64,000 nt of DNA from Tribonema minus (Eukaryota; Sar; Xanthophyceae; Tribonematales; Tribonemataceae), in assembly GCA_017506865.1 (NCBI GenBank), contig JAFCMP010000126.1, forward strand, positions 1-64,000, in the 5' to 3' direction. The notes under the pieces were generated by a model. That model saw nothing but the letters and a program-made list of their open reading frames with translations, did not search any database and was not told the DNA's origin. The position numbers were made by a program, and so were the translations under genes. How positions within the stretch are numbered: position 1 is the first letter of the stretch; every line of letters starts with the position of its first letter. Of this stretch, positions 1-64,000 are shown in pieces.

Positions 1-1
1 C

Positions 2-55
<54 letters not shown>

Positions 56-541
56 CCCTAACCCTAACCCTAACCCTAACCCTAACCCTAACCCTAACCC
101 TAACCCTAACCCTAACCCTAACCCTAACCCTAACCCTAACCCTAACCCTAACCCTAACCCTAACCCTAACCCTAACCCTAACCCTAACCCTAACCCTAAC
201 CCTAACCCTAACCCTAACCCTAACCCTAACCCTAACCCTAACCCTAACCCTAACCCTAACCCTAACCCTAACCCTAACCCTAACCCTAACCCTAACCCTA
301 ACCCTAACCCTAACCCTAACCCTAACCCTAACCCTAACCCTAACCCTAACCCTAACCCTAACCCTAACCCTAACCCTAACCCTAACCCTAACCCTAACCC
401 TAACCCTAACCCTAACCCTAACCCTAACCCTAACCCTAACCCTAACCCTAACCCTAACCCTAACCCTAACCCTAACCCTAACCCTAACCCTAACCCTAAA
501 CCTAACCCTAACCCTAACCCTAACCCTAACCCTAACCCTAA
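1..541. repeat. Terminal telomere array, (CCCTAA)n
   Basis: About 90 near-perfect copies of CCCTAA on the plus strand, so the G-rich strand (TTAGGG) runs toward the left end of the window. A few CCCTAAA variants lie in the first 50 bases and one AAACCTAA variant near 500. The array stops sharply at about 541. This marks a real chromosome end of the TTAGGG type, which is common in stramenopiles, animals and fungi and differs from the TTTAGGG or TTTTAGGG types of many plants and green algae. Long Leu-Gly ORFs across the array are translation artefacts. Confidence 0.98.
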
Positions 542-564
542 GCTGAGTGTTACTTCAAATTGAA

Positions 565-577
565 GGGTTAGGGTTAG
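565..577 (+). repeat. Short inverted telomeric motif beside the telomere
   Basis: Two TTAGGG units in the orientation opposite to the terminal array, only 24 bases inside its end. The short stretch between holds a small palindrome-like CTTCAAATTGAAG. The arrangement could be a scar of telomere healing or fold-back, or simply one of several degenerate telomeric motifs seen in this window. Confidence 0.7.
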
Positions 578-954
578 CAATCGATCAAGCGCATGCATGA
601 AGGTGCAACAGCATTGCTTTACGTGCACCAGCGACGGTGTGTGTGTGTGTATGGCGTCAATCGTGCACGCTGTATGTAGCCTGATATGTTGCGTGGTATG
701 CACCTGCCGGGGTGTGTACATATGTATTTATGATGACAAACAAGCTGGCTGCAGTCAAGCGCAGAGCTACCATCCTGCCACCACAGCAGCGGATACCACT
801 GAGAGATGTACATTTGTGTGCATTACGTATTGCTTGCAGCGCAAAGACGCCCAGATGATTGATGTCAAGGTTATTGCCAGAGTCATGCGACAAAGCGTCC
901 CAGTGCTTGTTAATGACCGCACTCATCATATCGCCTGATAACATATCCACAGAC

Positions 955-1381
955 CCACGATTATGGTCACCGTGATCAGAGTGGTATCAAACATGCCACT
1001 TTGGCAATCGCGCCATTTGGCCGCATTGGGGCGCAGGGGCGGGAGCTCTGGTGGCCATCGCTGCGGAGTACGCAAGCAGGATGTTGGTGCCCGGAGCAAC
1101 CAGTGCTTCAACTTTGAAAGGCATAGCGGTGCGCATACGCTCAACTCTCTCAACAGCGCTCCACATAGTGTACTCTTGCGTGTTGTCACAGATATGGAGG
1201 ACCCAAGGGGACAGACAGATGGCTGAGAATGTAGTGGGGGGAGTAAATCCATTTGGTAATGTTATTTTGAAGTGATTGTCAATGCGCATTGAGACATGAT
1301 ACATTTAGATTCTGGAAGTGAGGTTGACATCAATTATGTGGGCATTTTGCACCGAAGCAAGAATTGATTATAATAGTACAG
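955..1381 (+). mobile_element. Degraded LINE 3' end (same family as the 27-30 kb copy)
   Basis: Clear but diverged similarity to the last 400 bases of the LINE at 27-30 kb. The stretch corresponding to the C-terminal coding region is recognisable (CCACTTTGGCAATCG, then GGGGCGCAGGGGCGG, GGATGTTGGTGCCCGG and GCGCTCCACATAGTG). So is the 3' tail, which ends GAATTGATTATAATAGTAC. Many substitutions and indels mark it as the oldest copy seen here. It keeps the GTAC end that all copies share. It encodes nothing intact. Confidence 0.75.
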
Positions 1382-4198
1382 CTGAGGCATCAGCGACCTA
1401 CCTCACGTTGCGGCCATGAGGTAGTTTGCTCCTTGTGCAGCTCTCCGAACGATTTGGTAGCTGGTTTGTAGTCTCCCTCCAGGCACCTGTAATGGCACAG
1501 CCAGATAAATTGCCGCTCCAGGGTTACTCCATGGCGAAGTTATCGCAAACGGTATAACAAGCATAAGCATGCAGTGCGCTCAACATTTGTAAACACAGTA
1601 TGTGCCAGACGCATGCGGCCTGGATTCGCTCAGGCTGATACTTGTGGTCAGACTAGGTGTTGGACGCCGTGGCAGTTGTGTACGCATGGACTTGTATTCA
1701 TTGCAGTGACACACCTTGTGGATAAGGCAAGTAGTATTACTGTGGCACTTGCTAGCGACCAAACTACAGAACATGAGCTTGCAGCAGCACGCGACTGTCA
1801 GTCTTTTGTTGCATTGGTAAATTTGGAGTTTATCTCTGTGGTGAACGGCAATGGACTGCATAGTGGGCAACAGCTCGTTATGTTGCAGCATAAAAATTCG
1901 GACTGTGAGTCAGGGCGGCAACTGAAAGTACATTTGTTGTTGCAATCCTGCAACCCATGCCGGCTTGGGCTGTGACCTGGGCACACATACAAGTATACAC
2001 CCCCCGTGTTGTACAAGACCCCCCATCGCACACTGTAGCACAAGACCCCCTGTCTTCCCAGGAAAGTGTGTGTGTGTACGCAAGACCGGCGGTACACTGT
2101 CACAAAACCCGGGCATGCGATTGTTGTTTGAATCCAGTTTTTAGACAAAAGATATAGCAGTTGCGCAAAACTGAAGTCTCGGCAGGATTCAGCGCGAGGG
2201 ATAAGCACGAGCACGCTGCAGCGCGAAAAGAGGTGCAAGCTGCGTTGCTGCAATAACCTGCAACTGCAAGTTTGCAGAGCTTAGGAGGTGTTCGAATCAG
2301 GTGTGCTTGGCCAGAACCTGCAGAACGTCAATTTGTGGCCCGCAGGTTACAGCAACAGTGCGCTGCAGTACACATCGTGCGATATATGTGACTGCAGCCA
2401 CCGCGCATGCAAGATGGCGAGTACATTGTATAGGACCCCCCCCGATGGAATAAGGCCCCCCATTCTCCCAACATAGGCCTTGCAGCGTGACTCGATGCGG
2501 AGGTTCTATACTCCGTGATTTACGTAAATTGCAGATGAATACATTCAGAGCAGGCGCAGCATGCACCTGCCCTCCTCTATTTCAATCTTGACAGGCTTTG
2601 AACAATGATGAGCTCCTGCTGCATGCATACCGTGCCACGTCCTTGTTCAATCATGCTAAGCATGTGCTCAGCGTGCACTCTCGCCCCTGCACCAGACAGC
2701 AGCAATGTAATAGTCGTAGCAGCAGTCTAACGCGCTGCAAATCCTATGTTTTCTTCTCAGCTTGAGGTGATACATAAGCCCGATAATTTGACGCGACACA
2801 GTACCATAGTGACTGCATGAGTCACGGGCACACACTCCTGGACCAGAAACCGGCCAGTTGTGGGGTTTCCCTGCTCAAAAGCGCATGAGCACTTGAGGGA
2901 AAGCGGTGCGGATAACCAGGTCAATCTCGCAGTGCAATGCTTGCCAGACGATACAAATACGCTGATGGCGGTGTGGCATAGTTGGAGAATGAGCCATGTT
3001 CCGCCTACTGAGTTCATATAGCGAGCCGAGCAGGTAAGATGGCCCCATTGATAACTAATAGAAGACCCCTGATGTTGGCGCCTAGCGGCCTTGAGTGAAA
3101 ATAAATGCTATTGGGTGAACCCGCTTTGCCCATGCAGATTCCCCAATAAACGTGCATTATTGTGGTACGCATGCTACATAGGGACATGAAGACATGAGGC
3201 GGTCAACCTATACCTGTAAATGGACAGGGTCAACGACGCCTCTTTGACGTCCAGCAGAGATGCCTTCAGCTCAGCGCGACGGTCCCGCTGGGACAAAACA
3301 ATGACAGACCTGTGGAAAGGCAATTTAACACCACAGCATTGGGTCAGAGCTCATACTACGCATGCAGCATGTACGCATTCATACAGCGCCGCGCTGTGGG
3401 GCGGAAAATTCAGAATGTGAGCAGCGCATGTAGTGAATACAGGCAGCCTATCTATCTGCTCACGTATGCACACTGCATCGACCCAGAGCTGCAGGCCAAC
3501 TGCTCAGACACAGTTTGTGCTTGCTGCAGTTGGGGCTCCGAGGCTTAAACTAGATGATGCATGACATACTTGAGTTTTCAAACATCATGCATGAGCTGAC
3601 GGCATGGGGTGTCTGGGCTGAACGAGGTGTCCTTGGCAAACGGCCATGTCAAAGCTGTAGCATACCGTCATGTCGCTATTTAAGCCGGCTGGGCACCTAA
3701 TGAAAACAGGCGCTTGTATAACTCGGACAAGCGAATTGCATCAAGCGTTTGTATCCCCAGGCTTAAACTAGTTTGGCCTGTATCAGACACCTCTTAAACA
3801 CCACACAACAGGCCCCATACGATTGCTGTTGCTAGCGACCGGCGGTCTTTTCAGTTCAAGTTGTTATTGAGTTTTTGGTTGTTGAGTTTTCGTGCGTGCA
3901 ATGAAGCTGAGGCGAGCTCAGAGGGCCGCAGAGGTTGGATAGCAGTGCTGCATCACAGATAACTTCAAGAAGGCGCCATCTGCCACTCATGCAGTGCAAT
4001 AACAGCAGCTTACAGCTCAGCGTTTGCAAGCACCTACCATGCCTCACCAGCGAGTCGGCTTAAGTTGAATCCAGCAATGTATTACCCAGCTTAAATGGTT
4101 TTGGGGCCAAGTATCGTCTCAATTACGTGCCCCGCCGGCTTAAATAGCGACATGACGGTATGCTCTCTGGTTGCTGACATTGCGGCGGTCATTGCTGA
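1382..4198. other. Subtelomeric DNA without a recognisable gene
   Basis: Only short overlapping ORFs without family features are present. At 1676-1715 a TTGTGTACGCATGGACTTGTATT stretch resembles the end of the small retro-unit at 15.25 kb, in the same orientation as that copy. No rRNA, convincing tRNA, or exon chain was found. Confidence 0.5.
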
Positions 4199-4224
4199 AG
4201 GGTTAGGGTTAGGGTTAGGGTTAG
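4199..4224 (+). repeat. Interstitial telomeric repeat
   Basis: Four uninterrupted TTAGGG units inside unique sequence, in the orientation opposite to the terminal array. Degenerate AACCCTAA-like words follow at 4290-4300. It may record past telomere addition at a break or insertion of a telomeric tract during end joining. Confidence 0.85.
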
Positions 4225-5490
4225 CGCTTGGCCAGTACACAATGTGGGGCTGTTGATTCTGACCCTAGCTAGCCCCAACTCAATTTTCACCCTTAAACCT
4301 AACCTAGAACTACTAGGTAGTGTGCCTATTATTAGTACGCAGTGTGCATGCACTTGCCTTGAGTTTTGGGTAAGTGCCAAATACGTTTGAGGATTGGGTT
4401 CTTCCGTCACCGTGACAGCAGGCAATACTCACAAAGTGCCACCAATATTGCCACCGGTCCAAGCGAGCAACTGTCTATTGCGCGCAGCACTTCACAATGA
4501 GAGATGTATGCACAGGGGTCCACCTGCAGGGTGTACCAGCTCACTCTATGTATGTAAATACACATGTCTGATGTTGCACATGCCAGAGGGCAGCGGCGCA
4601 TGTGCAAATGCCATGCACAACTACATCAGGGAGTCAAAGTCATGCCCTGGAGTCGGGGCGAGTGCTTCAAACTGGTAGCGCATGGCGCGTTGTCAAGGCT
4701 CGTCTCATCATTGGTGCAAAGTACTGCTTAGCGCTGTCCCCGCATTCTTCACTGAGGGCTGCTACTTTTGAAGAGCCATGGAAGCAGCCGGGCAAGCAGC
4801 CCATGCAATCGGCGGTAAAGTTCATGATACATTTGACTTCTGTGTGTCTGTGTGAGAGGGCAGGGGGTCACTTACGCCATACAAAGCCAAACACTTTGAA
4901 GTATCACCTTGGCACAATATATCAATTGAAAGTTTTGGAAGCTCACCCTCAACACGAGAGCCGGTGCAGCTTACCATGCCTATACGCAGGAGCAGAAATG
5001 CTGCCGCATACAGGACAACCTGCCTGCATTGGGGACACTTTCAGGTACACGGCACAGCACCTACTGAGATGCACTGACTGCTCTAAGGCACTTACTTGCC
5101 CACGTCCCGTTTTGCCTTGGACTCGAGGCGCAAGAAGCGCGCATCAGCCTCGGTGGTCTGTGGCAGTACAACGCGCATTGCACTTGTCAGATGAGCATCA
5201 GCTGCTGCAAACATTTGGTTTCTCAAGGTATGCCAAACAGGGCTGGCGTGTCGCACCTGCATTGTGCACGTTAGTACCACACACGGTGGTGATGATGTCT
5301 GACACAAGGGCTGATGGGCAATGAGCATGGGCCTACCCTCTTCATGCTACCTCAACTGTGACTTTCGCTGCGGTCCTGGGTGTCCAGGTGTTCAAATCAG
5401 CCCTATGCAGTGCCAGCTCTCACCGGGAAGACGCCACGAGTGGTGGTCACAACCCAGTCGCTGTTGAATGTACGGCAGGCATCGATGCAC
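4225..5490. other. No confident gene; one possible minus-strand exon near 5.1-5.2 kb
   Basis: On the minus strand, roughly 5200 down to 5099, a conserved-looking stretch reads ...TEADARFLRLESKAKRD... and ends at a GTAAGT donor. The residue composition looks like real coding sequence and it could belong with the membrane exon at 5.49-5.66 kb. No family is recognised. The plus-strand ORF at 4602-5324 is long but low-complexity and looks like chance. Confidence 0.3.
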
Positions 5491-5664
5491 CTGCAAGATG
5501 CAACGGCATATGCAGGTGCCAATGAGCGGAGAACCATATACTTTCAAGTATTCCGCTACTTCTTGCAGCAGCATCACAATGCTCACGGCCAATGCGATCT
5601 GCGTGGCAATGTTCAGTATCAGCATTGCATTCAAAATGGACAGCGACATCTCTGTCTGCTGTTG
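5491..5664 (-). CDS. Possible exon of an unknown membrane protein
   Basis: On the minus strand an AG acceptor (GACACAGGTAG) is followed by 58 open codons and a GTGCAT donor. The peptide begins QQQTEMSLSI and then has one strongly hydrophobic stretch (about LNAMLILNIATQIALAVSIV) followed by a short amphipathic region (LLQEVAEYLKVY). That is consistent with a transmembrane helix and a cytosolic linker. No complete gene could be chained around it. It could instead be a chance ORF, since the neighbouring sequence offers no other clear exon apart from the one suggested near 5.1 kb. Confidence 0.3.
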
Positions 5665-7193
5665 CTACCTGTGTCATATACCACACCTGTGGTATGTGCG
5701 ATTGTCATCTTGATAATCATGACCTTAGTAGCAGGCAGTGTTTGCATCAGACTGGAAAAAGGAAGTGATGGCAAGGTTCGGCCAGGTTCAGCTATGCTTG
5801 TGCAAGATTGTGGCAAACCCTAATCCAAGCCCTGCCTGGGGTGCCCAACACCATTTGCATCTGACCTATCTGCGGTCTTGTACACATAAGAGCAGGCGTC
5901 CCTTGTGCATGCTGCGCTTGTGATGCGGAAACCGAGGGCGCAGGCAAAAACGCCACTCGATCATATGCATTGGAAATTCTTCCGAGCGCTACTGCATGGG
6001 CGCGGAATGAACCCATTGCAGGGCACAGCAACAGCACCACACGTTGGCACAGTGGTCCCAACCCGCCACAGCACAGACCGCCCCCCAGTCTTCAGGTCGT
6101 GGCACCAAGACAGGTATATGACAAGCCCAATAACTTGAATGTCACCCAAGAACATATGCAGCAGTTCACAAGCCTCAAACAACGCCTTCGGTTGCCCACT
6201 CTAACCAGCAGGACCAATCATTGCAGAAAATCCCATCACAATCACTCCTCATCGATAAAGTTGCCAAGTGATAGCTCCCGCTGCACAGCTACTTTGAAGT
6301 ATTGTGCGCACACTTACGAGTAGTAGGTCAGAAAGTCCTCAGCTGACATCCTGTGGAGCAGACAGAGCGTGTGGCAAGCATTAGAGCGTCAGCCAGCGGC
6401 CTGCTACATCACCTTGAAAAAGTGGAGTGAAGTTAAGGACTGGGAGAGTAGCACTTTTCTAAATCCCAGGGCATTGGTTTCTCCTTTGAAAGCCGGTGTT
6501 TCGATCACACCTGGGTGATCACATGACCAAGACATGTCGGGGGAGCCTGCTTGCCTTACTTGCACTTTCATACTTCAAGTACTTTCCGTGTGTTCTTTAC
6601 CAAGTTGTACCTGCAGCTGAGCTGCCTTGATTGCATCTGGTGCACAAACTCCATTTGCAAGCCAGATTGATTGCTGAAAGCGATGAGCACTGTTGGAACA
6701 TGGAGCTCACTCATATTGTTTCACTCTGGCATAATCAACACTCATCAGTTGTATATTATGTGATGACGTGCTTGCAACTATGAGCTGAGAACGGCCATTG
6801 CATTACAGACACAATTATCTTTGAAAGTGCGCGCTGGTTGAGCCAGCTTCACATGCACTACAACAACCGCGTTGCGCAGTGTGCGCCTAGAACCAGATGC
6901 TGCTGTTGCAATGCATGCAATGCCTTTAAAACGAGGATTGGGTCCTGCATTGATAAGTGTGCACACGAGAACGGTCAGGGGGTGGGCAAAGGGCACGATG
7001 CGAGCACATGTGCAGGTATTACTGAGCATAATCCTTGGTAGCCTCATGTAGATCCGAGTGCAAAATGCTGACATTTAGATTTTCAATGAATTCTTCATCC
7101 TATAGGCAGTATGCAATCTGGATTAAACCCATATTTCTGCAGCAGCTGTAACCAGTGTAGGCGCTGACGCGGTCTCTGCTACAGGGGGGGTCA
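5665..7193. other. No recognisable gene
   Basis: Short ORFs on both strands overlap one another and show no domain motifs, hydrophobic helices or consistent splice borders. No RNA gene was seen. Confidence 0.45.
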
Positions 7194-7616
7194 CGATATA
7201 AGAGCGGGTCCGTCCCGCCAGCCTCACCGCTCTTATACCGTGACCGCTCTTACATCGTGCTGGGGCTTAACTAGGGTTAGGGCTAGCCCTTGGCAAACCC
7301 TAGCCCTAGACCTAGGGTTTGAAGTATTTAAGTAGGGTAAGTGTGCCAACAGTTGAAGTTGGCTTCGAATTAAGCCGGAAAGCAATCGCACCGTGCGCTA
7401 TACGCTGTGACTGACTGATACGCGCTTGAGCGTTGTTGAGTGTCACGCAAAATCCGCTGTTCAAGCATCGTTCGTGAGGCTAGTGGTAGGTGGACACGAT
7501 ATAAGAGCGGTCAGCCTCGTGCAGGACCAAACCGCTCTTATATCGACCAGATCCGTGTTCAGCTGTCATACCGCTCTTATACCGTGACCGCTCTTATATC
7601 GAGCGCTCTTATATCG
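7194..7616. repeat. Cluster of inverted CGATATAAGAGCGGT motifs
   Basis: A 14-15 base word appears in both orientations in two blocks. In 7194-7259 there is one forward copy (7194-7207) and two reverse copies (7226-7240, 7243-7258). In 7497-7616 there is one forward copy (7497-7511) and four reverse copies (7531-7545, 7570-7584, 7587-7601, 7602-7616). Some are exact (ATATCG) and others carry ATACCG or ACATCG. Copies facing each other would form hairpins with about 15-bp stems. The core TATAAGAGCGG could be a protein-binding site, or the blocks could be ends of a small inverted-repeat transposon. Between the blocks lies a fold-back of telomere-like CTAGGGTT words at 7270-7320. Confidence 0.7.
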
Positions 7617-8171
7617 TAGCCGTCCCTGTATTGAGCTCTGCCTCCTCCGGAGGTGGAGTGTGCAATGCCCTTAATATTTCTGCTGCATTGCATTTTGGCC
7701 GCACTGGGTCAATTCACATGAGGCCCTCACCAGAACGTTCCGTCTTCGGCGATCGTGTGCTCCAGCTCCTCAAGAAGCCCTGTAGCAACACATGCAGGTG
7801 CGCAGCCGCGCTATGAGTATTTGTGGATGTCTGCATGATGTGCGTAGTGAGGACCGTGATCACACTAAGCTGTGAATAGAGCCGACGTCATGCTGCGCAA
7901 GCCTGTGGACTGGCTTGACTGCATTGATTATTTTTATTCCTTTTCTGCTTGAGTTGAACCATTGCTGCATCAATCCCACCAGCAGCATGTGGTACTCTTG
8001 TGACTGGCAGATGAGGTATGCACACCTGTGGGAACCATCCATGTGGACACATGTGGACACCATCCAATGCCTGCGGAACCGAAGCACCGCAGCGCACTTT
8101 GCAACACATGCCAAAGTACAATCTACTCCTGTGCACCGAAGCGCATGCACCACAGAAGACAAACAGCTCAC

Positions 8172-11100
8172 CTTTGTTCAACATCCCGGAGTTGTCGCTC
8201 CAGTTCCCTGTGAACTCATGACGACCCCAAGGATTGCGCAGCTGGATGAGCTGGTGGCCATGCTTTGTCTCCTGTGCCTTGAGAATGGTGTAGGCATGTC
8301 CTGCAACGTCGCAGCAGCAGAGCAGCAGCGTTGGGAAAACTGCACGTTGACCACAAGCGCTCACTGTATGCATGCCATGCATTGCAAGAGCAACAGCGAT
8401 GCATTTGAATGCTTTCCTCACAGGTATGAAACAAAATGTATACGCATAGTTCCGGATGTCTTGATGTTGGCTGCACTCATCAACTTGAATGCAAATGTGG
8501 GCGCGGGGGCAGGGCTAGGGTCAGGGTTTGACCCTACGGTCAGGATTGTTCCATGAGTCCCTGCAGCTGTGTCAAAGTTGAAACACTATGTTTATGATAA
8601 ACAATGGGAAAATCATGCATGCATTTCATACTGCGGGAATCCCGTAGACTAAGCTCACACATCACGGAGTGATAGCTGTCGGCCACTGCAGTGGTATGTC
8701 AATATTCTGCAACGACAGGTCATGTTTGCCTCATTGCGTTCAGTAGATTCTTGAGAAGACCATATTCACATTGAAGTCTGAAAGTTGTGCTGTCGTTCGC
8801 AGACCGAATTGCAGCCAGCCAATGACACAGGTCAGTTGCATCTGCAATCTTCAACTCAAACAGCGAATTAGATCCGCAGGGTTGCCTTTCAGAGTACGGG
8901 CTGTGCGCAAGGTAATTTTACCTGCATCTTTGCTGGCAGGAAGTTAATGATGAAGTGGCGCAAGTTTTGAATTAAGGTTGGGGTTAGAATTAGGAGGATT
9001 CTCGCTCGATCAGCAATCGTTCAGCAGCCATGCCCTGCCTTACCTTAACCTTAACCTAACCCTAAGGTTGCTTTTCACAGCCACGCGCAGCGCTCAGCTC
9101 GTGTTCATGACCAGGAAAGTGAGCTTTGCCACAGTCGCCACAGTATGAAACACTTAAGGTTAACGAAACCCAAATGTAACCCTGAACCCTAAGATCGGCT
9201 GATGCAGCAGGAGCGACATGTAGGACATGACGCACGATACATGTGTACGAATGCAACCATTATCATAGAAGCAGCATGCAAGTATCTGGAACAATACCAG
9301 CGGCCGTGGCCGCGTCGATGCGTTCCTGGCTAACAGACTCGACTGACCACAGATAGGCGCTGAGGACAGCGCGCTTCCTGCACAGCAGAGCAAAGAGACC
9401 ACGGAATGTGCCGTCACTTTTTTTTTTCGAGGTGACATGAGCAGCACTAGACTGATGGCATCGTGTTGACTGTTGCATTAAAAAAGTGACATTTGATGTG
9501 TTGAAGGATGGTGTCACTGCTGTCATGAGGATTTACGACAGCCACAACGTAAACTGGTTGTATGCATTTCCATGCCATATATGGCTATCTTTAAAACGGT
9601 AATTTTGAAAACACAGAGTATTTCTATTGATGGGTTGAGTCAAGAATCTCACAATACAATACTTGCAAGGGGTGCCAAACGGAGCAGTGCTCGGAAACGC
9701 GTAAAGCAAGCACAACGGGCCATGGCACACGCAATGTGAAAAGTGGCACGTGAGTAGTTCATACACATCATTGCCAGCAAGCAGGCAACAGGGTTAGCCG
9801 CATGTCAGGCTGACATTGCTGTATTGTAATCGAAGCAAAGGCTAGCGAACATTTAGCCATCTGTACGATACAATGCACCGAGAAGGAATTAGACCCACAA
9901 GAAGTACAATCATGGCCGTGGAAGGCCTATGCGTGTGCATCTGCAAGGAGCTGCAGCGCCATTCTTCATCATCGTGCATCGGCATTTGAACTGAGGACAT
10001 GAACATTTATAAGACTGTAGGAGCATTCATATTATGCCGACCTGCGCTGCGATGCATGTGGTCACTATTACACGAACCATGAACACATGATGATTATGCT
10101 TAATGTTGCATGCCATTCAGGTGGAAGCGTGCGACGGCCACGGCATGTGTCATACCAGGTGTGATTGTCAGTCACGACAACAAGGTTCTGACAAGGCAGA
10201 TGCTGTTAACACAGCGCTGGTCATGTACCTTCAAGAGCTTCACTTGGATACTTTCAATGTGGTCGCTTTGGGCGAGAATAAATCAAGAGAGCAGATGTGA
10301 TTTGAGTCATTACAATCCCTGCCCACCTGAGCAAGCTTGCAAGATACGCAAAGCACGACTCCGCAGACCCGAGCTGCGCGCACTCGGTCAGAACGCCGGC
10401 ACCCCCTGCAACACAGACAGTCATGAGCATGATGTCATTGCTATCAGGCAACTCTGCGCTCATGACATCCTATTCAAAAACTCAGATCTGCCGTAGCTGC
10501 GGCTGTGGTGATGCCCTGCTGATGCTGAGATGCGGCTTTGCACACCATGTGCTAACCTTCCCAGCCGCCGATGTTGTGTGCAATTGAGATGACGCAGCTG
10601 CTCTTCACAGTGCTGCAATTGCCTTTTGTCGTTTGTGGATGTCAATGATGTATCAAAGATGCTTGATAATTAGTCAACAATGGAAACAGTGGCATTTCTA
10701 CAAGCTGTACAAGCTCAGACATACCTATACACAGTATACCTCTATATAGCACACAAAGTACAGACAAACATACATGCCAGTGTACGAACCTGTCATGTCC
10801 ATGATCACCTGATAGCCGAAGCCGCATTCAATGCTCTCAAAGCTGCCATGGAGCTTGGCGTAAGCCTTTTCCAGCAGAGGCACCCAGAACTGCAGAGCAG
10901 CAGCACGAGAGAACAGGTTAGGGCAGAAGCTGTGTGCGTCGTCAGTGTCATGCTCAAGTCAGTGGGGAATCATGTGAGCGCTCCATGTTGTGCTTTCGAC
11001 ATTCAGCAATAAGTGTATGTTGATCCCCCAGCGACTTGAGTAGTCCCTTACCCTAGAAGCTGGGGTAGGGTTAGGTTAGGGTTAGGGTTAGGGTTAGGGT

Positions 11101-14100
11101 TAGGGCTGTCTGTACCATCACAAGTGTCCAAGCTCTGTTGGAGCAGCACTTTGGGAGCTGCATACATGTCTACGTTGCAACCATGATGTATATAATGCTT
11201 CTATGTCTATGCATATGCCACCACAGCCAATTGAAGCGCACACAGGGTATTCTTTGTGTTCATTTATGCACGATGAAGCACACTGGCAGGTACATGTGGA
11301 CTCAAGGACCCATAGTCTAGGGCCCTATGAGAATGGGGAAACGTGCATACAAGAGTAACTTCTACAGTGTCGATTCTCACTTAGGGCGCAAAAATCCCAA
11401 CATATGTGGCTCAGAGTATGGTGGGCTCATAATGTGCTTCCGCTCTGCGGTGGTGGGCTATGTCCTGAAGCCAGCACTGAACGCTGCGGCAGCCATACAA
11501 TGCTATATGGGAAAACGTAGCAGCTGGTCTTGTAAGCATGGCGAGAGCATGTGGACCATGGCGTGCAAGCAACTGCTGGTCAGGCCTAATGCTCTCCAGT
11601 GGGTTGGCAGATGTGTGCTGTCCATCAACCAACTGCATTCACCCGGGTGCCTTTGCATTCCATGAACACGCAAAATCGCCCATGTCAGGGTGCACAGGTC
11701 CGTAGGCTTCGCAAGACAGCATGCACTCATGCAATGTGAATATTGCGGTAGACTAGATGTGGGATGCCATTTATTAATACTCAGTTGTGGTTCAAGACCA
11801 AGGGCTCTCAACTACGCATTGCGCATGGCGTGCACTACTCTCACGTTGCAGCTGTTCGTCGCTTGTAGGAATTACAATACGCTGAGGCTGCGTCTAGGTC
11901 AGAAACCTGCCTCCCTATGCAGTAATCGCTTCAGTAATCACTTCATGGCACCACATACCTCATCAGGGTCATTGCAGCTCGCAAAGTGGATCGTGTTGTC
12001 GCTCTTGAGACCAATGTAGTCATCGATGATCAAAGATTGCCACTTGTTATTCTTGAAGAAGCGGAGAGCCACGATGCCAACCTCGAAGTCGTGCGCAATG
12101 ATAAGGCTCTCCAGATGCTCTTTGTGCGCCGCAATGGCAGCCAGCGCGCCGAGGAAGTAGCATGAGCCTGCCACAATGAAGTTGGCGGGGTTGACAACAT
12201 GGGGATCAGCGGCGGTTGTGCGCACCAAGCATGGGCTTCAGCAGCCATTGAAAGGAGCAAAGTTGTTGTCTGACCTGCTGGCGGCAAACGTCATTATCCA
12301 CGGATTCCATATGCGCCAATATACAGAACCGCTGGTTGTTTCAGTATGCAGTATGCATGTCACAATGGTGCCCGACCACATTGCGGCTTGATGCTGACTC
12401 ATGATCTCAAAGTTCAAATTCTACAGATTGTTGAACTCGAAGATCATGAGTCAGCATCAAGCCGTGTCTGCACATGTCACCTGATGAACTTGCACCTCTG
12501 TGCTGCTCGTCACCCAGAGGTCAATAAGGAATCAGCCACCACGGAAAGTGCCAGCCAACTCCAAGCGCCGCCACTGGCAACGGCAAGATGGCACGGACGT
12601 AATGACTTGCACCCGACCTCACATCAGCAGTTGCTCATCTGTCATGGGACTGGCGTTCCAACACAATGTCTGTAATCACTATCATACACAGCTATGAAAC
12701 TTTTAGTTGTAATAGATCATGAATCATGACGCAGCGCCTGAGCTATGTGCACCAGCTCACTCAGAGCATCCGATCTGAGTCAGCACACTGTCAGTTACAA
12801 GACCAGCCTGAATTGTGATAGCACTTGAGAGTTCTGTGGCATGTGGCGTACCCAAATGTGTTGCCATCAGCGGTCAACTTACGCGTGGAGTACTTCCAAG
12901 TGAGTGGATTGAAGGTATACCATAGCCTCTGAGAGCACTTGCCACCGGCGCCTTAGGTGCAACCATCACTGAAGACTCAAAAGTACGTACACATAATACT
13001 ACAACACGGCGTATATAATTTAACCTTATTGTATGGTGTACATTTACAGCTTGTATAAGCCGACATCACTGGCAAGCATCCTGCCAGCAGCATGTCCTGC
13101 AGCCCTGAGGCTCTTGCACTTATTGACTTGCACAAGCATTGAGGTTCCGGCCCGAAGAAAGCCACACAAACAAGTGAGCAATTGCTCTGTGTGCGGCAGT
13201 TGATAATTTCATTACTCTTCACCTGCGTGCTGATAAGCCTGTCACAATCAGGACAAGTCGCCCAAAAAGCAGAGCAGCCGAAAGGAGGAAGAGCTGTGCC
13301 TGCAGGGAGTGCACTCATAATGCCATGCGCAGCGGCATGTATGCTGGCACATCTGTGCAGTGCCGGCATGCACCATCCCCATATACCTTGGTTGAGCATC
13401 ATGTCCAGATATTACATGTATATACGCCAATTGGCATCTAATTTCAAAGTTATCATGATGTATGCAATGTACGGCTGGTCTTACGCCGCAACTGCAGCCA
13501 CTAGCCATCATGGCATCATGAACCTGTCAGTTTCAAAGTTTGTTGAAATCATCTACAAGCGACTAGCCGAAGGGTTAGTGCAGATGGGGACTTCAAGGCA
13601 TCATGTCAATTTACTGACATGTCATCAATCTTATGCCCTCAGTCATTTTCGTTACGGCCATATTTACCTAAATAGCCCTGCTTGATGTCGCCTGCGTGGA
13701 CTCCATCAACAAACATCTGCGGACGCTCACTGATCTCGCTGACGCGCTTCCACATTGATGGCGCCGGGAACTTTTCGCTCGGACGGTGGCGAAATTTGTA
13801 CAGGCACTTGGTCGGCTTGGTGGTGACGGGAAAGTCGGCGTCTGTGAACTTTGTGCCTGCGCTTCGGCACTTGGCAACGATCTTGTTGAACTTCGACAGG
13901 CTGCACCAAGAAATCACAACAGTAGTGCATGACGCAACTGCTCAGCAGGCTGACATCAACATGATGTTGAGGTTGTCAGGTGGAAGTAGCACTGTTGAAG
14001 TTGGTGAGGACTGAGCACTTCAAACTTCAGCTTGGAGCTGAACTTCCCTGCGCTGCACCACAGCCCAGCATTTGCGCTCCACGTGTGTTTTCTTCCCGCG

Positions 14101-14578
14101 CCAACGATATGGCAGCTAGCTTCCGAAGTCAGTGCGGATCTAATCAGTGTCGACATCAGTCTACCTACCCATGTCATAAACTCAAGAAGATATGAAAACA
14201 TGGATGGCTACACAGCCATTGTTTTCACAGGCCATTGTTTCCGCTCACTGACTTATGCGGGCTACCTACCAGCGAACCGCATCCGCGGTTAACCAACGTT
14301 GCTGTAATTGCATGCGACACCATTTACATTACATTTTCGTCACCAACTTGAAAGCGTCAAGTGGGTGCTCACCATGTGGCGATGCACTTGTCCAGATCAG
14401 CCGTAGCCAGCAGCACGGGGGGCACTGGCTCCGCGGCGTCGGTGTCTGCCTCTGCATCCGGCTCGGCATCGGAATCGTTGTGTCCAACAGTGTTGTTGTC
14501 AGCTACAGCCTCATGGTACACGTCCTTGGCCACCTTGGCCAGTTCTTTGGCGTCCTTGAGAAGCGACGAAAGCCCCAT
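8172..14578 (-). CDS. Calpain-type cysteine protease (multi-exon, 3' end not resolved)
   Basis: Minus-strand exons join in matching phase. 14578-14373 starts MGLSSLLKDAKELAK and has an acidic linker. 13900-13668 has FTDADFP, W-x-R-x-S-E-I and DIKQGYLG. 12167-11959 holds the catalytic Cys in GSCYFLGALAA, then RFFKNNKWQSLIIDDY and ends DPDE. 10889-10809 reads FWVPLLEKAYAKLHGSFES. Probable exons near 10600-10550 (IGGWEG) and 10415-10340 (GVLTECAQLG) follow. 8300-8172 holds the catalytic His (GHAYTIL) and Asn (QLRNPWG), then WSDNS. These are the diagnostic blocks of the calpain (peptidase C2) core; the family is a calcium-regulated, usually cytosolic, processing protease. The Cys-His-Asn triad is complete. 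The exon just before GHAY and everything after WSDNS were not resolved, so the C-terminal domains are unknown. All recognised exons lack internal stops. Confidence 0.82.
11062..11106 (+). repeat. Interstitial telomeric repeat inside a calpain intron
   Basis: About seven TTAGGG-type units (one TTAGG variant) between calpain exons at 12167-11959 and 10889-10809. It faces the same way as the 4.2 kb interstitial tract and opposite to the terminal array. Shorter CCCTAA-like words at 9037-9066 and 43614-43634 are the same kind of feature. Confidence 0.85.
12384..12464. repeat. Perfect 24-bp inverted repeat (hairpin) in a calpain intron
   Basis: The arm CGGCTTGATGCTGACTCATG (and four further bases) at 12384-12407 is exactly complementary to 12441-12464. 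Inside the loop a second 7-bp pair (AGTTCAA / TTGAACT) extends the stem after a small mismatch. The loop is about 15 bases. Perfect pairing suggests a recent fold-back or a selected RNA hairpin. It sits in the intron just upstream (minus sense) of the exon with the catalytic cysteine. Confidence 0.85.
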
Positions 14579-15072
14579 GACTGCGCGATACGAGGTGAAT
14601 ACGGCGGATGCTGCTCTATGTCGTGCTACTCCAAATTCATCTCCGGAGGATGTGGATCCTGCCCATGGGGGTCGACCCCTCCGAGCAGGGTTCAGAAACT
14701 GTTTCTTTCCTGAGGAAAATGATGGAACACAGACTTTAGATGCACAGGTTCTGCATACCAATACCTATCGCACTGCTTTAGCTTAACACTCAATGATATT
14801 GCGGAAAATGTTTCGCAATTCATTTCACCGTGACGCAATTGGCGCTGCTTTTGCACACATCCTGCAGCTGTGCCTTTCCACTCAGGCTGCCAGCGCCTGC
14901 CACATGCGCACTGCACACTTGTTGATAAATGACTCTACACACCATGGTCTGCAGGCATGCACATTTATTTATGAACTTCATTGGCAGCCTGCCAGTGAAG
15001 TCACGTTGCACGCGGCGAATGTGCCGCGGCGGCGGCAGCAAATTTTGCCGAAATCTTGTCTTTTTTCCTTTT

Positions 15073-15094
15073 TTCCCCGCCCCCCCCCCCCCTT
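15073..15094. repeat. Poly-C / pyrimidine tract
   Basis: A run of about 14 C bases within a T/C-rich stretch. It is a simple repeat and a plausible site for read-length error; no function is evident. Confidence 0.8.
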
Positions 15095-15254
15095 CTCCTG
15101 GTTTTCCCCTGGGGCTAAACCCACACTACTAACTATTTGCTAATGAACGATATTACAAATAGCCCTGCACGAACAAATATGGTGCTGCCTACAGTGCCAG
15201 TGGCACTGGCAGGCTGCATGTGACAGAAGCCCCGTCAATTGCTGAAACAGCGTT

Positions 15255-15612
15255 GTACGTATGGACTTGTATTTATAAAGGCCCAAGGGAGGCCGGGTTG
15301 CCTATGCAATCGAAAAGCTTGCGTCAACGCAGCAGCCTAGTCTGCGCTGTGCCCTAGGAGCTTGGATACCGGCGCCGCAACACAGCCCAGCATTCGCGCT
15401 CCACGTGTGTACGCCATGACGCGCTCCGCCAACTCCCGCGCCAGCGATATGCTCAGCTCAATGAGGATCTGACGCTTAGCTAACCCGGCCTTGCGTAACA
15501 CATCTGCCTTCCCCCCCCCTGAGCACAGTGCTGAGTGCATTGACAACAGCGTTGTACTTTGTTTAATTTCGCTTCGCAAGGGGCGCGAAAAGGCCTCTCT
15601 TTGGATGTGCAC
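15255..15612 (-). mobile_element. 3' part of a second retro-unit: short ORF plus a GTAC-ending tail
   Basis: A minus-strand ORF (15612-15337) ends ...LARELAERVMAYTRGARMLG...LLGHSAD-stop, with no recognised family. From just before its stop to the GTAC at 15255-15258 runs a stretch of about 93 bases. That stretch recurs almost exactly at 61293-61385 and 62864-62956, each time starting GCGCAGACTAGGC and ending CCATACGTAC. The two other copies have target-site duplications, so the stretch behaves as the 3' end of a retrotransposed transcript. A shortened relative of the coding part (CACAGCCCAGCATTTGCGC) lies at 14055-14115 in calpain intron 1. This locus may be the source, or a longer copy of an element whose 5' part is missing. 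Confidence 0.6.
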
Positions 15613-16189
15613 TCAATGCAACATTCCTTCTCCGAAGAGAGACTCAAACGCAAACAGGCTTCCCCCTCTTCACACTACCACCAACACCCCACAACCAAAC
15701 CCTACTTAGGGTTGCCCAGCCGTGAGGCACACTTGTCTCGTCTTGAAAAAGATTTATACAGGCCTGGGTCGCCTTTGACAGCGCCCAGATCTAAAATCGG
15801 CCTTTTGTTATTTTAGCATCTTAGCAGGTGGACACGTGTGCTAGATGGGGTTTTTTAGGGGTGGGGTCAAAGGTTCTCTGACTGCAACAGTTTCGATGGG
15901 CCAGAGCACAGAGTACAGGGTGGCATAGGATGGCGTTGGGTCTAGCCAACGCGCTGCAATACAGACCTCAGGTCAGATATAAATTCACCGGAAAGTGCAC
16001 AGGTGACACCGCCACTACCGCTCCACCACCCACAGTCTTTCTCGCTGCTGCGTACTACCCGTGATCTACCACCACGGCGCCGGTCGCAAAGTGTTGGGGC
16101 ATCAGCGCGCGCTGGCAAGACAAGAGACATCTCATCGAGGCTGCTGGCGAAGATCCAAGGTGGCAGGTGCGTCGGTGTGTTTTATGTCG

Positions 16190-16985
16190 AGTCTTTGCTC
16201 GCTGTTGCGTTTGGCTTATCTGCACTCTGTAGCGCACGGGCTGCTTACCATGGCTCTTTCCTAGCTGTAGCGTTTGTCTTATCTGCACTCTGTAGCGCAC
16301 GCGCTCTTACCATGGCTCTTTCTAGCGGCAGCGTTTGGCTTATCTGCACTCTGTACCGCACGGGCTCCTTACCATGGCTCTTTCTAGCTGTAGCGTTTGT
16401 CTTATCTGCACTCTGTAGCGCACGCGCTCTTACCATGGATCTTTCTAGCGGCAGCGTTTGGCTTATCTGCACTCTGTAGCGCACGGGCTGCTTACCATGG
16501 CTCTTTCCTAGCTGTAGCGTTTGGCTTATCTGCACTCTGTAGCGCACGGGCTACTTACCATGGCTCTTTCTAGCTGTAGCGTTTGTCTTATCTGCACTCT
16601 GTAGCGGACGCGCTCTTACCATGGCTCTTTCTAGCTGTAGCGTTTGTCTTATCTGCACTCTGTAGCGCACGCGCTCTTACCATGGCTCTTTCTAGCTGTA
16701 GAGTTTGTATTATCTGCACTCTGTAGCGCACGGGCTACTTATCATGGCTCTTTCTAGCTGTAGCGTTTGTCTTATCTGAACTCTGTAGCTCACGGGATAC
16801 CATGGCTCATTCTAGCTGTAGCGTTTGTCTTATGTGCACTCTGTAGCGCACGGGCTACTTATCATGGCTCTTTCTAGCTGTAGCGTTTGTCTTATGTGCA
16901 CTCTGTAGCTTACGGGCTACTTATCATGGCTCTTTCTAGCTGTAGCGTTTGTCTTATCTGCACTCTGTAGCGCACGGCGGACTAC
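16190..16985. repeat. Minisatellite, about 61-bp unit x 13
   Basis: Thirteen tandem copies of a 60-62 bp unit containing TTATCTGCACTCTGTAGCGC and then TTACCATGGCTCTTTCTAG. Early copies alternate between two subtypes (CTAGCTGTAGCG and CTAGCGGCAGCG), which suggests a dimeric higher-order unit. Later copies are more degenerate (GAACTCTGTAGCT near 16780). The array opens ORFs on both strands at 16003-16547. Unequal unit lengths shift the frame repeatedly, so a protein is unlikely. Confidence 0.93.
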
Positions 16986-17372
16986 TTACCTGGCGTCGTT
17001 AGCCCATGCAGCAAGTTGGCTACTCTACAGGTTTCACACAGTCACAACAAAATGTAGCACTTGCACACTGCAGGCTGACTGCTGGAGCTTCGCCTCAACA
17101 ATATCTGTAATGTAATTGCCACGTTGTCCGTGGCTAAGCATCAGGTACGATGCGTTCTCACGTCTCCATAGCATTGTAGCGCGTCGCTGCTGCCATGGAC
17201 CACGCACAGCGGCAAAGAGAGGCCTATGTGTACTAGGTATGTGTACTACGTATAGTGAGGCATCATGTGTGTGAGTTAGTCCCTGAGTTGTATGTGGCAA
17301 CTTGCAGTGCTGACGCGACACCTGCACCTCAATCTCTCCCATGCTGCCCACTCTACCCCCTGCAGTGGCGCC

Positions 17373-20300
17373 ATGATCCCGTTCAAGAAACTCATGGTCT
17401 ATATGGCCATGCTGCTGTTCTTCCTTCCATGGGTCATCATGGCTACCCCGTGTAGCGTTACCACACATATGGTGCTGCTGGTGATGGTGGGGCTCTGGCA
17501 ACTCATGATGGAACAGGTAAATGTCATTGCATTGCAGTGGTGCGTCTCATATGCCTGCATGCAGTGTTTACAGTCCATCTATGTAGCGTACATCTTGGCA
17601 TGCATCACTCACACCAGTGAAACGTGATGTACATTCACAACAGGACTCACCCCGAGGCCCAACATTCAGGCAGATCGGGGGCACACGCAAGCGAGCCAAC
17701 GCCATCTTTGCCGCCACGATCGGCCGTGCAAGGAAGTGTCGCCGTCCCGTGCCTGCTCAGGTGAGGATGCACATCGCACAAACACAGCATGCATGCAATA
17801 CCTTGCAAACATGTACAAGAGTGTGTCGCTGGCTACACAGCTCCGCACCTTACAACATTCACACTGTGTACTCATTTGCACTACTTTTGTGTTGTGCTCC
17901 CATGCAGTGGAGCTACGCGAGCCGCCTGAGCCGCACGACCACCGCCAGAGACCCAATCGTCCCACTCCTGCTGCGATCACTGGTCGTAAAGGTACGCAGC
18001 TTAGCCATCACGTGCCCGGCCTATGAGCATTGCAATCTCTGCGCCCCACCTGACCCACTGCATACCTGTGTGTTCGACAGGCAATGCGTGAGCACGTGAA
18101 CTTGAAGGCGACGATCCTACGCTGCATGGCGCAGTTTGCTCGGGGTGCCATCACTGCGACAACGGCTCTGGCGGCTATGCGCATCATTATGCCAGCTGTC
18201 GACATCAAGCCGCTCTATACACTGGCCGGTGTTGCCAGCGGGTAGGCCATCAGCTCCTACAAGCAGTATGCGCACTTCGGCAGTGGCAGCACGACGAGGA
18301 GCCATGCCTACATGATGCTGACCCTGCTCCTGCAAGCTTGCTCGCCAGTGGCGGCCATGGATGATGGCTTTAGTGGCGACAACAGCTACATGGCACCGTT
18401 GGTCAGCGCAGCAGCAGGCGTGGCAGCGGCGGTTATAGCGGCAGCAACAGACTCATCAGGCTCAGACGATGTGAGAACCATGTTGCTGGTGTTTTGACAT
18501 ATGCTCACACTCTTCCGTCTTTGTTGGTATTATAACATGTATAGTGCCTGACGACATGTACTCATCATGGCGCGCGCTGATGCATGCAGGAGGTAACTGC
18601 AGACCTGCATGGGGAGCAACTGAATGCAGAGCAGCTTCGCGGACAGCACCCCGTGCCCATCACTCCGGCAGACCATCATCACATGGAGATGCAGATACAG
18701 GAAGCACTTCACGAACAGATTCCCATGCTCATGGTGAGTGGCAATTCATCAAAAGGCATTGATGCCGTGCCATCATGCAGTATGTGCTTTTCTGACATTA
18801 GTACTCTCTCCTTGCATGTCCCTGCTCAGATGGATGTTGAGGAGAGCGATATGGACGCATGTGATTTGAGCGACAGCGATGATGACGACAGTGATGATGA
18901 CGACAGTGATGTTGATGATTCAAGCACCAGTCTGATACCACCATTGAGGACTGCGGCAGGACGGGTGGCAGCAATGGCAGCACGAGTAACGACAGCCGTT
19001 CGTAATGTGAGTACAGTTGTCCATCCTGCAACCTCCATTAACTTGTCAACGTTTCATTCATTTGCATACTGGCTTACTTTACTCACTCAGCTATTATCAT
19101 ATTCTCATTGCAGATCATTTCCGTCTCCATCATGGGCTGCAATGAGGCGGCTCGCAAGGTCCTAGGCGGTGCTGTGCTCGCGCCCCAGACATCTCTCATC
19201 AATGGCGACCCTGCAGCCCTCATCAGGAAGTCGGACAAGCAGAAAGCAGAGGTGCAGGCGGGGAGGAACAGGTCTCGCGAGTCTCAACAGACGTTCACAT
19301 CCCTCGAGAAACTGCTGGTGAAAGAGGTGAGAGATGTACATGGGTCAATGCGGGTTATGTATGTCCGGCATCTATCACTTCTCCCGACCTCACCACAATC
19401 AAAAACATATGCTTGTACTTGCAGGTGTCTTGGACTAGGAGCCGAAAGCACAACGTTGAGCTGCTGCGCACCAGCGGGGGCCGTGTACTTTACTGCACCT
19501 TCGAGCCCTCCATACTATTGCATGAAGCTCTCTTCAACTCAACACGCTTCGCTGACCCAGCTGCTTACGGCTTGCGAGTCGGTGTGACCAAGGTGCGTGG
19601 TGGTGGTGGCGGCGTCGTCACCGGTGTACATGGCATGTACTTCGTGGTCAGCTCTGGCGTGTCACCCACGCCCGCGTCCAAACCTGTTCCGGCCCCATCA
19701 GCAACAGTGACACCACCCCGCGCAGCAGCACCAGCCCCAGCAACAGCACCAGCGACATCACCAGCAACAGCACCAGCGACAGCACCAGCGACGCTAGCAG
19801 ACCCAGAAAATGCAATATTTCTGCCTTTGAGTAAGGACAAGGCGAAGAAGGTAGACCTGACGGGAGACACATCGCAGCTGAGAGTCTGGGTGGCCGTGGA
19901 CAGGTACTGGGTGCGGGGGTCAATCAAGTCATTCAAGGCTGTCGACAGTCACCGCGTCATCGAGGTCACACTACAACGCGATCGCAAACGCGTAAACAAC
20001 ATCATCCAGCGTGTTTCCGGAGTTCAAGTTGACGGCCCCGTCAAACTGGACATCAATATGTACAGGGAGGAGGTCTCTGGGGACTCAGTTTATGGAAACA
20101 AGGCACCAGCCAAGAATAGCTGGTTCTTGGCGCGGAGGTGGGCATTATACTTGTGCGATTGAAGGTTTTGCCTGATAGCATGTGTCTGCAAAACAGTGTA
20201 TGTGTTGTACTTGTATCCATTGGATGTTTCGCCTTATAGCATGTGCAGCAAAACAGTGTTTTCGTAGCTACACCCCAAAATGTGCACTTACCCCGCACCT

Positions 20301-23300
20301 ATCATGCTCTTTGTGCTTCACTATGCTGTCAACAGTGCTGACCCCATAACGCCGGCAAGAGATGTGACTATCACTGTCACGGCGCCCGGCATGGGCACCG
20401 AGGGGAATGATGATGGCATAGTTGCCAATGACAGGTGAGATTGACAACCGCTGGTGCCTGTGCATTTAATGACTGTCTCTTTCAAATGATAGGATCACAG
20501 GCAGACAAATGCTCATGTCTTCTGACTATTCTTTCTATGCTCGTCTGTGCGTTCTTGTACATCCAGCAGCACTGCTGCCCCAGACTCTCAGCCTAATGAG
20601 ACCTCAGATGTCCGGAGCAGCGCAAGCGCTGACACCGCCCCCAGCAGGAAGCGCGCCGGCAAGCAGGGTGGCAAGGGCAAGGGACCCCGTGACAGGTGAT
20701 GTCAACATACAGTAGTCAGTCATGTTCTGACAGCCTGAGTCCCTGCTTGCCGTCAGTAAGTGATGATCTTTTCCGCCATTGTGCGTCTAAGACCTGCAAA
20801 TTGTGTGCATATTTCAACATAGAGGTAATTCTTGATTCTTAAACGCACATCTGTGCATTTTGCTCTTCTATCCGCAGTTTAACCTCACATCTGTACATTT
20901 TTCACTACTTGCCGCAGTTTAACCTCACAAGTGTACATGTTGCTCTGCCATCCGATGTCTGACCTGACTTCTCCGCGACATGCATGTTGCGCTGCTATCC
21001 CCGCAGGACGCCAACCAGGACTGAACTACTCGGTCTCTCCGACATTCTTAAGCGCGCCGAGCCAGAGCAGGGTGTCATGATTCTGAGCGAGGCGTGGGGC
21101 ACCTTTCTGCTGCAGCGCGCATGCCTGGTGTTCGAGGGCATGTTGGCCCTGCACACCTGGCTCACAGACGCTAAGGTCAAGAAAAAGTCGGGGTCGCGCC
21201 TAGATGCCAACGAGTGGATCAAAAACGGCAAGTACATGCGCCCCAATCAGCCGCACCTTCACTCGGACGGCAAGCGGACCCATGGCATTGTTCGCGCAAT
21301 CATAGACTCGGTCACTTGCGACCGCCTCTTGCCGCCAACGCAGCATAGATACAGCCACCTCAACACTAGTAGCCGCTACCTGGCAATGTGCTGGCCCAGC
21401 CTGACCCAGCAGACCATCGACATTCTAGAGTTGGAGAAGTATCCCGCAAAGACAAATGCCAACGTCACACCAGTCAATTCCGTGATCAAGATCCTGTCCA
21501 CCGCTGCAGTCCTCGGTCGTCTCCCCACCTGCGCCTCAGGTGCTGTCATGCTGACCCAGGACGAGCTGGACTTGGCAGATCCCGCATCCACGTAGAGACC
21601 GTCCCCGATGATCGCAAGCCTTTCAGGCACATAGAGACATTTGTCCCCCCTTCCCACCCATCTCTACCACCTGCTCTTGAAGCACTAGTCTGCAGCAAAC
21701 GAGGACGTGAACGCACACCTGTGTGCATCGTCAACAGCACCCCGATGGCGAGGGTGGAAATGTGGCTCATCTCCGCAGACATCAATTCGGGGGAGGCTTC
21801 TCGGGCACCATCGTCGTACAACAACTTGACGCAGATCTGCCTGCACACCATCAGGAGCACCTTGAAGAACTCCATCGACTTGAGTGCGTGCACCGAGAGT
21901 CTACGTCAGAACCAGGTAAGCACTCGCTGTCACATGCTTATCGAAGGTATGTGTCATGTTCTCAGGGAATGTTCGACTTAAAGGTGTTTTGACTCGCCGT
22001 CAGTGGCTTTGATGTGCCCAATTATGGCATGGCAAGCCTTGCTTGCGTTGCACTGTGTCTCTTGCAAACGACAACACCGCCACAGTGTCATTGTATAAGT
22101 GCAAGCAGATGCATGAGCTGCATGAAATGCTTTCTTGTCACATGACTCATCCAGATGCCTGCGACGCCGTTGTCTGCTGCGTTGACAGGCCCCGTTCCAG
22201 TGCTTCATCCGCCTACAACTGAGGAAGTGGCAGGCACACAGCCAGACACCCGAGCACAAGGTGAACCAAGGCCGCATGCTCCCTGAGCACCTCATGTACC
22301 TCATCCATGACATGCTGGAGGGGTTCATCCAGATCACCTGGAAGCCGTTCGAGAGAGCCATTCAACGGGGGCTGGAGTTGCAGGGCCGTCAGATGGCGGA
22401 CTTTGACGCTCTTGTCAAGAGCCTGACGCACCGCCGGGCTGCAGACGGCTTCGACATGGCACAGAGAGACGGCGACTGCGCGCACCTTCAGGTCGACTGG
22501 GTCACAAAACTCGCACACCACATGCTGGAGGTGGAGCAGTTCACCACGTATGATGTCGCCAACCTCGAGATCCTCGTGCACCTCTACGCCTACTACCTGC
22601 TCCCGTGCGACCCGAGTCCTTGATGGGCAACCTCGCCTCTCAGGTCTGGGCCAAGATGATGGTGGGCCAAGATGGCCGGGTGTCTTACAGCAGGTTTCAG
22701 GTATGTACATGTCCTAGGCATGCCGCATGAGGTCACTGAGGCCACTCTGATGGTGCGCGCATTGCAAGGGAGCCAATTTGTGATTCACCATGTGCAATGA
22801 ATACTGCTCTGGTGTCATCTTTAGGTGTAACGAACTCCACATCACTTTTGGGAACCGATCTGTTCACTGTGAGGTCTGGGGTTCAAATCCCCATAGTTGT
22901 GATCTATCCTCGCTGGTCAATCCTTGGGTCAGATACTTGGAAGTGTGGTTGCTGAACAAAGCATGATGCCACTTCAATCTCTCAAATTGACACCAATGGA
23001 ATACTGACTACACTTGTTTTGTAATTCTGCTGCTTGTTGTGCTCAGGACATTGCCAACGCTGAACTCGGCAAGATCGCCATGAGCGGGGGCGGTGACGAC
23101 GGGGAGCCGATGAAGACATGTGTGCCAGTCCCGGCAGAGCTCAACAGACCAATGCTGACGGTCCTCTTTCTGTGCCGAGCCATGCGCACCATACGCTTTG
23201 GATCCGCGGCACCCGACCGCTTAGTCGGCCTCAGCGGCGGCTGCAATCATCAAGTGAAGGAGAACACCTTCAGGAACAAAGTCCTCAACGAGATCGGCCG

Positions 23301-25049
23301 CTGCAATTTGGGCATTCCCTTCTACGCGGCCTACAGCAACCGATCCACTGCCGTGACGGAGATCTATGAGGCTGCACGCAAGATGTGTGCAGAGGGGAGG
23401 TGGGGGGAGGCACAGGACTTCATCATATCGAGTAAGTCAAACTCAGTACCGAATGTGTAATGCAATCTGATTGTGTGCATTTGTATGTCGTTCCTTTTGT
23501 CGAGAAATGAAGGATCGAGCAGAGTCTCAAGCAGGTGGCCGGGCAAGCGAGCACACGTGGCAGAGAGAGAGACTCTGGCTGAAGCCGTGTTTGAGAGGAA
23601 GTGAATTGATCAAACTGAGACAAACTCAGTGTGGCCGAGTGTGGCCGTCGGGCCGAGACTCCGTCTGGCCGTATATCCGCTGCAACTGGCCGCTCTGTAG
23701 TGCAACTGGCCGAGTCTCCACTGCAACGGGCCGATGACAAACTTCAACTCAAAGTTGAACTTTATACTTCAAGTTGAAGTGCTTACTTCAACATGCAATC
23801 TTAGTGTATAGGTGCTGCACCCAGTCATGACTCTCCTGGGAATGGGGGCATTTCACCCAACTTGCAGGCCATGTAGCCTATCTCTTGCTCAGACTCATGT
23901 GAGGGCGTACCAGACTACATGCTCTGAAAGCAATATATCGCGACACCTTTATGCATATCGATTGCTTGAAAATGACTTGCTGTCGGATACTGGAACGCAC
24001 CAAAGCTAGATCTGACGCTCATCAATGTGCACGTGCCTGTCATGTTTACGGGCATGAAGGAGCTGCACAGCAGCGTCGCAGCTGCGAAGAGCGCTTACCG
24101 GCAGTTTGAGGCGTTACGGAGCAGCCGAGTGCAGAATCGAGGCAAGCGCTCCCAGTTTGTTGAAGCGGATGGTGAGGGCAATGTCGATGTGCCTCGCCCG
24201 CCCCCTGCACAGCGCCCCATGTCCTTAGCCATAAATGACAGCACTTACGGTGGGGGTGGGGGTAGTTACGGTGGGGGCGGTGGTAGTTACGGTGGGGGCG
24301 GTGGTAGTTACGGTGGGGGCGGTGGGAGTTACGGTGGGGGTGGTGGTAGTTGCGGCGGTGGCTCACAAGCCATTGCCGAAATGGCTGCTGCCACAATCGC
24401 CAATATGCAGAACGTGCACGCGGCTAGCATACAGGGCGCAGTTGCCAACATGCAGAAAGCTCACATGACCAGCATGCAGCAGATGCAGGCGACACACACA
24501 CAGTCGTTGCAGCAATTTCAGAAAGTGCACAAGACCAACTACCGTAGGACATCACATCTGCACGACGGGACATTGCAGCAGATGCAGGCGGCACACACAC
24601 TGTCGTTGCAGCAGATGTCGGAGGTGCACAGCCGAACGTTGGAACAGGGCGCTGATGCTCACCATGCGTACTTGGCCCAGCAGCAGCTGCAGACCTCACA
24701 GCAGCAGCAGGCTCAGCAGTACATGTTCTTACACTCTTACAATATGTACATGCAGAACCCTGGCATGCTTGCGCACAACGGAGTCGGCCATGGCAATCCC
24801 GCTCAGATGCAGGCTGCTGCACATGTTCCAGCGATCGGCGGCGGCAACCCCCCTCAGCAGCTGCCACTTGCGCATTTGCATGCCATTCACAACAACGCCC
24901 CCCCTCAGCATCTGCCACTTGCGCATGTTCCTGCGCACATCCAGCACAGCTCTCCCGGTTTTTACAGCTACTCTCAAACCGGCGCACAGAACCATATGTA
25001 TGCGCCTGCACGCGACCAGTCCCCCTCTCCCGGCACTCCGCCGATGTAG
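17373..25049 (+). CDS. Very long unrecognised multi-exon gene with three disruptions
   Basis: Fourteen exons chain with matching phases: 17373-17516, 17644-17760, 17908-17991, 18081-18470, 18590-18733, 18830-19006, 19114-19326, 19425-20137, 20336-20434, 20570-20695, 21007-21915, 22189-22700, 23047-23431 and 24010-25049. The product would be about 1,680 residues. The start (MIPFKKLMVYMAMLLFFLPW) gives two hydrophobic segments. Later come an acidic Asp/Ser run (18850-18920), a Pro/Ala tract (19680-19800), a basic patch (PSRKRAGKQGGKGKG), helical regions, then five to six SYGGGGG repeats and a Gln/His/Met-rich tail. An in-frame TAG at 18243-18245, a frameshift near 21590 and another near 22612 interrupt it. 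Coding resumes plausibly after each. I recognise no domain. It could be a decaying gene, a gene with assembly indels, or two adjacent genes. Confidence 0.55.
24246..24365 (+). repeat. Coding repeat: SYGGGGG x 5-6
   Basis: A 21-base unit (AGTTACGGTGGGGGCGGTGG) repeated about five and a half times in the last exon of the long unknown gene. It encodes Ser-Tyr-Gly5 units and ends in SCGGGS. Low-complexity Gly/Tyr tracts of this type are usually flexible or condensate-forming linkers. The reverse strand also stays open (PHRNYHR repeats), but only as a shadow. Confidence 0.9.
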
Positions 25050-25913
25050 ATGCATGCACTCGCGTTCAAAGACGCCCACAGTACGCAGTGCTTGCGTGCC
25101 TCCCCCAGCCTCGTAGTCATTCCGACCCGCCAATGTAGATGCACCAGCAGCATGCCATTCCACGTGACTGCTCATATGGTGCAATAGCGATCATTTGCAA
25201 CGCCCCCGCGCCCCCTTAGCATAGTCATCAACTCGCTGAATGCATTGGTTTTCACACTTTCAATGTCTTGAGCCTTTGCACCTGCTGCTGCTGATACTGA
25301 TGATACCTGCTGCTATTTATGCATGCTGATGCCTGCTGATAATATACGACAATCGACACTTGCGTGTGCACGCGTTTTGGTGATATGGCTACAGTGACAC
25401 ACTTGCGCAGTCTTGTAAGATTACAACATCTGCTTCAACGTTTGGCAGGCTGCCTCCTGTCCTCAGGCCTGCAATACTATGTGTTACATAATGAAATCCA
25501 TAATAGGTCTGTTTTGCAGCACATACATAATCACAGGTTGTTGTCTTCACCCTCCTGGCTCCTTCAAACTAGTTGTGCGACAAGTGCACATGTAATCCTA
25601 ACCCTAACATGCTTCAGGAGCGCTTTCACTCTGGTTAGCCCCACAAGCACCCACGGCATGCACGCCCACAGCGTCCTAGCCAACTTAATCGATGATAGCG
25701 GAAATCTGCGCACGCACACTTGCGCATGCACACTCTAGCATTATCCTAGCATTTGAGTGCAACAGCTCTGGTAAGGCTCGGGAGGGGGGCTGTGTAGTAG
25801 ACGCAATGGTACAAACCCTAGCACTGCTACAGACCGTTGCCAGCACATGTGCAAGGCAGCCCATCGTGTGTAGCTCGTCCACAACATCGCCCAATCGGCA
25901 CCTCCTCAAGAGC
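25050..25913. other. Intergenic, no recognisable gene
   Basis: The stretch lies between the stop of the long plus-strand gene and the stop of the minus-strand ankyrin-type gene (convergent ends). No exon or RNA feature was recognised. Confidence 0.5.
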
Positions 25914-27216
25914 CTAGGCAGCTGCATGTGGCTGTGTTCCACCCCCCCAGCCACACCCAAGCGCCAAGGCTCGACCAAAGTCCTCAGCTGACCAGTCCTG
26001 CCTCTCTAGGAGGATTGCTGGATTCTGTGGCCACTGCGCCCCGTGTTCTACCAGCCACTGAGCGTGGTGCTCGATACTTCTATACTCCCAAACGGAGTAC
26101 TGGAGGGTCTGGTTGAGCTCCTCCTGCTCCTGTCTGTCAAAGTGACCAATGTCAACTAGCCACTGCAGCAAATCTGTGGTGTTGTTTTTGGCAGCGGCTC
26201 TGACACTGACATCAGTGAAGGGACACCACGCGTGCGTCTGCGTCTCCTCGAGCCACTGGGCTACCTCTCGGCTTTTGTGGTAAAGTGCAGTGTCCATTAA
26301 ATTGTAATATGCGTACTGATCATGATGACCCAATACAGGCCTGTATTGCTCAAAGCACTCAGACCATGTGTCAAGGAAAGGACCAGCGTACCCACGGCTG
26401 ACAATGGGCCCGAACAGCCTTACATGTTTCAACAGGTACTGCATAGTGCCCATCTTCCCGTGCTTTGCGGCCGCACAGCAAAGGGCTGCGTTGAGCCACA
26501 AACTCCCAGCGCTCTGTAACTGCCCATTGCCTTAGCCATCGCAATACGGTACCCTTATCACCATAGTATACAGCCCATGACATAAGGAGGGTAAGCTCGC
26601 CTGCATCTACAGGCTCGTCGAGATGGTCGCGACGTTGGCGCACCTCCTCCATGAAGTGCATGTGGCCGGTGGATACTGCGTGTCGCAGTGCCCCGTTTAT
26701 AAGCCGCTCGCTGCATATGTCATATTTGTCGCAAAGGTCAAGAAGATCTAAACGTCCCGTCTCTCCCACCGCTGTTCGAATGTAGTGACCGGCGTCGGCG
26801 TTGTCTTGCTTCTGTTGGTAAGATCTGCCGGTGCGGTCGCTGATGACTTCGTTGGCCCAGAAAAGAGTAGTGGAGCTCTGGACTGCGGCATGCGCCAACG
26901 TCTTGCACAGCCACTTGATGCCGTGCTCTTTGACGAGGTACCTGTTCAAAGTGTGTGAGAATTTGCACGGGCGCTCAGGGTGAGCACATGAGGCGTCTTT
27001 GCGTCTTTACGAGCAACTGTGTCACCATCATAGTGCAGTGTGAATTATGGGTGTTCGATGTGCAGTGCTGACAGATGCATTCATTATGATTAATTGTGCT
27101 ACGTTTGACTGCAGAAGTTGGTTTACATACCTCGTACGTGAAGCCTTGAACGTCTTGTTGACGGCCGCCAGAAACCGCCACTGTCCGAGCCCACAGAAGG
27201 ATGGTACTGCTGGCAT
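25914..27216 (-). pseudogene. Ankyrin-repeat-type gene with a frameshift
   Basis: Exon 1 (27216-27131) encodes MPAVPSFCGLGQWRFLAAVN and ends in phase 2 at a GTATGT donor. Exon 2 (26941-25914) continues YLVKEHGIKWLCKTLAHAAVQ. The N-terminal G-x-G-x-W-x-F-x-A-x-V motif followed by degenerate repeats with A-A-x-x-G-x-x-x-x-x-x-x-L resembles ankyrin-type families that are abundant in brown algae; this is from memory of the family and not a search. Helical repeats are seen as GHMHFMEEVRQRR, GDKGTVLRWLRQW, HGKMGTMQYLLKH and NNTTDLLQWL. Near 26500 the frame shifts between ...LRQWAVTERW and LWLNAALCCAAAKHG, so one base is gained or lost. The LINE inserted 17 bases upstream of this start codon and may have displaced its promoter. 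Confidence 0.65.
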
Positions 27217-27232
27217 AATTGGTGCTTAGGCT

Positions 27233-27246
27233 AGTACAGTAAACAG
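27233..27246. repeat. Left target-site duplication of the LINE
   Basis: AGTACAGTAAACAG, exactly repeated at 30115-30128 on the other side of the element. It contains the GTAC seen at every copy's junction. Confidence 0.92.
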
Positions 27247-30114
27247 CGCGGGTTTAAGCAGGGGGACCCCGCGGCACCGATGCTCTTCTGCGGCGCCATT
27301 GCTCAGTGCTTGAAACGGTTCAATGAGGCGGCGGCTGCGCAGCGCGCGCGGAGGCGGATGGGCGCCTACATGGACGATGCCAACGTCCGAACAGGCGCTT
27401 GCACGCTGACTCGGGATGACATACAGGCGGTGGCGCAGCTCAAACAACACTTTGCGGAGGTGGGGCTGGAGCTAAACCTCACCAAGTCACGCGCGCTGCC
27501 TGGCAGGGGGCATGTGGTGACAGACCACGAGCGGCAACTGCTGCAGCAGCTGGGCGTTCAGCTAGTGGGGGATACGGATGAAAATCAGAACCGAGGAGCT
27601 GTGTTGCTGGGGGTGCCGGTGGGTCACAGCAGCTTTGTGGACGCATGGCTGCGCAGGGAAGCGGGTGCAGGCGGGGCAGGGGCTCGATTTGCAGAGCGAT
27701 GCGCGCGCCTGACATCTCCGAGGGCTATGTTCAGGTTACTGCGCTACTGCGTGGTGCCTCGCATGACGTACTGCCTGCGCACCATTCCCACTACGCAGAC
27801 AGCGCCAGCCGCCAAGGAGTGGGATCGGGTCACGCAGTGGGTACTTGAGCACTCAATGGGCCTGCAGCCACCAGGCCAGACCTGGCGCCAGTTTGAGCAA
27901 AGTGGGGCCCACTTCCATCTGGCAGCGCACGGCCCAGCCTTGCAGCAAGCGCGACTCCCAACACGGCATGGCGGCCTTGGCATTACCAGCGCCTGCGACA
28001 TCGCTGATGCTGCGTACGTGGCGGGCACGTTGCAAGCGCTGCAACCAGCACTCTCTGGATGGGCGGGGGTTCTGCAGCAGGCGGCTCCTCAAGCGGCTGC
28101 AGACAACGCTGCTGAGGATGCGGCAACACAAGCGGCACCGGCAGCAGCGGCAGCAGCACCAGCACCAGCAGCATCAGCAGCGGCAACTGTTACAGCGGCA
28201 GCGGCGGTTGCCAGTGGAGGCGCGGCCGCTCCGGCAGCGGCAACTGCATCAGCGGCAGGCCGCGCTTATGGCGCAGCCATTCCGGCAACACACGACGCAG
28301 CTGCCGCTGGATCAGGGGCCGCGGCGGCAGCACAGGCGGCACCAGCGGCAGCAGCAGCGGCGGCGCACAGCGCAATTACTCCGGCGGCAGCAGCAGCGGC
28401 GGCAGCAGCAGCTACTCCAGCATCAGAGGCTGCTGCAGCAGCGGCAGCACATGTTGCACCTCAAGTGGCCTCGGCGGCATCACTAACTGCAGCATCAACA
28501 GCAGCTGCTGCGGGCATAGGCAACACAGCTGCTCCAGGCCCTACTAGCCTAAGGGCTGCTGCAGCACCTGCAACAGGAGCAGCGTCGGCAGGCGGCGGCG
28601 CAACCGTGCCGGCTGCGACAGCGGCAATGGCGGTGGCAGCGGCCAATGCGGCAGGCGCTGCACCAACACCTGCGGCAGCAGCAACACCACTGGCAGCAGC
28701 AGCAACGGCAGGCGGCGCAGCTGCAGCACCAGCGCACGCAGCAGCGGCAGCCGTCAATGCAGGCGCTGCGCGTTCCACACCAGCAATGTTACAAGGCGCA
28801 GCAGCAGCAGAGGTGGCGCGCCTGCCCCTCATGCGGACGATCGCCACAGCTGCCGCATCCCTACGTGCAGCAACAGGTGACAAGCTGGATCATATACTGC
28901 CACCAGCGCTAACGCCACTGCAGCAGCAACCACCTACGCAGCAACCGCCGCTGTGGCCGACAGCAGGTGGTGGCACTGGTGCGGATGCTGCTTGCGTACT
29001 TGACGCCAGTGCTCTGCAGTTGCAGTGTAGCCTGAAGCGCCCCAATCAGAGTGCGCTTGCAGATGCGGTCGCTACCGAGCTTGCAGATAAGGTGGAGGCG
29101 GACCTGCAACAGCTGCCGCAGGGCACGCAACGCACGCAAGCACTTGCTCGATTCCGGTCGCAGCGCCACATGCACTCGATCGGCATGGCATTCCTCAACG
29201 AGCCCATGTACTCCACAACGGCTTCGTTCGATGGCCTATCCTGGCAGCTGGCCGTCAAACGCGCCATCGGAGTAGAGGAGCAGACGGCAGGCTGCAAGCT
29301 GTGCGGGAAGTCGCCGGGCGGCACCCTGCATGCACGGCTGTGTCAAGCGCCACGCGTCAAGGCGCACGACACCATCTTCCACAATAGCGTCAAGAGGGCC
29401 ACGCAGCGCATCCTGCGGCAATACCTCAAAACGGGACTGGTGGACGAGGACTACACGCCGTTTCTGGGGTCCGCCGGGCCGCCGGGGAGTCGCAGGATGG
29501 ACATCGTACTGCCTGCCGACGCCTTCCCGGTGACCGGCTACGACGACCCGACACGCCACCTACCGCTCATGGTGGACGTTACCTGCTTCGAGGCACAGGT
29601 GGCGTCGCGGGCGGCGAAGACTGCAGCAGACCCCGAGCGATGCTGCCGCGACCAAGAGGCCGCCAAGACTACTCACTATTCTGGTCATTATGATCAGAAT
29701 TGCTACAAACTTGCCACTTGGGCAATTGGGTCATTTGGCAGCATCGGGGAGCAGGGGCGGAAGCTGCTGGAGGCTGTGGCGACGGAGTATGCCAGCAGGA
29801 TGTCAGTGCCCGGAGGAGCGCGCCCTAAAGCTCTCAAGGGCATCGCCCTAGCGCGCTTACGCTCGGCACTGTCGGCAGCGCTCCACATGGCGTACTCTGG
29901 CCGTGTCATGACACACATGGCAGAATCCAGGGGGGGGGGGCACATGGAGGAGGACGTAGGGGAGGACCCCGAGATGCCATTTGGCGGCGGCGGCGTTTGA
30001 GTTGTTGTCGTTGCGACACTTTCAGACTGTCATACGACATGTAGATTCCTTACAGCAGCATCAAGTTAGACAATCATCTGGGCTTTTTCGCGCCCTGAGC
30101 GAGAATTAATAAAA
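27247..30114 (+). mobile_element. 5'-truncated non-LTR retrotransposon (LINE) with restriction-like endonuclease
   Basis: The element begins inside the reverse-transcriptase domain and runs through the thumb, a long Ala-rich region, a zinc finger, an endonuclease and a 3' UTR of about 115 bases ending AATTAATAAAA-AGTAC. The 14-bp duplication on both sides, the 5' truncation and the missing poly-A are hallmarks of target-primed reverse transcription by the early-branching LINE groups (R2, NeSL, CRE, RandI/Dualen types). It landed between the ankyrin-type gene and DNA that continues at 30129. Low decay and the exact duplication point to a recent insertion. Other copies lie at 955, 30317, 49062, 50249, 54745, 61386, 62606 and 63050. 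Confidence 0.92.
27250..30000 (+). CDS. LINE polyprotein, C-terminal part: RT, Ala-rich linker, CCHC finger, endonuclease
   Basis: Open from the truncation point. RT motif B appears as GFKQGDPAAPMLF and the catalytic motif C as GAYMDDAN (Asp-Asp at about 27370-27375). After the thumb there is an Ala-rich stretch of roughly 290 residues (28060-28870), which is unusual. At about 29296 a CCHC finger reads CKLCGKSPGGTLHARLC (C-x2-C-x8-H-x3-C). The restriction-like endonuclease follows, with R-R-M-D-I-V near 29493 and L-M-V-D-V-T near 29570, the spaced acidic residues of a PD-(D/E)xK fold. The C-terminus is Gly-rich (MPFGGGGV). The N-terminal half of the RT and anything before it are missing, so this copy cannot move on its own. 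Confidence 0.9.
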   Translation, partial: GFKQGDPAAPMLFCGAIAQCLKRFNEAAAAQRARRRMGAYMDDANVRTGACTLTRDDIQAVAQLKQHFAEVGLELNLTKSRALPGRGHVVTDHERQLLQQLGVQLVGDTDENQNRGAVLLGVPVGHSSFVDAWLRREAGAGGAGARFAERCARLTSPRAMFRLLRYCVVPRMTYCLRTIPTTQTAPAAKEWDRVTQWVLEHSMGLQPPGQTWRQFEQSGAHFHLAAHGPALQQARLPTRHGGLGITSACDIADAAYVAGTLQALQPALSGWAGVLQQAAPQAAADNAAEDAATQAAPAAAAAAPAPAASAAATVTAAAAVASGGAAAPAAATASAAGRAYGAAIPATHDAAAAGSGAAAAAQAAPAAAAAAAHSAITPAAAAAAAAAATPASEAAAAAAAHVAPQVASAASLTAASTAAAAGIGNTAAPGPTSLRAAAAPATGAASAGGGATVPAATAAMAVAAANAAGAAPTPAAAATPLAAAATAGGAAAAPAHAAAAAVNAGAARSTPAMLQGAAAAEVARLPLMRTIATAAASLRAATGDKLDHILPPALTPLQQQPPTQQPPLWPTAGGGTGADAACVLDASALQLQCSLKRPNQSALADAVATELADKVEADLQQLPQGTQRTQALARFRSQRHMHSIGMAFLNEPMYSTTASFDGLSWQLAVKRAIGVEEQTAGCKLCGKSPGGTLHARLCQAPRVKAHDTIFHNSVKRATQRILRQYLKTGLVDEDYTPFLGSAGPPGSRRMDIVLPADAFPVTGYDDPTRHLPLMVDVTCFEAQVASRAAKTAADPERCCRDQEAAKTTHYSGHYDQNCYKLATWAIGSFGSIGEQGRKLLEAVATEYASRMSVPGGARPKALKGIALARLRSALSAALHMAYSGRVMTHMAESRGGGHMEEDVGEDPEMPFGGGGV

Positions 30115-30128
30115 AGTACAGTAAACAG
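30115..30128. repeat. Right target-site duplication of the LINE
   Basis: The exact repeat of 27233-27246. Because the element's own tail also ends in AAAAAGTAC, the border between tail and duplication is ambiguous by about five bases. Confidence 0.92.
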
Positions 30129-30276
30129 TAGGCGGGGGGTTCAAATTTAATATCATCAATTCCTTTTTTCTCCTCAAGTAGAATCTAGATATGTCTTATT
30201 TAGAACTTACTTACTAGCTTACTAGCTAGACTAGTTAGTAAGTGGGCAAGGCTGTCAAGTTTGTCGAGAGCTGGAT

Positions 30277-30306
30277 GTACCGTACCATTCGCGAATGGTA
30301 CGGTAC
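30277..30306. repeat. Perfect 30-bp palindrome with GTAC ends
   Basis: Begins GTACCGTACCATTC, has TTCGCGAA at its centre and ends in the mirror half. There is no spacer. GTAC occurs at both ends and GGTAC inside each arm. It directly precedes a fragment of LINE tail, so it may be a junction product of LINE insertion, for example two first-strand ends joined head to head. Confidence 0.9.
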
Positions 30307-30316
30307 GCCGGTTGGG

Positions 30317-30381
30317 GGCGCGAAAAAGCCCAGATGATTGGCATCTAGCTGTAAGGAATCTACATGTCGTATGACAGTCTG
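30317..30381 (-). mobile_element. LINE 3'-UTR fragment
   Basis: Sixty-five bases nearly identical to the tail of the minus-strand copy at 61404-61470 (GGCGCGAAAAAGCCCAGATG through ATGACAGTCTG). The terminal AATAAAAAGTAC is replaced by the palindrome at 30277. It is truncated at its 5' side too. Confidence 0.85.
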
Positions 30382-30618
30382 GGGGCTTCTAATTTCAGTT
30401 TCCCCCAATAATGATATGCTCAGAACGCGCAATGTTCCATCGTAGTCGCATTGAGTATCACACATAGAACGCGTTGCACGAGTATAGCAGCATAAGACGC
30501 CAAACTACGAGGTGCCAGTAGTCGGAAAAATTCACATATGAAAAAAACAAAATCAATGACATGGGATTCGAACCCTCGTGTTTTGAAACTGTCGAATATG
30601 TGACGGTAATCTGAATCG

Positions 30619-31404
30619 ATGGAAACACAACACCGCCACCATGCCCAAGCTAACGAGGGTGAAAGCGCGCGCATTGCGCAAGGCAGGCAGCGACTATTGC
30701 AGTTGACTACACCTCAATATGAAGGCTGGGCTCGTTCCGGTGGTCTCGTTCACAGAGACATCGACGTCACTCTGCTGATCGTGAACAGCCATCGCAAATT
30801 TGCACGGAGCATGGCGAACGTGCAGCAAGAGTTCGACGCCGTTGTATTGGCACTAAGTCATGGATCGGAGACACTACGAATGATGTACTGGGGAGAGGAG
30901 ATGACGAAGGCGCAGCGCACGAGCACATATAGTGCAATTCTAAGTGTGCAGAAGTTGTCCATGCGGTGCCATATTTTGACATGCGCACAGGGCCTGTTCT
31001 TAGCAAGTGTGAAGTGGATAAGACGTCTTATCCACTTCACAGACCGCCTTCATCATGGGCATCTAGGCAGCAACCTCAGCTTCACTGTCAAGCTTCAACT
31101 GCAATTTCAACGACAACTTCACGACAAGCTTCATCAGCTTCATCAACACCATAAGCTCAGCTTCAACAGCAGCTACATGGCAAGGATCAAGCAGCGCACA
31201 CTCAAGTTCTCACGGCGGCACGCCGTTCACACCTGCAGTACATACTGGTGCCTAATCCAGCTTTCTGAGTCTAAACTGGTTGCTACACCAGTTAGCATGC
31301 ACACCGTTGCACATCAAGGAGCACACCCGGCTCATACCTGCAAGTTTGCATTTCAGTACGAAGCCGTGTGCAGTTCAGTACTACGGCACACGGTTTCGTA
31401 CTGA
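30619..31404 (+). CDS. Unrecognised ORF, possibly an exon
   Basis: An open frame of 261 codons starting METQHRHHAQANEG. The first about 105 residues look protein-like (QRLLQLTTPQYEGWARSGG, FARSMANVQQEFDAVVLALS, GSETLRMMYWGEEMTKAQR). After about 31005 the frame runs through a perfect palindrome and CTTCA-rich repeats (31070-31180), which look non-coding. A real gene, if present, probably ends or splices before 31000. No family is recognised. Confidence 0.3.
   Translation: METQHRHHAQANEGESARIAQGRQRLLQLTTPQYEGWARSGGLVHRDIDVTLLIVNSHRKFARSMANVQQEFDAVVLALSHGSETLRMMYWGEEMTKAQRTSTYSAILSVQKLSMRCHILTCAQGLFLASVKWIRRLIHFTDRLHHGHLGSNLSFTVKLQLQFQRQLHDKLHQLHQHHKLSFNSSYMARIKQRTLKFSRRHAVHTCSTYWCLIQLSESKLVATPVSMHTVAHQGAHPAHTCKFAFQYEAVCSSVLRHTVSY
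31008..31041. repeat. Perfect 34-bp palindrome
   Basis: Two 17-base halves with no spacer; the left half reads TGTGAAGTGGATAAGAC. Perfect uninterrupted palindromes of this length are unstable and rarely persist, so it is recent or selected. CTTCA-containing short repeats follow immediately to about 31180. Confidence 0.9.
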
Positions 31405-34382
31405 GGGAGGGTGACGGGACAAAATCTGCACACCTACATTGCATGTGCTTACATACCTACACAGGTTTCTCCATAATGGGAGTTGGTCCTGTTAGTCCAC
31501 TACTGCATATTTCAGCACCAGTCCGGTACTGTTCCGACCCTGACTCAGGGCTATTTCTCCGCTTGCACAAGCACTTGCATAATCATCACTTCTTTGCAAT
31601 CCAGCCTGCCCTGCTCTAGTGTTGTTCTGCACTTTGCATTGCGTCCACCTTGGGTGTCCTACTCTGCCACGGTGTTACGGTTTCGTCACCCTGCACAGTT
31701 GAAGGAGTCATGTCGTCAATGAGCGTCAATGGTCGCACCAGCTCATGCTGCAACAACTTGAAATCAGTTTTGGAACCTTATGTATAATCACACTACGCCG
31801 TGTTGAAATAGCGCCACTGCCTCCACACTTTTTCTGGTGCTGAGAACCGAGATTAGGGGAATGTTGCAGCAAGTTAGAGTGGGATCCCACACCAATTCAG
31901 TGTATATGGCAGGTGGCAGCGATTGCGATACTTCAGAATTCTTTGTTTAACCCAGAGGCTGGTGCTATGAAATCCATAACAGACGAGGTGTTCGAAGGCA
32001 GACAGTGGTGCTGCCAATGCTGCTTTCAGCAGGAAATGCTGCTGTCAGCAGGAAGTTAAGAGCAAGAGAACAAGTAAAGGAATAAAACAGATAGTAGTGC
32101 ATCTGCAAAGGCATCGAGATGAGCTGCAAACTAAACTTAGAGTTGGCTGCGCAACTGTGCATGTTCTAGAAGTGTACAAGTACAGAGATAGACAGTGTGT
32201 AGTGCATCTGCAAAGGCATCTCAATGAGTCGCAAACTAGGCTGTAGAGCTGGCTGCACAAGAGTGCATGTTCTCTAGTACACTTGCACATTGGGATCGCG
32301 TGCTGTGCCAGCGGGACATCGAATGCACAAAGTGCAAGGAACTCTGTGTACCAGTGGTACAAGAAAGGCGCCGTGTACACCTGAATATTACTGACAAGAA
32401 CGGGCGCACTCACCTCGTGGTCCATGCACGAAGTACACTTCAGCTACCCCATGCGTGCACACTACTGCATACAATGGCAGTGATGAAAGGGTAATTTGTG
32501 AGCGCGAAGTGACCGTCACCAATGGTAGCACCAGTATCTTAGCAGTCATATACGCTGAATTGTATGGCGGCGTAGCGTGCACCTCGGGTCATTCATGCAG
32601 ATAGCACCTGGTGGAACTTGATGAGATAACATGCCCCAAACAGGCGGATAGCTGCGGGCGTTATAGTCGATACTGCGCAGGCATGGTCGACGGGCGTCCA
32701 TGAGTTTGATATCGTTACCAGACACCACCATCACTTGAAGTATTAGACGCACAAAGCAGACACATTGCCCTGGCAGTGGTAACAACGTCATGGTGCTGCT
32801 AGTGGCAGCTGATACCGAATCAACTGCTATGCTCACATGAGTTCTGCCTTGAAAAGTAGTTGTGCTCAGCGAAAGGTCATGGTAGCATTAGTGGGGCGCG
32901 GGACCAGACCTATTGCCAGTCCTTCAGACAGCTGACAGCCAGTGGCTTCCCTGCTGTGCCGTTGCCAGCAAGAGATTACCAGTGTTTCTGATGTTAAGCA
33001 TTGAGCACGAGCGGCTTGCGAACTTTACAAATTGACTATCACAAGCCCACATGCAGTATCACTGATGCTGTCGCCACATCTAAGGTTGACGGCTAATCTA
33101 TCGGGCAGTAGCTACCATCTGCCCTTTTTCACACGCTAGCTTTGGGACAGCATATGATGCGTTTCATGTGTCAGGACAACTCTGGTGTAGGATGAAGCGA
33201 AGGACGGCACCAGTTGCCTCAAGTGCAATAGAAGCGGAGCAGCACCAGCAGCAGTACTTGTGCAGTTCACAGCAGAGGCAGCTGTGGCTGCTGCTACCAG
33301 ACGCGCACGCTTTGACAACTCGCTCAGTAAGTGGAACGATAAGACATAGCCAGCTAGCAGCAGCAACAGCAACAGCCATTGGCGGCGCTTGCTTTTGAAA
33401 CTGAGTGCTGAATGTAGTTGCCGATGCAGTGCATGCAGTGCATTGCTGTTCGTATTTGACCAACGCTGTCAAGGTGCCACCGAGCAGCTACCAGCCGTAA
33501 TACAACCAGCCTATGCACACAGCAGGTGCTACAACTCGAGAAGCGCATCATTTGCAACATCGCCATCCGTGTGTGCTTACCGATTTGGTTATAGCAGCTG
33601 CTCCCGCACCAGCCACGCAGCTGCATCGCCGGTCCAGCAGGCGCTCACCCTTATACTGAAATTTGTCCACGCCGACAGCCTTTTAAGTGTGCGTAGCAGG
33701 CATGGGGCTACAAAGCTTGCTTCTAGTTGTGCACTTCAAATGTGCACTTGCTGGGGGCTGCTAACCCCCGGGCTAACATAGTTGTTGTAGCCCAGCGGGC
33801 AAAATATGGGGTCCGGGCGACGGCGGCGCGCTGGATGGTCCTTCTCCCTTCCTATCCTCCTTCCTAAGCCAGTGACTGTCCTTCTACTTATCTTCAACTT
33901 TAGTGACGTTGCTGCTGCAACTGTTCAACTTCAACTCCTCAAGTGCATTATTTACATGCTCAAGCTGTATCACCAAGATCATATCATCTTCATGCAAAGC
34001 GAAGGGAAAAAGTGACAATTGCTCAAGCAGGCGCGCAACACAGCTACAGGTAGAAGCAAGAGGAGGCAGACGAATCACACTTATGCAGCAACCTTGTGGA
34101 GGATTACATCAGCGCCACTGGCTGTCTACTCGTGTTGGCCATCCACTGCTCGTAACGAAAACAGGCATAAATCCAAATCCCAGGTGCTTTCAATTCAACA
34201 AGGCATATTGGGCCTGGGGGCCTTGATGCCCGCCATGTGTGGGCCAACTTGATTAGGAGGAAAGCTGGCGATGAAGTTGGATAATGGCCGTGTTCACCGC
34301 CCGCCCAAGCCGTGCCGCGCATGCATCTGTCAAGTAGAGGCAGCAGCAGGACATATGCCTTACATCATTGTGGCTGCAGGTG
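31405..34382. other. No recognisable gene
   Basis: Short ORFs only. CAG/CTG-rich patches at 33220-33390 open several frames at once. A partial direct duplication is visible at 32094-32120 and 32200-32232 (GTAGTGCATCTGCAAAGGCATC followed by similar text). Nothing else was supported. Confidence 0.45.
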
Positions 34383-34524
34383 ATGAGCGGTGCTGCCAAA
34401 CGAACAGGGGCAGAAAGACTTGCCCTGAAAGAGTTCTTTAGCACTTTGCGCATGCACGTAGGCCCAGAGAAGTTGGATGTCTAGAAGAGACTCAACAGCA
34501 AGGCAAATATGGTGGCTGATTCAA
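34383..34524 (+). pseudogene. Possible exon with an in-frame stop
   Basis: After a GCAG acceptor, MSGAAKRTGAERLALKEFF and STLRMHVGPEKLDV read like genuine helical protein. A TAG at 34482-34484 is followed by KRLNSKANMVADS in the same frame and a GTAAGA donor. No family or neighbouring exon was recognised. It is either a broken exon or a short chance ORF. Confidence 0.3.
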
Positions 34525-34891
34525 GTAAGAAATGCACATGTACATGGTGCATGTTCCATTTGCCAACAAATCAGAAGCATGCCAGCATTATGACTGAAGA
34601 CACCAGACTGCACTTTGCACGGTTTGAAATGTGCCATGCTCTCATGCCCTATGATGCAGCGCTTATGCGCCAACTGCATGCAGGTGACAATGCTAGCGCA
34701 TCGGCGCTCAAAGGCCTGTTGTATGTACCTCTTGAAGCATGGACGCACAGAAATTGAAGCAGCCGGCCCTTCCTGAACCACCAGCTTGAACCTTTTGCAG
34801 CAACCCTGCTGACACCACGTACCTGTTCTGGTGCGGTGTGGAATTGTGCGTGCTGGAGTACTTTGGGGGTCGTGTTGAGCGGTGGCGCGGC

Positions 34892-35954
34892 TTAGAGGCC
34901 AGTCGGCTTGCGCGTCGGCTTGCGAGTGGGCTTGCGAGTGGGCTTCCCAGTCGGCTTGCGAGTCGGGTTCTTAGTAGGTGCGCGTGTAGGTTTTAACGTT
35001 CGGTTGGCAGTTGGCACCGCGGTCGGGTTAGGTGTCGTCGGAGTGGGCGTCGGTGGCAGGGTGCAGGTCACCTCAGTGGCGGGGCAGTCGCTGGGGCAGC
35101 AGGGCTGTAATACCGGCACATGGCACAAGAGTAATTTTGTACTCGTCATCATTGTCCTTAGATGCCATGACAGCAACAGGAGCACAAAGCCAGTCGAGAT
35201 GTCCGTGCTGCCCGAAAATACAAAGGGCGTTCATCAACAATCAACCATTGTTGTGGTGGTTACATAACCTCTGTAACTGTAACTGCGAACGGACATGAAC
35301 CTTAGAACTATAGGGTAAGTACACGCAGAACATGCCCATATTCCAACAGTCACAATGAGCACAAGAGTCCTGAGGTCATCACTGGGCTGCCAGCAGCCTC
35401 GGACTTAACCGCACATATAACATCAAACCTTGTCAGTATTGTCAATCACGTTCCTCTGCCCATATCCTTCGCACTGAAGTCGGTGAGAGCAGTAGTCTGC
35501 GCAAATAACATGGGGTTTACAGCTGACTGACGCATGTTCCCTACTCACCGAGGGGTAGATGGGGTGGATGTTGGTCACGCTGCAAGGTGCAGTGGCTGGC
35601 TCGCCATTCGCACCATTGCAATCGTAAGCGTGCTGGCCCTGTAAGATATGAAGAGGAGCAGGAGCAGGGCCAACGATGAAACAGGTCAGCGTCAGGCAAG
35701 GAGAACACCACGGCATAAGCCACTGTGCTACATCGCGTCATCCTCGCACTCACAGGGCAAGTAACTTGCGTCGCAGTAGTAGTGAAGACAGGGTAGGCGG
35801 GGTTGGGGGTGCCGTCCGGCAGAGTCTTGGAGGGGAGGATGACTGGATCGGTGTTGCCGACGCAGGGGATGCACTTGCACTTAGTACCAGCGCAGTGTGC
35901 GGCAGCACCCGCGAGGAGGCTGAGGACGGCGATGATCCTGAGGGCAGCTGACAT
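34892..35954 (-). CDS. Small secreted Cys-rich protein with KPTRKPT tail
   Basis: Three phase-0 exons: 35954-35754, 35638-35549 and 35104-34892, 167 residues. The first begins MSAALRIIAVLSLLAGAAAH, a clear signal peptide, then CAGTKCKCIPCVG. The second adds HAYDCNGANGEPATAPC. The third has CCPSDCPATEVTC, then PTPTPTTPNP and finally a tail of NPTRKPTGKPTRKPTRKPT-type repeats before the stop. In total there are about a dozen cysteines, suggesting a disulfide-rich extracellular mini-domain. The basic, Pro/Thr-rich tail is the same type as in the oxygenase-like gene at 53-56 kb and could hold the protein in the cell wall or matrix; that role is inferred. Donors are GTGAGT and acceptors YAG. Function unknown. 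Confidence 0.75.
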
Positions 35955-36179
35955 GGTGACTGCGGCGTGAGAGGGGGAGGCAGCAAGGCGCCGGTGAGGT
36001 TTCAGGTGAATGGATTCGTTTGCAGCTTGCTGCCACTGCTGCTGCGGTAGCAGCAGGACGCTTGCTTTACGGAAGGGGCACGCCCGAGCGAGCGATGATT
36101 ACTGTAGTACGGTTGAGAGGTACGACAGAGGTACGACGTCGCGACCACGCCCGCGCCATGTCATCTGAACAGCAGCAGC

Positions 36180-36288
36180 GAGAGCAGCAAGGCAGCTGCG
36201 GACAGCAGCTGCGAGAGCAGCAAGGCAGCTGCGAAACAGCAGCTGCGAGAGCAGCAAGGCACGCACCTCAGGAAGCGCGCTGTGGATG

Positions 36289-36331
<43 letters not shown>
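36180..36331. repeat. Short tandem repeats and a (TG)20 microsatellite
   Basis: A unit of about 33 bases (AGAGCAGCAAGGCAGCTGCG then GACAGCAGCTGCG) repeats about two and a half times from 36180 to 36262. At 36291-36331 there is an uninterrupted TG tract of about 20 units. They lie upstream of the secreted Cys-rich gene. Confidence 0.92.
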
Positions 36332-36333
<2 letters not shown>

Positions 36334-37427
36334 TGAGCCCAAAACAGGGTGTTGGGGTAACCAATGGGTTGATCACAACTGATCGGTTGTTGATTGCGGA
36401 CTGTTGATCGGGTGCCTTCTTGAGCGTGCCTTCTGTAGTGAGCTACATACTGCTACAGAGTGGCATGCTCGGGCTTTGCAGTGCGCGGTTCGCGACAGGA
36501 TACGATTGGCCCTCACTAGTGTCAATGCGGAGTGCACGGCGCCTTAGGTCACCCTGCTCAACTGCAGTATGAGCCGGCCTCACCTCACACGTTGCAATTG
36601 TAAATTTAGAGATCGGGATCTGTGTGCACAAGTGACGCCGTGCCAGGCCATGGCGTCGGCGCACAGTCACTTCAGCAGCAGTCGCGCAGTGTGGGAACAT
36701 GGCGGCGCTGTGTCCGCGCGCTGTCCAAGAAAGAGGTGTGGAGGGTTTGGAGGGCAGCTGCTGCAGTCAATCTGTCAGTCTCCTCACCCTGAAAGAGTTT
36801 GTGCTGTACCCACCCACTGTTGAACTCATTTTGTAAACGTCAACATAACCAGTAACGCGAATGGCACAAATACCAGGAAAGCGCACGCACATGCAGCGCC
36901 AATGTCAGTTGCTGATCCTGTCGCGATGCACCTCTCGACTTGTGTAGGCTGCAACTTGTACTCATCGCTACGAGTACACGACTGTCGATCGACCAAGCAC
37001 TCACTGATCATAGTGCGCGCAGGCACTGTTGTCTGCAGCAGGGCGCCTGGCGCTCAAGTGCAACTCCACCCCAGCTGGTTGAAGAAAACAAAAAATAAGT
37101 TTTCATTTCCTGTGCCGTCACAGTGCATGCGCTACCATCACGGACGCACGCCGCTACCGTTACCCAGCCGGACCATAGCACAACGGCACCGCTGGGCTGA
37201 CGTGGGAGCCCGTCGCCGCGCGCAAGCAGCGCGGTTTGCGTACCCAAGCCTCAACGATTACTGAGAAGCGCTGCGAGAAGCGGGTGCGCGTGCACGGCAG
37301 CAGCTAGCAAGATGCCAGCCACCGGACCTAGCCGAAAGTGAGCGCTGCGCAACGCAGCAGCATTGGTGATAGCTGCACTGACTGACACCGGCTGCTGCTG
37401 CTCCCTCGAGTCCTCGGACAAGTCCAG
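36332..37427. other. No recognisable gene
   Basis: Short ORFs without domain features. Nothing with RNA-gene structure was noticed. Confidence 0.45.
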
Positions 37428-38862
37428 TCAAGTATGTCGGCGGTGGTCGACGGTGCTGCAGGTGCTGCTGCGCGTGTGCGGGCGCGGTTGAGGACTGCGC
37501 CGACTCTCTCGCGCCATGGCGACGTTGCACTCGTCGGTTGCGGCCTTGACGGCGGGCAGGGAGGTGACGCGCGCATAAAAGGCCTCCATGTCCGGCCCTA
37601 GCGCGTGGAGGGGTGTGTGTGTGTGTGTGATCAAACAATAGGTCATCAATTTGAGTGCTTTGCTTGTGAATGTGTGTGTGGGGGGGGCCAACAATCGCGC
37701 ACGGGCGGCGACAGTCATGCAACACTGACGCAGGTGCAGAGGGGGGTATGCATATACTGCCCACGCGACAGCAGAGGAGCGCTGGCTGGCGCCACAACGA
37801 CAGGCACGGCGCACGCCCACAGAGCACCACACATGCGGTGCGATCCTGCATTGGCTGGTCCACGTCAGCAGAAACCGTCATCTTACCTCCCAGCGCCGGC
37901 AGTGTCGCACAGCAGGGGCGATGCATGCGGTCAAACGCACACGCTCTTAGGTTACGCCACTCATCTGAGTCACCGGGAAGCCAGCGACAGCGACAGCTGC
38001 CACATGTCCAGAAGCTCATGATGCACGCGGTATCGCGTTGCTGACTTCAAAGGCGACGGCGAGGAACACAAACCATGACCCCACTGGGCGCAGTGCTGCT
38101 TCTATGCCTGCCTTGAAAGCAATGCGGATGTTGCGCCTAATGCTGGCCTCGGTGCAAGCGCACTTCGTTGCAGCGCGGTGAGCTTGTTGGGCTGTTGCTG
38201 TACACCACAGAGGTAGAGATCTAGACGTCAAAGTGACATGCGCAACAGAAGATCCACAGCAGTTGTGTGCTACCAGAAGGGATTGTGATGTGCTCTTATC
38301 TGCTGGCACCCAGCGCAACTGCTGCAACTGCCAGCATGTGACGTCAATGAGCAACACACAAAAGTAACCGTTGTAATTGCCATGTGCTTCAATACATGAC
38401 ACACAAAAGTAACCGATGGTAATGCCATCATGTTTCAACACGTACATCAAGGTTCGCAGGCAAGGTGCACAAGTGCGCTCTGACAGAAACAATATGCGTG
38501 TATCAAGAAAAGCACCGCTCATACTTGTTCGCTGAGTGTGATGAGGACACTGCGGGCTTGGCATTGACCATCCGCGTTTTGTTCACGCAAAGTGAAATCT
38601 TCAACAACAGGTACTTCAAGTGCAGTGACGCACCGCACTCACCGACGTCGACGCCGTGGTACTTGGCCGTCTCGATCGCCCATGCCAGGTACAGGTCGGG
38701 GCTGGTGATCTTGCCCTCAAAGAAGGTCTTCTTGCTGCCCGCGAGGTCACCGGTACAGCTTGGCAATGGTGTCAAACTTGCTCTTGAGCTTGTTGACGTA
38801 GTACTCCTTGACCTCCGCGATGCCCATGAGGTTGGGGAAGTACATGGGGTTCAGGCTGCCCG
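37428..38862 (-). pseudogene. Glutathione S-transferase-like C-terminal domain, frameshifted
   Basis: Exon 38862-38643 encodes SLNPMYFPNLMGIAEVKEYY and KLKSKFDTIAKLY, then after a one-base shift near 38753 GDLAGSKKTFFEGK, ITSPDLYLAWAIE and KYHGVDV. It ends in phase 1 at a GTGAGT donor. Exon 37597-37428 continues GPDMEAFYARVTSLPAVKAA. The pattern of a long helix, then F-F-x-G-x-x-T-S-P-D-x-Y-L-A, then E-A-F-Y-x-R-V-x-x-L-P-A-V-K is the all-helical C-terminal domain of soluble glutathione S-transferases, which bind the second (electrophilic) substrate. No exon for the thioredoxin-like N-terminal domain was identified upstream. With the frameshift this may be a relic, or a gene with one assembly error and undetected short exons. 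Confidence 0.55.
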
Positions 38863-40810
38863 CTGCGCGATGGCGAGAGACGCGGCGCAGAGGGTGAGAT
38901 GAGAGGGGGGGGGGGTGATGAGCGTTGCATGGTACAAACACTGTGCCGCAACGCTCACTTCAACTTTGGCTGCTGAGGTTCAAGTGAGTCATGGGTGCTA
39001 ATAGTAACTATGTAGTGTGCAAGCTGCCAACCAGCTGCGCATGGGAGCCGGAAATGACATTGCAGAGGTGCGCGCTGCGCGGGTATGTAGGTACCCCAGC
39101 ACGATGATTAGCTAAGGCCAGAAACGGCGAAAGGCCTTGGCACCTACGCTCACGTCAACTTCGGCTGACACGACTTAGCAGCATCGAAGTTGGCCTTGAA
39201 GGCGCCGCGCATTTGTGTTAGGCGGCGCAGTGAACAGCAACAAGCATGTTGTGAAATCATTATGACATTGGATTGCTAAACACAATTTACAACGCGAATT
39301 GCGCAGCACAAGGGCCTACTTCATGACTCATTGCATTGCACCTTCACCTTGTCAGCAAAGGTCAAGGGCACAAGATGCCAGGGCAGCCACTGCTGCGCCC
39401 AAGCATTTAGGTCAGTTCACTGCGCTTGAAATGATAGCCAGTGAGGCAACACTATAGTGAGCACGATACTGATGCATAACATATACCTCTATTTATTGGC
39501 CATGCACCATTTGGCATTTGGTCACCGTAAAAAGTACCACTTAGGGCCAAGGACGTGCACTCAGCTAAAGTGGGGTGCACATATGTGAATAAAGAAGGCG
39601 ACAAGGAGCCTGCAGTAGTTGCATTCCACAATGTGATTTGTGCAAAGAGCTGACTGCACAGATCATACATGCGTGTAGGCGAAGAGGCGACAGAAGCAGC
39701 ACCAAACCAGGAACAAAGTGCAGTAGTGGCTTGTACAAGTCTAACACTGGTCCTATAACTCGCGCGCGCATGCAGCTGCAGCTGCCATTGCTGCCAGTGC
39801 GTGCTGTCGTAGCAGTGGCCTGCAAACACATGTTATGCGCCATTGCCCCAAGCAACTTCAACTCTGAATGCCTAGAGGTGTGTGTGCCCTTGTACAGTAT
39901 GCATGGATAGGGTGAGCTAGCGGGCATTGAGGTGTTCAAAAGGCATTGCGTGTCCCAAGCCCCTTTTAAAGCACTGCTCATTCATCACATCACTCCCTGT
40001 CAACCAACAATATGCCATGATCGCAAGCATGTAACTTCAACAGATATCAAACAACTATGCCGTTAACGTACCTTCATGGCATGGACTCCATAAAAATGAC
40101 CAGTTGAGTTTTGCATGGGCACTCAGCAGGTGGTGGTGTCCTCCGTAAAGCATGACACCTTTGCTGCAGTCTTCAAGTTCTCTAATGCAGTTGCACTTGA
40201 TGGCAACTTCATGCTTTTTCATCTACATGTTTGTTGCCTTGAACCCGTTACGAACATGCCATGACTGTGCATTGCAAGTGCTGCGTTATTACAAGTGCAC
40301 GAAACCATTGCATGTTCATTGAGGTTTATTGCATGCACAGACACACACACCAAGGTTTGTCACTGCATGCCTGCCTGCTTTATACAACAGTGCTAAAGAG
40401 CACGCACGCTCTTCTGCTGCAGCATCAGCCCGCATGTTTGTGAACAGCATTAAAGTTCGCAAAGCTTGGACAGCAGCACTTGCCACACCAAGTTCGTGCC
40501 GCCTGCATGAGAGCGTTATGAGTAGCATCTGTGTAGTTTGTCAACTAGTTTTTCGTGCAACTTCATCTGAACTTCAGCGCCGTCATGTCGGTGTGTGCAC
40601 TTTGTGGCTGAAGGCGATGCCGCCAATGTTAGCATGCCACCGATGCTGACACTCAAACACTCTAGTCGCGTCAAAAAAGCCTGACGCCGACACATAGTTC
40701 AAGCTCGTGTGCGCGTCACCTACAGCAATCTTGTCCATCCTATCAAGGTCCAGGCATGGCACACACAGCCATCATGCTTAGTCAATCATGCCCGTAAAGA
40801 ACGCATACAC
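38863..40810. other. No recognisable gene
   Basis: Two similar short segments on the minus strand (around 39135-39165 and 38955-38985, both reading CAGCC-AAGTTGA-GTGAGCG) look like a duplicated exon end with its donor. They could belong to the lost N-terminal part of the glutathione S-transferase-like gene. The remainder shows only short ORFs. Confidence 0.35.
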
Positions 40811-41890
40811 AAGGCGTCGTGGCACACACACAGGCCGTCATCATCATCAGCGCATCATGCCCGGAAAGAAGGCTTGCATCGGCAAGGGGAGGCGGCAACT
40901 TTCCCAAGATGGCCAATGGTGAAAGATTGGGAGCGCCTTCCGGCACGGATCATGAACCTGGCTCGCGCGAATCCTGCTCTTCAACTGGCTGATGCCCTGA
41001 AAAGGGCGTTTGCCAAGGCGAGCGGCGTCATGCTCTACTCGCAGCCTATGCCTCAAGTGCCTCGTCGCCCGCCCTGGCTCCCATTCTGTTCAACAGGTGG
41101 GCCAGACCAAGACGCTCCTCGAACCTGATGCTTACACCCCTCGGCGCGCTGGCGACAAGCCAGGTAAGCCACACCTGGACGACCTTCAACGGCGTTGAGG
41201 CACAACAACACCAGTGGCAGCAGCACCTCCTACGAGCGTGAAGCCGCTGCTTTCAAGCACCGTTCGGGATGCAAAATTTCGAGCAGGAACTGAGGGCCAT
41301 CGGGCTTAGCAGCCTGGCTGCTAGCCTCCCGCGGCATTGTCCGCGCGCCCCAGGGCAAGCCCGATGGCCCTCAGCCCCTGCTCGAAATCGTGGATCTGGA
41401 AGAGGTGCTTAAACGCAGCTGCCTCAAGCTCATGATGACCCTTGTTGTTGCCGCTTGGGATGTTGTGTTTCATGCGCCGCTCAAGATCGTCCAGGTTGGG
41501 CCTGCCTGGCTCGTCGCCAGCGCGCCGAGGGGTGTAAGCCTCCGACTCGAGCAGCGTCTTGATCTGGCCCACCTTTTGAACAGGATGGGAGCCAGGGCGG
41601 GCGATGAGGCAGTCCATGCACAAGCTGCTGTGTGAGTAGAGCATGACGCCGCTCGCCCTGGCTAACGCCGACTTCAGCGCATTAGCCAGCCGCTCAAGGG
41701 CTAGATCCGCGCGAGCCAGCTGCATGATGCGAGCGACAAGGCGATCGCAATCTTCGACCATGGGCCATCGTGGCAAGTTGCCGCAGACGGGCGCGTTGGT
41801 GATGGGGTGCCTGCCCCTGCCGATGCATGCCTTTTTTCCGGGCATGATGCGCTGAAGATGATGACGGCCTGTGTGTGTGCCACGACGCCT
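40811..41890. repeat. Large imperfect inverted repeat, about 0.5-kb arms, 49-bp spacer
   Basis: The left arm (40811-41307) and right arm (41357-41890) are diverged inverted copies. Matching landmarks are GCGCATCATGCCCGGAAAGA versus its complement at the right outer end, the GGCACACACACAGGCC flank, and the GAGGGCCATCGGGCTT segments at the centre. The right arm, read on the minus strand, has an intact 174-codon ORF. The left arm, read on the plus strand, has the same ORF broken by stops and frameshifts. A transcript crossing both arms would fold into a long hairpin. Confidence 0.8.
41321..41845 (-). CDS. Unknown 174-residue ORF in the right arm of the inverted repeat
   Basis: Starts MPGKKACIGRGRHPITNAP and runs without a stop to NAAGG. 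It is mainly helical and charged (LVARIMQLARADLALERLAN, LDDLERRMKHNIPSGNN, AAAFKHLFQIHDFEQGLRAI). The inverted left arm preserves several blocks (GVMLYS-equivalent, LVARPGSH, TKTLLE, AYTPRRAGD) with synonymous-looking and neutral changes, which supports a once-functional protein. There is no signal peptide and no transmembrane helix. No family is recognised; it may belong to a mobile element. The frame crosses the centre of the inverted repeat, so its last about 12 codons lie in the spacer. Confidence 0.45.
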   Translation of the reverse strand: MPGKKACIGRGRHPITNAPVCGNLPRWPMVEDCDRLVARIMQLARADLALERLANALKSALARASGVMLYSHSSLCMDCLIARPGSHPVQKVGQIKTLLESEAYTPRRAGDEPGRPNLDDLERRMKHNIPSGNNKGHHELEAAAFKHLFQIHDFEQGLRAIGLALGRADNAAGG

Positions 41891-44131
41891 GTGTGAGTGC
41901 TTTTGCCTTGCCGCGAAAAAAAGAGTGATGAAGTGCGCATGGATTTGCAGAGGCCCGAAGTATCGAGCTCTCCTTGAGGTTGTACTTGTTTGTCTGGAGC
42001 GCCTGCTAGGATCACGCCCCGACGTCCCAGCAGTACTCTAAGGGCACAAGTTGGCATCAGCATGCGTCATCGAATTGCGCGCGAGGCTCGTCAAGTGGTT
42101 TAGTGATAGATTGTCGCAGCAAAGTTCGCTGAAATCCAAGTGCCAATTCGTTCGGGGCTGAAGCTAGATCAGCGTCTGTCAGTCAGCGTCGACCAGTCGA
42201 AATCAGGCGAGAAGCAACGGTATGAGGTTCGACTTGACGGCTGCGCACACCAACTCAGAGATAATGGCCCACCCATGGCCACGCAGGCTCTATTGCTGCA
42301 GCAAGCATAGCGAGTTGAAGCATAGCAAGTTCAACAAGCCACTCACAGAACAAGGTCAAAGTGCTGTGCGCTGTTCAGGCAAACATCATGCTTACGGACC
42401 ACAATGTAACCATCAAGCTTGTGCAAAAAATATAATTATTGTCCATATCACTTAATCACAGCTGAGGCAGCAGCAGTGCTCACAGCCTCCTGATGCCTCA
42501 TCAAGTGCAGCGCCCGCCCAAGACTTGATGCTGAGCAGCGCGGTCGCGCACAGTCCTTGCACATGTGTGTTCACTATGAGAACAATCAGCTATCGCTGTC
42601 GCTGGCAGCAGGCAGACTTGGTGTGATGGTGCGCGTGGTCGCTCAGGCTGGTGATGTCTGCACGGGTGGCAGAGACGCGCTTGCCTGCAGACAGACGAGC
42701 ATGCAACAAAAGCAGATCAGATGTTAACCAAGTGGCATCATGTCATATGTCATTTGTGCACTGAAAGAGCACGGGCGCATGCTGTTTAAGTCTGCACAGC
42801 GTGTGCACAACGGCATATGCTTGTAGTGGGGCACAAGAAGCGTGCTGGCAAATACTAGTAGCTGTCACATGTCCATCGTTCTCGCCAATCCTGGTAGTAC
42901 GGCAGCTGTGTTCAACTGGACATGAACCAGGAAGCGTCATGCACGCAAACATGCCGTGTGATGCCCTTTTATGCTACACTGCAGTACTTGCCTCATTGTC
43001 GACGATGAGCTGCTACAGTCGTTTCAGTTCCAGCTTTGTCTTGCAGCAATATAGTACACCTCTGAGCGTCAGGAAACCACTTGTAGCTGTGGTGCATCAT
43101 CTTGTACATTTCAACTTGTGTGCATGTATTCTGCAAACCTGGTGTCGTTGCAGTGAGTAGCCACGTGATGGAAAACAAAGAACATCATTTGCATTTGGCG
43201 TTGCACAGATGCATTGCACGCGCGGTCATCCATACATATGCCATGTACAGCTGCTCTTAATGGGGCACCATTTGCAGCAGGGTCTTCAGCAATGGGAAAA
43301 TGCAACACCAGTATTCGTGCTGTTGTTTGTAAGCGCACCATGACTTGCGCATGGCATTCATCTCTTGGGTGCCCAGGACTGCGCTTGTGGCTCGCAAGCA
43401 GAGTTATTATTTACCCGCGCGGTGGGCCACCACGGCTGCCAGTGTCATTGGCAGTGTCCATTGGACTTCAACGCAGCTGTTGTGGCTCGCATTGGCAATG
43501 TTCATTGGAGGAATGCCATGCGGACACTTCTAGCCTTGCACTATTGTGCCCTCTAGAGACATGTCCTTCGTGTGCTGGTGCCATGCCCTAGGAGGCTTCG
43601 CCAGATCAGGGCACCTAACCCTAAACCTAACCCTACTGTACTGTCGCTCATTGCAGTTCCGTAAACTCCATGGACCTAGTGATGTAACGATGTCGCTGCT
43701 TTGCTATGGGTGCCCGCACTTGTTGATGTCTCTGGGAGTGTTTTGTGGCTGCAATCAGTAGCATCCGTGTTCATGGGGCCCAGCACTGCCACACAGTCAC
43801 AGTGTGGCAACTTGCAATTCTGATGCTTTGAAGGCCCTTACCATTATACTTTTCAGTTCCTTCAAACGCCGACGTACTGATTTGTGTCTACCTACGTACA
43901 GGGCTAAAGGGGTTTTTGAAGTCTTTGCCTCAAAAGCTGCTTGCAGAGAGAGTGAGCACGGCCCAAAAGCCAAAGCCGCTTTCAACAATCTCCAGGATCA
44001 ACAATCTCGCGTGAAGGTTCAAAGCGTCAGAGCACACTCACCGTAGCACGGTCGGTGCAGCAACAGCAGTAATCGCTGGCGCATATATCGCAAGTCTCGG
44101 AAGGCGGGTGCCCGTGAAGCACGTGCCCGCC
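41891..44131. other. No confident gene; short telomeric words at 43614-43634
   Basis: Scattered short ORFs. CTAACCCTAAACCTAACCCTA at 43614-43634 is an interstitial telomere-like tract. No promoter for the downstream gene is obvious by eye. Confidence 0.45.
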
Positions 44132-47100
44132 ATGAAACTCACCGCAGCAATCTTTGCCGCTTTGGCAGGCTCACTCCTGCAGGCACCAGTTGCCGAGGCA
44201 TCACTCAAGTACGATGACGCCGAAAGCATGGCTACAGCGGCGCAGCAGCAAGCTGTGGACTTCGCCCAGCACTCGTTTACGCTGGCGCAGCTTCAGGTGA
44301 GCACCATATGGCAGGAGTTGCCTTGAGTCATCACCTTCAGGATGCATGCAAAAACGGTGCTAGGCATCAGCAGGGCGCCTGTGGTCGGCATGCACAGCAT
44401 ACAGGTGCCCAAACTTGCGCTGATTCAACGCCCGGTGTCGGCCACTGTGTATGCGTGGCACCCTACCACGAAGCCCGGCAGAGCAGAAGCTGTGGAACAC
44501 TTTTGTTGGATTTCAGCACGACAGCATGTTGCAGTGAGAGCACAAGCACTGCCAGTGCTCCCCCCCCCAGAAAAGATGACTGTCATTGACCACCGCTCTG
44601 CACCAATGCCTGCGTTCATCTCTGCAGGCACCTGATGCGCAGACACTGGAGCAGCTGGCTTCTGCAATAGAGCACATAGGCCTATTCACTGTGACGGACT
44701 GGGAGCCTCAGACACCCTCAGACTTTTACGGTAACCACAACCCCTACTATGGAGCCCTCCACGCCTTGGTGGCCTGCTCACAGGGACGTGAGGACCCGCT
44801 CCCCCCCAACTCACTGCGCCGCGTCGAGATGATGGACGGTACTGCACGCCGCACACTTGCCACCGCCACCAACGCCGGCGTGCCGCTGCCTCTGCCCACG
44901 GCTGTCGCTGAGGCTTGTCCGCGCTTTGCTGAGGCTGCGGAGCGCCTGCGCAGCGCCGTCGACGCCACGGGTCGCGCTTATGCAAACATCCTTGACAAGC
45001 TCGCACACGGTGACGCATCATTGGAGAGCGGGGAGGTGCCGCCATTTGCGTCGTATGCTGCAGCAGCCAGCACGGCAGAGAGTCTCGAGCACTTCCACGT
45101 CTTCACACGCGACGCGCCAGCCGGCGGGGACAGTCGCAGGCACGGCAATCACGATAGCATGCTGCCACTGCACAGCGACATGGGCCTTTTCCTTGTGATG
45201 ACAGCTGCTGAGTACTTTGAGCTGGAGAGTGGCGCGCGACTTGAACTTGGCCATGGCACGGCTCCGCAGACAGGTCTGCTAGTGGAACTGCCCGATGGGC
45301 GCCGAGTGCGACCGCAGCTCCCACAAGGCTCCCTGCTGGTGAGTGCAAGGGCCCAAGCCCAGAACAGCCAGTTTGCATATGCACTTGTCATGGCCTTGGC
45401 GTTGATTCACGTTGAATTTTGCCAGCAGCAGTGCTAGTTCTTGCAGCACCAGTAGAGTAGGTACACATCATGGTATGCAAGTGCACCACTTGAACTTGTT
45501 GTCACTGTTCTGGCAGCGGTGAGAGTAGACGGCGCAACCACTTTATATATATGTGCTGCATTTCAATAAAGGCTGGCCATGCAGTACGATTGCAGTTGCG
45601 CAATCATCAATCAATTCACGTGCTTGGGTCATGTTTTGTTACCATGGAGCCAACCTGAGCACAAGATATGATGAGCACCAGTGTCAATCTCCGGTGAGGG
45701 AGGCTATCTTCCATAAACCCCAACAAAGATATAGCTGTGCGTTGACCAGGTGTGCTGCTCATGCATGGTTACTTCAAATCAAACTGTGCCTGTCTCAGTT
45801 CGCTACGGCAAGTACCAGCTGTTGAGCTCAAACCCTATCACCGAACCCCAAATTGTTGTTGTGTCAAGCTCGAAGCCTACTTGTAGATGTATTCATTCAT
45901 AAACTGTAACTTTAGTACCAGCTCTACTGTACTAGGCTGAGTGACGCAGTTGAGGTTGAAAACAAACTCACTGCACCGCAGCACAGCCATTTTTTCATGC
46001 TACATGCTCAGTCACTGCTTATTTGCCAAAATGTCACTCGGATGTACTTCATTTACTTCCGCTTGAGAGGCGGAAACCCCATGAAAAAATCAAAATACGC
46101 AGCGTTTGTTCTCGTGTCGAGCTTGTGCTCACACACATTGCAGCTAAACACATGCGCTACCTATATATATAGAACGGTCACTGACCGCCAAGCCAATACA
46201 GATGGGCTTCCAACAGGTCATCGTCCGCCTCAGAACCCCCCCTACTGTCCCTTGAATGTACATGCTTGAAAGTACGTCGCCTTTGCACTGCTGCTGTTGA
46301 AGTTGCATCCGGTCACACACCACCAGCTTGTGCCTGAAGTTGCTCAGTCCACCGGCACAGCGCTTTCTGTGCCTTGCTTCTCTCAGCACATGCGCTACAT
46401 GAACAACACTTGTTATTGAACACTATGTACTTGTGTCGCGCCCCAGGTGATGAACGGCGAGGCCGCAACGCGCTGGATGGATGCAGGAGCACTACGCCCA
46501 CATGCGCCACTCCACGAAGTGGAGTCTCTTGAGCTCACTGCCACCGCCCGCGCCTGGTTCGGCCGCATGTACTTCCCGCCGCAAGCCGCCACGCTACGCG
46601 GCGTCGCCACCGCCGCTGTGCAGCCCGCTGCTGGCGTGCAGCAGGAGGCACTGCTGCCGCTTACCTTTGGGGAGTACCGGCAGCAGACGTACGAGGCGTT
46701 CCGTAGCGGCCAGGGGCACTCCGCATCCGCCGTCGGCTGCACGCCTATGACGACAAGTGCTATGCTGCAGCAGCAGTCGCACAACATCAGTGCTCAGCGC
46801 GTGCTGGCCGACGAGGGCTCATGCGGCGTGGACGAGGTGTACTGCTGGATGTCTTGCATGCAGATACCTGCCGCGCTCACGTGCCCCAAGGCAGACATAG
46901 TGTGCATCAACCCCACCGACGGCACCCTCTGGCCAGAGGACTATGTGGACAGCAGCGGCACACCCGGCCACTGCTACGACTGCGTGCCGGATTGCGGCGC
47001 GAGTGGCACTGCCAGCAGCCAGGGCGGCGCCCCTGATGTGCCAGCGGCGACATCGACATCCTCCTTTTGCAACACGGTGCTCTCGCCCACAACCATGTGG

Positions 47101-47523
47101 ATGACGGGATTTCAGTTCATGGCAGGACACGCCGGGTCTCCGTGCGTGGTCTACCTCTTTCCGGGGTGGGTGCTCAACAGCGCCGTTAAGTTTGGCATCG
47201 CTTGCGTAGGGTCGTTCTTGATGGGCATAGCTGCAGCAGCGCTCACTAGCGTGCGTCTCCTGCTCAACAGGCAGTTTGTGCCCCAGCAGAAGGGGCACAA
47301 GCCGGGGCTGTGGGCGCTGGCTGGCTATGCCTTGCAGCTGGTAGTGCTGGCGGTGCAGCTCACGTTAGGGTACTGGTGCATGCTTGTGGCCATGACATAC
47401 CAGGCCGAGCTGTTCATTATGATTGTGCTCGGGCTGGCGTTTGGGCAGCTGTTTAACGTGGTATATGAGGGGGGAAAGGGGGGTGCAGCAGCTGATGAGA
47501 GCCCCAATGTATGCTGCTGCTGA
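44132..47523 (+). CDS. Secreted/membrane 2OG-Fe(II) oxygenase-like protein fused to a Ctr copper-transporter domain
   Basis: Three phase-0 exons: 44132-44296, 44628-45338 and 46447-47523, 650 residues. Exon 1 is a signal peptide (MKLTAAIFAALAGSLLQAPV) ending SFTLAQLQ. Residues 56-340 are a double-stranded-beta-helix oxygenase-like domain. They include MLPLHSDMGLFLVM with His237/Asp239, a distal His315 in APLHEV and Arg327 in ARAWFGRMYF, matching the H-x-D...H...R iron and 2-oxoglutarate set. Residues about 418-475 hold eight conserved cysteines (CWMSCMQIP, CINPTDGTLWPEDY, HCYDC). From about 508 comes a complete Ctr domain: TMWMTGFQFM, helix 1, helix 2 with M604-L-V-A-M608, helix 3 with G621-x3-G625, and a C-terminal CCC. 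Ctr proteins import Cu(I) as trimers. The fusion would put an oxygenase-like domain outside the membrane above a copper pore. Coupling is inferred. Confidence 0.82.
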
Positions 47524-49061
47524 GCAATGCAGTACTGATGAGGTGCTGCGTATACGCATAGCACACATGAATGGCAGCCGAAAATAGCAATGTGATAGTA
47601 TCACTTGCATGAGGTCTTTTCGTAATATACTTGTTTGTGGAAGGCACTTGCGGCTAACCATCCCTTGTCACCTAGAGCTCTACGATCTTTTGATTCGTTT
47701 TCATACTTCTAGCTCTTGTCTTCCTGTGCAGTGCCCCACCCGCGCCTCAATGGCTTTTGTCTCTTGATGCTTCACTAGATTGCTGGCAACAGTACTGTCT
47801 AATCGCTGTACTTCTGCAGCCCTGTATGTACGCTCGCTGGCATTGTTGTGCGGTGAGCTGCTGATGTCAGTCAGGCTCAGCTGTCATGTCACGGTGCCAA
47901 CACCAACATGATGCATCTTCAGTGTACACTGAAATCCACAGATATTGCGTACAGAGATGTCCTATGCCATATTGTAGTGATCTGCTACACACAAACAACA
48001 TGTGCTTCAAATTCGCAAGTATAACAATTGCAGCACACAAGGCTCTACAATACTCTTGCACACAAGCTGGCACACCAGTCTCTGAGCATGATGCCACTGG
48101 AGGTCTTAGTAAATTAGGTGGCAGGGACAGCTTATGCTACTTCAAGCATGTGTAATTGACTTGGGGGTGTGTCGGGAAGTAGGATGCTTGGAAAAAGTCT
48201 GGAGAGGAGACAGAGTGCAGCCTGGAGTTAAGTCTAGTTGCTGTAAAGCATGAATTGAATATTAAGCACAGGTCCAGGCAAAGCACGATAGAGCTACTGG
48301 CGATAAAGCCAGTCATGTCATGGGGAGACTGAAGCTCCTCACCAGGGGACTAAAGCTCCCCGGCTCAACCTACTGGTGCAGACACAGAAAGCCTGCAATT
48401 CCGACAGGGTGAATGATTGCAACATATGTGCCATTGGGAGTGGACGATTGCAACATGTGTTGCCAGAATTGTCAGAATAGCATGCTATCCTAGGTCTGCA
48501 GCTGTTAGTTGCACTATGCAGGGTCTGAATGGCTCCTGCTACTGAGCAGGGTCACAGCATTTTCCCGAGACAATTCCGGGTCTCTCCATATTTTCCCGGT
48601 CTTTCCATATCGCTCTCCAGAGCACGTTTCCTTCTCAGGGCATGCTTCGCTTGCCCATCTATATCAATTCACTTCTTCTTACACGGTCCTACAGCTGGAG
48701 TCTCTCTTCCTCCTTTGTGCCTTGCTACGTTGGCTTGGCATCCTCGCATGGAGCTCTAGCTGCACACAAGTCATTCCGACAAGAATACATGTGTGCGCAG
48801 GCTTTATGACAATTGGTCATACATTGAATGTGAGCAGTAATCGGGTGTCAATATGTACGTGAACCTCAAAAACATTAGTGCTTTGAAGGTCGCTTTCGGT
48901 CAAAACGTCAGCAGAATGGCCAACTTAAATGTTGCGATCTGTGTGAGGCTGCCGATTTTGTGCCAGTTCAACAGTGGGCAGCTGCGTTTGCAGATAGTTC
49001 TGAACCAGCGTACAAACATACTGCCAAAGTGTACGTACTTTAAAAGCACATGAGGCGCCAA
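47524..49061. other. No recognisable gene
   Basis: 3' flank of the copper-transporter fusion and short ORFs only. A short imperfect duplication (AATGATTGCAACATATGTG then ACGATTGCAACATGTGTT) occurs at 48410-48465. Confidence 0.45.
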
Positions 49062-50700
49062 CTTGAACACAGCCCTGACAGCGGCAGCAGTACAAGCAGC
49101 AGCCGCGCAGCTGCTGCATGCCTGCAGCAGCGGCAGTCTTCGCTGCAGGTGCTGCACTTTCCGCCCCGGCAATGCCACACGGTGCAGCGGCAGTAGAGGT
49201 GGCATACTTGCCCCTAGGGCTCCAGCGTGCAACAACAGGTGCTAACATGGAATACGTGCTGCCAGCAGCTCTATCACACTGCAGCGGCAACACCTGCAGC
49301 AACACCTGCGCAGCAGCCGTCGCCGTTAGTGGTGCCGTCAATTGCCCCCGCACTGCAACAGCCTGAGCACTGCAACACTGCTGCCGGCACGTCACCGCCT
49401 TTGCTGTCGGTGCAGCAGTAGCAAGCAGATGGCAGGACTGGAGCTGCAGATGCTGCACGTGGTGTACTTGATTTCACTGCAGCGCACTCAAGCACTTGCC
49501 AAGTACCCGATTCTGGCTCGCAGCGCCACATGTGCTCCGTTGACACGGCTTTTCTCGACCGAGGCAATGTTACTCATCAGCGGCCACATTTGCCCTGGCA
49601 GCTGGCTCTCAAGCGCTCCATTGGACTGGGGCAGCAGACGGCACACTGCAGGCTTGCAGGAATTTGTCTGGTGGCAGTCTGCACGTGCGCATCTGTCGAG
49701 CACCACGCGTCAAGGCACATGACACGATCATGCACAACAGCGGGCCACGCAGCGCATCGTGCGGCAGTATCTCAAGACAGGGCTACTCGATGAGGAGTTC
49801 ACCGCATTCTTGGTGTCTCCGGGGGATCGCGGGATGGACATCGTGCTGCCTGCCGATGTCTTTCAGAAAGTTGTTCATCAGCTATGATGACGTGACGCGC
49901 TAGGTGGGGACGTCACCTGCTTAGCGGCGCAGGCGCAGTTGCGGGCAGCTAAGACTGACCTCGAGCAATACGGCCGCGCCCAAGAGGCCGCCAAACATAC
50001 CCACGGTTTTGGTCACAATGAACGGAATTGCTACAGACCTGCCACTTTGGCAATCGTGTCACTTGGCAGCATTGGGCACAGGGGCGGAAGCCGCTGGAGG
50101 CTGGCGCTGTGGAGTACGCATACATTTTGTCGATGCCCGAAGCAGCCAGTAAATTAGCTTTGAAAGGCATAGCACTGGCGCGCATCAGCGCAGCGCTCTC
50201 AGCAGCGCCCCACATGGTGTGCTCTTTAGCGTGGGATGACACGTGTACTTTTTAATGGTTCTCGCTCAGGGCACGAAAAACCCCAGATGATGGTCTAACT
50301 TGATGCTGCTGTACGGAACGTGCATGTAGTGTGACTTCTGAAAGTGTCTCAACGACAACCACTCAAACGCCGCCGCCGCCAAATGGCATCTCGGGATCCT
50401 CCGAGTCCCCTACGTCCTCCTCCATGTGCCCCCCCCCCCTGGATTCTGCCATGTGTGTCATGACACGGCCGAGTACGCCATGTGGAACGCTGCCCGTGTA
50501 CATATGTCGGAGTCCATGGGGGTGGCCATATGTATGATGATGTAGGGGGGGGGGAAGGGGATACCATTTGACAACATTGTTCAGAAGCAAATGTCGTCAT
50601 GCAGTGAGAGACTTTGTCACAAGGTATATGTTCATTGAGGTAACAAGCTCAACACAACCATGCCGGCATTGTCGCGCCCTGAGCCACAACTAATAATCAC
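49062..50700 (+). mobile_element. Old degraded LINE copy, interrupted by a younger one
   Basis: Similar to the 28.6-30.1 kb part of the main LINE: Ala/Gln-coding GCAGCAG tract, remnants of the zinc finger (CRLAGICLVAVCTC in place of CKLCGKSPGG), endonuclease (GMDIVLPADV), then the C-terminal part and the GCGCCCTGAGC tail near 50680. Frameshifts and stops are frequent, so it is not coding. Between 50242 and 50501 a minus-strand copy has split it. The age order (old host, young insert) is evident from divergence. Confidence 0.85.
50249..50494 (-). mobile_element. Young LINE tail fragment nested in the old copy
   Basis: About 246 bases closely matching the 3' end of the main LINE in reverse orientation, 5'-truncated at GCCATGTGGAACGCTGCC. 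Flanked by CGTGTAC at 50242-50248 and 50495-50501, a 7-bp target-site duplication that again ends in GTAC. Confidence 0.88.
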
Positions 50701-53125
50701 ATGAACCTTCAAGTTGTATGGCAGCACTCACGCATGACGGCAGTGACATCCACATCAGCCTCATGGATGAGCTGTGCATGACGGCGTACAATGATGGTGA
50801 CCGTAACAGAGCTTGCCCCATAATGGCGCTTGCATTGTAAGGCTTGCAGACAATTGAAGCTAGTGGTCTGCCCACCGTCTACTAGCAGGGGTTGTAAATA
50901 GCAATGCAGGCCACCAAACGAGACTTCTTGTAGCGCAGCCCAGTCATGCAGCAAGCTCATGTATACCACAGATGCAGGGCAGCCTACGGTAGGCTGCAGT
51001 TAATGTCAAATAACGCACTTGCACATGGAGTGTAACCGTCGTAACTGCCAGCTGCCACAATGCTAAGCGATTCACACCATGTGATCGTGACAAACTTCCT
51101 GCCAGCATCGTTTGCATCAGAGTTTCGACAGTGCGGCGGCCTCAAATTTGATGATCGGCAACTCAAAATCAATGACCATCAGCGTTTGACCAACATAGTC
51201 TACATTGTCACACGTGTTTATGAGTGCAAGTTATGTTGAGCTCATTGCAAAGCAACAGGCAAGGCGGTGGTCACATTTTGAATCTGGTGAGCACTTTAGA
51301 ATGTGAGTGGTAGCACGAGATGGGCGGTATGTATGTATGAGCGGCTGCAGCTGAGCGGTTTAAGGGGCCTTGCTGAACGCGGTAGGAAGCCGAACAGGCA
51401 CCAGCATTGGATCACGTCAAGTCAATGTATGTGGCACCAGGCACAACTACCAATAACTCATGAGTAAACAGCGTGCAGCTGCTGGGAATTGTGACTGGAC
51501 GTTGGTACTTGCAGGTACTACTTGCATGCACTGCCGAGAGCGAGCAGGGCTGACAGTGTCCCAGCAAGTCCAAGCACACACACACGCGGTTCTGCTAGTG
51601 TGATTTCATTTTGTGTCGTGATGCTCACGCAAGCACGTAGAAACTTCAAGAGTCATGGTGGCACAGCAAGGAAGCAAAGACAATGTTTCGTGGAAAGGAT
51701 GGCATGAGGCGTGTATTGAGCACTGCCGTGACCCTGCAAACCCTAGGGTCAGGTCGCCAACCTAACCTACTACATGATTGTGCACACATATGGTCGCAAA
51801 AAACGGGGTCTCGGCAACAAGCTTTAGCCCAGTGGGTCCCCCTAGTGCACTTGATACCTAAGCTGCTGCAACGTATACTTCTACCTCAAACGTCGACTTG
51901 ATCCTGCCCTCACAGCGTCGGCACAGCCTTGCCGACCATCGCCGATTGATCGAGCGCCAGTGGCGGAGGCTGCAGAATCTGAGCCCGGCAGCACAAGCGC
52001 AACAACGTGCCAGCACGTAAGCTACAGCCAACAAGTGCATGACGTTTGCAGTCTGAATTATCTGAAACTGACAAAAGCCAACTATGCCTCTTGGCGAACA
52101 ATCAGACACATGCATCACATCCGGTCTAGACCGTCTTTGCGAGCCTGCGCACCAAGCAGCCAGACATGGCATGAACACGCGTGTAACTCATTCCCACAAC
52201 TTGTAGTATTTAAGTAAGCCCTGCAATACCCTAGTCCTACTCTAGAAGCCCTACTTGAACGCCAATGTCAACCCCAATCAAAAACGTCACTGTGTCTTGA
52301 GTGGTCAAATTTAGTGCAGACAGATGCATGCAGAGGTTGATGTTGTGAATATGGTACACCTTGTAGTTGTCATTGACTATAAGCCCTCAAAGTGCACCTT
52401 GCTGCACACGGTTTCTGGTTACAAGAATGGCCAGAATTGAGCAGTTGACGTGTGCCAGCAATGAACTATCCGCGAGGGTTAGGCTGAGCTGTTGTACTTT
52501 ACAGCATCACAGGCTATAGCAGGACTGCAGATTATGCATTTGCTGCTGTACAGCCTGCTGAACGAGCCCGGTTCTGATCCACACACAATTTACATGCGGC
52601 GTTTAAGCTGAACATGTGAAGGTGACTGTGAGCATTGCTCATTGACTCAGCAGGCAATGTGCTGATGCCAGTATTGATGGTTTGTACTGAATCAATAACT
52701 TGAATGCCGATATCCATCTGGCGCCAGACACGCCAGATACACACAGCAATTGGAAAGTGCACCACATCAATCACGCTGGTTGACCGTCACATGAGGTGGA
52801 CAGATGATGCTCGTCATCAACACGTGGTACCAGCACCACCATGCATTAAATACATACCCCCACATTCTGTAACAATGACCAGTAGCCTGACAACACGTAG
52901 CATGCACAGGCCTAATATGACTGAGCGCTGCAACACAGCGCATGATCACACTAGCAGCGGCAGCGCGTAGTAGTAGTATACTATACTTCGAAGTAGTAAA
53001 CTGCCCCAGCCCCCACATGCATGCAGGCAAATGGTGCACTGAACCAGCTTGCTGACAACTCGTACTAGACTCGATGGGTGACTTAGCTAGCCTGTAGTCT
53101 AGATGTATGCCACACCCTCACCTCC
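50701..53125. other. Mostly empty; one possible exon at 51916-52016
   Basis: A CACAG acceptor at 51915 is followed by RRHSLADHRRLIERQWRRLQ and NLSPAAQAQQRAST up to a GTAAGC donor at 52017. The helical composition looks coding, but no partner exons were found. At 52970-52990 there is a small AGTAGTATACTATACT palindrome-like run. Confidence 0.3.
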
Positions 53126-56100
53126 TCACACACCGGCAGTCGGCGTGCGCGTCGGTTTGCGCGTCGGCTTGCGCGTCGGTTTGCGCATCGGTTTGCGCGT
53201 CGGCTTGCGCGTCGGTTTGCGCGTCGGTTTGCGCGTCGGTTTGCGCGTCGGTTGGCGCGTGGGCTTGGACGTCGGCGTGTGCGTTGGCTTGCGTGTAGGC
53301 TTGCTGGTGGGCGTGCGTGTTGGCTTGCGTGTAGGCTTGTTTGTGGGCGGCGGCGTCGGCGTAGGGGTGGGCGTCGCGCCAGTGCCGTACGTCCCGTCGC
53401 CGTTGGGGCACTGAATGATGCAGTCAAAGCAGTGCGTGGGGCCTGTCGGTGTTGTGTAGTTCTCCGGCCAGAATGTGCCATCGATGGGGTTGCGGCACAC
53501 CATGTCTGCTGACGCGCAGACGAGGTCAGCCGGTATGGCGCGGCAGCCCATCCAGCAGTACTTCTCCGCAGCCGTGCACGACCCGGGGTCCACCAACACT
53601 CTACTCGCTCCGCTGTCAGAACCGCTCATGCTGCTGATGGGAGCGCAGCCAACAGCGCTTGCAGCGTGGCCGGCGCCGCCGTGGAATGCTGCGTACGTTT
53701 GGCTGCGGTACTCCCCAAAGGACAGGCTGCGTGAAGCCTGCACTGCTGCTGAAGCCGCGTATGCCTCTGCGACGATGTCGTCGGCGGCGGCGCGGGCGAG
53801 GGTGGCGGCGGCATCGGGGAAGTACATGCGGCCAAACCATGCGCGCGCTGCGCCGCCCAGCTGAAGTGACTGAACTTCATGCGGCGGTGCGCGGGGCGCC
53901 ACAGTCCCGGCCTTCATCCACTGCATCGCTGCCTCGCCGTTCATGACTAACAGACTGCCCTCCGGTAGGAGCGGTTTGACGAGGGAGCCGTCCGCCAGCT
54001 GCAGAATCAGGCCAGACGCGGGGGCAGCAGCGCCTTGCAGGGTGTCGCCCGTGGCGGGGTCGATGTAGGAGGCGGTCGTTGTGACCAGGAACAGGCCAAT
54101 GTCCGTGTGCAGCGAGAGCATGGCTGCGTTGCCAGTGGCTTTGCTAGCACTGGCGGCGGCACTTGTCTTGAAGCCACTCTCCTGTGTGAACATGTGGAAG
54201 TGCTCGAGGGACTCGGCGCGCGCAGCGGCGGCGGCAAACGAGGTGGTGGAGGGGGGGCGGCCGCCATAAACGATGTCATCCAAGCGCTGAAGGAAAGGGC
54301 GTGGACGCAGAGAAGAAACACACCATGATGGGCGGTGAGAGTTCTGTCACTGGCTTGTGCCCAAGAGTCGACAGGTTGAATTGCAGATGCTTTGTTCGGT
54401 CACATGCTAACCGTTGTATCGGAAACACTGGACAGAGAGTTGGTGTTGCAACAGGCGCTAGCTGACAGACTCAGCTTGAGTTACAAATTGGTGTAAAGGA
54501 AACTCCGACAGGGGGTTGATGTTGAAGTAGGCACTGACAGACTCAGCTTGAGTTTGCACCAAATACAAAGGTGACCAAGCCGCAGATGAATGCTTCCACT
54601 TCTGATCAACTTGACGATGCAGCAACTGCCACAATGTACTACGACACTATGTTTACATGTTGCAGACAAAGTGAATGCTGAACTCAGCATGCGTAGTACA
54701 TACTCTTTGCCCACACATATGCTAGCTTCAAGATAAAGTACAGACCCGATATGCCATTTGGCGGCGGCGGCGTTTGAGTGGTTGTCGCTGAGACACTTGC
54801 AGACTGTCACACGCCATGAAGATTCCGTACAGCAAGCTTCAAGTTAGATGCCATTCATCTGGGCTTTTTCGCGCCCTGAGCGAGAATCAATAAAAAGTAC
54901 AGATCTGCAAGAGCACCGAATACACCGAATATGTACTGCGCGCGTACCTAGAAGTGCAAGTGGTGATCTCTGCACAAGTACCAGCCTCAGCGTCATAAAC
55001 ACATGACAATGCACATCAAGCAGTATTTGCAAGCTCACTCCTCACAGGCAAACACTGTGCTGCAAGCCTCATTGACACACGGTATGGAGACAGGGTCACC
55101 GAGGGACTCGCTGACTCATGAGCTCACCTGGCCGTAAATGCGCCCGACCGAGTCAACAGATTGTCGCAGGCGATCGGCAGAGGCCGCAAAGAGCGGGCAT
55201 GCCGCTGCCACCTCCTCAGGCAACGGAAGCAGGTCTCCGTCCACAGCAGAAGTGGCCAGTGTGCGTCGCGAGGTGCCGTCCTCCATAATGACCATGTTCA
55301 GAGCCGCCTCTGGAACGGACGCACCGGGGGTCTCACCCTCGCTAAGACACTTGACGAGGGCCTCGAGGGTGCCAGAGAAGGGGGCCTGGGACGCGCTGCC
55401 TTGTGCATCCCACTCTGTGAGTGTAAAGGCACCAACATCTTCGATGGCGCGTGTGAGCCGCCAGGTGGTGGTGGCGTCCAAAGCCTGCAGTGGAGAGAGT
55501 GAGAGGGGTTGCAATCAGAGCAGGACTGGGCCACTGACACTAGCAGGATTACCTGCAGCCATGGCATGCAGTTGTGCACCCGCACAGTGTACCAGTAACG
55601 CATGTGCCGAGTGCGTTGTGTACAATTATTGTACATCATTGCAGCAAGCCTCCGTGTGAGCTGGATATATACGCCAGTGGGTTGCAGCGGCCATCAAATT
55701 GCCTTGCATGCGACCCAGGGCATGCATATGCATGCGACATGTCAAAGCTGCAACTTGTGAAGTCAATGAGGAAAGTGTAGCTGCAGAGTGTAGAATGAGA
55801 CACTGGAGTTCACGGTCAACGACTCATGACAGTCAACTACAACCCATTGCAGTGCAAGGGAACCTCTGCCTCTGCGTCAAGACTTTCGTCGTTTTTGTGC
55901 GCCCAGGTGTTGTCGATGCAACGCATCTCGGTACCTGTACGACATTGGGTCGCCTCACAACATTTTTAGTAAGTTTAAATACCCCGTTCAAAAAAAGCTG
56001 CAGTAGCCACCAGCAGAACTAGTGTGTTACCAGCACCGCGCAAGGTGATGCATACGCCATGTCAACTTCGGAACCGCCTTTGAAGAAATGCTGTACATGC

Positions 56101-56394
56101 TTTCAGATACCATCAACCGTGCAGCGAGCACGCAATTGCTGGCGCCGCGGCGGGCGCTTGTCGATGACTCGGGCTCGGTTGCAATAAGCGCGGCAGACAG
56201 GCAATGGTGCAGCATTGATCTGAGAGTCTGCATGCCGCAGCGGGTGCAGCAGATGGGCAGCTGGGATCGATGACTGCAAATCTTACCTGGAGCTGCACCA
56301 CCGTGAATGAGGGCAAGCTGAACGTTTCCGGCTCTGCAGGAGCCGCCACGGTGCCTGACGCGACGGCCCAGACAGCCAGTGCACGTGGCTTCAT
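53126..56394 (-). CDS. Secreted 2OG-Fe(II) oxygenase-like protein with Cys domain and KPTRKPT tail
   Basis: Three phase-0 exons on the minus strand: 56394-56287 (signal peptide MKPRALAVWAVASGTVAAPA, ending SFTVVQLQ), 55484-55128 and 54286-53126; 541 residues. The oxygenase-like core has MLSLHTDIGLFLV (H-x-D), a distal His in APPHEV and ARAWFGRMYF with the conserved Arg. The same eight-cysteine domain follows (KYCWMGCRAIP, CRNPIDGTFWPENY, HCFDCIIQC). Instead of a transporter the chain ends in PTPTPTPPPTNKPT and about 25 repeats of the K-P-T-R type. It should be secreted and perhaps wall-bound. Intron 1 follows QLQ as in its two paralogues; intron 2 holds a LINE tail at 54745-54893. All recognised exons are intact. 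It lies head to head with the paralogue starting at 56623. Confidence 0.8.
53140..53345 (-). repeat. Coding minisatellite for the (KPTR)n tail
   Basis: A 12-base unit (GGTTTGCGCGTC on the plus strand) repeated about 17 times, with diverged copies toward 53345. It encodes the basic Pro/Thr tail of the oxygenase-like protein. Such arrays change length easily, so the tail is probably variable between strains. Confidence 0.9.
54735..54903 (+). mobile_element. LINE tail insertion with 10-bp target-site duplication, in an intron
   Basis: About 149 bases (54745-54893) of LINE 3' end starting CCCGATATGCCATTTGGCGG and ending GAGAATCAATAAAA. Flanked by AAAGTACAGA at 54735-54744 and 54894-54903. It lies in intron 2 of the oxygenase-like gene, antisense to that gene. 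Confidence 0.92.
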
Positions 56395-56622
56395 GCTCAA
56401 CGCAGGGGCCTGAAGCTGGTACACGCGCCGAGCTGCACGAGAGTGAGTGTTCGCAAAGGGCTTGCTGGGTTCACACGACAAGTTGTTGATCTGGATCCGT
56501 TGAAGTTTGAAGTTTTGAAGTCTGGCCGCAATTCCGTGCTCGTCAACAATCTTCTTGCAGTGGTGGCGTGCAACACTTTAGTGCAGCACTACTGTTTAGT
56601 GCTCGCAAACTGGATCTCACCG
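56395..56622. promoter_or_regulatory. Probable shared promoter of two divergent paralogues
   Basis: Only 228 bases separate the start codons of the two oxygenase-like genes, which point away from each other. Both 5' UTRs and both promoters must fit in or overlap this interval unless an upstream non-coding exon exists. No canonical TATA box stands out. Co-expression of the two secreted proteins is a reasonable inference from the spacing. Confidence 0.45.
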
Positions 56623-59270
56623 ATGACGCTGTTTCCTACGGCACGGCTGGCAATGCTGGCCTTCTGCGCGACAGGGCTAGCCGTCGCGACGGGCGCCCCA
56701 TCCTCATTTACCCTTGCGCAACTACAGGTGGGCTCTCTGTTTGGGTGTTTGTGTTGCCTAGTGGAAGGACTGCGGTGACCGCCAGAATGATGCTGCCAAC
56801 TAGTACTGCATGTAAGCTTTCGACTTCATCTAGCGGGGCTTTACTGCAAAGTCATCAACGTTGGGCGCCGAGAGCTCGTGTGCTCGAAGCCGTGTCACTA
56901 CCCGCACCACGACGACCGCTCGGTGCGTGGCTTGATGTTCTGCTGTCTTCAAAAACCAGATAGCAGCGGTCCGTGGAGTTCAGCGGTCAGTTTTGCTCGA
57001 GAGCCAGCGAGACCTGCTCCATTATCCGGGCACGTAGCCCGAAGGTGGTGGACTTGGTGTTGAACCACCTGCTGTGAGCCCCGCACGTAGATGCTCTCTG
57101 TCTTGAGACATGCTTGTATTCATGAAACTGGTGCTAGTTGCGTATGTCTTGTTCAAATTGAAAGAAAACTCTACCTGTACTTGAAGCATGCAATGGAATG
57201 GTCTGATGAGCGATGGGTGTTGCATCACAAAAGTAGTTTCTCTGAAAAACCTCATGTGGCTGCACAGAATTAGAAATTGTGAGTATATGAGGTAGCAGAC
57301 CTCGCGTATGGAACTTTTATGCATCACTTGTGCCATTCAGGAACCTGCAGTGCATGACTGTACATTCAGGATTTTTTTCCATCTCATCGAGTCAACAATG
57401 CAAGTGTTGATCTAGACTTGCTGCTGACGCTCGGCCCTGGCCGCTTTTCTCCACATGCAGAATCCTGATGAACAAACACTGCAGGAGCTGGCTGTTGCCA
57501 TTGAGACCATTGGCCTGTTGAGCATCACCGACTGGGAGGCACACACACCAAGTGGCACAACCACAGCGCCACCCTTCTATGGGGCACTGAGCGACTACGT
57601 TGCCTGTGCGCGCGGTCCCATGCTCAACTCTGCCTCCAGCAACACGCTGCGCCGCATTGAGATGGAGGACGGCACTGCACGCCACACCGTTGCCACTGCC
57701 ACCGTGGGAGGCACCCTAATGCCATTGCCTGAGGAGGTCACAGTTGCCTGCCCCAAATTTGCCGCTGCCTCCAGTGACCTGCGTGAAGCTGTGGATGCTG
57801 TTGGCCTTGCCTACACCCAGGTGCGCCTGCAAGTTTTGAAGTTCATGTTTGAAAGTGGACGTGTGCATAGCTGTTGAAGTTCCTGTGACAAACGCCATAT
57901 AGTGCATGCCTGCTTCAGAAGTGGTAGTGTCCCAAGCCATCAACGGCATGTATCACTCTCTGGAGTGCTCAAGCAGCTGTAATCTTTGGTACACGCAACA
58001 GTGATGTTCAAAGCGTGTTTGAGGATCCAGTATTTTCAAATCTTTGTGACAAGACCTTGACCCTTCTTGTAGCAAGCGCGATGTTGGTTATCTGGGCTGT
58101 TTTGCACCCAAATTGCAAAGTACTTCAGAAGTAGTAGTTTTTGATACTCATACACCTTTGCTGTGGTCAAAGTACCCGTCTGCTTGCACAGCAGTGTCCT
58201 GTATTATCAAAACCCATTTCTACACACTATCCTGTCACTTTCGAGTCATCCTGAGTCATGCCAATAGATGCTGTATTCTAGCAATGTCACGCACTGCTGC
58301 TTTGTATACTGTTGCCACATTCCTCAAGAGACCATAGGCTCACACAGCACCGTTACATTGCAATGCTTCTTTGATGACTACACGGCAGGTCCTGGACACG
58401 CTGGTGTACAACGGCTCACCGCCCAGCGCCGCCAGTTCGTTTGTGACTGCTGCTCAGCAAGCAGAAAGCCTGGAGCACTTCCATATGTTCGTGCAAGAGG
58501 AAAACACCGCCAGCCGCCACAATTCCGCCATGCTGCCACTGCACACTGACATCGGCCTCTTCCTCGTCATGACGGTTGCGGAGTACATCGACCTGCCAAC
58601 AGGGGATCGCCTTGCCGGCAGCTACCGCCTGCACGGCTCCGGCCTCGTTGTGGAGCATGCCCCCGGCCAGCGGGCAGCACCCGCCCTGCCTGAGGGCGCT
58701 CTGGTCATCATGCACGGCGAAGCAGCAACACGCTGGATGGAGGCCGGTGCCGTTAAGCCCAAGGCGCCCCTCCATGAGGTAGTGTCGTTAGACATCTCTG
58801 GTGCGGCACGCGCATGGTTCGGCCGCATGTACTTCCCGCTAGCCGACGCCAAGCTACACCTGCAGGACGGCGAGCTGCTTGATGATGCTATTCACAACGC
58901 AGTCGACGCCGGCGGCCTGACCTTTGGCGCGTATCACCAGCACGCGTCCGAGGCCTTCCGCAGGGGTCTGGGGCACAGCGCTTCTGCGGCCGGCTGCTCC
59001 CCTAGCGCCGTCAGCCGTCACCTCGGTGCCGCCAGGGAGCTGGCAGACGCCGCATCATGCAAGGCAGCTGGCAAGTTCTTTTGCTGGATGTCCTGCCAAG
59101 CCATTCCTAAGAAAGCCAGGTGCGCGTGGAGTAAGATGCGGTGCCGTAACCCAAAGAACGGCAAGTTCTGGCCAGCGAATTACATTGACAAGAAGACCAA
59201 GAAGCCTGGGCACTGCTATGACTGCATAGTTCAGTGCCCAAAGCCCGGCGGGGGCTGGTCTGGCGTCTGA
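56623..59270 (+). CDS. Secreted 2OG-Fe(II) oxygenase-like protein ending at the Cys domain
   Basis: Three phase-0 exons: 56623-56727 (MTLFPTARLAMLAFCATGLA signal peptide, ending SFTLAQLQ), 57461-57820 and 58389-59270; 448 residues. The oxygenase-like domain shows MLPLHTDIGLFLVM (H-x-D), APLHEV with the distal His, and ARAWFGRMYF with the Arg. The eight-cysteine domain (FFCWMSCQAIP, CRNPKNGKFWPANY, HCYDCIVQC) is followed only by PKPGGGWSGV and the stop, so there is no transporter and no KPTR tail. It is the shortest of the three paralogues and would be freely secreted. Intron positions equal those of the minus-strand neighbour and differ from the copper-transporter fusion, which lacks intron 2 and has an intron before V-M-N-G-E instead. 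Confidence 0.83.
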
Positions 59271-60180
59271 GGCAATGTGCATGTAAGGCAGTCTGACATG
59301 TAGACAGTGCTCAACCACAGCTGATGTCAGCAGTCTGAGTAATGCCCCTATGGTGCAACAGATCAGGTCATTGCATACGGGTGACTGCATCAGCCAAGGT
59401 ACGCACTTCAGTTGCATCGTTGAATAAAGTCTGCACACAAGTGACTGCATGGGCACCCTTTCTGTAAATGGTTGTAGTCCCCTGCAAGACTGCCAATGCA
59501 TGGTGTCAGTTGCAATTGTACACTGTGTTGTTCCCACGTTCAGCACACTGCACCTTGAGCCTGCATGTTGCTTAAGCGATTGGCACACTGCAGGGTACAC
59601 TGGTCGTCTCCATGTAGTCACAACTCACACACTGCATGATCGTTTAGATGCATGGAAGGACTTGAGGTGATGCATCTCATGTTGCCTCATGCAATGTGGC
59701 AGGTGTACTGCTTGCGGTGCGTGTTGACTGGTTGCACTGCAGAGCAGACCAAAAGCAGCGTGACGAAGAGTGCAGCAACAGAACTTACACTAGCTGGAGC
59801 ACCTGTTTTCATTATGAGGGCATGTACGCGACCTTTGGAGTCAAAGAGCAGTAAAGTATCCTTGCCAGAGCAAATGTCTCAACCCCCCAAAGCTTTTATA
59901 ACTGCCGTAACCGTTCAGCGTGCAAATGGCAATGAGCATGTAAATCCCATATGCTCTAACAGCTGGGAATCTCATCAATGTCCATTCCATTGGTATTGGT
60001 ACTGTTTGGTCATGTAAACCGCCCCGGATCTGAGATCCGATGACACAGCGTACTGATTGCTGCGGCAGAGCATTGTACTTTTATTATATTCCACTTGTGG
60101 CTGTGGAAATGCCATGTTGTAGGTGTGTCGCCTTGTTTTCACTCTTGGATGTAGCATGCAAAGCTTGCACGCCACACCCC
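59271..60180. other. No recognisable gene
   Basis: 3' flank of the oxygenase-like gene. Short ORFs only; AATAAA at 59424 could serve as a polyadenylation signal. Confidence 0.45.
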
Positions 60181-60836
60181 GCCCCCCACATCACCCCCAA
60201 CAAAGCACCCGCAAGCGACTGTCCCCCACATACTAGCAGGGATACCAAAGCAAGCTACAAGACTCTGCCCCCACAGACAGACCCGTCTTAGGGCCACCCA
60301 GCTCCACGCAGACTCCATCTCAAAGTTTTCAAGCAGGCCAAGGTCACCATAATGGGCCCTGAAGTGGAGATTGTGGCTATCTACGTGAACCCCGATATCA
60401 TAAAGATAAGCAGAGGGAGTCACTGGGCGCCAGGCGCTGACGCTAGAAAGAAAGGCTATATAACTAAGCAAAGCATTGCCTCCTTGATGAGCGAGACGGT
60501 GGTTCACCGGGCCCCCCATATCACCCCCAACAAAGCATCCGCAAGCGACTGTCCCCCACACACTAGCAGGGACACCAAACAAAGCTGCAAGACTCTCCCC
60601 CCACAGACAGACCCTTCTTAGGGCCACCCAGCTCCACGCAGACTCCATCTCAAAGTTTTCATGCAGGCCAAGGTCACCTTAACGGGCCCTGAACTGGAGA
60701 TTGTGGCTATCTACGTGGACCCCGATATCATAGAGATAAGCAGAGAGAGTCACTGGGCGCCAGGCGCTGACGCTAGAGAGAAAGGCTATATAACTAAGTA
60801 AAGCATCGCCTCCTTGATGAGCGAGGTCACGGCTCA
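60181..60836. repeat. Tandem duplication, two copies of about 330 bp
   Basis: 60181-60510 and 60511-60836 align end to end (both start GCCCCCCA, share CAAGCGACTGTCCCCCACA and CCACGCAGACTCCATCTC, and end GCTATATAACTAAG followed by CCTCCTTGATGAGCGAG). Identity is high by eye. Because 330 is divisible by three, a minus-strand frame stays open across the repeat (LSYIAFLSSVSAWRPVT, YLYDIGVHVDSHNL). It may be a duplicated exon, a gene fragment or part of a mobile element; no family is recognised. Confidence 0.85.
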
Positions 60837-61278
60837 CCGCAGGCTGCAAGCCCGACAAGATATTGCCACTTACCGCTGCGAGCAAATTGTGGTTGGTGCC
60901 TTGGCGTGCAGCCGAATCCGCTTGCTCTCCAAGCACGCCAAGCCGCTGCCTGTCCCTCCTCCGCACGCCAGCCAGGGCTTCCGAGACACCACCACACGTT
61001 TGAAGTTTTCTCGAAGGGGCTACGCACGCTGACATCACCTGAGGGCCGCTGGTGCTAGCCCTGCAGCCCAGCCCACCCACCAAACCAGCCGCATTCGCTG
61101 CCACGCCTCTCGGCGTTAACGAGCTTGTTTTACATAGTAGTAATGCACTGATGCCACTGCTCATTGCTCCAGTCAAAACTACCATGCCTTGAAGAGGCTC
61201 TGAGACCGAAGACAGAGAATGTGCCAAGCCATACTACGCAAGCAAGGCATCGCACGAGTCACTTGGTGCATGTGACGG

Positions 61279-62795
61279 CATGTACTTTTTATGCGCAGAC
61301 TAGGCTGCTGCGTTGACGCAAGCTTTTCGATTGCATAGGCAACCCGGCCTCCCTTGGGCCTTTATAAATACAAGTCCATACGTACTTTTTATTAATTCTC
61401 GCTCAGGGCGCGAAAAAGCCCAGATGATTGGCATCTAGCTGTAAGGAATCTACATGTCGTATGACAGTCTGAAAGTGTCGCAACGACAACCACTCAAACG
61501 CCGCCGCCGCCAAATGGCATCTCGGGGTCCTCCCCTACGTCCTCCTCCATGTGCCCCCCCCCCCTGGATTCTGCCATGTGTGTCATGACACGGCCAGAGT
61601 ACGCCATGTGGAGCGCTGCCGACAGTGCCGAGCGTAAGCGCGCCAGGGCGATGCCCTTGAGAGCTTTAGGGCGCGCTCCTCCGGGCACTGACATCCTGCT
61701 GGCATACTCCGTCGCCACAGCCTCCAGCAGCTTCCGCCCCTGCTCCCCGATGCTGCCAAATGACCCTATTGCCAATGTGGCAAGTTTGTAGCAATTCTGA
61801 TCATAATGACCAGAATAGTGGGTAGTCTTGGCGGCCTCTTGGTCGCGGCAGCATCGCTCGGGGTCTGCTGCAGTCTTCGCCGCCCGCGACGCCACCTGTG
61901 CCTCGAAGCAGGTAACGTCCACCATGAGCGGTAGGTGGCGTGTCGGGTCGTCGTAGCCGGTCACCGGGAAGGCGTCGGCAGGCAGCACGATGTCCATCCT
62001 GCGACTCCCCGGCGGCCCGGCGGACCCCAGAAACGGCGTGTAGTCCTCGTCCACCAGTCCCGTTTTGAGGTATTGCCGCAGGAGGCGCTGCGTGGCCCTC
62101 TTGACGCTATTGTGGACAATGGTGTCGTGCGCCTTGACGCGTGGCGCTTGACACAGCCGTGCATGCAGGGTGCCGCCCGGCGACTTCCCGCACAGCTTGC
62201 AGCCTGCCGTCTGCTCCTCTACTCCGATGGCGCGTTTGACGGCCAGCTGCCAGGATAGGCCATCGAACGAAGCCGTTGTGGAGTACATGGGCTCGTTGAG
62301 GAATGCCATGCCGATCGAGTGCATGTGGCGCTGCGACCGGAATCGAGCAAGTGCTTGCGTGCGTTGCGTGCCCTGCGGCAGCTGTTGCAGGTCCGCCTCC
62401 ACCTTATCTGCAAGCTCGGTAGCGACGGCATCTGCAAGCGCACTCTGATTGGGGCGCTTCAGGCTACACTGCAACTGCAGAGCACTGGCGTCAAGTACGC
62501 AAGCAGCATCCGCACCAGTGCCACCACCTGCTGTCGGCCGCAGCGGCGGCTGCTGCGTAGGTGGTTGCTGCTGCAGTGGCGTTAGCGCTGGTGGTCCATA
62601 CGTACTTTTTATTAATTCTCGCTCAGGGCGCGAAAAAGCCCAGATGATTGTCTAACTTGATGCTGCTGTAAGGAATCTACATGTCATTATGACAGTCTGA
62701 AAGTGTCGCAACGACAACAACTCAAACGCCGCCGCCGCCAAATGGCATCTCGGGGTCCTCCCCTACGTCCTCCTCCATGTGCCCCCCCCATGTAC
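61279..62795 (-). mobile_element. Nested stack of LINE copies and a small retro-unit
   Basis: Reading the junctions, an older LINE (62606-62788) is flanked by CATGTAC at 61279-61285 and 62789-62795. The 93-base retro-unit (61293-61385) then entered its tail, leaving GTACTTTTTAT at 61282-61292 and 62602-62612. A younger LINE (61386-62593) next entered at the new GTAC, leaving GTCCATACGTAC at 61374-61385 and 62594-62605. Each step is supported by its own target-site duplication. The older LINE itself sits at the GTAC end of a still older tail (62796-62850). Confidence 0.85.
61386..62593 (-). mobile_element. Young 5'-truncated LINE with an intact C-terminal ORF
   Basis: Minus-strand copy, open from 62474 to 61494 (326 codons) and nearly identical to the end of the 27-30 kb copy. 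The CCHC finger (CKLCGKSPGGTLHARLC) and endonuclease acidic residues (RRMDIV, LMVDVT) are present; the reverse transcriptase is missing. Tail ends TAATAAAAAGTAC. Truncated at CCACCAGCGCTAACGCC. It cannot move alone. Confidence 0.9.
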
Positions 62796-62956
62796 TTTTC
62801 ATTATTTCTCCCTCAGGGCGCAAATTCCCGACCTGAAGGGCAATAAATGACTATCAAGTACCTGCGCAGACTAGGCTGCTGCGTTGACGCAAGCTTTTCG
62901 ATTGCATAGGCAACCCGGCCTCCCTTGGGCCTTTATAAATACAAGTCCATACGTAC
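62796..62956 (-). mobile_element. Diverged LINE tail followed by a second copy of the 93-base retro-unit
   Basis: 62796-62850 is a diverged tail (TTTTCATTATTTCTCCCTC then AGGGCGCAAATTC). The retro-unit at 62864-62956 begins GCGCAGACTAGGC and ends CCATACGTAC. It has GTACCT on both sides (62858-62863 and 62953-62958), consistent with target-site duplication. Confidence 0.75.
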
Positions 62957-63049
62957 CTGCCTGATCGCTTGAGTGCAGTGCACCAGCACACATGCGGACA
63001 TGCATGCAACAGTGCAACATTTCCTGAGTTGACACGGCAATGTATGTAC
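62957..63049. other. Short unique spacer
   Basis: About 90 bases between the retro-unit and the last LINE copy; ends in GTATGTAC, the target of that copy. Confidence 0.6.
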
Positions 63050-64000
63050 TTTTTATTAATTCTCGCTCAGGGCGCGAAAAAGCCCAGATGATTGTCTAAC
63101 TTCATGCTGCTGTAAGGAATCTACATGTCGTATGACAGTTTGAAAGTGTCGCAACGACAACAACTCAAACGCCGCCGCCGCCAAATGGCATCTCGGGGTC
63201 CTCCCCTACGTCCTCCTCCATGTGCCCCCCCCCCTGGATTCTGCCATGTGTGTCATGACACGGCCAGAGTACGCCATGTGGAGCGCTGCCGACAGTGCCG
63301 AGCGTAAGCGCGCCAGGGCGATGCCCTTGAGAGCTTTAGGGCGCGCTCCTCCGGGCACTGACATCCTGCTGGCATACTCCGTCGCCACAGCCTCCAGCAG
63401 CTTCCGCCCCTGCTCCCCGATGCTGCCAAATGACCCAATTGCCAAAGTGGCAAGTTTGTAGCAATTCTGATCATAATGACCAGAATAGTGAGTAGTCTTG
63501 GCGGCCTCTTGGTCGCGGCAGCATCGCTCGGGTCTGCTGCAGTCTTCGCCGCCCGCGACGCCACCTGTGCCTCGAAGCAGGTAACGTCCACCATGAGCGG
63601 TAGGTGGCGTGTCGGGTCGTCGTAGCCGGTCACCGGGAAGGCGTCGGCAGGCAGTACGATGTCCATCCTGCGACTCCCCGGCGGCCCGGCGGACCCCAGA
63701 AACGGCGTGTAGTCCTCGTCCACCAGTCCCGTTTTGAGGTATTGCCGCAGGATGCGCTGCGTGGCCCTCTTGACGCTATTGTGGACGATGGTGTCGTGCG
63801 CCTTGACGCGTGGCGCTTGACACAGCCGTGCATGCAGGGTGCCGCCCGGCGACTTCCTGCACAGCTTGCAGCCTGCCGTCTGCTCCTCTACTCCGATGGC
63901 GCGTTTGACGGCCAGCTGCCAGGATAGGCCATCGAACGAAGCCGTTGTGGAGTACATGGGCTCGTTGAGGAATGCCATGCCGATCGAGTGCATGTGGCGC
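63050..64000 (-). mobile_element. LINE copy running off the window end, frameshifted
   Basis: Minus-strand copy starting after GTAC at 63046-63049, nearly identical to the 61-62 kb copy. The endonuclease region is present. One G is missing near 63530 (CTCGGGTCTG instead of CTCGGGGTCTG), which shifts the frame after AADP. The 5' side and its duplication lie beyond the window. Confidence 0.9.

Follow-up and report, generated by a model that had tools for sequence, protein, structure and literature searches.

Several algae share a family of proteins in which, judging from sequences and structure models, a signal peptide, an IPNS-type fold, a module of eight cysteines and a complete Ctr pore follow one another in a single chain. 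One member, protein A, is encoded in the DNA presented here, which comes from Tribonema minus, a yellow-green alga (Ochrophyta, Xanthophyceae); the whole stretch of 64,000 nucleotides that was analysed is called the window. In some genomes the fusions are accompanied by Ctr-less paralogues. It is proposed tentatively, and with somewhat less than even confidence, that a repurposed metal-binding ectodomain captures, perhaps also reduces, copper and feeds it to the Ctr pore, with the soluble Ctr-less proteins as partners. The architecture is common to several algae and hints at unknown copper handling at the cell surface.

Gene A and its product

The features of gene A in the window are as follows.

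44132..44296, + strand: exon 1, signal peptide-like start and beginning of the ectodomain, residues 1-55; GT donor at 44297
44628..45338, + strand: exon 2, oxygenase-fold domain, residues 56-292
45084-45098, + strand: LEHFH with H210 and H212, within exon 2
45168-45179, + strand: HxD with H237 and D239, within exon 2
46447..47523, + strand: exon 3, remaining oxygenase fold, cysteine module, Ctr domain and stop
46507-46569, + strand: H315, R327 and W329, within exon 3
46738..46995, + strand: cysteine module, C390 and the eight cysteines 418-475, exon 3
47065..47520, + strand: Ctr domain, residues 499-650, with MWM, three transmembrane stretches, MxxxM-x12-GxxxG and CCC end

The three exons keep one frame throughout and are joined across GT-AG introns to give 650 amino acids, and the junction sequences (LQ/APDA and SLL/VMN, the slash marking the junction) are conserved in relatives, some of which are transcripts. 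A sequence-only reading of this DNA had claimed one intact product of that length, and the claim was borne out together with the domain order: an N terminus hydrophobic at residues 3-21, as in a signal peptide, the oxygenase fold, a conserved module of eight cysteines (418-475, with C390 in addition) and a complete Ctr domain. Chance likeness was excluded by the first search, in which 26 proteins, two of them Tribonema's own, were found at E 3.1e-53 or better.

The shorter NCBI model of the locus, P0001 (JKP88DRAFT_180210, a hypothetical protein of Tribonema minus), is without residues 1-123, 345-358 and 478-492 of the 650-residue reading. Two in-frame stretches that it omits, window 46603-46644 and 47002-47046, are possibly very short introns or an annotation error. 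The start of P0001 at residue 124 would suit an artefact in which two adjacent genes were read as one, or in which the contig is a contaminant. P0001 itself, however, unites the oxygenase core with the Ctr part, the same order is shown by the complete-labelled transcripts P0009, P0015, P0017, P0028 and P0029, and it is retained in a second copy of the gene (A2). The contig is not regarded as a contaminant because a repeat of the window (29678-30120) recurs on at least 35 other contigs (among the best 40 of 1,482 candidates scored), and an artefact of either kind is scarcely credible.

The Ctr part was recognised by Pfam (PF04145, 2.3e-12, 48.1 bits vs a cut-off of 25.3) when the translated exons were checked, and the full three-helix domain that had been described from the letters alone is indeed present. 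It carries MLVAM (604-608), then x12 and GLAFG (621-625), which is the MxxxM-x12-GxxxG signature as given in the accessible part of PMC9502191, and ends in CCC. Hydrophobic stretches lie at about 537-565, 579-609 and 602-633, the model of P0001 has three long helices, the predicted fold is that of solved Ctr1, and Ctr1 was also matched by the PDB sequence search. Other Ctr matches of the Tribonema genome lie on contigs C268, C27, C512, C533 and C528. Ctr/COPT importers (PF04145; Ctr1 6m97/6m98) usually have a short Met/His-rich N terminus, whereas in protein A an ectodomain of about 475 residues, oxygenase-type and cysteine-rich, takes its place; upstream of helix 1 only MWM stands as a Met motif, the remaining N-terminal part being the folded ectodomain.

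The oxygenase fold and its metal pocket

In two structure models, those of the homologue P0004 and of P0001, the ectodomain is predicted as a double-stranded beta-helix with an IPNS-type N-terminal helical part, so that the beta-helix oxygenase fold looked for by structure prediction was found. Sequence profiles gave a different picture. No oxygenase was matched for protein A or the family in Pfam and NCBIfam (in Pfam, no oxygenase family for protein A at E up to 1 and none for 26 members up to 10), and none in the PDB sequence search; the check proposed earlier against 2OG-oxygenase profiles thus yielded no match to one such as PF03171 or PF14226, while PF03171 matches five other contigs of the Tribonema genome, not C126, the contig of the window. 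When the family profile was compared with a profile of DAOCS, IPNS and ACCO, the two aligned along the fold at 86.9%, whereas 50 column shuffles gave 2.3% at most. This value is reached only with the three-enzyme profile, single enzymes giving 15.9, 0.2 and 10.3% against the family profile, and in a single-sequence comparison with DAOCS by hhalign no more than 33 N-terminal columns were aligned, at 4.5%.

Conservation in the pocket was counted over 50 proteins with gaps set aside, the denominators being the rows with a residue at that place. The HxD...H residues are nearly invariant (H237 in 45/45, D239 in 45/46, H315 in 47/47 rows), as is R327 (47/48); W329 is present in 48/48, and on the LEHFH strand before HxD both H210 and H212 are kept in 43/43. 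In the profile alignment to DAOCS, H237/D239 correspond to H183/D185, H315 to H243 and R327 to R258; W329 stands at the place of S260, the Ser of RxS, which becomes RxW, and H210/H212 align with R160/R162. In DAOCS, H183/D185 and H243 are taken as the iron ligands and RxS (R258, S260) as the motif that holds the carboxylate of 2OG, and R160 and R162 presumably line the substrate pocket; the two invariant histidines of the family probably face the pocket as well. Thus the family resembles the IPNS-type enzymes (PDN2'H 9hdm, DAOCS 1dcs, GA2ox3 6ku3, IPNS, ACC oxidase) in its helical N-terminal part, beta-helix, HxD...H and Arg on the next strand, but differs from them in being placed in a transporter behind a signal peptide, in having no Pfam match, in RxW for RxS and in the His pair of LEHFH where DAOCS has R160/R162.

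The earlier description of a 2OG-Fe(II) oxygenase-like core therefore holds for the fold, HxD, distal His and Arg, but not for the 2OG type. The label of a 2OG-dependent oxygenase is withheld because the Ser of RxS is absent and two extra histidines are probably at the site; the ectodomain has the oxygenase fold and metal triad, and the name "2OG oxygenase" goes further than is established. Outside cells one does not expect free 2OG, and RxW in the alignment likewise argues against its use by the ectodomain. The strongest rival of copper capture is nevertheless a luminal enzyme, that is, a working Fe(II) oxygenase using 2OG, ascorbate or another co-substrate in the secretory lumen or at the surface, where it would modify wall proteins or a secreted small molecule, with the Ctr part as an anchor that ties the activity to copper supply. 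The whole predicted IPNS-type fold, the nearly invariant HxD...H and Arg and the profile alignment, far above its shuffles, speak for such an enzyme; RxW throughout instead of RxS, two invariant His in place of the Arg pair of DAOCS, and the blindness of Pfam to the domain in a genome where PF03171 finds other proteins speak against it. On balance this reading is doubtful, though it has to be taken seriously.

Relatives, Ctr-less genes and their history

Altogether 46 different relatives were collected, two of them Tribonema's, with 26 from the first search, 37 from a profile search and 15 from a search with the cysteine-Ctr part; the first and profile searches cover the best 7,996 candidates scored. 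The Ctr signature is present in 28 of the 46 proteins checked, and the other 18 comprise nine Ctr-less and nine short or partial ones. Ctr-bearing members with named sources come from Tetrabaena, Gonium, Chlamydomonas sp. UWO 241, C. eustigma and the diatom Odontella, and Ctr-less members from C. incerta, Edaphochlamys, Astrephomene, Tetraselmis and UWO 241; P0014 (EG_transcript), judged by its prefix, we take to be from Euglena gracilis. Some members are named copper transporter or Fe2OG dioxygenase domain-containing in UniRef. The claim that no protein with this order has been described stands insofar as no described Ctr-oxygenase fusion was found in the accessible literature, a coverage outside which most subscription journals lie; the order is not unique, since relatives in the databases share it. 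The diatom protein P0046 (26-32% identity to eight rows in its alignment) and P0036 are very divergent with the architecture complete, which hints at great age or transfers.

Viral and prokaryotic kin were sought and rejected. Motif scans with two motifs gave 34 stretches (viral_contigs) and 25 stretches (genome_contigs), none of them a relative by tblastn, and the four viral matches by fold at E 0.001 or better, with IPNS, Fe2OG and IPNS-like names, were not closer than the PDB enzymes.

Used as query against the window, protein A revealed two Ctr-less relatives, genes B and C, next to gene A.

53126..56394, - strand: gene B, Ctr-less, 541 aa; exons 56394-56287, 55484-55128, 54286-53126
56623..59270, + strand: gene C, Ctr-less, 448 aa; exons 56623-56727, 57461-57820, 58389-59270
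56395..56622, no strand: head-to-head B-C intergenic region, 228 bp between start codons
42948..60078, no strand: block A-B-C, which recurs at C126:127180-143544 (A2, B2, C2; L009, L022-L024)

Both products have a signal peptide-like start, the oxygenase fold, LEHFH, HxD, H, RxW and the cysteine module; that of gene B ends in a basic KPTR-repeat tail and that of gene C stops directly after the cysteines. The 228-bp spacer is presumed to be a shared promoter region. As to copper-response elements, no clear shared motif was noticed upstream, and the four GTAC within 1 kb upstream equal the average rate of the window, so that no copper-responsive element is shown by them.

The second block lies 84 kb away and all its gene copies are open. 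Five aligned pieces of more than 1 kb are 80.8-90.0% identical between the copies, lesser pieces from 67.7%, and dS is 0.17-0.20 with omega of 0.18 (A), 0.26 (B) and 0.26 (C), values computed for B and C without exon 1; an omega of 0.18-0.26 means that A, B and C are all constrained by purifying selection. In the Tribonema assembly (158 Mb, 554 contigs; 20 candidates scored) the ectodomain is found only in the two blocks, as two fusions and four Ctr-less genes, the two other matches of that search with protein A being Ctr parts.

Elsewhere a similar company is seen: by locus tag in UWO 241, Ctr-less 016079 stands beside the fusions 016077/016078 and Ctr-less 006206 beside the fusion 006205. 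Seven of the nine Ctr-less proteins from other sources have a Pro/Ser/Thr-rich linker followed by a hydrophobic end (17 residues with a mean hydropathy of 1.68-2.47), like GPI-anchored proteins, and P0024 and P0030 have no such end. A basic Pro-rich tail is found at the end of P0030 (C. incerta) and also of the gene B product, which lie on separate branches.

In trees built on the ectodomain with the Ctr part removed, the Tribonema proteins A, B and C come out as a single clade (99/99), and its grouping with the volvocine proteins plus one partial row has support of 98/96, or 99/98 without the two longest branches. The Ctr-less label requires at least five changes on well-supported branches (row B2 being partial in this tree). 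A single origin of all Ctr-less proteins was rejected (log-likelihood 507.8 lower, AU p about 1e-49), in a test for which the tool cautions that the group be named beforehand. Some Ctr-less rows are gene predictions and possibly mis-annotated, and the Tribonema stop codons stand in the DNA; a change of Ctr on the tree could in principle be a regain rather than a loss. Vertical descent in stramenopiles, with Tribonema, Odontella and P0036 together, was rejected at AU p 0.031, and Tribonema with Odontella alone (p 0.43) and a clade of the named Chlorophyceae without Tribonema (p 0.33) were not rejected. Because these tests are mixed, gene transfer from a green alga to Tribonema is called likely, not shown. 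The simplest reading of the trees would be that a green-algal gene was acquired and that Tribonema then produced its own Ctr-less copies independently of other algae.

Proposed copper capture and its alternatives

Ctr importers take Cu(I), and to our knowledge the capture and reduction of copper ahead of the pore are poorly known in algae. On the preferred reading of copper capture, the ectodomain would be a metal-binding module outside the membrane, at the cell surface, which captures copper and in whose conserved His/Asp pocket Cu(II) is possibly reduced to Cu(I); from there Cu(I) would be handed on to the Ctr trimer by way of the cysteine module and the MWM motif. The Ctr-less paralogues, secreted or bound to the wall, would be partners that bind copper too, enlarge the catchment and pass copper over by means of the shared module. 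We infer the outside position of the ectodomain, copper as the substrate, capture or reduction, the cysteine relay and the partnership of B and C. Iron enzymes have the same metal triad, and catalysis would fit its strict retention equally well; nor does a Ctr-less paralogue have to be a partner of the fusion. The fusion offers a concrete protein for testing copper capture and reduction, with a metal-site fold and cysteine module on a pore and soluble versions alongside. If copper capture is true, transport has made new use of an oxygenase fold, and a module has repeatedly separated from its pore.

A bolder version, which we consider rather unlikely, would see in HxD...H and the HxH of LEHFH an extracellular copper centre that reduces Cu(II) and loads the cysteine relay, the pore having been shed repeatedly to leave secreted receptors. 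If this is true, the Ctr-less forms are the copper counterpart of secreted iron-assimilation proteins.

The fusion might instead act inside the cell, releasing or sensing copper in a vacuole or secretory compartment with the luminal ectodomain as sensor or store. Localisation is indicated by the signal peptide-like start and the topology only, and vacuolar membranes also hold Ctr proteins according to the accessible part of PMC9502191; the hydrophobic or wall-type tails of the Ctr-less paralogues nevertheless fit the cell surface better, which is an indirect argument, and an intracellular role is improbable.

Still more improbable is that the domain binds, processes or makes a chalkophore-like copper ligand and that the fusion imports the copper complex rather than the free ion. 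We know of no copper ligand of the chalkophore type from these algae, which counts against this rival, whereas an oxygenase-type pocket with unusual invariant His is in its favour; the look for biosynthetic genes consisted of a Pfam scan of four other ORFs. In the copper-starvation (crm) cluster of Aspergillus fumigatus, as given in the accessible part of PMC5974471, ligand chemistry is genetically linked to transport, an isocyanide synthase being paired with a predicted copper transporter. In contrast to the fusion, however, separate genes are involved there; CrmA, the copper-responsive synthase, is of the isocyanide synthase-NRPS type, and the dioxygenases that go with related synthases belong to a different family, PF02668 (same source).

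CTR1-3 of Chlamydomonas reinhardtii are green-algal Ctr proteins. CTR3 is reportedly a duplicate of CTR2 in which the transmembrane part is missing; genes B and C parallel it strongly. The Chlamydomonas CTRs are also said to carry a Cys-Met motif, CX2MX2MXCX5/6C; it was found in 0/43 family proteins, P0044-P0046 being left out, and is absent from protein A. The family is set apart from CTR1-3 by this motif, and a possible presence of the same ectodomain in CTR1-3 is the main threat to novelty. According to the accessible parts of the sources, CrCTR1 and CrCTR2 complement yeast ctr1 ctr3 (PMC3103425), CTR1 and CTR3 were detected in a proteome (PMC11094752), and the study of CTR1-3 (Page et al. 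2009) is cited in PMC8814560, PMC9502191 and PMC3759009, the accessible parts of PMC9035749 and PMC12430517 holding nothing pertinent to this question.

The window has no Rfam match at the gathering threshold and no tRNA. A reverse-transcriptase-like ORF of 921 aa lies at 27235-30000 (RVT_1 1.3e-6, 28.8 bits vs a cut-off of 29.6), and the DNA of its 3' end, 29678-30120, is the repeat found on at least 35 other contigs. A shorter ORF on the minus strand, 61494-62651, shares C-terminal sequence with it. Lastly, an ORF with GGGGSY repeats lies at 23976-25049, with a glycine-rich-protein match below the cut-off.
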